Below are positions 1 through 39,350 of a stretch of 39,350 nucleotides of DNA, in pieces. Under the pieces are notes generated by a model. It searched no databases, was not told the DNA's origin, and worked only from the letters and a program-made list of their open reading frames with translations. Positions within the stretch are counted from its first letter, which is position 1, and each line of letters begins with the position of its first letter. Made by a program: the position numbers and the translations under genes. This stretch comes from Limisphaerales bacterium (lineage in GTDB: Bacteria; Verrucomicrobiota; Verrucomicrobiia; Limisphaerales; AAA164-E04). The DNA lies in NCBI GenBank assembly GCA_024761205.1, contig JAMASS010000042.1, positions 1-39,350 of the forward strand, read 5' to 3'.

Positions 1-47
1 CGGACGGAGCTAAACAGTGGATAATAAACCAATCCGGCCAGAATCAC

Positions 48-298
48 TTAAAACATGTCTTTAACCAAGGCGAGTTCTCCCGCTTCGCCAGCCACGGCAG
101 AATTTAGGTCGTCAAGTGGGTAATTCCCCTTGTTTGTGTGTAGCGTCGGGTGCAAAACGGGAGTTCGGCGGGTTGGGTTTGAGTGGCGTTGATGCTCTCC
201 GGGTTGCCGAAACCGATCCGATGCACATTGTTTCCGTGAAAATCGAGGATCTTGCGGCTCTGGGAATCCGTGAGATAGCTCCCGGTGCACCTACTCAA
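48..298 (-). pseudogene. Unassigned coding remnant at window edge
   Basis: Two overlapping minus-strand reading frames cover this stretch. The one starting near 298 contains LTDSQSRKILDFHGNNVHRIGF, which resembles the last helix of amidohydrolase-2 type TIM barrels (a pattern like LS-x-E-x-x-x-I-L-x-x-N-A-x-R-L-F-G). That resemblance is weak and I do not assign a function. Bases 300-490 show no convincing gene on either strand. The remnant lies downstream of the phnW/GDPD pair on the same strand and could be a decayed third gene of that unit. Confidence 0.22.
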
Positions 299-491
299 GG
301 ATGTTGAGACAGGGTATTGATAAGGACTGGTGTAAGAAGTGACCTGGGCGTCTTAGTCCAAAAGCACTTGGGTGGCGGAATCAATATGGGAGCGCGCCCG
401 CTCCTGACGGGCAGATGACATGATTGAGGTCGCCCCTCCGTTTTTAACGATTCCTAGATGGTCTGCATTCCTCGGTGACGAAAGGGACGGC

Positions 492-1298
492 TTACTCGGC
501 CAGAAAATCCGCCAGCTCCTGTAGCTTGTCCGTATTGATGAGGTCGACCCCAGAGGCGAGGGCCAATTCCCAATAGGCGGACGTATCTGGATTCGCCCAG
601 AATCGAATCATGCAGCCCCGCTGATGGGCTTGAGCAACCAGACTGGTGAGTTTTTCGACTTCTTCTGGCGAGATAGGGCCGCTGCCGCGCCATTTGAAAT
701 GAGTCTTCCAATTGTCACTGATTAGAGGATACAGATGAGCCGAGAGGTCGTTGCGAGCCAGGTCGGGAAGTCGGCCGTCCAGGCCGACGAGACGATGCGA
801 TTCTTGGGCGACTGTCTCAATCGGTCGATTCCCAGATAGAATCACCGTCACTGGCCCGCGTTGAGTCTGGTTGGAAGTGAACGATGTCAAGATATCGCGG
901 TAAGCCTTTAAGACCTCGCTAATGACGCGGTAGGTTGATTCGGCCTCCGTTTTAATGTCGACCAAGAGAATGAAGGGGCGTCGGGGGCCGTGTATGGAGC
1001 CTCGATTTACCTGAACGCGTTCTCTGAGCGGATCCAAGTAGAGTTTCTGAAGCGTACGGCCGTGAACCACTTCATCGGCGTCGTGGGCGACCAGTAAATC
1101 GCCGGCAATGAGATGCACATCGGCCTCCACGCTGGCAAAGCCTTCGTCAAGCGCGTCCAGTAACGGCCTCGGATGTTTGTAGTCGTTGTGAGCGTGGCTG
1201 CGAGGTATGGATTCCTCATTCCAGCTAACACAGGCGCAAAGGAGAGTGACCGCAAGAGTGCTGCTCAGATGCGGCACTGTTTGGAAGTTTGATGGCAT
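492..1298 (-). CDS. GDPD/PI-PLC-like phosphodiesterase lipoprotein
   Basis: A 268-residue protein with an N-terminal hydrophobic stretch and a plausible lipobox L-C-A-C (Cys23), so probably a lipoprotein. The mature part begins with R-S-H-A-H-N-D-Y (about residues 33-40), followed by V-E-A-D (57-60) and a later H-D. This is the catalytic and metal-binding arrangement of the glycerophosphodiester phosphodiesterase / PI-PLC-like TIM-barrel superfamily, in particular the uncharacterised branch related to yeast AIM6. The family hydrolyses phosphodiesters such as deacylated phospholipids; the real substrate here is unknown. It starts 15 bases after the phnW stop on the same strand, so the two probably share a transcript. 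The reading frame is intact and of normal length, unlike most of this window. Family is fairly sure, substrate is not. Confidence 0.8.
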   Translation of the reverse strand: MPSNFQTVPHLSSTLAVTLLCACVSWNEESIPRSHAHNDYKHPRPLLDALDEGFASVEADVHLIAGDLLVAHDADEVVHGRTLQKLYLDPLRERVQVNRGSIHGPRRPFILLVDIKTEAESTYRVISEVLKAYRDILTSFTSNQTQRGPVTVILSGNRPIETVAQESHRLVGLDGRLPDLARNDLSAHLYPLISDNWKTHFKWRGSGPISPEEVEKLTSLVAQAHQRGCMIRFWANPDTSAYWELALASGVDLINTDKLQELADFLAE

Positions 1299-1313
1299 AT
1301 CGGTATGACGGGA

Positions 1314-2438
1314 CTAGAGCGTGATCTTTAGCTCCTGTGTGACGCGAGCGATCGCGTCGATGAGGGCCTCCATGTCGGCGGGGAAAAGCCTTCCGATGGA
1401 ACCAATGCGAAAGAGATCCCCCTGGCTGATCTTGCCCGGGTAGATGATCTTGCCCTTGTCGCTAAGCCGGCGATAGAAGGTCTGAAAGTCAAACGCCGGA
1501 GACGTCGGATAATGAAACGAGGTAATGATAAAACTCTGCAGCGCTTCGGGGAGGTAGCTTTTGAATCCCAGCTCTCGCATCCCGGTAATGAGCGTTTGGT
1601 GGTTTTCCGCGTAGCGCTGACCACGAGCTTCAATGCCTCCTTCCTCTTCGAGCTCCTTCAGAGCCTGCTCGAACGCCAACAGCGAGTGAGTGGGTGGGGA
1701 ATAGCGAAACTGGCCGTTTTTCTCAAAGCAGCGAAGTTGGGCAACTAAATCGAGGCACAGGCTTCGGGCATGGCCTTCGTTGGCGAGTAGCGCTTCCCGC
1801 CTGGCAAGGATGTATGAGAAGCCGGGCACCCCTTCGATCGCTTTATTTGCTGAGGAAACCATGAAATCAATACCAAGAGACTCAAGATCAATCGGAACCG
1901 CTCCAAAGCTACTCATTGCATCAACGAAGAACGCTCGCTCTCGCTGCTTGACCACTTTGGATAGCTCCTCCAACGGATTGAGGATACCCGTTGTGGTCTC
2001 GCAATGGATCACCGCGACGAAGCCGATGCTAGGATCCTCATCGAGAGCTTTGGCAACGGCGGTGGCGTCAGGGGCTTCATTTTCCGGAAAGCGGAGCACC
2101 GAGTGGTTGATCTTGGCGTGTTGGAGCATCTGCACCATGCGCTCTCCGTACGCGCCATTCACCAATACCAGGACCTTTCCGTTGGGGGGAACCGCGGTTG
2201 CGAATACGGACTCGACTCCGAAACTCCCGCTTCCCTGGAGGAGAATGCACTCGTATCCGGCTGCCTGTGAAACGCCACCCAGGTGCAGCAAGGTCTTTCG
2301 GATCGCCGCAACCTTGGCGTTGAATTCAAAATGCCACGACCCTGCGTCGTGGAGCATGGCTTGCTTAACGGCCAGGCTCGTCGTAAGCGGGCCTGGCGTA
2401 AAGAGGGCCTTGTCGGAAGCTCTTGACGGTATTGGCAT
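1314..2438 (-). CDS. phnW: 2-aminoethylphosphonate--pyruvate transaminase
   Basis: A PLP-dependent class-V aminotransferase that moves the amino group of 2-aminoethylphosphonate to pyruvate, giving phosphonoacetaldehyde and alanine. The N-terminus carries A-L-F-T-P-G-P-L, typical of PhnW. The glycine-rich L-L-Q-G-S-G-S-F sits near residue 70, and the PLP lysine lies in S-S-A-N-K-A-I-E-G (Lys199 with this start). The open frame reaches back to 2552, but the Met at 2438 gives the usual length of 374 residues and starts just before the conserved beginning; the 38 extra residues look non-coding. No strong Shine-Dalgarno is visible. phnX, phnA and phnY, the usual partners that finish 2-AEP breakdown, are absent nearby; its neighbour is a GDPD-type phosphodiesterase. 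The same enzyme also occurs in phosphonate biosynthetic loci, so the direction is open. Confidence 0.9.
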   Translation of the reverse strand: MPIPSRASDKALFTPGPLTTSLAVKQAMLHDAGSWHFEFNAKVAAIRKTLLHLGGVSQAAGYECILLQGSGSFGVESVFATAVPPNGKVLVLVNGAYGERMVQMLQHAKINHSVLRFPENEAPDATAVAKALDEDPSIGFVAVIHCETTTGILNPLEELSKVVKQRERAFFVDAMSSFGAVPIDLESLGIDFMVSSANKAIEGVPGFSYILARREALLANEGHARSLCLDLVAQLRCFEKNGQFRYSPPTHSLLAFEQALKELEEEGGIEARGQRYAENHQTLITGMRELGFKSYLPEALQSFIITSFHYPTSPAFDFQTFYRRLSDKGKIIYPGKISQGDLFRIGSIGRLFPADMEALIDAIARVTQELKITL

Positions 2439-2655
2439 GAGCGGCTTTGGCGGATGGCTGTCGTGTTGTGTGAGCGGAACATAGCCAGTGGACCTGAGAG
2501 CGACAAGACGTTCTGGTTGAAACAAAACCGAAGGTCGTATGGTGTCCATCAAAGCCCAGGCAGTATTTATTGATCACGGTGATGTCCGGATTGATAATAT
2601 CGATTAGGCTCGTGCGGGACAAACCATGCTTTAATGAGGCTAATGAATACGAAGC

Positions 2656-4267
2656 ATGATTGACGGAATTGGCTCTTCCTGTCGGTTCTTGGGGCGGTTC
2701 TATTGGGATGCCCGACAACAACGCGGGCAACGGCGGGTGATCCGCCTGCCGCAGAAGAAGTTGCCTTCGACCTGCACAACCTCGTCATGGGCTCCGCGCT
2801 GCGTCTAACCGTTTTGACGGGCTTCCTTCTCAATGGCAGGATCGCAGAGATTGCCGTGGTGAAAATCAATGAGGACCACGACCGCCATCTGCGTCTCTAT
2901 GCCTTCGGCGACCGCACCTGGAGGCCAAGACTCGACGCCACACTGGATACCGAGGTGCTGTTCATTGACATGGCCAATATCGGTGGCCATGACTGGTTGC
3001 TCACCTACAAGTTCGGCCGTCTGAACTGGTTCGATCCCGAAGCAGCGGCAGAACGCCCGCTGGTGGCGGTGACGTCCAGCTTCAAGCCACCACGGAGGGG
3101 CGAGAAGTGCCCCATGTCGACATCACTCGACATGTGAGCGCTGATGATCTCGACGACTTGGTCGTGCCGAATGTTGATGGCTTCTGGGTGTTCATTCAGA
3201 TGGAGGATGGCGGATTTGCCGATCCCGTAAAGATCAGTTGCTCGACTGACATGGCTGGGATCTACGGAGCCGACGGCTATCTATCGATACGACCCTTGGG
3301 GGCAGAGCCGCATCCACAAGGTGGACCACAACAGAGATGGTCGTGGCGATCCGGTGTATTGGAACGAGGACCACTTCGAGGTTCATTATCAGAACAAGAA
3401 TGGGTTGATTGCGTCGCTGGCCAATACCTTCACTACCGACGTAGAGTTCGACTTTGACGATCTCTTTTCGCTCGCTAAGGGAGCTCAGGTCGGGAAAGTG
3501 CTGCACTCGTTAACCGACCTGAACGGCGACGGTATTGCCGATCTGGTGGTTCTCTCGCTGGAGGGCAGGCATGTGTCTAGCAAGCAGTCCGCCTTTGAGG
3601 TGCACTTTGGTAGACTGGCGCCCGACGGCGGCACCTGGTTCGCACCGGAGATTGGGGTCGTGTTCCAATCGGACGGCCATATTCAACTCGGGATGGACCG
3701 GTACGACTTCGATTGCGCCGTCCAGGTTGATTTGATGTTCACGACTATTGATATCGAGTGCCTCGAGAGCAGCTTCTGGAAGAAGATCAAGGGGTTCATG
3801 GGCGATGACATCTGGCTGGATCTTGAGTTTTATCGTAGGGAGAAGGGTTTCTACCCTGACACACCCAACGCTGCGCGCAGAGTTGCGTTGGATGGTGAAC
3901 CCAGCCACAGAGAGCCAGGATGGGTGCCCCTGGACGTCGTGCTTCGAGGGGGGACGCACGAACGCCGAAGGATACAAAAACGATGGTCGCGTGCGTTCAA
4001 CTGGACTTTGCTTATAGGGGATGTAACCGGCGATGGCCGCTCAGATCTACTCATCGGTCAGACTCCTGAGAAACTGAGCGTCATTGTCGGTGTGCCGGGG
4101 CCGAACCTGTTCGCCCCGAGGGCTCAAACGGTGGCGATCTCCATGCCTCTGCGGATGGGGAATATACCTGGATGGCGGACCTCAACCAGAATGGGAAGCA
4201 AGACGTTCTCATGCATCATCCATCTGCCATTTGGCCGCATCGGCTGACGATCTTGATCGCCCAGTGA
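2656..4267 (+). pseudogene. FG-GAP (VCBS) repeat lipoprotein, frameshifted
   Basis: Read across frames, this is one secreted FG-GAP protein of about 530 residues. A lipoprotein-like leader (R-N-W-L-F-L-S-V-L-G-A-V-L-L-G-C) precedes the frame that opens at 2703, but it is out of frame with the only nearby ATG (2656), so the start is also damaged. Calcium-binding beta-propeller motifs follow: D-H-N-R-D-G-R-G-D near 3325, D-L-N-G-D-G-I-A-D near 3520, D-V-T-G-D-G-R-S-D near 4020 and D-L-N-Q-N-G-K-Q-D near 4170. Frame changes are needed near 3100, back again near 3265, and near 4155; the last frame ends in a clean stop at 4265-4267. Such proteins are usually extracellular or periplasmic and bind ligands or carbohydrates. 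Divergent from phnW. Fresh pseudogene or assembly indels are both possible. Confidence 0.75.
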
Positions 4268-4529
4268 ATCTCGATTCTGGAGCCAACGTCTCGACAATGG
4301 CCTCTCCGTTATCAAGATGAGCGCGCCGCAACCATGGATTGTCGGGTGTGCGGCCGTGTGAGCGGCCATTGCTGCCGCCTTTCTCCACAACGCAGTCTGC
4401 TGTGTCCTCAAGTGACAAAGGGACTGAAGCCCCTTCCACGCTTCTTAGTTGTGTTCTACACTCCGGTGCTGCTTTGAAATCACTGGATCGAGCTTGTCAG
4501 GCCAATTTGATTTGCGTCCTATTGCCGCA

Positions 4530-4777
4530 TGAAATCGCTTCTGCGGCTGAGACAAATCTCGGGTAACTCAAGCGTATCCCGATGGCAAATTTGGTTATGT
4601 TTCGAATCGGGGCCATGACAGCATCGCGGTTTTCGAGTGAATCCGAGAACCGGTCGATTGGAACGCACGGGCGCCAAAGTTGACGTGCCGACGCTGTGTG
4701 CATTAAGTTCTTGCATTTGCATTAGGCGTCAGTTTGAGTCGTTGGCAAATCGGAAATCCGGTTGTTTAAGGTTTGAT
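4530..4777 (+). pseudogene. Lactonase (seven-bladed propeller) C-terminal remnant
   Basis: Joining two frames gives P-D-G-K-F-G-Y-V-S-N-R-G-H-D-S-I-A-V-F followed by N-P-R-T-G-R-L-E-R-T-G, and further on A-N-R-K-S-G-C-L-R-F-D. These are the blade motifs of the YkgB/Pgl-type lactonase family (6-phosphogluconolactonase and 3-carboxymuconate cyclase-like). Only the last blades remain, with stops and frame changes. Nothing recognisable lies between 4268 and about 4530. The function is lost. Confidence 0.55.
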
Positions 4778-5419
4778 ATGATCCGACTCGAAATGTTGTC
4801 GCACTGGAGTGTCCTCCCCCTAGCCGTGTTGGCGGGGACGGGATATTGGTTGGCAGTTCGATCTCTGTTTCCCCGATTCAGCAAACGCTCAAGTCAACGG
4901 TGGCGGAAACCATGGTTGAATATCGCCGTGGGTCTGATCGGCGTGCCGGTGGCTTGGGCCGGACACTCACTGTATCAGGCATATGAGAGGGCCGTGGGCG
5001 AGTGGTTCGGGGTGATATTGCTCGTGGTGCCGATGTTTTTGGGCTGGATCGGATTGACGGGACTCGCCTTAAGAATAGGCCAAGGGTTGAAACCGGCGCA
5101 GGAGGATCATCAATCTTGGTTGGTGACGTTGCGGGGCGCCGTCGTCCTCGGACTGGTCCTCAATCTACCGTTCTTGAACTACTTCATCCTTCCTGTCTTG
5201 CTCGCTGGTGGTTTGGGGGCATTCATCCTCGAAGTTCGGTCTCTGAAGTCCCATTCCGGTAGCGTGCGTGGCGCCAACCCTCGCGCCACCTCCCGGAAGG
5301 TGGCGAAGCAGGAGGACAGGGGAAATCCCAATCGCAAGTCTCGCCCTCCATGGCGGGGAAGGAGTCTGCGCAGTCGAAAGGATCGAGAATCGCCCCGAGG
5401 CGAGAATCCACCGGACTAA
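4778..5419 (+). CDS. Small polytopic membrane protein, unknown function
   Basis: I do not recognise a family. From the ATG at 4778 the product has 213 residues, with hydrophobic segments at about residues 11-30, 47-63, 76-98, 117-132 and 133-151, separated by basic loops. The first 157 residues look like a genuine inner-membrane protein. The last 55 are strongly basic and low in hydrophobics (R-K-V-A-K-Q-E-D-R-G), and may be a natural cytoplasmic tail or out-of-frame read-through after a frameshift near 5260. The frame is open upstream to 4637, but that part belongs to the lactonase remnant, so 4778 is preferred. There is no strong ribosome binding site. It may be decaying like its neighbours. 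Confidence 0.5.
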   Translation: MIRLEMLSHWSVLPLAVLAGTGYWLAVRSLFPRFSKRSSQRWRKPWLNIAVGLIGVPVAWAGHSLYQAYERAVGEWFGVILLVVPMFLGWIGLTGLALRIGQGLKPAQEDHQSWLVTLRGAVVLGLVLNLPFLNYFILPVLLAGGLGAFILEVRSLKSHSGSVRGANPRATSRKVAKQEDRGNPNRKSRPPWRGRSLRSRKDRESPRGENPPD

Positions 5420-5700
5420 GAAATTCTCTGCGTTCGCGCTTTTGCTGACGCTCGGGGGGGGGCTGAATGTCCTTCCACCCGCCCTTGAGCGACTCCGAGA
5501 TTCGAGAATATTTCAATGGACTCTCCGAACCGCAGTCGCGACTAATTCAGGTTGGCGATCAACCCTTTCACTACATCGCTTCCGGAGAGGTGAGCAAGCC
5601 CTTGTTGGTATTTGTCCATGGTGCACCTGACGAGAGGGACGCGTTTGCTGGTTTTCTCAAGAATCCCAGACTTCGCAACAGTCAACGCCTTCGCACAGCG
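5420..5700 (+). pseudogene. Alpha/beta-hydrolase N-terminal remnant
   Basis: Frame 1 from 5467 reads D-S-E-I-R-E-Y-F-N-G-L, then Q-V-G-D-Q-P-F-H-Y-I-A-S-G and L-L-V-F-V-H-G-A-P-D. This is the N-terminal strand order and oxyanion-hole H-G-x-P motif of alpha/beta-hydrolase-fold enzymes. The nucleophile elbow and the rest of the fold are missing: the sequence passes at about 5650-5700 into the remains of a transporter. A hydrophobic run just upstream (F-S-A-F-A-L-L-L-T-L-G-G-G, about 5420-5460) could be its former signal sequence in another frame. Substrate unknown; no longer functional. Confidence 0.6.
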
Positions 5701-6385
5701 GCTCCGGCAAAAAATGAAGGGCCCCCGGTCACTGCTCCGCTTTGTCACGGACCTTCTCAGCCCCTTAGATATCCTGCGAAAGATGCCTCAGGTCCAACAT
5801 GAGAATCAGGCTGAATTCTATCGTGTCCCCTCGCACGGGGATTGTTGGCCGAGGCGGGCGTCGCGCAAGCGGTCTTCGACGAAATCACCGAAGAATGGAA
5901 CTGTGTGCCCGCTCAGGGACGGGTCGACTCTCGTCGATATCAGCGTTCTGACCGGCTTCATTTTTCGCTCCTTTCGAATGGCCGTCGTCAGTCTGTCGCC
6001 AAACCTCCTCCCCATCCTCATTTCCTTGAACGCCTTCAGCATCTTGGGTATGCCGTTCTCCGCTACAGCGGCTTTTGTCTCATCAATTGCGCTTGGAATC
6101 TGCGTGGACGACATGATTCACCTGTTCACCAAATACGCGAGCACTCGAAGATGCGGGCAGAAGACAGAGGCCGCCATTGCGGAAGCCACCGAGAATGTCG
6201 GCGCGCCGGTCATAGTCACCACTATCGTGTTCATCAATGGTTTTGGCGCGCTGAGACTAGGCCAATTTGTGCCCAATATCATGCTCGGCATTCATTATGA
6301 TCGCCATCGCCTAGGGCACCGACTTACTGCTGATGCCCGCAGTCCTAAGTCTAATCGATCGGGACACCGCCGTCCCCGAACAGAC
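5650..6385 (+). pseudogene. RND/MMPL-family exporter remnant
   Basis: The stretch from about 5940 translates to F-R-S-F-R-M-A-V-V-S-L-S-P-N-L-L-P-I-L, then I-L-G-M-P-F-S-A-T-A-A-F-V-S-S-I-A-L-G-I and V-D-D-M-I-H-L-F-T-K-Y. This is the hallmark transmembrane block, with the D-D-x-x-H motif, of hydrophobe/amphiphile RND exporters (COG1033/MMPL). Further on, G-A-P-V-I-V-T-T-I-V-F and L-G-Q-F-V-P-N-I-M-L-G match the next helices before the frame fails. Upstream, 5650-5930 may hold the last part of the periplasmic loop in a broken state. A normal member has about 750-900 residues, so most of the gene is gone. A LolA-like protein follows at 7014, a common genomic partner of such exporters. Confidence 0.7.
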
Positions 6386-6388
6386 GCT

Positions 6389-7004
6389 ATGAAAAAACTG
6401 CAGCATTCAATGCCTTCCTGAGCAAGCTCAAACGCAACAGCCGCCGCAGCTAGTTTGATCAAAACAAGAAGGTGTTTAAGGAATCACTCAAAACACCAAG
6501 CAAGGCCTTTCTCACTGAAATGAAAGCGTGACTGAATCGGCTCACCAAAAAACCGGTGAAAGGGAAAATCTTTCGCATCTACCTCGACGTCCGCTTCAGC
6601 CAAGACAAAACACCTTACAGCGCATGTCGCTTCACCATCCCATAGCAGCGAACGCAGAACGCGGCAGTCAGCCCACCTTCCATTTGTCCCGCTCAAACCC
6701 GACAAACTCATTCTCGGGTGCGGCACGCACGAGTTCTCAAAAAAGGTAGTAGGGATGTACCGAGCGGCCGTCGTGAAAAACAGCATAGGAGGCAAACTGG
6801 AAAAACCCTCTCAAAACTGCTAGGCAACGGATGTCGCCCCGCCCGGATTCGAGAAAATCCCTCAGCCGGAAAGTCCTAGCGGTCTGGCACGAGCAGCGGA
6901 TTGACGCCTCCCTTTCCAGCCCGGAATGCACCGATGCACGCGTCACGCGCTTTCGGGACCTCAAGCCCATCTACGATTGGTTGACCACCCTCGATTCACA
7001 CTGA
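6389..7004 (+). pseudogene. DUF2461 family protein, inactivated
   Basis: The reading F-N-A-F-L-S-K-L-K-R-N-S-R is followed by an amber codon at 6451-6453 exactly where the family has an invariant Trp (R-E-W-F-D). Then come F-D-Q-N-K-K-V and K-I-F-R-I-Y-L-D-V-R-F-S-Q-D-K-T-P-Y, the DUF2461 core. A second stop lies at 6529-6531. After a frame change, F-H-L-S and L-I-L-G-C-G appear, then S-K-K-V-V-G-M-Y-R, and finally R-F-R-D-L-K-P-I-Y-D-W-L ending at 7002-7004, which matches the family C-terminus. Almost the whole length of about 200 residues is still traceable, so the gene died by point changes and small indels rather than by a large deletion. The molecular function of the family is unknown. 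Confidence 0.7.
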
Positions 7005-7013
7005 AACAGATAC

Positions 7014-7757
7014 ATGAAAACGAAATTCAGCAATCGACTCCGCGATTATTTGAGCATCGTCGTCGGTCTCCTTCTCGCGGTCACTCTCGGGCTAGCCCCC
7101 GCCGCAGACGCCATCAGCGCCCCACCGAAACCGAAGTTCGATCACAGTGATCCCCAACGATACGGTCGTGAAATCGTCGAGTATCGCGACACCATCGACA
7201 CCGGTTGGATCGACAAAATACTGGTGAACGTTATGACCCCATACGATGTAGACGGCAATTCGGTGGAATGTCACTCGGATGGTCTGCGAGCGGCACAGGG
7301 ACGGCGACAAAATCATCACTCGATTCGCCAGCCCAACCGAGATCAAAGGCGCCACCTCTCTGACTTTTGAGGAGACTGGTAGCTCGGATGACAACTAGAT
7401 TTCTATCTTCCGTCGAACAAGCGCATTCGGCGCATCTCTGGTGCAAACAACATCGACAGTTTTCTCGGTGCAGAATTCACCTTATGAAGACACCGCTACC
7501 CTGGACCCGAGCGGAATACACGTGGTGATTTCTTGAAGATGCCGCCTTGACCCGAAACGGAGCTGACCTCCGTATTCAAACTCAAAACGAACCCCGAGCC
7601 TCCGGATACGGGATACCCCAAGCTGATGGTTTTCATCAATTCCGCTGACTAGTGAATCGAACAGATCGATTACTACGACAAAGCAGGCCGACATCTAAAG
7701 AGCCGCCTTTCAACCGATTGAGACCACTTCCACGGACGGTTTTGGAGAGAAAAATCA
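7014..7757 (+). pseudogene. LolA-like outer-membrane lipoprotein-sorting protein
   Basis: The ATG at 7014 opens a good signal peptide (L-L-L-A-V-T-L-G-L-A-P-A-A-D-A). After Y-R-D-T-I-D-T-G-W-I-D-K-I-L-V-N-V the frame breaks. In other frames G-D-K-I-I-T-R-F-A-S-P-T-E-I-K-G-A-T-S-L follows, then Y-L-P-S-N-K-R-I-R-R, then A-L-T-R-N-G-A, and K-L-M-V-F-I-N-S-A-D followed by TAG TGA and I-E-Q-I-D-Y-Y-D-K-A-G. This pattern is that of the periplasmic 'outer membrane lipoprotein-sorting' family (LolA/LolB fold) found next to RND exporters. The double stop replaces two residues, probably aromatic, before I-E-Q-I-D. With the exporter debris upstream it suggests a lost lipid or lipoprotein export unit. 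Confidence 0.68.
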
Positions 7758-7763
7758 ATCGAG

Positions 7764-8147
7764 ATGGGCAATCACCAAACCAGTCATCGCCGTCCGCACA
7801 ATGAAATCACGTTCACTGTAGAGTGTGTTGGGGAATCTGGCGGCGAAGATCCCGCCAGCGCGCTCCGCTCCTTTAGAAACGCCCTAATCCTTCGGGCCCT
7901 GTGGGACGCGAACGACTTCTCCGGCAAGTCGTTTGAGCTGCCCGCCCTTGATCGTGCTCGACGTGAACGAACACGTCATTAAAGCGATCTACAAACGCCA
8001 ACTGCGGTTTCTTCACGAAGATCTCAAGTTCCGTCTGCAACTCCAATATTTCGATCAAGTGCCTAACGGAGAGAGTTTTTTCAGCCTCTTTCCCGACAAC
8101 ACCTCCCTAGCCGCCGGCCGCCGCTGGGACTTTTCGTTTCTCCGGTA
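7764..8147 (+). pseudogene. Unassigned remnant following LolA-like gene
   Basis: Two frames carry coding-like sequence. One has L-R-A-L-W-D-A-N-D-F-S-G-K-S-F-E-L-P; the other, from about 7965, has R-Q-L-R-F-L-H-E-D-L-K-F-R-L-Q-L-Q-Y-F and ends with R-R-W-D-F-S-F-L-R and a stop at 8146-8148. The alternating residues and terminal aromatic would suit the last strands of an outer-membrane beta-barrel, which often forms the third member of RND plus LolA-like operons. That is only inference from context. Confidence 0.3.
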
Positions 8148-8290
8148 GCGGGATTTGTTCTTGGGGCGACAAAACCTCTCTGCGATCCTCTCAGACCGGC
8201 GGCGACCGTCCGCCCCAATCCATACTCATTACAAGATTCCGTGAGATCCATAATCGAAAGCTGTGAACATACGATAACACAAACTTCACG

Positions 8291-9244
8291 ATGAATATTC
8301 CACTCTACATACATCGCGCCGCGCGACGAATCCTTCCGCTACTACTCATCGCGCCCGCCGCCACAGAACCGCTCATCGCCGCCACCATCCCGGAATCGAT
8401 CAAATCCAGCACTCGCCGCCGAGTCGACTTCCACTATACGCCAGGGATTGTCATCGGCATGGTCGACCGAGATGGTCGCGATTAACTATGCGTATGGGTT
8501 AACCTCGCTGGAAGATGGCCAACAGCCAAACGCGCGCGCGCTATGAGATCGGTTCAGTCACCAAGGTTTTTACCGGCACGCTGCTTACTCACATGGTAGG
8601 GAGCGGAGACGTCCAACACACAGAGCGAATCACCGCTTATCTCCCAAGAAGAGTCAATGTGCCTGAGCGGCAGAGCCGTGCGACACCTTCCAAGACCTGA
8701 CCACTCACTTCTCCGGCCTTCCTGTGAATCCCCCAGGGATCATCGAAAATAATCCCGTCAATCCATTTGTCCCGTTTCCTGCTGAAGTCCTTTACCAGAC
8801 CTTGGGACATCAACGCCATCCTCCAGGAGGCCCTCCAACCCCGCCGCTCCATTGACGGCGGACAGAAGATCGGGGCGCGACATTCACCCCTTGCCAACCA
8901 GCGCGACGCACTTCCAGCTCTACGAGGCCTCCGTCACCGCCACGGCGACTTTTACGAGCGACGCCAACGATCGAACCACTGCCATGCATTGGCAACAAGG
9001 CAGCCAAACGACGTCCTACACCAAGACGCCGATTCCGTCACGACTCGCACTTTCAGTCGATCAAGGGCAACTCACACTGCATCTGACTGGTGAACCGGAT
9101 ATCGAGTACACAATCGAGGCATCATCCGACCTCAGCGGCTAGTCCTCGATGGCAACGCTCACCATTTGGGTTTCTCCGCTTCCCGTCGGAGCGATCGCTG
9201 ACGCATCAACCTGATACTTTCGCGTCCGGGAAGCCCAGCAGTGA
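8291..9244 (+). pseudogene. Beta-lactamase-fold serine hydrolase, inactivated (copy 1)
   Basis: A plausible ATG at 8291 with a signal-like hydrophobic start leads to Y-T-P-G-I-V-I-G-M-V-D-R-D-G, then a stop. In a second frame Y-E-I-G-S-V-T-K-V-F-T-G-T-L-L follows; it contains the S-x-x-K nucleophile motif of class C beta-lactamase/esterase proteins (8554-8565). The middle of the fold is scrambled. Near the end D-A-N-D-R-T-T-A-M-H-W-Q-Q-G and I-E-Y-T-I-E-A-S-S-D-L-S-G can be read, the last being a tail common in secreted verrucomicrobial proteins, and Y-F-R-V-R-E-A-Q-Q closes at 9242-9244. These enzymes act on peptides or esters outside the cytoplasm. A second, unrelated copy lies at 31.9 kb. 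Confidence 0.7.
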
Positions 9245-9636
9245 GCCCCCACTCGACAAAACAAAACCAATCTCCAAAAATACTTAGGTTGCGTGAAAGC
9301 ATTTGGGAGGTGGTCTCAATTCATTCCATTGGGCCGAATGGCACGGTTGTGGCAGCAGAGTCTAGGACGCTCGCCCCCCTCCACAAAAGCAGTCGGAACC
9401 GTGGCCTCCCCCGTCCCCTCGCAGGATGATTCCTTCCCGCAAATGCCCTGCACCATCAACTCGAAGCGCGACCAAATGAGTCAATCCACTCCAAACACAC
9501 GTATAAACAGTCCAACCGTGAATGGCACACCTCAAGCTCTTGAGTCTTTGACAGCTACGCTTGTCAAAGACCTTCAATTGGCGCAATCGAGCATCGTTTT
9601 TAGCGACAAACTCAAATAACACCTTGCGATTAAACT
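9245..9636. other. Intergenic debris, no gene recognised
   Basis: Open frames here are short and of low quality. One plus-strand frame ends with E-S-L-T-A-T-L-V-K-D-L-Q-L-A-Q-S-S at about 9540-9600 and looks mildly coding, but matches no family I know. I see no promoter, RNA gene or repeat. Confidence 0.4.
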
Positions 9637-10030
9637 ATGAAAACCAGTTACTCGCTCTCATCGTCATTCTCATCTTGGGAGGATTCATTGTCGGCGTGCC
9701 TTTCCAGTTCGGTCGTCATTCCGAAATGGTCGAGACGCCCTTCTCGCACACCCTCACGTTAAAAACGAAAAAGCAGTGACCCACTCCCATAGCAACATCA
9801 CGGTTAAGGGTTCGGATCGAAACGAATTGGTGCTTGAAGGAGAGAAGTGAGTTACAGCCAAGGATCAAGCAACCGCTCAAGCCTACGCCGATTTCATGCA
9901 GGTGACACTCAAGTCCGACGGTGAACGGTCGACTAAAGTGGGGGATGATCACGGACACGCCGAGATTGCAGATGCTTCAAGCAGGGCAACCATCGAAGCC
10001 TCCGGCGGAAACATCCGCCGCCGCCATCTC
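9637..10030 (+). pseudogene. DUF4097-like secreted beta-helix remnant
   Basis: An ATG at 9637 is followed, after a frame change, by a membrane-spanning leader (L-L-A-L-I-V-I-L-I-L-G-G-F-I-V-G-V-P). In the next frames H-S-H-S-N-I-T-V-K-G-S-D-R-N-E-L-V-L and H-A-E-I-A-D-A-S-S-R-A-T-I-E-A-S-G-G-N-I appear. The alternation of short G-x-I / V-x-G rungs and the S-G-G-x-I motif are typical of DUF4097 putative adhesins, which often lie beside BlaI/BlaR1 or sigma-factor modules. A TGA interrupts the first rung near 9848. Assignment is moderate because the rungs are short. Confidence 0.45.
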
Positions 10031-10039
10031 GATGGGAAC

Positions 10040-10215
10040 GGGCCACGCAGGGAGGCGGCGCGAAATGCAATTTCGAAACCGGTTCAGACATTATTCGACG
10101 GCTCCGTCGAGAAGGCAATGGCCGCATTGTTAGACTCTTCTGAATTGAAACTCTCCGATGATACTCTCAAGAACATGGAAAAATGATCCGCCAGGTCCGC
10201 AAAGAAGGTCGCTAG
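10040..10215 (+). pseudogene. BlaI/MecI-type repressor C-terminal fragment
   Basis: The frame reads L-F-D-G-S-V-E-K-A-M-A-A-L-L-D-S-S, then L-S-D-D-T-L-K-N-M-E-K-M-I-R-Q-V-R-K-E-G-R and a stop at 10213-10215, with one frame change near 10185. The F-x-G-S ... L-L ... L-S-x-x-x-L pattern is the dimerisation domain of BlaI/MecI repressors. Its DNA-binding winged helix is missing: the fragment is joined in frame to the DUF4097-like sequence upstream. The adjacent BlaR1 remnant supports the call. Confidence 0.5.
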
Positions 10216-10239
10216 GATCCCTCCCTAAAGAAATCAACG

Positions 10240-11145
10240 ATGAATCCAGACGCGCATTCTCTTTGGCTACCAACGTTTCGGTTGGAGCCACCAGCCCGAT
10301 GTTAACGGCATGAGGCCTTAGCCTCCTCATGCGGGAAGTCCCGGCAGCCGATTGACACTTCTAGAATGACAATCATGGTTGGATTGCTCGTGTTGCCCGC
10401 CTTTTCGATACTGTCCCCCAAACACTCGCTAGATCTCCTCCCTGCTCCTGCCGCAGTTTCCCTCGCAAATGGAAAGACACTTTGGGAACTCACGCCGCTG
10501 GTAATCTCGCCCCTGCGTCCCCTTCCCTAGCCACTCCAAGTCATCCTTCAGAAACTTCAGCCAACAATATTCCGCTTTCTTCCCAAAGCTCAACACAGGA
10601 AAAATCGGTTCCTCATTTCGTCCCCAATCATCCAACCGACGCCGCTGCTCACCATCTGAGCTGCCGTCGCCGCCACCGTCATTCTGTGGAAACTTGCGGG
10701 GTTGGTTCCGCCTTCGCCTACTGATCCGTTCGGCACGGGAAGCCGAGGGTGACTTACGGAAGCTCTACCAGAGGACAGCTACCAAGATGGGGCTCAAACA
10801 TCTATTTCGAATCATGATTTCTGACCGGTCGATGATGCCGTTAGTGATGGACTCCAGATGAGCCATCTTAATGTTGCCCGCAAGAAATGGCACATCGGGG
10901 AGTCAGAGTGGCAACAAGCGGTTTTGTTTCACGAGATCGGCCACATTCAACGTTTTGATTGCCTCACCCAAATGGTCGGCCAACTTCTCTGCGCCATCTT
11001 CCACTAGTTTCACCCCATGAGTTGGCTCATCAATCGAAGACTCATCGCCGAAGCGGAAGCGACCTGTGACGATCTCGCGATTCGCTCTGGCTTCGAACCC
11101 TCGGAATACGCGGAATACCACCTGAAGATCGCCAAATCTCCTTAA
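10240..11145 (+). pseudogene. BlaR1/MecR1-type M56 metalloprotease sensor, inactivated
   Basis: From about 10700 one frame reads R-S-A-R-E-A-E-G-D-L-R-K-L, then M-G-L-K-H-L-F-R-I-M-I-S-D and a TGA. After a shift near 10885 it continues W-H-I-G-E-S-E-W-Q-Q-A-V-L-F-H-E-I-G-H, with the zinc-binding H-E-x-x-H at 10930-10944. Then come I-Q-R-F-D-C-L-T-Q-M-V-G-Q-L-L-C, an amber at 11005-11007 replacing the expected Trp in H-W-F-H-P, and W-L-I-N-R-R-L-I-A-E-A-E-A-T-C-D-D-L-A. This is the M56 peptidase domain of BlaR1 antirepressors, which cleave BlaI in response to a signal. Bases 10240-10690 probably contain the ruined membrane helices. The downstream sensor part is not traceable. Confidence 0.75.
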
Positions 11146-11499
11146 AAGAAGGCCTGCGGATTCTTTCTGGACCGGCCGCTCCCATCACTGGGTTTTCCAA
11201 ACTGGCCCGATCTAAAAACCAGCGTCCAATCTCGCCGAGAGATCACTATTCTTTGCATAGCACCATTCAAAACGATGCTTTCCCGGCCCGACTGAAAACT
11301 CGACCTCATTCCAGTCCACTTCACCGCTGACAGAATTTTGCGGCAGTCCGGCCGCAAGAAAAACTCAATTGATCACCATCCGCCTCCGAAGACACCTTCC
11401 ACCAAAACCACAACATCCGGACCCTTCAACCTCAAGTCCCTATAGTCGCACCCTCAAAGTCTCCCAACCGTGGACTGCGAAGCGCATCCCCACCTTCTA

Positions 11500-12560
11500 A
11501 AGATTCCTCTGACTAAGCGAACCAACCGCCGCGGACGTCGATGCTCCAAACAACATCTTGTACGTCAGCCGCTTCATTGTAAGTCGGCGTCCACGGAAAC
11601 ACACTCGGACTGATCCAGCCAAACCTGATTCAAACCCTCTCCCCCGGAAGCATTTCGCCGGAAGATCCAAAGCACAACATAGGCCCCGAAGACAGGGAGA
11701 TATCCACGCCGGTCCAGTCAATTCCCCCCGAACTGAAGTCCCACCCGGACCTATCAACGGCGACGGTGAATAAGCCAAATCCCGCCTCCGATGAAACTTT
11801 CCATTGATACCTGAGCAAGCAAGGCCCTGAACGAATCCCAGCAATACGGACATGTCAGAATCCGCTACCACACCGGATACCGACGCGTCCCCCCATCGGC
11901 CGTGATTTCTGTCTGCCTCAACCCACCACCACGATCATTCCAATCGCTGATTCTTCATTGGTAACGAGATGAGGGCTGCGCAATCACTTGCCGCCCATTG
12001 CCGGACCAGAAAGCCTCAACCTAAAATCGCTCACCTCACTATGCCCGATGAAGCGACTCATCGCCGTGCCGAAGGTATTGGAAACGAGCAAAGAATAATC
12101 ATCGGCATCATTCATTCCAGTCTGTCGCCACTGATAAAACAGCGGAAAAACTCCCACCGCTCCTCTCCCCCCAACACCACCGATTCGCCCTCTACCCCCC
12201 CTAGCCGTCTAGAACGGACGGCAACAAAGGGCTCCTCGGAATCCAATGGAATCACGCGCACATCATCGAGCCATACAGCATCTTCACCCGGCTTGAAAAT
12301 CAGTCCCGGCTATAGGTCCAACGCGTCACATGGGTTCTCTCAGTCAGCAAAACAGGCCCTCGGCTCCAGTGAACCTTGCTCGAAACCTGATCCCACACCT
12401 CCCCATCCACTTCAACGTCCAAAAAAAAATCAATCTCGCAATTAAAACAATGTCCGCTTTGCCAAAGCAAACAGTGGGCTTGCAAGCGGGTGTTGCAAAA
12501 GATCAGGCGGTGGAATTGCCATGCTTGCCACAGCAGCTTCAACGCGCTTTCGAGGACGAT
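11500..12560 (-). pseudogene. Modular secreted protein (concanavalin-like and Ig-like) remnant
   Basis: On the minus strand two copies of one module are readable. The first, at about 12240-12470, gives L-D-V-E-V-D-G-E-V-W-D-Q-V-S-S, then V-T-R-W-T-Y-S-R-D and, in another frame, D-A-V-W-L-D-D-V-R-V. The second, at about 11580-11815, gives Q-W-K-V-S-S-E-A-G-F-G-L-F-T-V-A-V-D, then I-D-W-T-G-V-D-I-S-L-S-S-G and later V-W-L-D-Q. Between them lies F-Y-Q-W-R-Q-T-G and D-A-D-D-Y-S-L-L-V-S-N, an Ig-like domain. This 'W-K-V-S-S-E ... D-G ... R-W-x-Y' module is frequent in very large secreted proteins of Verrucomicrobia. Many stops and shifts. It converges on the BlaR1 remnant; bases 11146-11500 hold nothing I can name. 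Confidence 0.6.
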
Positions 12561-13477
12561 CTTTCAAAAGACAAAACCCCATTGCCAAAATGGTTCGCCG
12601 CCACCATCCTGCTGCTCAACGCTAAGAAAAGCCTGCCAAACTTCTTAAGCCTCTAAATCCTAATTGCGTTCTTTATTGTGACTACGCTTTTGATGGCTTG
12701 GAAATAGGAAGGCCTTTCCTGCGCAAACGCCTTTGAAGTGTAGATGGCACACTGGTTTCTTTTCGGTGACGGACGAGATGTCCTCTCCGTGCGTTGCTTA
12801 CACCAAGGGCAAACTCTGCCTCCACATGATGATCTCGATCAGACTCTGTAGGTTCGTTTATTCGGAAATCGTCTGTTTCGGTCTTAGGGGTTTGGGCGTC
12901 TGTCGGGCTTGGAATCGGCTGGGAGGTGGGTTTTGGGGATTGGTGTCGGGGTTGCTTCGTTGGGGTCTGTCGGAGTTGGTTGTTCGGGTTTTCGAAATCT
13001 GGGCCTCCGGATGGCCCCGGGGCTTAAGTGTCTGCTTGGTGGGATTGAGATGCTCCTGGGGGGCGAAAGGCCTCCTTGTGTTCCCGGCACTGGGCAAGAC
13101 AAGTGCGATGGCGGCGCCGTGCCGCATCCTTGGGCATTGCGGCGGAAGGCATCCCGGGGCAGTTGTTTGGCCGTCTCAATGGCGCAATAAGCGAAGCCTC
13201 TCCCTTGGCCCCATCCTGCGGGCCGGAGGCAGCAACATCGGCGGGTCGCGGTTTTGTGAAATCGAGCCTCAGGCGCCACGGGATGCCGACGGCTCAGCCG
13301 TTTTTCAAGAGCCGCTTCGGCGGTTTGCCAGGAAAAAAGACCGGCAGGTGCCCTAGGTGACTAATTGGGGACTCAACCCTTGTTTGGCAGGAATTCACGA
13401 CTGCAGGCTCCGCTGCGGCATCCGACAATCACAGCCAATAATAAAACCACCGGTTCTAAACACACCTACTTCCGACA
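12561..13477. other. Non-coding or fully decayed stretch
   Basis: Long open frames exist on both strands (12733-13356 plus; 12884-13279 minus), but they are Trp/Gly/Cys- or Pro/Arg-rich and look like products of skewed composition. About 12860-13090 is strongly G+T-rich on the plus strand. Bases 13090-13360 return to the GC-rich texture of genes without a recognisable family. No RNA gene or promoter is supported. Confidence 0.4.
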
Positions 13478-13552
13478 ATGTCTCATGTCGAAATCGTTAA
13501 TGATCATTGCCAGTGTGGCAAGTCTCATGCATCATCGCTAGATAAGAACCAT

Positions 13553-14113
13553 ATGAGCTCTCCGCATGTTTCATTACAAGGCCAGCTGCTGTTGGACGGA
13601 GGCAAGCTTCGGGGATCGTTTTTTCACCGAAGCGTTGTGCTCGTGTGCCAACACAATCCGAAAGGGACTTTCGGTCTCGTGCTCAATCGGGTCATGAAGA
13701 GCAGTATTGGCGAGCTGATCCCCGAGGATCTCCCCGAAACATTCAAGGAACACCCGCTCTATTGGGGGGGACCCATCCAACCGGGCGCTTTGAGTTATCT
13801 CCATGGCAATAGCTTCCTGCCTGCCGGTAATGTGATGGATCACTTGAACGTCGGCCATTCACTTGAGGAATTAATCGAACTTGCAAACACCTTCTCGCCA
13901 TCAAAAAGGATGCGAGTCTTTGCCGGCTATGCCGGATGGAGTTCAGGCCAGTTGGATGCTGAACTAGAAGATGACTCCTGGCTAACGCACCCTGCGTCAA
14001 TGGATCTTATTTTCGAGCACGATGCCGAGACCCTGTGGCACCATATCTTAGGTCTCAAAGACTGGCAACATCGCCTCCTCTCCCAGTCACCGGAAGATCT
14101 CTCCTGGAACTAA
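13553..14113 (+). CDS. YqgE/AlgH (UPF0301) family protein
   Basis: Intact. Key family blocks are L-Q-G-Q-L-L-L-D-G-G-K-L-R-G-S-F-F near the start, G-T-F-G-L-V-L-N-R-V, W-G-G-P-I-Q, V-F-A-G-Y-A-G-W-S-S-G-Q-L-D-A-E-L, and a C-terminal W-H-H-I-L-G. The UPF0301 fold is cytoplasmic and its biochemical role is not settled; AlgH was linked to alginate regulation in Pseudomonas. From the ATG at 13553 the protein has 186 residues, the usual size. The frame is open to an earlier ATG at 13478 that would add 25 residues including H-C-Q-C-G-K-S-H, which is atypical, so I prefer 13553. It converges on the minus-strand SpoU remnant, whose stop lies only a few bases away. Confidence 0.9.
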   Translation: MSSPHVSLQGQLLLDGGKLRGSFFHRSVVLVCQHNPKGTFGLVLNRVMKSSIGELIPEDLPETFKEHPLYWGGPIQPGALSYLHGNSFLPAGNVMDHLNVGHSLEELIELANTFSPSKRMRVFAGYAGWSSGQLDAELEDDSWLTHPASMDLIFEHDAETLWHHILGLKDWQHRLLSQSPEDLSWN

Positions 14114-14120
14114 CTCTGTC

Positions 14121-14932
14121 CTACATCCACCCTAAACGCCGCTGCAATTCATAAAGAAAACGGCGCTTGAGGACGCAGCGTTGAGCAAGTCAACTCCTCG
14201 TGACATGGGCACACCAACGGGAGATCACATGCGTCGAGTGCATTCTGGGAAAAGCCAAACCCTTCACTCCCAAATACGACACAGACATCCTCAGGCAAAG
14301 TCGCTTGAGCCAAGGTGTAATCTCTTAAATTTAAGTGAGCGGCCAAACAAAATACCTCTGCCTTGCAAAGCTTCGCTACCTCGGATGCCAAGAGTTACGA
14401 CTCAACGGCCGGAATCCGAAAGAGCGCCTCCATCAAAGCAGGGACAGCTCAGCGGAGGTACGGACTACTACAATCCTTATCCGTGGTGATTTTACATCCG
14501 CTCCCAAAGCAACACAGCTAACGGATCAGCGCCCCGAGGTCGTCGGCATTGCTGATCCCCTTCACCGCCACAAACACGCATAGGAAACCGCCGTTCGTCA
14601 AGCAGCTCATCAACCGTCCATAGCCGGGGCGCCTTGCCAACCGCCTTCAGCGACTGATAACAGGTTCTTCCGGTAAGCGCTTCAATCCCCGGTTTGTCCA
14701 AAAGGCAAACAGCAATGGCTTCAAGACGCTTCTCGGTCTGCGCCTGCAGCCGCTCGAACCATTCTTGGCTGAGCAAAATTTCTCCCTCTGCAACGAAGTC
14801 CTCCTCCCGCCGATGCATGCCGGATTGAGCCAATATCCAATAACACCGCAAGGGCTCGAAATCGCCTACGTCCTGTACGGAAATCGCGAGCATAAGCTTA
14901 GTCAACCGTGACCGCAAACTTGCAAGCTCCAT
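14121..14932 (-). pseudogene. SpoU/TrmH-type RNA 2'-O-methyltransferase, inactivated
   Basis: Two open frames here are halves of one SpoU methylase of about 270 codons. It starts at the ATG at 14932, 28 bases after the LmbE stop, with G-G-A-G-G between them. The N-terminal half reads E-D-F-V-A-E-G-E-I-L-L-S and L-W-T-V-D-E-L-L-D-E-R. A frame change near 14575 leads to V-A-V-K-G-I-S-N-A-D-D-L-G-A-L-I-R and a TAG. Further stops follow within Y-L-R-*-A-V-P-A-L and P-A-V-E-S-*-L-L-A-S. The SAM-binding knot is clear in V-V-F-G-S-E-G-F-G-F-S-Q-N-A-L-D-A-C-D-L, after which C-H-E-E-L breaks; the tail L-Y-E-L-Q-R-R-L-G ends at 14121-14123. It would have methylated ribose in rRNA or tRNA. Confidence 0.8.
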
Positions 14933-14960
14933 CGAAGCAAGCGGCACCTCCGGGAAATCC

Positions 14961-16862
14961 TCATTCGAATCGAATCCGCCCCCAATCCCCTGGCCGGCCT
15001 TGAACACCCGACCGCGCAGACCAAGCAATACGGGACTGATTAATATTTTCTCCGGGCGCGGCGTCTGCCTTGTCGCCATCGTAGACAATGACATTGAAAC
15101 CAATGGGACCCTTACGGCTCAAATCCACACCCGATTCCGTGAACGGAATCACCGCGAAAATCCGGTAACCTCCTTCAAGCGCCACAGAAGTTACTCGCGT
15201 CGTGGGTGCTGTTTCCTCAATCGGTCCTTGATTCGCATCCGCGTCTCGAGCCGCCCGGGCCCCCAAATCCTCGACAAACGGAAACACCCCCATCTTAAAA
15301 CAAGCAAAAGTATCTTCAGCACCCCCATTGGGATCGATGCATATCTCGACCGAATCACTGCGCCAATGACCTCGAACATCACCTCGTTGGATATTGGAAA
15401 CCACCGTTTCGTCCCACACACGAATATCAACCCCGATCGACTGCCCGTCGTGGCCAAGCCTGACCAACGCGCGGCTGTCCATATCATCAATGATACTCCC
15501 TTGCACCCGTTGGCTAGGTCCGATCTCCAAAGCCGGGATCTCAGTCCAATCCTGAGCCACCTGATCCACTGTCGGCATCGTGGCTACCCGCGGCACTCGA
15601 GCCACCGGAACCGCATGCAATCGTCCCGACGTCTCGACCAGCCTACCGTTAGCAATCGCTTTGACCCGAAGCTCAAGACTGCCGGCGCGCTCCGGTATCA
15701 CTCGGAAGGGCACCCTTGTGGTTCCCGGAGGGAACTCCCGTGCAATCGCCGGAGGCTCCACGGTGAACTCCCCGGAATTGCCAAGTTCAACCTGACACGA
15801 TTGCGTTTTGGGCAGGGTATTACTGACCTCAATGAGGATCTTATTAGATTCTCCGGTGACGACGGGAATATCCGGCAACAATTCAACCGCGACATGTTCA
15901 AGATCAAACGCCTCGAGCCACCGTTCATACCGAGTGATCGCCGGACGAGGAACCAATCGAGCCATGATCCGCTTGGGAGGTTCTCCGGATACAGCCGGCG
16001 ACGGCAACACCGGCGGTGTCGGACCCTCTACCGGCAAAGCATCAAAGAAACTCTTTTCCCCTCTAAACGGGACCACACTCTTGACCAAGGTGAACCACCG
16101 GGGGCGCGTCAACCAGGGTGAACCCGTCATACGCCCAAATCCCTGTGAACGATGATTCGATAAGGCTTCACCGACAATCTTGCCCAACGATTCGCCTGCC
16201 ACTTCCCCAGTGGCTTCGACCTGCACGCCAAACTCGCTCAAACTTCCGGTGCAATAAAGCTTTCGCGGCTGCCACACCGACAGACCTTCCTTGGTTATTT
16301 GACTAGCATAGCGGGTCGAATCAGCCGCTGCTTCGAAGGCCTCCGTTGCTAAAATAGCGGCGGACTGATGGTGCCCATGTTGCCCCGGGTTAGGCGTGGG
16401 GTTCATGGTCAGCATAATCTCTGGCCGCAAAGCCCGAACCAAACGGACCAAACGCTCCAACGTCGCATCCTTCCCCCAAGCTTGAAGCGTGGCATTCACA
16501 CTCTCCGTGTAGGCCCAATCCCGCTGTTCCAGGAAGTAGCAATAGCGAATCCCCAGCCGATTGAGACAATCCCTCAACTCAGCCTCACGCAGAATCCCAA
16601 GAGAAGGTCCCCAGTGAGTCCCCACCATGTTCCCTCCGCCCTCGCCCCGCGTGCAATAGACGTTGGCCACCGTCATGCCGTCGATCAACGACAACGACGC
16701 CAACGCAGCTGCCATTCCCATCTCATCATCCGGATGGGCGAGCACTGCCATGACGTCCACCTTGAGCAGCTCGGCTCCTTGTTTGGGCGACGCTCCAGAG
16801 ACCACGCCAAGGGTGCTACAAAGCATTAAAAATAGACCGACAAGTTTTCTCATTGTGTTCAT
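14961..16862 (-). CDS. PIG-L/LmbE family deacetylase with C-terminal CBM9-like domain
   Basis: An intact protein of 633 residues. With the Met at 16862 it begins M-N-T-M-R-K-L-V-G-L-F-L-M-L, a normal signal peptide; the frame is open 21 residues further, without signal features. The catalytic domain starts with V-L-A-H-P-D-D-E-M-G (His43-Glu47), the zinc and base motif of LmbE/PIG-L N-acetylglucosamine deacetylases. H-G-H-H near residue 152 supplies the third metal ligand. A beta-sandwich segment in the middle (I-L-I-E-V-S-N-T-L-P ... R-V-I-P-E-R-A-G-S-L-E-L-R-V) looks like a NEW3-type linker. The last 150 residues (W-R-S-D-S-V-E-I-C-I-D-P-N-G ... G-F-N-V-I-V-Y-D-G-D) look like a family 9 carbohydrate-binding domain. 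Probably a secreted sugar amidase. Followed by the SpoU remnant on the same transcript. Confidence 0.88.
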   Translation of the reverse strand: MNTMRKLVGLFLMLCSTLGVVSGASPKQGAELLKVDVMAVLAHPDDEMGMAAALASLSLIDGMTVANVYCTRGEGGGNMVGTHWGPSLGILREAELRDCLNRLGIRYCYFLEQRDWAYTESVNATLQAWGKDATLERLVRLVRALRPEIMLTMNPTPNPGQHGHHQSAAILATEAFEAAADSTRYASQITKEGLSVWQPRKLYCTGSLSEFGVQVEATGEVAGESLGKIVGEALSNHRSQGFGRMTGSPWLTRPRWFTLVKSVVPFRGEKSFFDALPVEGPTPPVLPSPAVSGEPPKRIMARLVPRPAITRYERWLEAFDLEHVAVELLPDIPVVTGESNKILIEVSNTLPKTQSCQVELGNSGEFTVEPPAIAREFPPGTTRVPFRVIPERAGSLELRVKAIANGRLVETSGRLHAVPVARVPRVATMPTVDQVAQDWTEIPALEIGPSQRVQGSIIDDMDSRALVRLGHDGQSIGVDIRVWDETVVSNIQRGDVRGHWRSDSVEICIDPNGGAEDTFACFKMGVFPFVEDLGARAARDADANQGPIEETAPTTRVTSVALEGGYRIFAVIPFTESGVDLSRKGPIGFNVIVYDGDKADAAPGENINQSRIAWSARSGVQGRPGDWGRIRFE

Positions 16863-16951
16863 ATACGCCAACCTGACATTCAAACCAACCCCCTTTCCGT
16901 TGGTTGGAAAGCAGCCATGACCCAAAGAACCGGCTCCACAGGGACTACACT

Positions 16952-17141
16952 AAACCATCTCTCGGGAACCACAACCATGTCCATCGCCTGAAGGATGACA
17001 TCCGGGGGCTTTCCTGGACTGAACTCGCTTGATGTTCACAGGAATCTTCTCGGTCTTGCCACCATCCAAACTCCGCACCGCAAAAACTTTTTTCCGCTTC
17101 GCAAACCGGGCAAACCCGCCGCTCTTAAGAATTGCCACCAT
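16952..17141 (-). pseudogene. Wza-like polysaccharide export protein C-terminal remnant
   Basis: The minus strand reads V-A-I-L-K-S-G-G-F-A-R-F-A-K-R-K-K-V-F-A-V-R, then G-K-T-E-K-I-P-V-N-I-K-R-V and, after one extra C in a run of five, P-D-V-I-L-Q-A-M-D-M-V-V-V-P-E-R-W-F. This is the final SLBB-type segment of outer-membrane polysaccharide export proteins (Wza/BexD), which ends in L-x-P-G-D-x-V-x-V-P-E-x-x-F. The upstream body of the gene is not present before the pseudopilin at 17281. The remnant sits directly ahead of the LmbE deacetylase gene. Confidence 0.55.
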
Positions 17142-17239
17142 ACGCAGTCAAAGACTCTGCATCCTCGAGTTGGAAACCATTTAGCCTGTCAGGGAAGAAC
17201 CGCTTAGTTCAAACTAGGGAAAGGCTGCGCTATGCCCGA

Positions 17240-17263
17240 AAATCTCGTATTCCCCGGAGATTT
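17240..17263 (-). terminator. Weak stem-loop after pseudopilin gene
   Basis: AAATCTC pairs with GAGATTT around a 10-base loop, starting 18 bases past the pseudopilin stop. It lacks a clear T-tract on the minus strand, so a terminator role is only possible. Confidence 0.28.
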
Positions 17264-17280
17264 CTCGGCCTGCCGCAGCA

Positions 17281-18054
17281 CTACCACCAGAAATACGGGA
17301 ATAGAGTCCTTCGCTGCAGCATTTTCGGGAAAGGATTCCAGGCAACGTGGGCATCCAAATAAAGGGCATTGCCGCCGGCGGGAAGCTGCCCTACCCCCCC
17401 TCCCGACGTGAGATGCGGCGAGCTATGCCCTTTCCAGCCGCCGTCGACTACAGTGAAATTCTCCCCGCGAGCCTCGCGGTCATTGCGCTTCGAAAGCGTC
17501 GCGTCGGCAACGAAGATTCCCTCCGAAATGCCAATCGTATAGGAATTGCCACTGTGCTCGTTGACGACCTTTTGCTGAATTCGCTCGAAAATATTCGTCT
17601 TCGCCAAACCGGGCGACCCCTTGGTAGCAAAAGCATAACCCAAGACTTTATAGTGCGTCGCAAAGTCCCACAGCCTGTCGTTATTCTGCTTCGCAAACGA
17701 CGGACAGTAGAGAATATCCCGCTGGAAACCGTAGCCCAACAGATTGGAAACCACCGTCTGTGGCATATCCCACGACCAGTTGCCGACTCGATTTCGATGG
17801 TCGACCATTGGTGGGAGAATATTCTCATTATCGTCAGCGTACATATGACTGGCAATGCCAACTTGTCTCAGGTTGTTGAGACATTTCGTGCGCTTCGCCT
17901 TCTCCTTGACCTTGGAGAGCGCCGGCAGAAGCATGCCAGAGAGGATGGCGATGATCGCGATCACTACGAGAAGCTCGATCAAGGTGAACGCCTTGCAAAC
18001 CCGCCGATTGAGACGGAATTTGGCCACAGATAAATAGGAAGCACCGGGTTTCAT
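17281..18054 (-). CDS. Prepilin-type N-terminal domain protein (H-X9-DG class pseudopilin)
   Basis: Intact, 257 residues. A short basic leader ends R-R-V-C-K-A before [16 protein letters not shown], the prepilin peptidase site with the essential Glu at +5 and the hydrophobic spine helix. Cleavage after Ala instead of Gly is common in this class. The helix runs into [13 protein letters not shown] and [18 protein letters not shown], the standard start of verrucomicrobial and planctomycete pseudopilins. The C-terminus [21 protein letters not shown] is a variant of the H-X9-D-G motif. Such genes occur in dozens per genome and are thought to use type II secretion-like machinery. A decayed relative lies at 22.1-22.9 kb. 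Confidence 0.88.
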
Positions 18055-18163
18055 GGTAATCGTTTAACACAGAATCAAGCCCTTGTCCCTCCAAACTATT
18101 GTTGCAACCGCAGACCCAATACCGCCCGCCCAACGCCTAAACCCGCAGTAAACTAAGAGGTCC

Positions 18164-18665
18164 CTAGGTGGCGCCGTATTCCCGAAGCATTCGGCGAGTG
18201 ACAACGGATTTGTGGCCTTCGTCCGACCCGTCGCAGCCCGTCGCAGCCCGTCGCAAATTCTCAGGGCGTCCAGCATCTGAATAGCCCGCGGATCCGGAGG
18301 CAGCAACCTGTTAGCGCCCGAGAATTTGATGGTCGAAATATCCACCCAAGCCGTCTCACTCCCTTCACGGTCAATTTTCCATCCTGCTTGCAACACCATC
18401 AATCGACTAGCATCGAACTCGGCCCGACTCTCGACGATCCAATTCTGAATGGCCTGCCTCGCCACCGGCATCGCCGGGCGACAGCTCGTCGGCACATAAT
18501 GTCGGACGACCGCTCGGCAATACCGATCCACCTCATGCAATAATGAATCCGTCCGGGCCTAACCGAGCCTGCACAATGGCAAACCCATCCCCTTCATCCC
18601 CCCAAACCGATTCGCGCCCGGCGCCCGACAATTTTCATACCGAATTTCCGAGTGACTCGCCCAAC
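18164..18665 (-). pseudogene. Acyl-CoA dehydrogenase C-terminal part, inactivated
   Basis: Reading across three frames gives E-I-R-Y-E-N-C, then E-G-D-G-F-A-I-V-Q-A-R-L-G-P, then R-I-H-Y-C-M-R-W-I-G-I-A-E-R, then I-Q-N-W-I-V-E-S-R-A-E-F-D-A-S-R-L-M-V-L and V-D-I-S-T-I-K-F. These are the C-terminal helices of flavin-dependent acyl-CoA dehydrogenases. About 20 residues between A-I-Q-M and A-L-R-I-C-D-G are missing. At 18227-18255 a 10-base unit occurs nearly three times. If two copies are removed, the tail reads R-I-C-D-G-S-D-E-G-H-K-S-V-V-T-R-R-M-L-R-E-Y-G and stops at 18164-18166, the expected family ending. The FAD-binding N-terminal half is absent. Confidence 0.75.
18227..18255 (-). repeat. 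10-base tandem repeat, 2.9 copies
   Basis: The unit CCCGTCGCAG (plus strand) is repeated perfectly. It lies inside the acyl-CoA dehydrogenase remnant, and two of its copies are surplus with respect to the protein family. Confidence 0.85.
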
Positions 18666-18794
18666 CCTCGCCCTCGTGCCCTATGCTATACACGAGATAT
18701 TTCTCACTCGGTTAAACCCGTGAGCGAATGTTGGGACAATGCTTTGGGTTCTATCATCGAAAAACAACTACGGATCTCGCCGCGAAGCAGCGGT

Positions 18795-18990
18795 TCACGC
18801 CGCTCTTTCTTTTGATCGACGAAACCAAATCCCATTGAGCAACTCCCTGAACGATGTCTGTCGGCCAAGCACTTCAATTGCGTAGACCTTTGTCTTCATC
18901 AACTCCCGGAGTTCGTCCAGAAATGCTGAATTGGGTCGAGCATGTTGAAGTCCATGACCGTTTTTCTCGCGGTCCATTGGCTTCTCAACC
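18795..18990 (-). pseudogene. Possible Tm-1-like (UPF0261) C-terminal remnant
   Basis: The frame reads H-S-V-E-K-P-M-D, then A-R-P-N-S-A-F-L-D-E-L-R-E-L-M-K-T-K-V-Y-A-I-E-V and S-F-R-E-L-L-N-G. The order (sugar-like loop, A-F-x-x-x-L-R, V-x-x-I-E-V, then a lost H-I-N-D-P) resembles the end of Tm-1-like ATP-binding proteins. The match is loose and the rest of such a gene is absent. It is at least real coding debris on the same strand as the acyl-CoA dehydrogenase. Confidence 0.3.
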
Positions 18991-18999
18991 GAGTGGACG

Positions 19000-19300
19000 A
19001 GAGTAGTGTTGCAGAGACGATTTTTTTAATCTTAGAAAATATCTTGGAATCGTCGCGCAGCGAACAGTTCTAAACAGAAGCAATTCGGCTGTGAAGACGA
19101 CGCCTCTTCCCAATCTGATTACTGCCGCGAATCCCCTGGAAAACACTGAATATCTTTTGAATAAACTCTTGATCTTCGAATTCCGAGTGCCCGGCGACAT
19201 AGGCGATAGCGCTTCCAGGACGCGAACAGAGCCAGAGCCGTGCCGGGCATGCTCTTCCTTCAGGGGATTCTGCGTTGATCCGATCTAGAAATGCCCTCAC
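19000..19300 (-). pseudogene. Unassigned coding remnant
   Basis: A frame starting at 19300 gives R-A-F-L-D-R-I-N-A-E-S-P-E-G, then L-W-L-C-S-R-P-G-S-A-I-A-Y-V-A-G-H-S-E and E-F-I-Q-K-I-F-S-V-F-Q-G-I. The composition is that of a folded cytoplasmic protein, but I do not recognise the family. It is truncated on both sides and runs antisense to the start of the DUF5690 remnant. Confidence 0.3.
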
Positions 19301-19311
19301 CCAGCCGTTCT

Positions 19312-20215
19312 ATGTCGACCAAAAACCGCAGAATTTTCCAAAGGAAGCAACGACATCCCAGTCTAGCTCACCGTCAGGTGTGTCGTTGCGTCATTCGGGA
19401 CCTATGCTTGTATATATGGTTTCCGAAAATCATACACTGCCGCCTCATTCGCCGAGGCGCCTTACAGTACGGACATGAATGCCTAATTGATAATCGCACA
19501 GATTCTGGGTTGCATGCGCTCAAAACTCATCAGGATTAAGGTCATTTCAGAAATGCCGACCAAGCGTCGCGCCGGAGTCCTACTGGATTTGATTGGCGTT
19601 GCCAAACTTGCGCTGCTTTTGTTTGCACTGGTTCCGCCTACTCACCGACCTGTCTTCTCAATGGTCTTCCTCTCGGCCTGATGTTGGGTTTTCTCGAGGG
19701 CCGGAGACTGACCGAGGGGTTTGTTGCCGGCCTATGCATCAGTTTCATTCTCGCTGCCGTCGGCGTGATGACCGATGCCGATCAATGGCACTGGACCCAG
19801 CGCCACGGAGTCGGTTTGTCCCTAGTGGTCCTCGCTTACCTCCTTGTGACGATTTTACGAAGTCTGCGTGCGGATTTTACACCGGAGCTCTGGAAAGATT
19901 TGGGGACAACTGAACTGCCCTCGGTCTTCGCTCTTTCGGAATCATGGGTCGCCCAGGGGGTGTGGTGACGAGTAGTTTGGCGGTATTCATCACCAACAAC
20001 TACAACTGGCGAGCGTTGTTGACCTCGGTCGGCATTGCGGTCAGCGGTATGGTGCTCATCACCCTTTCGCTCGTCGATCTGCGAACCGGTTTACTTTCAG
20101 CCTTTGCCTTTTTAGTTCTGATTGGGCTGAGATTTTATCTCCTTATTATGTGGTCGCCCACATGACCGTCTTTGGACGGTTGATCGCACTCACACGATCC
20201 TATTTGTGAAACATC
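19312..20215 (+). pseudogene. DUF5690 family multi-pass membrane protein, inactivated
   Basis: From a possible ATG at 19312 one frame gives V-A-S-F-G-T-Y-A-C-I-Y-G-F-R-K-S-Y-T-A-A-S-F, a TAA near 19486, then L-I-I-A-Q-I-L-G-C-M-R-S-K-L-I-R-I-K-V-I-S-E-M. A shift near 19665 leads to L-N-G-L-P-L-G-L-M-L-G-F-L-E-G-R-R-L-T-E-G. After more hydrophobic helices, a further shift near 20130 gives P-Y-Y-V-V-A-H-M-T-V-F-G-R-L-I-A-L-T-R-S. These blocks (F-R-K-P-x-T-A-A, Q-x-L-G-Y-x-x-S-K, L-E-G-R-R, F-x-R-L-I-A) are the DUF5690 signature. The family is a major-facilitator-like membrane protein of unknown substrate found in Bacteroidetes and Verrucomicrobia. The order of segments is kept; the damage is small-scale. 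Confidence 0.7.
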
Positions 20216-20350
20216 GGTGATGAGGTCAACCAGCACAGCGAAGGGCTGTTTCTGATTTTTTCCAAGGCCGGCGCTTGAATCTCTCATAGAATTTGGGGGA
20301 ATGGGATAGACAGCGTTCACCACGGATTCGGCAGCGCTCCTCCATTCGTC

Positions 20351-21500
20351 CTAGCGCAAACACCGCATGTGATCAGGCAGGCGTCTGCCTGATTTCTCCA
20401 ACAATTCCCGGAGATAGTCGATGGCTACGGATGTATCATTGTAGTCGCCGAGCAGACTTTGAAGGCGCACCAAGCGTTTGCACCGAATTCGAAGCCGATG
20501 GTAGTTATCGGGTGCTACCGAGTCTTTAATGCGTTTTCCGGCCTTTAAAACCTTTCGGTGCACGGGGGCGATCGACTCGGACAGCACACTCTTGGCTCCC
20601 GCCTAGTTCGGTCGGCGCTGTAATGGCCCATGTCTCAGCATGGTCCCAAAGTTGTTGACAGAACGCCGATACTGCAGCGAATTGAGCACCTGAAGCATCC
20701 GACATCGAGCCCGAGTTCGCTTGGTTCGGAGAGCATTGAAGTCCTTGGAGAACACGAGACGATCCTCGCCTCTGCCCCGTCCAAGCCAGACCTGCTGTTG
20801 TTCCAGTTTGACGTCGAGGCTACACACTTCACCGAGCGCGTCAGCACCCCATCTGATTGTATGCAGAAACTGAGCCGCTTGTGCCGGGAGGTATTCGTGG
20901 AACATTCGCATTGCCACCCACAGCCGGCGGGTTGAAACCCGTATCTGATGAAGTTCTTTGATATCTTCCCCCAAGGCAGGTTCCCGGCTCTCGTTGGAGC
21001 ATCGCCGCAAAATGGCGTCGCAACGTTACATGGGCAAAGGCACCGATCGACACATCTGAATCCATCGTAAGAGCCCCCAATTCCGGTACCCCGGGCGGGT
21101 GCATGTCGGTGACAAACAATCTTATCTCGAACTTCGAGCGATCCACTTGTTGCAGGGAGCAGGCGGACTCTAGTGCAAACGCAAACGCTCGCCCGCTTCC
21201 GTTCGCCTTCAAGTCACCCTTCAGCTTGACAATGCTCAGTCTAGGGCTCCTTTTCATCATCAGCGGAGATAGTGCAAGTATCCAAGGCAATCTCTACAAC
21301 CGTCCGATTGCCGTCTTTAAGAACCAACATGGTCCGCCGGGTATGGGCTTGAAAGAGTTTCCGTACCGCTTGATTCCATCCAGTGAACCGTACCAGTGTG
21401 ATACTGCGCCACTCTCCCGGACTCAGCCAATGAGGATCGGGAAACTGCACTGTCTAGCCAATTTTGCGATGAGACCCCCGTTGCTGCCTCGGTTCCACGG
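20351..21500 (-). pseudogene. CYTH-CHAD domain protein, inactivated
   Basis: Minus-strand segments in different frames line up as one protein. The first is R-T-M-L-V-L-K-D-G-N-R-T-V-V-E-I-A-L-D (about 21290-21350). Next is L-S-I-V-K-L-K-G-D-L-K-A, the second half of a CYTH triphosphatase tunnel (V-E-x-A-L-D ... I-x-L-K-G). Then follows the CHAD domain: E-L-H-Q-I-R-V-S-T-R-R-L-W-V-A-M-R-M-F near 20950, L-G-E-V-C-S-L-D-V, and finally R-L-R-I-R-C-K-R-L-V-R-L-Q-S-L-L-G-D-Y-N-D. The family hydrolyses inorganic triphosphate, and CHAD binds polyphosphate. At least three frame changes and one stop separate the pieces. The N-terminal E-x-E-x-K motif is not recognisable in 21500-21800. Confidence 0.65.
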
Positions 21501-21798
21501 GACTTGAAGGTCGCTTGACAATTCTGATTTGTTCACCTGAGACAAAATCAATATCCAGCCTTGTAGAAAGTCCAACCATCGGTGTCAAAGTAGGTGCGAT
21601 TTGATCACTGACAGGCTCGGTTTCAACGGAGCACCCAAACTCCTGACTTTGATCGCGAATCCAAGCTTCGACCGGCTCCAAAGATATTGCGGAAAACCGA
21701 AATACAAAGCCATCTTGCCCATCTTCGCCTGTTGTTTCCGATCCAGAAATCATCAAAATACCATCTTTTATTTCATAAAAGACACCAAACCGTAACAT
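21454..21798 (-). CDS. Unassigned 114-residue open frame, doubtful
   Basis: The frame starts L-R-F-G-V-F-Y-E-I-K-D-G-I-L-M-I-S-G-S and continues V-F-R-F-S-A-I-S-L-E-P-V-E-A-W-I. It then reads V-G-L-S-T-R-L-D-I-D-F-V-S-G-E-Q-I-R-I-V-K-R-P. It is well-formed coding sequence directly upstream of the CYTH-like part and could be its degraded beginning or a separate small gene. No family recognised. Confidence 0.35.
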   Translation of the reverse strand: MLRFGVFYEIKDGILMISGSETTGEDGQDGFVFRFSAISLEPVEAWIRDQSQEFGCSVETEPVSDQIAPTLTPMVGLSTRLDIDFVSGEQIRIVKRPSSPVEPRQQRGSHRKIG

Positions 21799-22096
21799 TA
21801 TAAACCGTGGTCAACACGGCTTTCTGTCACGGTGGACTCATACAGTTCCCTGCTTCCCTCCTGAAGCAAGTGGATTTATGTGACATTTTCAGCGTGAAAA
21901 CTCAGCCCCATGCTCAGAAAAAGAGGTAAAACCTAGCCTCAGGCTGCTTGGCTGGGATGCAGCCGGAAGGTATAGCAACAGGACGGGAGCGAAACCTCCG
22001 TCATTTCTCTGCTTGGGGGGCAAGCCGGATGGGCTGAGAACAGAGCGACAGCAGGTTGCCACAGTGCAGGAGGCTTTACCTGGGCAGCCTGCTGTC

Positions 22097-22870
22097 TTAA
22101 AGAAGCGGAGCCCTATCACTGTCTCTTCTTTTCCGAAGCTCGGGCGGCGCAGAAAAGTTCACACCCTTCCCTATGTCGAACAGATTGTAGAGCGTGATTC
22201 CCGGAATCGTTTTCATGTGGCCATTGGCGTAAAGGTAGTTAGCCCCCGGTCTTATGCTTGTTCTTTTTACCGCCACCATAACGGTCCGATTGAATATCAT
22301 CGATCACACCTCGCCACGTAGGCCACGGTGCGTCCATGAGTATGATCGGGAAGCACATCCATCGCTTGCACATCAGCAATTTCAAAGACAATGATCGTCT
22401 CTGCTGGCTGCTGCAGTTTGTCGAGGAGATGTTCCTGATCGAGCAGTGAGGCGGCTTGGAAACCAACAATGGTCCCCGGTTGTGAGGCCCAATCATTGAT
22501 CGGATAACTTAGTTCCGTTGCGCTTGATACGCTGTTTCGACTGCTTGTCGCTTGAGGGCAAGCCCGCATGTCATCACTCCCTCCCACACAGAGTAAGATA
22601 AGATTGATCCAAGGCTTCTTCGGATCGTCTCGTGGAACACATTGCACAGGGTATGTGTCCTTCATTGCCATTCACGTACATCATAGTCGCGATTCCGATC
22701 TGTCGCATTTAGTGACATGCATTTGATCTTCTTCGCAAGCTTCCTTGGCAATCCTAATGCGGGCAGCAACATACCCCGGCAAGATTTCGATCCCTCGCCG
22801 TTTGCGCCTTCCTCGGCGGAATGTCCCTGCACGCTGGAGGTTCTGATAAAGTCCAAAAGACGGCGCGCTT
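22097..22870 (-). pseudogene. H-X9-DG class pseudopilin, inactivated
   Basis: Across frames the minus strand gives G-M-L-L-P-A-L-G with a following K-I-K-C-M-S, then G-I-A-T-M-M-Y-V-N-G-N-E-G-H-I-P. After that come A-C-P-Q-A-T-S-S, then T-I-I-V-F-E-I-A-D and H-T-H-G-R-T-V-A-Y-V, and finally G-G-A-N-Y-L-Y-A-N-G-H-M-K-T-I-P. The order matches the intact pseudopilin at 17281, including the terminal N-Y-L-Y-x-x-G-H block. The F-T-L-I-E-L-L helix is destroyed (L-D-F-I-R-T-S). At least three frame changes. Same strand as the intact copy but too diverged to be a recent duplicate. Confidence 0.65.
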
Positions 22871-22936
22871 GGAGTCCGGCTTTTATCCATCACACGTTCT
22901 TTTGGTGTCAACCAGAACGATGCACACAAGCGGCAT

Positions 22937-23212
22937 TTAAAGTCTTTGTTGGATTGCTCGGACGGAAGCGGGGCTATCAGTTGGATGTGCAAACACACGT
23001 TTTTGAGCGGAATCGGAACTTCGCCGAGTACATATCATTTCGGAAACCTGCAGTTTGCCGTCCTTCCCGCTTAGGATTATCTGCTTGTCCACGAACGAAA
23101 CGGCATCGAAAAACTGTCGGGGCTTCGCGAAAAATTCATCGCGATCATCCAAGCTACGACTGTTTGACTCTCTCAGGTCTGGCTTGAATGTTTGCTTTAT
23201 CCATACACGCAT
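22937..23212 (-). pseudogene. Unassigned remnant
   Basis: A frame with S-R-S-L-D-D-R-D-E-F-F-A-K-P-R-Q-F-F-D-A-V-S-F-V-D-K-Q-I-I-L looks coding but ends in out-of-frame sequence. No family recognised. It lies between the pseudopilin remnant and the helical protein remnant on the same strand. Confidence 0.3.
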
Positions 23213-23280
23213 TTATAGCCCTGCGTCCTAGTTCAAACGCTTTTTCATTGAATTCGGCTTTCGCGAGAGACATCAGCGTC

Positions 23281-23760
23281 TTACTTCAACTCCCGCAATA
23301 CATTCTTGGCCTCTTTAACGGCTGCCCCAACCTCGCCTCTGACACGCTTAAATAACTCTGCAAACTTATCCTCCCCTCTGTGGACCTGTACAATTTGAGA
23401 TCGGAAGATTTGCAACAGAGAGTCATCACCCGAAAAAACGTTCCACAGTCTCTCTCTCCAATCTCTTCGACTTGATCAAAAATCTCATCCACCTTTAGAT
23501 TCGCTTCGTTTCTGAGCCCACTCAATTGCATGCACAATGGTTGCTCTAGCGAATCGAACTTTTTCTCGAATCGCCGCTTCAGTTTCGGACACAGGGTCAC
23601 CTTGGAGGCGTATTTGTCGAATCTTTCCCGAAATTTCGCAATTCTCCGCCGCTTCAATGCTCAAAACCCTTTTGCAAATTTCTTTGGTTGTGCTGCAAGG
23701 AGGTCGATTCGGTCTTGGGCCTCAGCCACAACGTTGCCAATCCTATTCCTGACCTATATT
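23281..23760 (-). pseudogene. Charged helical protein, frameshifted
   Basis: One frame reads V-V-A-E-A-Q-D-R-I-D-L-L-A-A-Q and stops. The next gives F-R-E-R-F-D-K-Y-A-S-K-V-T-L-C-P-K-L-K-R-R-F and Q-L-S-G-L-R-N-E-A-N-L-K-V-D-E-I-F-D-Q-V-E-E. A shift near 23440 leads to L-W-N-V-F-S-G-D-D-S-L-L-Q-I-F, then F-A-E-L-F-K-R-V-R-G-E-V-G-A-A-V-K-E-A-K-N-V and a TAA at 23281-23283. The product would be about 155 residues, nearly all amphipathic helix, perhaps a coiled coil. I do not recognise a family. Confidence 0.4.
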
Positions 23761-23765
23761 ACTCG

Positions 23766-24770
23766 TCAAACACCTGCTTCCCTCAGTTGGCTCCTTGCTC
23801 GAGCCGGTGCCGAACCACGGCGACATTTCTCAAGATGACACCAAAATAGCCCTAGGCGCCCGACCGGCAATGACGTCGACCTGCCGAGCCGTCGGACATA
23901 GAGCAAAATTGAAGGCGTCAAACCTAGGCGGAATCGCAGGTTCGGTGGATCGATTGGCATCCTACCTCCAGACAAATCCCCCCCTTTGAATTTGGGATCA
24001 ACAAGCGTGCGTGTCGGTACATTCTCGTCCTCCACCGCTGACCATTCGTTGTGCACTCCTGTGTAATGGTAAAAAAGCCGAGTTTTTCCGGGTCGCCCAC
24101 CTCCACCAGGGTAAAGTCTTGGTCCGGATTGTCGGCCGTTTTTTCCGCGCTTTCTACAAGGGGCGCAACACCCAAAAAAATCTGAGATTTGACGTAAACC
24201 TGACACGACAGCATTCCCGGTGGCCGCAGTAAAACCTCCCAATGTCGCCGACATCCCCGCCTCAGCGACTGCTGACCGGAATCTGAAGACTCCGGAAATA
24301 CCAAGGCACCCCCAGCTCAGACCGACGAAGCGAACATCCAGAACCCGTCGCTCGGGCTCAAGTATTTCAACATACTCCCGGACCTTGCACAATACTAGCC
24401 GGCCCCAAGCGGATACTGCTCGCCGACAAACTGCTGAGCGCTCGCTACCGTGCGTTCGTACGCGGTCACATGCCTGGCCCGATTCCAAAATAAACCGATG
24501 CGTCCGATCCTGTTTGAGCGCCAACACAGCCGGTTCGTTGGTTATTCAAACGATACTCGAGCGGTAATTCGTTGAGAATAGAATACGAAATCGTCCAATG
24601 CGACCTACAGGCAGAAAGGCTTGGCAACAACGTCGCGCCCTGCCATGAGCGAATCGATCCTTTGATGAATAAGGTGTTGTGATGTGAGTATTCCAAAGCG
24701 TAACAATCTCGTTGCCCTCGACCGAGAGAACAATCATCCAAGCACCGCGCTGAGCCATGCAATCCACCAA
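23766..24770 (-). pseudogene. Unassigned larger gene remnant
   Basis: Coding texture switches among all three minus frames. Near 24770 is M-I-V-L-S-V-E-G-N-E-I-V-T-L-W-N-T-H. Near 24380 is E-Y-V-E-I-L-E-P-E-R-R-V-L-D-V-R-F-V-G-L-S-W. Near 24130-24200 is V-Y-V-K-S-Q-I-F-L-G-V-A-P-L-V-E-S-A, then D-F-T-L-V-E-V-G-D-P-E-K-L-G-F-F-T-I. Near 24050 is V-H-N-E-W-S-A-V-E-D-E-N-V-P-T. Together these suggest one protein of about 300 residues that I cannot assign. The single long open frame from 24527 is only partly genuine. Confidence 0.35.
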
Positions 24771-24779
24771 CAGTGATCG

Positions 24780-25149
24780 AGTCGGCGACTCTTGATCGTT
24801 ACCACACTCGGAGGAATCTCGCTTGTCCTCGGCATCAAGTGGCGCCTCTGTCTCATGATCTGCTTTCTATCCTTGCCCCACTTTTCAAGGATGAAACCAA
24901 CCGGGCGGAGATTGATGGAGACTCAGCAACACATACCGCTGCCCGCGGATCCATTTATCCGTCTCCCAATAGCGACAAAACCGTGACCAACTTCGAGTCA
25001 AAACTTCCACCAAAAGTATTGAGTGACATGCTAGCGGTACCCCAGGATGTTCATTTTGAGAAAGTTTCACCGGTTCATGCCGGACTCCTGTTTGCAGGAT
25101 CTCTTACTCATGCCATGATTCCCATGCTTTATATAAATTGCATGCCGTA
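24780..25149 (+). pseudogene. Possible small membrane-anchored protein remnant
   Basis: One frame starts with the hydrophobic I-V-T-T-L-G-G-I-S-L-V-L-G-I-K-W-R-L-C-L-M-I. Another continues L-A-P-L-F-K-D-E-T-N-R-A-E-I-D-G-D-S-A, then L-P-P-K-V-L-S-D-M-L-A-V-P-Q-D and ends at about 25149. It could be a small anchored protein with one frameshift. Family unknown; weak case. Confidence 0.25.
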
Positions 25150-25784
25150 ACGATAACCTTGGCGACAGCTCAATTCATGCCCACAGAATTCACCGCCGTT
25201 CGATTAAACATCCCATGGCCTTGTGGGTTACTAAGACCTAGTCTGGAGCATTAGTGACAGTTTAATTCTCGCCCACCTGAATGAGAACAAACTGTCGGCG
25301 TTCCTGCATCATATCGTTATAAGTATGACAAGAATAAAAACCGCTCTTCAGTATGGCAAAAATAATATCAGCAAGTAATTGGTTACACTTTCCTTATATG
25401 TTTTTCGGCTGGATTGCAAGGGATAATTTCAATTTAATTCGATAATTACCCCAATTTCTTTGGTAACCGCAATTCCTTTTAAAAGAAAATTAATTACATT
25501 AAATTCCTGATGCAAAACCATCTTCTATTCCATTTATATACCAATATAGCAACCTAAAAAAGAAAATTCTACCAGAACGAGACTCATCATGACTATAAAT
25601 CTTGCCACCAGCATTAGATTAACAAAATTAACATATTCTGACCGGAAGACTGTCGTCTCACCCTAACAATTTGAACCTTACGGACTTAAACCTTTAATTG
25701 AAGTGGTTCTAACAGCTTAATGACTTCTACGTCAGTTGAATCTTTGTTATGTTGAGCCGTTACCCTTTTCACCGCCGTCTAAAA
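25150..25784. other. AT-rich stretch without genes
   Basis: Base composition falls sharply compared with the GC-rich flanks (for example 25360-25640, rich in A/T runs such as TTAATTC and AAAAGAAAAT). No open frame of coding quality is present on either strand. It borders the tRNA-Thr gene and may be foreign or relaxed non-coding DNA. Confidence 0.6.
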
Positions 25785-25821
25785 ACGAATGATCATCGGC
25801 CAGTGTTCAGCCGATTTGATC
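25782..25821 (-). terminator. Intrinsic terminator downstream of tRNA-Thr
   Basis: On the minus strand GATCAAATCGGC pairs with GCCGATGATC (two-base bulge) around a 9-base loop, followed by ATTCG and a run of five Ts. It begins about 70 bases past the tRNA 3' end and has the right orientation to end that transcript. Confidence 0.5.
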
Positions 25822-25892
25822 ATCCCGAACTCGGGTCGAATCAAAGGGATTTTTTCGAAGACAACGCTCGCCAAGGTGATAGTAAGATGCAA

Positions 25893-25967
25893 TGGAGCCA
25901 ATGAGGAGATTCGAACTCCTGACCGACGGTTTACGAAACCGTTGCTCTACCACTGAGCTACATTGGC
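25893..25967 (-). tRNA. tRNA-Thr (anticodon CGT)
   Basis: The minus strand folds into a complete cloverleaf. The 7-base acceptor stem is GCCAATG with CATTGGC and the D-arm is GTAGCTCAGTGGTAGAGC. The anticodon stem is ACGGT/ACCGT with loop TTCGTAA, so CGT reads ACG codons. The T-arm is GTCAGGAGTTCGAATCTCCT in outline, and the 3' CCA is encoded after a T discriminator. Length is 75 bases including CCA. All stems pair well, so it appears functional in an otherwise decayed area. Confidence 0.95.
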
Positions 25968-27060
25968 CCACCAAGTTACCAAGGAAGGATCGGTAGATGG
26001 CCGTTGCAGAGCAACGTTTCTCGGAAAGAAAAAGTTCTCTAAATGCTCGGCAAACCCACTAGCGACCTGTGGAATCTAGCAAGCGCATTAACTCGATTCA
26101 ACAGGGAAAATCCACCACGAAGAAAGATTTGGAGTACCAAGTTTCAGGTGCCAATTACCTCGATGAGGCTAAGGCCATAGGTAGCACCGTGGGTTCGGAA
26201 CAGAGGTCACATCATAGGGTTAAGGGTTGCGGGTGGTTGGTTACTTGAAGGGTTCCGTTTGCGAGGCGGGATGGGGCAAAATAGACCGTCTTGGCAGCTC
26301 CCTTCCAGATGTTTGAGCTCGCGGGGCTTGCTAGCCTTGTGATGCGCAGCATGGACGGCGCGCAGAATGTCTCAAGCACTGCTAGCGGCGCGCGGCATCG
26401 CCCTTTGGGGTCACGCCACCCGCTTTTAACATCTACGCTCCCAACGCCGTTGGGGTGGTTGGGAACCCGAGCTGACTGAAAATGCTGCTAGCGATGGGCG
26501 TGTGGGCCGGCTCAACCTTTCATGCCCTGCTTCGCAAAGTGGGTTCTTGCTACTTGAGCTGGCGCCGCTCTCGCTGACTCATACGCTGCCTTTCTATGCA
26601 GCATCAGTGCACAAGCGCGATCTCCTTTCCGGCGTTTCCGTCTCTGAAGTACAACAAAAGGATGCAGCGAGGCGCCGCTGCTGCGCTTGTCTTGCCCTAG
26701 CTCTGCGGTAACGGCAGCTTCAGCCCCCGGAGAATCGAGTCAAGCGGCTGGCCGTGCGGGGAGCGTTCGCTCCTTGGGCGAGCCTTTGCTTCCCGCTCAG
26801 GATGCTCACTGTGGCTGGCGTCGAAAAACTTTGTTGCGACCGCCGCGGCAGGCGCATTTCATTTCTCTTCAGAGGAACCCGGGGCCAAGGTTACGGGATT
26901 TCACACCTATTTTTCACAATCCGAGGCCTTTTTTTTGAAAGAAACCAAACATTGAAATGAAATGAGAGGGGCCCGGAATGAAGTGACATGGAAAGGGAGG
27001 GTTGTCAAAAGCTCAGCTTCGCCGGTAGGTGCCTCGCATCGCTCAACGGAAAACTCAACT
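25968..27060. other. GC-rich region without recognisable genes
   Basis: Between the tRNA and the AT-rich block lie about 1.1 kb, GC-rich from 26200 to 26900, with only short open frames (26291, 26502, 26687). Their compositions are not protein-like. I looked for tmRNA, RNase P RNA and SRP RNA signatures and saw none. It may be fully eroded coding sequence. Confidence 0.4.
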
Positions 27061-27660
27061 GCGAATAGATTGAAACAAGGGGCATGAAAACAAGGAAACC
27101 AATCTTAAAAATGAAAATTAAATTATCGTGCCTCGTGACCCTTTTACCTTTGCGTTATTTACCATAACTTTCGTTTCACTCAAAACCTAGACTCCGAGCA
27201 TCGAATAGATTGGAATATCTTCGAAACGTTACCATGCTGATTATGAAGGCTTGTTTTGAGTAATCCTTAAATTTGAGAAAGAAATATATACTCTGTCATC
27301 AGATTATTGAACGAGGACGCTATTATTATAATGGTCAAAACCTTTCAGTGATATGGGTATCGTCAGAGCGAAACCAGCATTAAATACCGGAGAGATGAGA
27401 CTTACTTTAGTGAACATCGTAACTCTACAAACAGTGGCTCACGATATCCAAACCAACCGCTATATTCAGCCCCAATCTGTGCAGGCCCAGGGACATTTAC
27501 GGTGGGCTCTGATCAGCGAGTTCAAAAATACAAATCGCCAAAACTTGTTGTAACGGCGAGTTTTAACCAAAGCGGCAGTAATCAATGGGAGGTTGTCATA
27601 ATGCCTAATTTACAAATGGAATTACATACTTGATGCCACAAGGGAAGGTTTTTTATAAAA
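27061..27660 (+). other. AT-rich stretch with a small coding-like fragment
   Basis: AT-rich like 25150-25780. One piece looks coding across two frames: I-Q-T-N-R-Y-I-Q-P-Q-S-V-Q-A-Q-G near 27470 and K-L-V-V-T-A-S-F-N-Q-S-G-S-N-Q-W-E-V-V near 27545-27600, ending at about 27633. I cannot assign it. It directly precedes the transposase remnant and may mark the edge of an inserted segment. Confidence 0.35.
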
Positions 27661-27663
27661 AAG

Positions 27664-28468
27664 TTGACAAAGTGTTTTATTCGAAGAGGAGTGATGGAAA
27701 CACGGCGTGGAGTGCCCCAAGTGCCACGCCCAAAAACAAGCCGCAGAACGGCGCACGCGCCCGGGCGTTTGGCGTTGCCGGAAGGATTTCACCGTGCGGA
27801 TCGGCTCGGTGTTCGAGCGCGGCCATGTCTCCTTGCAAACATGGCTTTACGCCGTCTATCTGCTGAACATGGGGCGCAAGAGGGTGTCTCTTCATGGCAG
27901 CTTTCCAGGGTCTTGGGAGTGACACCCAAGACGGCGTGGTTCATGGAGCAGCGCATTGGCGAGGCCTGTGAGGAGGCTAAAATTTACCTCGAAGGCGTCA
28001 TTGAGATAGATGAAACCTACCTAGGCGGCAAGGACGCGGCCCGGCGGGCAAGATGCCCGTAGCGGGGATGCGGGAAAGAAACGGAGGGGTCTCGCTGTTC
28101 CCGGCGGAGAGGGTGAGCCAAGCCTGTCATGTTCGCTCTCATCCGCCGCCGCGTGGCTCCCCCATTTACACGGATGACTTCCCCTCTTACACGGGGCCGG
28201 AGAGGCTCTGGTATCGGCAGCGCCGGGTGAATCATTCCGCCCGGCAATATGCGGAAGGGCAGGTCCGCACCAAGGGCATTGAGAGCGTTTGGGCCGTGTT
28301 GAAGCGGGGATTTTACGGCACCATTGGAGCTGCAGGCATTGCTCCCGGTATCTGAACGAGTTCGCCTGGCGCATCAATCAAAGTGTGAACACGGCTGAAG
28401 ATTGGCTGGGCACGGTGTGTCGAGGGACTTTTGGCAAGCGGTTGACCGGGGCGATGCTCACCAAATAA
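27664..28468 (+). mobile_element. IS1595-type transposase remnant
   Basis: The zinc-ribbon start C-P-K-C-H-A-Q-K-Q with R-P-G-V-W-R-C-R-K-D-F-T-V-R-I-G-S-V-F is readable from about 27712. The second zinc-ligand pair is reduced because about three residues are missing after W-R-C. Then come V-S-L-Q-T-W-L-Y-A-V-Y-L-L and, in another frame, W-Q-L-S-R-V-L-G-V-T-P-K-T-A-W-F-M-E-Q-R-I. The catalytic I-E-I-D-E-T-Y-L-G-G-K and, after another shift, I-Y-T-D-D-F-P-S-Y follow. Next are V-N-H-S-A-R-Q-Y-A and G-I-E-S-V-W-A-V-L-K-R-G-F-Y-G-T, and the last frame ends at 28466-28468. These are the ISXO2-like DDE motifs of the IS1595 family. At least three frameshifts make it dead. I did not find convincing terminal inverted repeats. 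Confidence 0.75.
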
Positions 28469-28512
28469 ATCACCACACCGACGACAAACGACAACACAAA
28501 AAAAACTGAACC

Positions 28513-28692
28513 ATGAGTGCCGATATCGCAGAACAGATGAAGCGGACCTTGGGTGCTCTCTTCCGACAGTCGCCCAGGGGAAACACCGGTGCGCCAGCCA
28601 AAGCCCGCCAAGAGACGGGCTCGCTCACGAAGCAGCCCGTGCTGAGCAAAGGCATCGCCCCCTGGTATTTTGGAAGACTGAAGGGCTGACGG
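28513..28692 (+). CDS. Small open frame, possible start of a mobile gene
   Basis: ATG at 28513 gives 59 residues (S-A-D-I-A-E-Q-M-K-R-T-L-G-A-L-F ... G-I-A-P-W-Y-F-G-R-L-K-G) before a TGA; it is well-formed but short. It may be a surviving piece of the restriction/methylation gene whose tail follows at 28.8 kb, or a passenger behind the insertion element. Confidence 0.3.
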
Positions 28693-28795
28693 AAAACCTG
28701 AAAAACCAAGCACCTATGCCCCCCATTCCTGACCAGCAGCATCGCATCCGCCGGAACTTAAACGAGCCGCTAAACCCTGCGCTATAGATAGGCGA

Positions 28796-29184
28796 TGGCG
28801 GGGTAGAGAGGGAAGGCTACCTCCTGAGCGAGCCCATCCAACACACGCGCAAAGTCGTGGCCCAAGTCAAGAGCGCCCAACCCGCCGCTGACCAGATTCG
28901 GGCATTCTGCCACACCATCGGCAAAGAAAAAGCCGCCGCAAGGCATCCTCATCACCGTAGAGACCATCTCATCTCGGAGGGGCGTATTGAAGCAAAGATG
29001 AACCCGGCACCTTCCCCCATGAATAGACTCCCCCAACACCTATCCCCGTCTCCAAGCCTGGAGCATGAAAGAATACTTCGAGGAACAGCAAATGCCCAAA
29101 CTCCCCCCGCTAGCCGACCCCTTCACCGGCAAGCCCATGGCCCAAGCCTCCTGCTGGGCCGGCTACCCTCAGCTAACCCCCTAA
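28796..29184 (+). pseudogene. DNA methylase-linked restriction domain, tail remnant
   Basis: The first frame reads D-G-G-V-E-R-E-G-Y-L-L and K-V-V-A-Q-V-K-S-A-Q-P-A-A-D-Q-I-R-A-F. It continues T-I-G-K-E-K-A-A-A, then after a shift G-I-L-I-T-V-E-T-I-S. After stops comes T-Y-P-R-L-Q-A-W-S-M-K-E-Y-F, and then P-K-L-P-P-L-A-D-P-F-T-G-K-P-M. D-G-G ... Q-V-K-S is the PD-(D/E)xK-type core often fused behind adenine-specific DNA methylases, and Y-P-R-x-Q is the typical closing motif. The methylase part itself is not visible. It follows the IS1595 remnant closely. Confidence 0.6.
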
Positions 29185-29439
29185 ATTTCTATGAAAACAG
29201 CCTCCCCTTGTGGCATCAAGTATGTAATCCCCTTTCCTCGAGCCGGGAACCCAATCGATGCGTCGAACCAAAACCAATTTATCACGGGGACCAATTTCGT
29301 TTTTACCAATCACATCCTAGGCATCGAAAAACCTCGTCGCGCAGGCAAGGGCTAAGGATGAACTAACCATAGCGAAGATTTCTTCACTCTCCTCAGGCTG
29401 ATCGTTCCCTGGCCCAATTATTTTTCTCCCCTCCACTAG

Positions 29440-30755
29440 GGAGCTCTTTTCTCGACTATGTTGGCTCAAGCGACTTTGCGATCGAGAGCGGGGACGAGGG
29501 GCTGAAGGCGGATATAGACATCGTCATCTTGCAGGAAGTCGGTTTTCCCGGCGCGACGTCCAACACGCCGATTTCGGCTTTGGGAAGCGATGGTGGAGAC
29601 AGCACCCCGTCCGGGAACGTTTTTGTTGAGTGGCAGCACCGATTGGGCGGATTGCTGTCTGCTCTGTGATGGTACGGAGATAACGATGCGATTGGTGTCG
29701 CTTTCTGATTTGTCGATGAGGACAACTACTACCGCTCCTCAATGGACCGACAAAAGAATGGCCGGCGTCTGATTCGGGGGATGAATGGCGAAGTGGGTCG
29801 AGTAATCACAACGCCACACATGCTTTGGGCATCAGTGCCGCTCAATGAATTCTGGGCGTCGGCTGCCATTGTGGATCGAGGAAATCAAAGCCAAGCCTCA
29901 CACTAGTCCTTGGCGGATAACGGACTAATTCAGGATCACAGTATTTATGAGTCCAGCTAGCTCGTGGCTCGCCGAGGGGCGATGTCGCTGCTGGGGGGGC
30001 GGTGGATTGGGATGACTATCGCTTGGCTGTGAGGTTAGCTCCCGAGGACAACGATGGCTTCGGCATTGTGGCCCGGGGCAAGGGATGAGAATAACTTCTA
30101 CCGATTTTCACTGAATCACCAGAATCGGTTCCGCCGTTTGATGAGATCGATCGACGGATATTTTGAAATACTGTGGGAGGACGAGGCCAACATTGAAATC
30201 GGCTCCAATGGTGCTGGGGACCACGCTGTGGCTGAAAACCGGGATTGGGGTGACTATTGATTCGAGGTGAGCGTTTTGTCCCAACAGACTAGGACGGTTG
30301 GGGTTTTTTTGCGGTACGTCAATGAGCGGAACCGTCGCTGCTTTACCATGGATGCGGTCGAAAGTGCGCGACGCCTGGAGCGTGTGGTTCGGAACGTTCT
30401 CCGGCGATGATGCTATCGGCGTGGTCTTTTGTTATGCCAAACCGCAAAACTATTATCGATTTGCGATGAACGCTCAGGACCAATGGCAACCTCAAATGGT
30501 GTTGGAGGATCGGGAGCATGGGTGCGAACTCAACCATTACCACGATCTGATCGTCCGTTTGTAGGGAGATCGAATTGAGATTTACCTCGATGGTATTCCC
30601 GTCGTCAGCCTCACCGATAACGCCCATGAGGGCGGCCGAGTTGACCTTTACAACTGGCATAACCTCGGCGCACGGCACGAATAAATTCTGGTGTTACCCC
30701 GGCTCTTGCCCATTTAGAAAAAGATTCTGTTTGACGAAGTGTGCCAAGATTAGCC
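29440..30755 (+). pseudogene. Secreted protein with four concanavalin-like repeats, inactivated
   Basis: Four copies of one beta-sandwich module follow each other. Copy 1 has D-N-D-A-I-G-V-A-F, F-V-D-E-D-N-Y-Y-R and S-M-D-R-Q-K-N-G-R-R-L-I (about 29660-29780). Copy 2 has W-D-D-Y-R-L-A-V-R-L, D-E-N-N-F-Y-R-F-S-L-N-H-Q-N-R-F-R-R-L-M (30010-30160). Copy 3 has D-W-G-D-Y ... V-G-V-F-L-R-Y-V-N-E-R-N (30240-30350). Copy 4 has S-G-D-D-A-I-G-V-V-F-C-Y, N-Y-Y-R-F-A-M-N-A and R-I-E-I-Y-L-D-G-I-P-V-V-S (30390-30690), closing with L-F-D-E-V near 30735. The pattern resembles the thrombospondin C-terminal / LamG-like lectin fold. Stops and shifts occur in every copy. Confidence 0.65.
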
Positions 30756-30769
30756 TTCACTGTTGGAGC

Positions 30770-31809
30770 AACTAGGATCTGCGAGTTTCCCTGGTTCGGG
30801 TAGAGACCGGAACCTGGGGCTCTTTTCTATGAGTTTGGAAATGAACCTCGAATTTTGGAAGTCTCTCTGATCCGGTGTTATGTCGCGCTTCCTGGCGAAG
30901 GGCGGTTCCACGCCTCGGCTCGTCCTTCGAATTGTGCGATACCGCATTGGTGTCTTCAAGGGGCAGCGGGCGGTGATGGCTGCGGTTTATGGCTTTTCAA
31001 AAGGAGGGAAGAGCCTTTCGTGATTGGTGCAGATTCATGGAGATGGGCAGTTTGCAGATCACAGGGCGGTGTTGGCAAATGCCCGGCGTGGCTATGCGAC
31101 GATCTCTATCGCTTGGGCGAGGGCGGATTAGCGCCCCCGGCTATCGGGTGGCTAGCGAGGAAGTAAAACTCTATTGGGACGGAAAGACAGACGATCTGGC
31201 CTACAAGATCATGTCTGGACGGCTGAAATTCCGGTCGTCACCACCGACAAGTCTCCTTGGATTTGCGCTGATGTTGTCTATCCGTTGGAGAAGTCGGCCG
31301 TGGTGCTGGTTACTTTTCTACCAGGTCCGAACCGCCCGAGGATTCAACTTCTCCTCGCTAATGCTCAGGTTCACGGCCGAGGATCTCAAAGCGGCGGGTC
31401 CGGCCTACTCTCAAACCATCGCTCACGATCGAATCTGTTGCGGGTGATTGGGAAAAGGAATGGTTCACCTGCCAACCGGGGGACTGGACACGATGAACTT
31501 ACAAGGTCCATGACAACCGAGGGCGCGAGACTTGCTTTTAAGGTGTGGTTCGAGAAACCCCAACATGTTGATCGTCGGAATCGACTCGTATGGCCTGTCG
31601 TTCCCCTTGTCGGAGAATCACGCTGGCAATCGGTCGGGCTGTCGTCTGCTGATTTTCAAGGGGTCATGAGCAAACGAATTGGCGGGTTGGAAGGGCATTC
31701 GAGACTGTGTCTTGGCGTGACCGATCGGTTGGACCGAATGGTGCGCGAGTCGCCATTCAGTGGGTCGGTCCTGGTTGCCTTGTGTGGTGAAACGTTGGGG
31801 ACTTATTAA
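30770..31809 (+). pseudogene. Acetylxylan-esterase-like secreted hydrolase with deleted core
   Basis: After scrambled N-terminal sequence a frame gives V-Q-I-H-G-D-G-Q-F-A-D-H-R-A-V-L-A-N-A-R-R-G-Y and, continued, A-T-I-S-I-A-W-A; the next frame gives Y-R-V-A-S-E-E-V-K-L-Y-W-D-G-K-T-D-D. This is the early part of dienelactone-hydrolase-like acetyl esterases of planctomycetes and verrucomicrobia. The catalytic core expected next is missing. The sequence jumps to A-E-I-P-V-V-T-T-D-K-S-P-W-I and V-V-Y-P-L-E-K-S, and later to W-E-K-E-W-F-T-C-Q-P-G-D-W, which I take for the C-terminal beta domain. A tail W-Q-S-V-G-L-S-S-A-D-F ends at 31807-31809. Confidence 0.5.
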
Positions 31810-31867
31810 CTTGACTAGAGAGGGTGGGTGAACACTTGGCGGAGATGCCGGAGTCGTAGCGTGGCCG

Positions 31868-32870
31868 GGCGATTCACCAACTGCTGACTCACGCTTCAGG
31901 ACGCATGCATGCTTGGGTGTTACCGGCGTTTGCCGGAAACGCCAAGACACCAAAGACGTTGGATGAAACCTTGAAGTTGTTCTCTTATCAGTCGATTTCA
32001 ATTACAGCGGATTTGGTTACTTTCTTTTGGCCAAGGTCATCGAGGAGCGGTCCGGAAAACCGTACGATGAGTTTTTCAAGCAGCAGATCTTCAAACCATT
32101 GAGGGGTGGCGGACATAGGTCCCGGTTGGCTGCCAATGATCTTGGAGAATCGCGCTTTGGGCTATGAATTGAATGCAGAGGAAACGCGAGTCAATGCCCG
32201 CGTGGTGTATGTCCCTATACTTACCGGCGGTGGGAGTCTTTATTCGACGGCCAAAGATCTCGCACGCTGGGATCAGGGACTTGCACGCCCGGGTGCTGAT
32301 CAGGGAAGAGAGCACCAAACGCTTGTCTGGAATCGGAAATGTCGGCGCGGTATGGGGCGATGGGTGGCAATCGTACTTCTACCTCAAGTCTATCGAGCGA
32401 TACGAAAAGAAGGCTTCGGGGCCGGCATGCCTTGGCCCCGGGGGAGAGGGGGAGGTGCTTATACGATTCCCAAGCTATTTTTTGGTGAGAGCTTTGGTGG
32501 CGGCAGCGTGCTGACAAGATTAAATGGTTTGGCGATGCTTGGTACGGAAAAGATTGGCGATGACGAATGTCATGTGGTTTCGGGGCGATTGGTGAACGCG
32601 AATTGGTGGCCCTGTGAATTTCGACGGAGGATTCTCTGCTCCGGAAGTATTCCGAGGGAGAAGGGAAACCAAAATGGAAAATAGATTCACGAGGTAACGG
32701 AGGACAAGGGTGTCTCCATTGATGCGTCCGCAAACGCGCAGAGTGCCACGCGACCGGTAAGACTTTGTACGTTTGTCAATGGCTCGACGGCGGGTTGGCC
32801 ATTCGAAACTCGGTGGATTGTCGGAGGAAATCCATGGCATGATCACCACTCCGTATCTTGTTCCGGCCTA
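31868..32870 (+). pseudogene. Beta-lactamase-fold serine hydrolase, inactivated (copy 2)
   Basis: The remnant begins in mid-protein with H-Q-L-L-T-H-A-S-G. After a shift it reads V-D-F-N-Y-S-G-F-G-Y-F-L-L-A-K-V-I-E-E-R-S-G, with the Y-S-x-x-G Tyr motif of class C beta-lactamase-like esterases, then P-Y-D-E-F-F-K-Q-Q-I-F-K-P-L. Next come R-A-L-G-Y-E-L-N-A-E-E-T-R-V-N-A and G-G-G-S-L-Y-S-T-A-K-D-L-A-R-W-D-Q-G-L. The N-terminal portion with the S-x-x-K nucleophile is absent, lost between this gene and the esterase remnant. The C-terminal part (N-G-L-A-M-L-G-T-E-K-I-G-D-D-E) survives in fragments. Confidence 0.7.
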
Positions 32871-33080
32871 TTTCGCTTTCATGCCTCCCGATGGCATAGC
32901 GGGATACCGTCACTGAAGGACGTTAGCAAGGCAGAAAGCGAGCGCTGCCAAGAGTGAGACTTTCATCCCACCTTTTTGAAGTTGACTTCCCGTTTGTGAT
33001 AACATCCATCTTCGGGAATCAGGATAGCGCTTGATTGTGGAAGTGAACCTAAAAGTACTTCGTTGAATTGTTGACTGCCC

Positions 33081-34490
33081 ATGAAATGCAACACGATCCT
33101 CCTGTTCGCCTTTTTGTGCACTCCCAGGCTCGGAGCCAGTGAGTTTTCCAACATTATTTTGGTTCTCGCCGATGATCAGGGGTGGACAGGGACTCCGTTA
33201 CAGATGGATGGTCGTTACTGAGGATCCAGAAGCGGTCGTTACCGAACGCCAAATTTCCAGCGGCTGGCCAGCGAGGGGATGGAGTTTTCGAATGGCTATG
33301 CTCCTGCTCCGAATGGTTCGACTACGGGATGAATATTCAGACCGGTAAGAGGTCCGCACGCTTGGGGGCGACGGACGTTATTGATGTCGTGCTGCGTGAC
33401 GGGCGCCGGAGCTTTTTATAATCGGTTTTACATCAATAAACCCATGGTGTTGCTGCTGCCGATAACGGATCTGCCGGATGATGGAGCTCATCATTGTTGA
33501 AACGATGAAATCCGAACTACCGGCCGGTCCATTTTGGCAAGTGGCATATGGGAGGCGGATCGCGTTGATGGGTATGACGAACATAGCGGTATGACTAGCA
33601 ATCGCAAGGGGAACCTTGGCGATTGCCCGATCCCAGTGTACGGGAGAGGTGACGGAGCAAGCCGTTCAGTTCATCAAAAAGCATGGTGAACAGGGAACTC
33701 TATTTTTTTAGTGTTCTACTCGTGGTTCACATGCCGATTCTCGTTTGAGATGAGACCATTGAGCGATACTCCAAGATGTCCAGTTGCCAGCGTCTCAATC
33801 GCGGTTATGGAGCCACGACCGATGAACTCGATCAAGAGGGTGGGTGCGATCCTGGACTAGATTGAGGCATCGGACCTAAAGGAAAGCACCTATGTGATTT
33901 ACACTTCCGATAACGGTAGCGAGATGAGCGAGGGAGCGATCACCACCAATGTACCCTTGGGCGCGGGGAAAGACCCATGTTTGGGAAGGAGGGATTCGTG
34001 TGCCGCTCGTCATTTGTGGGCCGGGGATTGCCGCCGGAACTCAGAGCAATGTGGCGGCCATCGGCTATGATTTCTTACCCACCGTTGTGGCGTAAGCGAA
34101 AGCTGAGGCCTTCCTTCACGATTATGTCGATGGTGGCAGTTTGGCTGGTGTGCTGGCCAATTGTGGAAGGGGTGAGGTCAAACGCGGTACGCCGCCGCTG
34201 ATCTGGCACTACAGTGCCTATCGCAATCACAGGCGCGTGATGCCGCAGGCTGCTATTCGGCGCGGACCGCACAAATTGATCTGGAAGATCGAGTCCGACC
34301 GAGAGTAGTTATTTGATTTGACTTCGATGATCAACGAGACCGCCGATCTGCTACGTTTTCGGCCAAAGATCGCCCAGGAACTGGAACGGGCACTCAAGGG
34401 CTATTTTGCTAGATGCGATGTGAAGCTCCCGACCCGCAATCCGGATTATGAACCAGCCAAAGATCAGGGACTACGAACGCGTGGGCGGTA
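33081..34490 (+). pseudogene. Sulfatase (alkaline phosphatase superfamily), inactivated
   Basis: ATG at 33081 starts a signal peptide, then N-I-I-L-V-L-A-D-D-Q-G-W-T-G-T, the metal-binding D-D-Q-G-W of type I sulfatases. A TGA stands at 33219-33221. Next is R-T-P-N-F-Q-R-L-A-S-E-G-M-E-F-S-N-G-Y-A-P-A-P-N. The formylglycine site C-x-P-x-R should follow, but the sequence is G-S-T-T-G (33315-33329), then a TGA. Later pieces are V-I-Y-T-S-D-N-G-S (metal ligands), V-W-E-G-G-I-R-V-P-L-V-I-C-G-P-G, Y-D-F-L-P-T-V-V and L-I-W-H-Y-S-A-Y-R-N. The tail ends at 34488-34490. Full length is still traceable. It would have removed sulfate esters outside the cytoplasm. Confidence 0.8.
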
Positions 34491-34611
34491 ACGGAGCCGG
34501 TGTGTAATAGCCACTCTTTCAGTGTGTTGTCTCGGCACGAAAGATATATTTGGCAGTGTCGCTTGCCGGACCGGCCGAGACCGCCGACGCTATAATTAGT
34601 TAATCGAGCGG

Positions 34612-35430
34612 CTATCGCGGAAATAGTCGCTTGTATTCGTTAGTCGTATCCTTCGCGGCGGATTCGGAATCCGGGATTGGGAAACACTCAGCGGAGATGA
34701 AGCGGTCGTAACCGGTTTTAATCAAGGCTTTCGCTATCGCTTCCAGATTAAGGTGTCCGCGTCCGGCAGCCTGGCGATTGGAATCCACAAAGTGGACGTG
34801 GCCGATGTAGCCTTTGCCGGATGCCATGGCGTCAGCAGGATCGGCTTCTTCGATGCCCATGTGAAAGACGTCAGCCAGTAGTTTGACGTGTTGGGTGGAC
34901 AGGGATTGGCAAAGATCGACGCCTTGGGCGATAGTGTTGCAGAGGTTCGTCTCGTAGCGATTGAGCGGTTCATAGATCAAGGGCACGCCTTCGTTGCCGG
35001 CGATCTCACCCAAATCGTTGAGGGCTGCGCGCAACCACTCGAAGGCTTGATCGCGGGATACGTTGCCACCCCAGTGTCCTTGCATGGATCCGATGATCGC
35101 AGGGACACCGAATTGGGCGCCGTAGTGGATCATATCGGTGATGAAGTCCTTGGCTTGATCTCGTTTTAAGCTGTCTGGATCGCAGAGGGTGAGTCCGTGA
35201 ATGACCATACCGGCACCGGTGCCGACGGCGGCGATCTCGATGTTGTTCGCCTCAAGCAGTGGCTTCAGTGTGTCAGCCGGCACTTTGTTTGGCGAAGGCG
35301 CGAAAAGTTCGATGGCGTCGAATCCTAGGGAGGCCGCGGTTTGGCATCCTTTCTCGATTCCATCCCAAAGGACGAAGGGACCGCCACAGGCCTGTTCAAC
35401 GAGACTTACAGTAATAGCAGTTTTGATCAT
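34612..35430 (-). CDS. Sugar phosphate isomerase/epimerase (TIM barrel)
   Basis: Intact, 272 residues, of the xylose-isomerase-like TIM-barrel family (hydroxypyruvate isomerase, tagatose 3-epimerase and relatives). Metal ligands can be placed at Glu154 (L-I-Y-E-P-L-N-R-Y-E), Asp187 (L-L-A-D-V-F-H-M), His213 (G-H-V-H-F-V-D-S-N-R) and Glu248 (I-S-A-E-C-F). E-P-L-N-R-Y-E and V-D-S-N-R are typical of ketose 3-epimerases and 2-keto-acid-sugar isomerases. Cytoplasmic; interconverts keto sugars or their acids, exact substrate unknown. It is the third gene of a minus-strand unit: aldo/keto reductase, shrunken MDR dehydrogenase, then this gene 30 bases later. No clear Shine-Dalgarno precedes the ATG. 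Survival here suggests a retained step in sugar catabolism. Confidence 0.88.
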   Translation of the reverse strand: MIKTAITVSLVEQACGGPFVLWDGIEKGCQTAASLGFDAIELFAPSPNKVPADTLKPLLEANNIEIAAVGTGAGMVIHGLTLCDPDSLKRDQAKDFITDMIHYGAQFGVPAIIGSMQGHWGGNVSRDQAFEWLRAALNDLGEIAGNEGVPLIYEPLNRYETNLCNTIAQGVDLCQSLSTQHVKLLADVFHMGIEEADPADAMASGKGYIGHVHFVDSNRQAAGRGHLNLEAIAKALIKTGYDRFISAECFPIPDSESAAKDTTNEYKRLFPR

Positions 35431-35460
35431 TTTGGAGTTGCGGGAGATTGGGGCGAATCG

Positions 35461-35670
35461 CTATTGCACCCCGACGATGGCTTTGGTGGCGCCGGTTTCG
35501 GGTTTAGTGAAGCTATCGTCGAATTCATCCTTTATCGTGTCGAATCCAGCGCGGTGGGCGATGCCGATGCGGTCGACTTGAACGAGCACTTCGCCCGAAA
35601 CGGGTGATTGCGGTTCGTCAATGCCGATCTGTTAGAACGGCCTGGGTTCTATCAGTTGAATGGCTTTCAT
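35461..35670 (-). pseudogene. Zinc-type (MDR) sugar dehydrogenase with in-frame internal deletion
   Basis: ATG at 35670 begins M-K-A-I-Q-L-I-E-P-R-P-F, a TAA at codon 13, then I-D-E-P-Q-S-P-V-S-G-E-V-L-V-Q-V-D-R-I-G-I. This is the textbook N-terminus of medium-chain zinc alcohol/sugar dehydrogenases, where C-G-T-D should follow. Instead the same frame goes straight to A-H-R-A-G-F-D-T-I-K-D-E-F, then T-K-P-E-T-G-A-T-K-A-I-V-G-V-Q and a stop. That is the family's C-terminus (pattern H-R-x-x-F ... P-E-T-G-x-x-K-A). So 70 codons remain of about 340. Catalytic zinc and nucleotide-binding parts are gone. The spacing to both neighbours is short (18 and 30 bases), so the operon is otherwise undisturbed. 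Confidence 0.75.
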
Positions 35671-35688
35671 GGCAAAAAAGGAGGGAGC

Positions 35689-36621
35689 TCAGTTGTTTTC
35701 GGGGAGTCCCTCGATGTGTCCGATGTTTTTCACTGGTTCGAAGATCGCTTGGACATCTTTAAGAAGTCCCTCGTCCATTGGTGCGGCGGCCCATTTTGCC
35801 CATTTGCGGATATTGTCCGGATTCGCACTGCCGGCAATGGTAGTGGCCATGTCCGGATGAGCGATGGAGAATTGAAGCGCCAGCTGGGCGATGTCGACAC
35901 CGTGTTCGTCGCAAAGAGCAGCCGCTTTCCGGGCGGCGGCTTTGACTTCCTCGGGTTCTTTGAGCCAGGCTGGGAGCGGTGCGTTGGTTAGCAAGCGGGC
36001 GCTGAAGGGGCCGGCATTCATCGCACCGATTCCTTTTTCCTTCAGGTAGGGAACGGTTTCGTCGAGGAAGCGGGTGTTTTGCAAGGTGTATTGGTTGTAG
36101 CTCAGGACGCAGTCGACGCTGATTTGTTCAATGACAAACTTAAATATTTTCTGGGGATAACCACTGAAACCGATGTAGCGGACTTTGCCTTGGTCACGAA
36201 TCTTTTGAATTGCTGGAATCGTTTCATCGACGATTTGTTGCATGGGAACAAACTCGATGTCATGGCACAGGATGATATCGAGGTGATCGATGCCGATGCG
36301 GTGGAGGCTTACATCAATGCTCTCCACAACACGCTTGGCGGAAAAATCGAAGTGGGCGAGGTCGTAGCGACCTAATTTGGTGCAGAGTGTATATCGATCC
36401 CGGGGCACATCGCGGAGGGCGATGCCTAGCAGGACCTCGCTCATGCTGCGACCGTAGAAGGGTGAGGTATCGATGAGATCCATGCCGAGATCGAGCGCGA
36501 TGTGCACGCTTTCGAAGGCTTCGTTCAGTTTGACTTGGCGAAATTCCTGACCTAGCGATGAGGTGCCGAAGCCAACGACAGGAAGGCTGAGATCGGTATT
36601 GCCTAATTTTCGATGTTCCAT
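35689..36621 (-). CDS. Aldo/keto reductase, L-galactose/L-fucose dehydrogenase type
   Basis: Intact, 310 residues. The catalytic tetrad is present: Asp51 and Tyr56 in L-I-D-T-S-P-F-Y-G-R-S, Lys82 in L-C-T-K-L-G-R-Y-D, and His120 in I-L-C-H-D-I-E-F. The blocks F-D-F-S-A-K-R-V-V-E-S-I-D-V-S-L and C-H-D-I-E-F, with Q-I-V-D-E-T-I-P-A-I, closely follow plant-type L-galactose dehydrogenases and bacterial D-threo-aldose (L-fucose) 1-dehydrogenases. These oxidise the sugar C1 to the lactone using NAD(P). First gene of the minus-strand unit with the MDR remnant and the TIM-barrel isomerase; divergent from a broken sugar isomerase. The context supports a catabolic role on a 6-deoxy or L-sugar, but the substrate is inferred. 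No strong ribosome binding site is visible. Confidence 0.88.
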   Translation of the reverse strand: MEHRKLGNTDLSLPVVGFGTSSLGQEFRQVKLNEAFESVHIALDLGMDLIDTSPFYGRSMSEVLLGIALRDVPRDRYTLCTKLGRYDLAHFDFSAKRVVESIDVSLHRIGIDHLDIILCHDIEFVPMQQIVDETIPAIQKIRDQGKVRYIGFSGYPQKIFKFVIEQISVDCVLSYNQYTLQNTRFLDETVPYLKEKGIGAMNAGPFSARLLTNAPLPAWLKEPEEVKAAARKAAALCDEHGVDIAQLALQFSIAHPDMATTIAGSANPDNIRKWAKWAAAPMDEGLLKDVQAIFEPVKNIGHIEGLPENN

Positions 36622-36664
36622 AGGTAGCTTTGCACATGGGAATTGTTCGAGCAGCAGCTCGCCG

Positions 36665-37419
36665 GAGAGCTTGAGACAAACAAAGCGATCGAGCCAGATT
36701 AAACTTTGCCACGTGGGGTGCGGCTGCGGAGTCTGAGGTACGCTTGGGAGCGAACAAAGAAGGAGATCGGTATCGCTCGGATGATTGACTGCAAGGCAAT
36801 CGTTTTGTGGCTGGCTCGAGAGGGGATTTGCATCCGTGAGGCCAAGGATGCACGCCAGGGCTTATGATCAACTCTTAGGTGCGGTGAACCAGATGCTCGA
36901 CTATGACGCCGACATTGAGATCTGGATCGAACCGAAACCCAAGGAACCGACGGATCAGGCCTATGTGCCAATGATTGGTCATGCGATCGTCTTGGCCTCC
37001 TATGCGTCGTCGGGTCTGAAACGTGTCAAAGGCTTGATCCAAACTGCCCGTGCGCAACTCGCGGGATTGGATCCGTCTGAATGATCAAAATGGTTTGAAG
37101 TATGATCAGGATAAGAATTTCGGTTCTTCCAACTTGCGTGCGGCCTTCAATCAGGTTCGCGTGCTCGAGGAGAACGGATACGGAAAGAACGGGGAATTCA
37201 TCGGCCTGGATGTCAAAGCGATGCGGACGCAACCGGGGTTGCCAGCCGGTGCCCAATCACTTGAAAAACAGCCAGAGGATTTGCAATCACCTAGTTGACA
37301 AGGTTCGAGGCTATGATCGGCAGAAAGAGACGGCGTTTCGTGAGGCGCGGAACTATGAGGGGCTGGAGATGCATGTGGTTGAGCATCTTTTTGGGAGCGA
37401 GATAAGGATTAAGGCTTAA
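36665..37419 (+). pseudogene. Xylose isomerase-like sugar isomerase, inactivated
   Basis: Frames join to give V-L-W-L-A-R-E-G-I-C-I-R-E-A-K-D-A, then Y-D-Q-L-L-G-A-V-N-Q-M-L-D-Y, and the signature I-E-I-W-I-E-P-K-P-K-E-P-T-D-Q-A-Y near 36930. R-A-Q-L-A-G-L-D-P-S follows, then directly L-N-D-Q-N-G-L-K-Y-D-Q-D-K-N-F-G, where about 14 residues of the family are missing. L-D-V-K-A-M-R-T-Q-P, another shift, and Y-E-G-L-E-M-H-V-V-E-H-L-F-G end at 37417-37419. This is a TIM-barrel aldose isomerase of the xylose/rhamnose isomerase-like type. The N-terminal third is reduced or lost (F-A-T-W-G-A-A-A-E-S-E-V-R-L-G at 36700 may belong to it). It is divergent from the aldo/keto reductase and probably acted in the same pathway. 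Confidence 0.7.
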
Positions 37420-37438
37420 TTTTTTTCGATTATTGGTG

Positions 37439-38110
37439 ATGCGAATCTTGTTTCTGGCTCTGGTTTTGGGGCCGTTGGTTTTGGTGGGCGGGAGATCTCT
37501 TTTGGCGGAAGGTGTAGCTTTATTACGATGCGAATGAGGCGTGTGCGGTTGAGGATTTTAATAATGATGGCTTTCTGGATATTTCCGCGGAGCGTAATCT
37601 GTTTTTGTGGCCGGATTATGTGGCGCAGCTGTTGCGGGATGTGGGGGAACACGGGGTGGACTATGCTGCCAACAATGGGGAGCATGGCCTTTGATGTGGA
37701 CGACAACGGGTGGTTAGATGTGATCTTTGGGGCGTTCATGGATTCATTTATGAGGATTGGACTAGTAGGGAAGTGCCCGATGGTGGCTGTGGATTTGAAT
37801 GGAGATGGTCGGAACGATGTGATTTTGGGGGGAGAAGAGCGGGCACAATTATGGATTGTGTTAGATGGAACAACTGATGCCCGCTGATGAGAAGACGAAG
37901 TGTGGCTGGCACATGTGATTGACAAGTCTTGGTCCCAAGCGCACGTGCTGCTTGGGGGGATATTGACAATGACGGTCAGTTGGATTTGGTGATCAGGAAG
38001 CGGGGTTCGGGTTGTTTATTCGAGCTTGTGGTCTCGACAAAAATCACTGGCAAGATTTGGTCGTCGCGGGGAAGACGGGACGTTTGTTCTTTCGGGATTT
38101 CCTGATTTAA
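37439..38110 (+). pseudogene. FG-GAP (VCBS) repeat protein, inactivated and shortened
   Basis: ATG at 37439, 19 bases after the isomerase stop, opens a signal peptide (M-R-I-L-F-L-A-L-V-L-G-P-L-V-L-V-G-G). In following frames come Y-Y-D-A-N-E-A-C-A-V-E-D-F-N-N-D-G-F-L-D-I and F-D-V-D-D-N-G-W-L-D-V-I-F-G. Next are V-A-V-D-L-N-G-D-G-R-N-D-V-I-L-G-G, K-S-W-S-Q-A-H-V-L-L, D-I-D-N-D-G-Q-L-D-L-V-I and N-H-W-Q-D-L-V-V-A-G-K-T-G. These are calcium-binding FG-GAP blades of a secreted beta-propeller. Several blades are deleted between the last pieces. The end merges into unrecognised GC-rich sequence. A different FG-GAP gene decays at 2.7 kb. Confidence 0.68.
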
Positions 38111-38590
38111 GGCGGCGGCGGCATCAGCGGGGCGGGAAAGCTGCCGCCAAGGATAAGATGAAAGGCAAGCCTCCCAGAGCCTTTGTGCGGGAACGGGCGG
38201 ATGCGAAAGCCGTGCGCCTGATGACCGGCGCGGACAAGGGCCTCTGCGGCATGGAGAAGCTGTCGCCGCACGACCTTGTTCGCTAGGAGAAGGAGCCTGG
38301 GGGCGGGCGGGAGCATCCACACCAATTCGATGGAAGGCCTCTGGGCTCTGCCGGAGCGTGGCAGGTTGGGCTAGTTCCACGGCGTGAGCTGCCGTCAACC
38401 GCGAAAACATGCCGATGAATCCTGCCATCGCCACAATCCGCGAAGAAAAGCCGGGCCCATGATGGCGGCAGCGGCGAGCCCGTCCGAAAATCAAGGAAAC
38501 CCACGAGCGGCCTTTGGATGGCTCAAACCGGATGCAGTCCTTTGCGCTTATTCCCTGGGCGCTGAAACGAATCCTGTGCAGCCAAAAGAA
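38111..38590. other. GC-rich stretch, no gene recognised
   Basis: Open frames on both strands are Arg/Ala/Pro-rich. A plus-strand piece near 38140-38285 (D-K-M-K-G-K-P-P-R-A-F-V-R-E-R-A-D-A-K-A-V-R) looks mildly coding but unassignable. It sits between the FG-GAP remnant and the palindrome. Confidence 0.35.
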
Positions 38591-38652
38591 AGCCAACGCC
38601 TTAACCTAGAAAATCCCGAAATTAAATTTTACGGGATTTTAAGGTGTTGGCT
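38591..38652. repeat. Long imperfect palindrome (hairpin)
   Basis: A perfect 9-base inner stem AAAATCCCG/CGGGATTTT surrounds a 13-base AT-rich loop. The arms extend outward with AGCCAACGCCTTAA against TTAAGGTGTTGGCT (one mismatch, with a CCTAG insertion on the left arm). In total about 20 paired positions over 62 bases. It overlaps the end of the P63C gene (stop at 38629). It could be a terminator-like hairpin for that gene, a transposon end, or a repetitive palindromic unit. Confidence 0.7.
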
Positions 38653-39350
38653 ATTTTGGTTGTTCATAAGCGTCGGCGGACGGGGGCAATCTTCAAAGTC
38701 AGGGAAAGACGGACGGGGTGTTTCCGTTGGTTTAGGATAGGGTCGCCCAAGAGAGCGGAAACTGTTCTCAGTTAGCCAGCGGCTCTCATCCGGGCAATGA
38801 CGCCGACAAGCCTTTCCTTGAGCTTGAGATGCCCCACGTCCGGCGTGAAGCAGGGATGATGCTTGTGCCTGCGCCGGCCGCTTACTTGAACTCAGATTCT
38901 TCTCTCGCAATTCCTTCCGCACGCCGGCGCAAGGCGTTCACAAACGATGCCGTTGGTGTAACCTCCCATCACGGATGGCCGCTTTGCCGTCCGCATTTCC
39001 GGCCTTTCAAACGGAAAAATCTGTTTGTAGAGCCCGAAGGGGAAGCCCCGGCCCAAGGCATAGCTCCTTGGCGATGAATTGCTCGAGAATGATCGCTCGC
39101 AGCGCGTTCTTCTGAGGATGCACTTGGCGACCACTTCACCGCCGAGCCCGAGAACGGCAACACGAGCAAAACCCTGCGTCAAAACCTCGCGACACTTGGC
39201 TGAAGACTCCCGTTATTTCTTCAACACCCCATTTCCCGAGACTTGAGAACCGCCCCGCAAACGTCCGGCAGGGCAGCGGGGCGGGGTGCCGTGGGCAATT
39301 GCCGCCGCCAACCAGCTTTTGGCATGAAATCGGGTTGATTGAACCCCACC
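38629..39350 (-). pseudogene. P63C-domain protein, inactivated, runs off window
   Basis: Minus-strand pieces in several frames follow the order of the P63C domain (phage/mobile-element associated, function unknown). C-R-E-V-L-T-Q-G-F-A-R-V-A (about 39150-39190) matches the 'E-x-L-x-R-G-F-A-R-V-G' block. A-L-R-A-I-I-L-E-Q-F-I-A-K-E-L follows, then Y-K-Q-I-F-P-F-E-R and A-K-R-P-S-V-M-G-G-Y-T-N-G-I-V. Next are E-R-L-A-P and K-E-L-R-E-K-N, then G-R-R-R-H-K-H-H, T-P-D-V-G-H-L-K-L-K-E-R-L and V-I-A-R-M-R-A-A. The last frame closes P-K-P-T-E-T-P-R-P-S-F-P-D-F and ends at 38629. At least four frame changes. The N-terminal part lies beyond the window end. Confidence 0.65.

Follow-up and report, generated by a model that had tools for sequence, protein, structure and literature searches.

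Why should an intact gene for a 2-aminoethylphosphonate (AEP) transaminase, phnW, stand beside a gene for a GDPD-like phosphodiesterase with no phnX next to it? The pairing occurs in the window, by which we mean the whole 39,350-nucleotide stretch of a Limisphaerales bacterium contig analysed here. The original prediction saw in it a phnW without a normal partner, and proposed either an unrecorded route, in place of phnX, that sets AEP free from phosphonolipids, or a remnant of phosphonate biosynthesis.

phnW and the adjoining phosphodiesterase-like gene

The first gene of the pair (positions 1314 to 2438, minus strand, with ATG at 2438 and the stop at 1314) is a whole frame of 374 codons. Its product scores 467.4 bits against TIGR02326, over the NCBIfam equivalog cut-off of 400.8, which bears out the earlier claim of an intact phnW, and 490.1 bits against NF010006 (cut-off 296). 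The best solved relative is the AEP transaminase 1m32 (379.5 bits, residues 11 to 364), and alignment to it shows that the PLP-lysine stretch is retained (SSANKAIEGVPGF vs SSANKCIQGVPGF); we take the SSANK stretch to be the PLP-lysine site. Judged by family score and alignment, the gene is phnW, and it yields the single phnW-grade match in its own genome, the next best having an E value of 4.3e-17. In the phnW tree, from which the relative G006 was excluded, the window protein falls within the catabolic phnW group (99/98) and not the pepM-linked group; its sister comes from G003, a genome of the same genus (100/99).

The second gene (492 to 1298, minus strand) lies downstream at a spacing of 15 bases, and its frame of 268 codons is intact, as had been claimed. 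We assign its probably exported product to the GDPD/PI-PLC-like phosphodiesterases of HAHNDY type on the basis of predicted fold and invariant residues. By sequence, the earlier GDPD label is weak. Queried with the GDPD profile, the PDB sequences yielded only weak matches (the best GDPD entry had an E value of 0.028, and the rows above it were chance matches). Fold and site residues argue for the label. The predicted structure (mean pLDDT 91.2) gave VIA Z scores of 17.5 for 5fyp and 16.3 for both 3no3 and 2pz0, and the Foldseek matches to the model were GDPD or phospholipase D structures of the same fold. Residues H35, H37, E58, D60, H72, D114 and K116 are invariant in alignments of 20 and 36 sequences, the larger of which (A2) comprises the window protein and 35 of the 80 named loci discussed below; presumably these include the two catalytic histidines, the E-x-D metal site and the lysine of the GDPD site. 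The protein is thus like the GDPD/PI-PLC superfamily (3no3, 2pz0 and 5fyp) in its barrel fold and in its invariant histidine, acid and lysine positions; it differs in scoring 26.2 bits against Pfam GDPD_2, narrowly below the cut-off of 27, and in having no close solved relative by sequence.

The product had also been called a lipoprotein. Export is likely for members of this family, whose N termini in relatives resemble ordinary export signals when judged by eye. The lipid anchor is a putative one: LCAC at residues 20 to 23, which we take to be a lipobox-type pattern, is matched only loosely in relatives, and the n-region of the window protein is without Lys or Arg.

Gene order in relatives and the remnant of pbfA

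We searched a set of 40 genomes, the window's own included, counting as phnW-grade any match with a best E value below 1e-60. Such matches were found in 20 genomes, the phosphodiesterase in 22 and both in 15, and the two genes are adjacent in nine (the window's own, G004 to G010, and G016), so the pair is conserved, as originally proposed. In eight of the 39 relatives (G004 to G010 and G016) the ammonia-lyase gene pbfA follows phnW and the phosphodiesterase gene, and the same order is seen in the named records L141 (Pedosphaera sp. MED719) and L155. The phnW and phosphodiesterase frames of G006 are broken; decay was considered and dropped as the cause, many genes around that cluster being split in a manner that looks like sequence error.

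The wider order shows what such a cluster can contain. PbfA occurs in 64 of 196 genomes, and the stretches read around these loci extend up to about 8 kb on each side, limited by contig ends. Nearby we found phnW at 32 loci, phnY at 19, phnA at 17, phnA together with phnY at 16, and phnX at two; the phosphodiesterase gene is present at 11, each time directly beside pbfA, a gene that we call c8 at 13, and pbfA stands alone at 23. A single cluster in the order c8-phnW-GDPD-pbfA-phnA-phnY is present in G016 and G183, from which it follows that the missing partner is phnA/phnY and not a new route; phnX is found in the cluster of G034. The proposal of an unrecorded route in place of phnX is not supported by these clusters, and to speak of a phnW without its normal partner was misleading, as relatives pair phnW and the phosphodiesterase gene with pbfA and phnA/phnY. 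Because relatives keep the full cluster, the odd pairing becomes an ordinary one. The original prediction had allowed that phnX or pepM adjoining the pair in close relatives would speak against it; G016, G183 and G034 do so in spirit, but not from within the window's own family, where phnA and phnY are encoded away from the phnW cluster.

Two further genes recur in these neighbourhoods. A divergent gene, c5, with a formylglycine-generating-enzyme-like domain (PF03781), precedes phnW in six family members (L090, L091, L094, L096, L097 and L106); the window showed none at the corresponding position. The product of c8 looks secreted, belongs to the alkaline phosphatase superfamily (PF01663) and weakly resembles PhnA; at its 13 loci the gene lies just before phnW or pbfA (e.g., L098:1802-2752, L089:7416-8312, L101:7014-7898 and L279:11506-12456). 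From its sequence, c8 is a second candidate esterase of the phnW/pbfA clusters.

At the place that pbfA occupies in relatives, directly downstream of the phosphodiesterase gene and on the same strand, the window holds a remnant of the N-terminal part of pbfA (122 to 463, minus strand) which the original prediction had overlooked. It was detected by tblastn with the relatives' PbfA as queries (best E value 3.8e-25, up to 49% identity), and a three-frame reading reveals an in-frame stop and a frame change. The remnant retains its coding pattern at the aligned positions, and its loss is therefore recent. No PbfA match at an E value of 1e-60 or below was found in the own genome. Sequencing error was rejected as the cause of the damage, as there is more than one break and the end runs into another gene's tail.

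That tail, at which the remnant stops, belongs to a repeat and to the 3′ end of a restriction-endonuclease-like gene (1 to 109, plus strand), named from reading, whose 36 C-terminal residues are the same as those of a 154-residue frame of L108. Copies of window positions 1 to 131 lie at C31:28712-28842, C73:11022-11148, C4:8874-8959 and C65:444-534, with 78 to 100% identity. The endonuclease-like 3′ end thus occurs in five places in the genome, and the whole gene was seen only in C31, beside a DNA-methylase-like gene (both names by reading); PbfA matches around the four copies were at chance level (E value 0.33 or worse). The phnW pair and pepM (see below) all lie near contig edges, for which reason we checked whether their contigs, C37 and C22, might be neighbours. 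The idea gained no support: the window's opening 250 bases have their matches in C31, C73, C4 and C65, not in C22.

The loss extends beyond pbfA. The earlier statement that phnX is missing is true of the whole own genome, where the best match reaches 43.8 bits against a cut-off of 220. PhnA gave no match there at an E value of 1e-5 or below, while 16 of the 40 genomes exceed the PhnA cut-off; PhnJ, of the C-P lyase, is found in none of the 40, the own genome included; and the best PhnY-like protein of the own genome is 37% identical to a PhnY with which the relatives' counterparts beside phnA mostly share 60 to 65% identity. A search of the rest of the genome, suggested at the outset, hence failed to find phnX and phnA and did find pepM, on C22. 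By the routes tested, then, this genome's sequence shows no path leading from AEP to phosphate, and degradation would stop short of phosphate. At 95.1% completeness, the assembly may have missed phnA or phnY, which counts against any reading built on their loss. Taken together, three features that can be seen in the sequence itself (a gene order in common with relatives, a dead pbfA, and the absence of phnA and phnY) make it very probable that phnW and its neighbour are what is left of a phnW-GDPD-pbfA operon belonging to a cluster for degrading AEP and 1-hydroxy-AEP.

A possible role in AEP synthesis and the retention of phnW

On contig C22 of the same genome, pepM and ppd lie in tandem, their products scoring 376.8 bits (PepM; cut-off 319.55) and 368.7 bits (Ppd; cut-off 312.5). 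The PepM sequence EDKLFPKTNS conforms to EDKXXXXXNS, given as the PepM motif in PMC6697681, and the protein is fused to a nucleotidyltransferase domain (PF12804), the commonest PepM fusion in the same paper. In motif, fusion and adjoining Ppd, the locus is like the PepM/Ppm-Ppd-AEP transaminase biosynthesis with fused nucleotidyltransferase set out there; it differs in that phnW is not adjoining and is of the catabolic group. No phnW was found beside pepM-ppd in C22:1-20000; the sequence read reaches 20 kb to one side of the locus and 656 bases to the other. The gene after ppd is a broken sulfatase-like gene (L087:3484-5000) that shares 4 bases with the end of ppd, and it occupies the spot where other pepM loci carry phnW.

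The fused type of PepM occurs in 12 of 196 genomes of the order, the own included, and nine of the 11 other loci carry a pepM-ppd-phnW tandem; the two exceptions are G119, where the locus ends at the contig edge, and G118, which is without ppd and phnW beside pepM. Near several of the tandems we noted genes for a CDP-alcohol phosphatidyltransferase, an LPG-synthase-like membrane protein and an NTP transferase (L222:2740-5638, with similar stretches in L102, L103, L217, L219 and L220), as a phosphonolipid pathway would need. In G181 (L221:2295-9188), phnA-phnY directly follows pepM-ppd-phnW, placing the making and the breaking of AEP side by side.

In the own genome, we met no AEP transaminase of the pepM-linked lineage or within the pepM cluster, the window PhnW being of the catabolic group. 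PepM and Ppd would make phosphonoacetaldehyde, and PhnW would now serve the making of AEP; according to PMC8154272, PhnW is able to serve both directions. Because PepM and Ppd supply this genome with phosphonoacetaldehyde and PhnW is its only AEP transaminase, this appears to be the likeliest reason for PhnW's being kept, and we give retention for AEP synthesis, a role read from sequence, slightly less than an even chance. Against it stands the position of the protein in the catabolic group. The proposed biosynthesis remnant thus lives on in another form: pepM is not adjacent in the window's family, and pepM-ppd is found on the separate contig C22.

The whole PhnW and the lack of every tested C-P cleaving route would also suit nitrogen scavenging, in which PhnW transfers the amino group from AEP to pyruvate and the cell reduces or loses the resulting phosphonoacetaldehyde, with no need for C-P cleavage. 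We consider this very improbable, as we saw no candidate for disposing of phosphonoacetaldehyde and the reverse use of PhnW with PepM and Ppd accounts for the same facts.

A more serious alternative is that the cluster is simply dying, with PhnW and the phosphodiesterase unbroken so far and without a present role in phosphonate metabolism. The state of the window lends this some weight, since frames of at least 200 codons cover 0.32 of it, vs 0.67 to 0.98 of seven relatives' stretches (the value for 20 kb of C22 is 0.59), and the broken yet coding-like pbfA points to recent loss. From 2703 to 39350 long frames are sparse; whole ones include those for AlgH-like (13478-14113, plus strand), PIG-L/CBM9 (14961-16925, minus), xylose-isomerase-like barrel (34612-35430, minus) and aldo/keto reductase (35689-36621, minus) proteins, and among the fragments are FG-GAP (3321-4247, plus) and MMPL (5612-6421, plus). 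Against a mere relic, both genes keep whole frames side by side (374 and 268 codons), with invariant active-site residues. The own PhnW differs from the family at about 0.30/0.21/0.65 of codon positions 1/2/3, and relative-rate counts reveal no consistent excess on its own branch (none for most pairs with G013 or G034 as outgroup); those for the phosphodiesterase show no own-branch excess. With G016 as outgroup, own-branch changes in PhnW are somewhat higher (41 to 46 vs 24 to 35), which counts against retention under constraint. The original prediction held that survival of both genes amid decay implies selection. Both frames do look constrained, but because the loss of pbfA is recent, the survival of its two neighbours beside it is only moderate evidence for selection. 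We therefore rate a dying cluster as rather unlikely.

Our preferred explanation overall, to which we assign a probability of roughly 0.55, is that the pair is an operon relic in which PhnW has been retained for AEP synthesis and the phosphodiesterase would keep a general esterase job. The limited reading of C22, the G016-rooted PhnW counts and a pbfA decay perhaps too recent for its neighbours' survival to prove selection weigh against it. If it holds, this genome is a testable example of an organism that has abandoned breakdown and may employ one of the breakdown enzymes for synthesis.

The phosphodiesterase and comparison with known phosphonate clusters

Does the phosphodiesterase itself belong to phosphonate metabolism? 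We surveyed its neighbourhood at 80 named loci, the best 80 of at least 585 relatives. No phosphonate gene lies within 7 kb at 77 of these 80 (an aldehyde dehydrogenase at L133, 29% identical, was excluded from the PhnY count), and neighbour clustering around the same best 80 of at least 585 gave no shared partner that hints at a function. In the 40-genome set, the phosphodiesterase occurs without phnW in seven of the 22 genomes that hold it, and its gene and PbfA are on separate contigs in six (G011, G013, G023, G030, G034 and G038). The window protein is 56% identical to the unlinked copy of G021, vs 40 to 49% to its family's linked copies and 54% to G002.

The alternative is that it is a dedicated member of aminophosphonate catabolism, one that would act ahead of uptake, splitting phosphonolipids or glyceryl esters to release AEP or 1-hydroxy-AEP, and would add to the PhnWAY/PbfA system, not substitute for phnX. 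Linked copies are known from three families (f1, f7 and f36), 11 of 11 directly beside pbfA and on separate tree branches; the tree, of 26 of the 80 named loci and 23 sequences from the window and relatives, requires four changes for the pbfA-linked copies, at least two of them forced by well-supported branches, and unites them as one group in 0 of 200 bootstrap trees. The phosphodiesterase is found in 15 of 17 genomes with PbfA vs seven of 23 without (Fisher p 3.6e-4, relatedness ignored; counts compiled by hand from the phnW, GDPD and PbfA searches, with phnW again at a best E value below 1e-60). The esterase-like c8, unrelated to it, is present in the same clusters (13 of 64). The prevalence of unlinked loci, the separate contigs and the fact that one family supplies most of the linked cases all argue the other way. 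On balance, a dedicated role seems doubtful, and action on phosphonate esters is a plausible but tentative proposal.

Were the full cluster of relatives to work in this manner, the exported phosphodiesterase would cut phosphonate diesters outside the cytoplasm, the freed aminophosphonates would be taken up, PhnW and PbfA would convert AEP and (R)-1-hydroxy-AEP to phosphonoacetaldehyde, and PhnY and PhnA would complete the path to phosphate. The presence of both the phosphodiesterase and c8 suggests a release of aminophosphonates from esters before uptake. Lipids and glycans contain natural phosphonates as building blocks (PMC8316502; PMC6697681), the degradation papers cited here begin from free AEP and close derivatives, and the esterase-like genes beside phnW and pbfA are concrete candidates for the release step. 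A still bolder version, which we regard as improbable, makes the exported HAHNDY phosphodiesterase a new ancillary enzyme of aminophosphonate catabolism, which would split phosphonolipids or glyceryl esters to liberate AEP or (R)-1-hydroxy-AEP. In Pedosphaera-like Verrucomicrobiota it would have been recruited repeatedly to a place beside pbfA, and in the own genome the catabolic PhnW would then have been taken over for AEP making with PepM and Ppd.

The cluster is best set beside the PhnW-PhnY-PhnA (PhnWAY) and PhnW-PhnX clusters with PbfA, as described in PMC8154272 and PMC12366243. The relatives are like these in having phnW beside pbfA, and phnA-phnY in the same or another place. They differ in the GDPD-like gene between phnW and pbfA, and the window copy differs further in having lost pbfA, phnA and phnY. 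Among the open-licence papers searched, in the parts available, we found no description of a GDPD gene in an AEP cluster; an esterase-like gene in a PhnWAY-type cluster, its occurrence in Verrucomicrobiota and the possible take-over of PhnW for synthesis look new. PMC12366243 (2025) confines the combination of pbfA with phnY and phnA to Proteobacteria. The hosts here are Verrucomicrobiota, and the 16 of 64 PbfA loci that carry both phnA and phnY depart from that statement.

Follow-up and report, generated by a model that had tools for sequence, protein, structure and literature searches.

The window, by which we mean the whole stretch of 39,350 nucleotides analysed here (contig C37 of the source genome, G000), carries on its minus strand two intact genes with the remains of a third between them. 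At 35689-36621 lies an AKR of 310 aa resembling L-galactose dehydrogenase (LguA-like), and at 34612-35430 a xylose-isomerase-like TIM barrel of 272 aa resembling 5-keto-L-gluconate epimerase (IolO/LguG-like). The intervening stretch, 35670-35461, is the pseudogene remnant of an LguD-like MDR, in which codons 1-37 are fused in frame to the last ~31 codons, so that both gene ends stand in one reading frame. Minus-strand translation of 35670-35464 gives MKAIQLIEPRPF, then a stop, then QIGIDEPQSPVSGEVLVQVDRIGIAHRAGFDTIKDEFDDSFTKPETGATKAIVGVQ, and the frame is closed by TAG at 35463-35461; the internal stop is codon 13 and thus falls after 12 codons. Searches of Pfam and NCBIfam with the remnant alone gave no match, ADH_N (PF08240) and ADH_zinc_N (PF00107) included, and its identity was therefore tested against relatives. 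With the MDR of the congener G002 as query, the two ends were recovered independently and in the same frame, residues 1-37 matching 35670-35560 (68% identity, E 8.6e-8) and residues 311-341 matching 35562-35467 (61%, E 8.6e-4). The 5' piece occupies 35560-35670 and the 3' piece 35464-35562 (approximately MDR residues 311-341, with one codon more than the relatives have), and the two meet at an ATC codon at 35560-35562, which forms the deletion joint.

The comparison set consisted of G000 and its congeners G001, G002 and G003. Both G001 and G002 have a full 342-codon MDR between the same neighbours, in the order AKR-MDR-TIM, and it is because an intact gene sits at this very place that the remnant match cannot be attributed to chance. 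An earlier, sequence-only reading of this DNA had proposed exactly such a comparison with related AKR-MDR-isomerase genomes, and most of what it described at the locus was borne out: the removal, in frame, of some 800 bp of internal MDR sequence, a single stop at codon 13 in the remaining frame and the preservation of both neighbours. Its account of the first 37 codons was also correct, while the 33 final codons it counted are about 31 with one extra codon, and the spacing it took to be kept is so on the AKR side (18 bp as against 15 in G002) and is longer on the TIM side (30 bp as against 18).

Relative to G001 and G002, exactly 274 of the 342 codons (822 bp) are missing, and 273 relative to the MDR of the MAG relative L052. 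The endpoints of the deletion are two in-frame ATC codons, Ile37 and Ile311 of the relatives. The bases common to the two sides of the joint amount to ATC (3) in G002 and L052 and to GGATC (5) in G001, rather than the nine, GGCATCGCC, that had been put forward as mediators of the deletion. When breakpoint pairs were drawn at random from this gene at similar spacing, about 6% shared at least 3 bp and 0.5-0.9% at least 5, so a microhomology-mediated deletion is possible, though the 3-5 bp, counted in relatives rather than in the ancestor, are barely above chance. The in-frame joint itself is a 1-in-3 chance event. Two features of the G002 protein that belong to the zinc site of MDR enzymes, the GICGTD cysteine and the PGHE stretch, both fall inside the deleted codons 38-311; the part removed comprises the catalytic zinc-binding and nucleotide-binding (Rossmann fold) stretches, and the remnant therefore cannot be an enzyme.

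Constraint was assessed by counting private changes at sites where the three relatives agree. At codon position 2, the remnant carried 9 such changes in 58 sites, compared with 3 in 278 for the adjacent AKR of G000 (Fisher p 1.1e-5) and 3 in 150 at the corresponding codons when the three relatives were combined (p 6.5e-4), whereas changes at third positions were similar (7/22 in the remnant and 19/65 in the AKR). The AKR and TIM genes, compared with those of G001 and G002, showed pN of 0.09-0.15 and pS of 0.74-0.80. The remnant is thus under relaxed constraint, and its two intact neighbours are under purifying selection; taken together, the excess at codon position 2 and the pN/pS of the neighbours imply that the remnant was free to drift over part of the branch, during which constraint on the neighbours persisted. 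As a rough estimate with wide error, made by inference rather than from a fitted model and with synonymous sites saturated, inactivation would date to between one quarter and one half of the length of G000's own branch before the present.

We conclude, with a probability of roughly 0.93, that the MDR remnant is a decaying pseudogene produced by one internal in-frame deletion. As the genome is a metagenome assembly, the same joint could in principle have arisen by collapse or chimerism, the assembler having skipped 822 bp of an MDR that is whole in the organism. The damage, however, extends beyond the joint, in the form of the stop, the extra codon and the 9/58 changes at codon position 2; moreover, the 3-5 bp common to the two sides are too little to collapse an assembly graph, and a search of G000 at E <= 0.001 turned up no further fragment of an MDR of this type. 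With unconstrained ends and two intact, conserved neighbours, the remnant is very unlikely to be a working gene shortened by assembly collapse. That the remnant has been kept for a function, either as a small peptide or as a spacer coupling translation of the AKR and TIM, might be suggested by its single frame with only one stop and by its place between two conserved genes. A functional small ORF was rejected on account of that stop, which comes after 12 codons, and of the relaxed constraint evident in the excess of codon-position-2 changes, and the AKR and TIM of G003 lie 4 bp apart with no such stretch between them, which makes retention for either purpose highly improbable. A role of the remnant as RNA is conceivable. 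Decay of an inactivated MDR is the reading adopted below; it is ordinary gene decay in a well-preserved example and not a new kind of genetic element.

The distribution of the operon in relatives gives good support to an ancestral AKR-MDR-TIM order, as judged from sequence comparison. An AKR adjoining or near a similar MDR is widespread in MAGs of Verrucomicrobiota and Planctomycetota, some of which have a TIM barrel of the same family nearby. G003, a one-contig genome, is the exception within the genus, with no MDR in the 4 bp between its AKR and TIM, and a search of it with the G002 MDR did not recover the operon MDR, the best match being a 55% paralog. The AKR of G003 forms a long branch in the tree. 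Because the MDR of L052 falls in the same clade as the operon MDR (support 100/100) and the AKR of L052 branches outside G000-G003 (support 87, quick tree), a second loss in G003 is favoured over primary absence, with moderate support and short of proof. L052 (isolate name BS301-5m) itself has a nucleotidyltransferase-like frame between its AKR and MDR (L052:3183-3954). The sister genera were set aside as a direct guide to the absence in G003, their AKR-adjoining MDR belonging to another clade. In these genera (L106-L112), the gene after the AKR is an MDR from that other clade, with about 60% identity to the operon MDR, a pattern that looks as though genera within a single family had swapped the partner dehydrogenase.

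The sequence-only reading had also suggested that another enzyme replaced the MDR. No MDR specific to G000 was found that could be such a replacement; the closest paralog, here termed type B (G000:C34:284393-285412), has 57% identity to the intact operon MDR, is itself intact and conserved, and lies in an unrelated cluster. In all four congeners it occurs in synteny with genes that we read from their sequences as glucose-6-phosphate dehydrogenase-like and 6-phosphogluconolactonase-like. Although a member of the same MDR superfamily, it differs from the operon MDR in forming a separate clade in the tree, in its neighbourhood and in being intact. As a new replacement it was rejected, since it stands in the same cluster in every congener and is found alongside the operon MDR in both G001 and G002. 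The paralog predates the loss, and it could in principle substitute for the operon MDR. A weaker form of the proposal is that the MDR had become redundant because another enzyme, most likely this 57% paralog, took over its step. The intactness and conservation of the paralog in G000, its presence in G003, which also lacks the operon MDR, and the persistence of the AKR and TIM, as expected if the pathway still runs, speak for this. Inheritance of the paralog in the same cluster by all four congeners, two of which keep both dehydrogenases, weighs against it, and we regard such redundancy as unlikely.

The wider surroundings of the operon are also decayed, and the description of it as otherwise preserved applies to the AKR and TIM only, the sequences beside them being broken. 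On the plus strand, a divergent xylose-isomerase-like TIM-barrel gene at 36739-37395 is distributed over several broken frames (intact, with 400 aa, in G001), and its N-terminal part was not found; it is followed at 37488-38092 (plus strand) by an FG-GAP-repeat protein pseudogene in several frames, the intact counterparts of which have 405-427 aa in G002 and G001. A broken sulfatase-like stretch lies downstream of the operon at 33955-34368 (plus strand). In a sampling of pseudogene load over stretches of 20 kb, cover by ORFs of at least 200 aa was 0.33 in the window and mostly 0.40-0.75 in other sampled stretches of G000, compared with mostly 0.72-0.94 in G001-G003, where a few stretches of G002 and G003 fell to 0.52-0.64. 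Queried with an IS1595-type transposase, G000 yielded 47 matches, many being fragments, and G003 seven; G001 and G002 yielded none. Near-identical copies of such a transposase, in pieces, and of an unnamed reading frame occur in the window at 27707-28352 and 28857-29237 (both plus strand), and the unnamed frame recurs on contig C34 next to the type-B MDR cluster.

By its assembly statistics (92 contigs, among them contigs of 649,894 bp and 96,223 bp), which agree with the published contig number, longest contig and N50, G000 is identified as Forcepia_v2, a MAG of 'Candidatus Thermopylae lasonolidus' in the GTDB genus UBA2970. This is a putative lasonolide-producing sponge symbiont, and the MAG was published as a case of early genome reduction, with 16.62% pseudogenes and low coding density (PMC9600693). 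One stretch of G000 (L149, G000:C36:1-20000) has 70% GC and a single open frame of more than 6300 codons, and probably belongs to the las trans-AT PKS cluster. The MDR remnant resembles the pseudogenes of an early host-restricted symbiont reported there and, by the assembly statistics, comes from the same genome; the paper counts pseudogenes by length, and those of its passages that were available make no mention of the MDR gene (PMC9600693). The remnant is one of numerous pseudogenes in a symbiont for which gene loss has been described before.

The following course of events may be envisaged. An ancestral AKR-MDR-TIM operon would have encoded activities that were probably those of an L-galactose/L-glucose dehydrogenase, an L-galactonate/L-gluconate 5-dehydrogenase and a 5-keto-L-gluconate 4-epimerase. 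In the lineage of a host-associated Verrucomicrobiota symbiont, host restriction would have relaxed selection and the MDR would have become dispensable. A single internal deletion of ~822 bp between two in-frame ATC codons, presumably arising by slippage or by illegitimate recombination with little homology, removed the catalytic core. The remnant gathered substitutions free of constraint, an additional codon and a stop, the last of these presumably later than the deletion, while the AKR and TIM remained under purifying selection. That both are retained where the MDR has been lost, in two of the four genomes, is the only mildly surprising observation. If the MDR was lost twice in the genus, leaving a remnant in G000 and no trace in G003, with the AKR and TIM adjacent and under selection, the pair may share a role that is independent of the dehydrogenase, a suggestion that we offer tentatively. 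The locus provides a clean example of how an operon can be stripped of a single step as the genome of a sponge symbiont, a putative maker of a natural product, enters reduction, and it raises the question of which function is left to the AKR and the epimerase-like protein once the intervening dehydrogenase is gone.

By similarity, the predicted functions are those of a small operon for sugar oxidation. The best PDB matches of the AKR were L-galactose dehydrogenases (E 1.1e-85). For the TIM barrel, the best NCBIfam model was IolO, at 216 bits and thus below its cut-off of 300, and the best PDB match was TM_0416, with ketose 3-epimerases also among its solved relatives; the intact congener MDR shows similarity to threonine, RspB and polyol dehydrogenases. 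Taken as a set, the three genes are closest in kind to LguA, LguD and LguG of the Luteolibacter L-glucose/L-galactose pathway. The downstream part of such a route, sought as tagaturonate reductase and altronate dehydratase, is patchy across the genus, a UxaA-type dehydratase being present in all four congeners and a Mannitol_dh_C-type reductase in G002 only. In Luteolibacter LG18, which has a dual pathway for the two sugars, disruption of lguD impairs growth on both and disruption of lguG impairs growth on L-glucose only (PMC12632266). LguD of LG18, like the operon MDR, is a Verrucomicrobiota enzyme acting with LguA (L-galactose/L-glucose dehydrogenase) and LguG (5-keto-L-gluconate 4-epimerase), and its reported N-terminus, MKTLVLREPG, resembles the MKAIQLKEPK of the intact congener MDR (PMC12632266). 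The arrangement differs, in that lguG of LG18 lies outside the lguABCDEF cluster, whereas the epimerase-like gene is here within the operon (PMC12632266). The two systems also differ in that the G000 counterpart of LguD, likened to it by enzyme kind and by the N-terminus of the congener MDR, has been destroyed.
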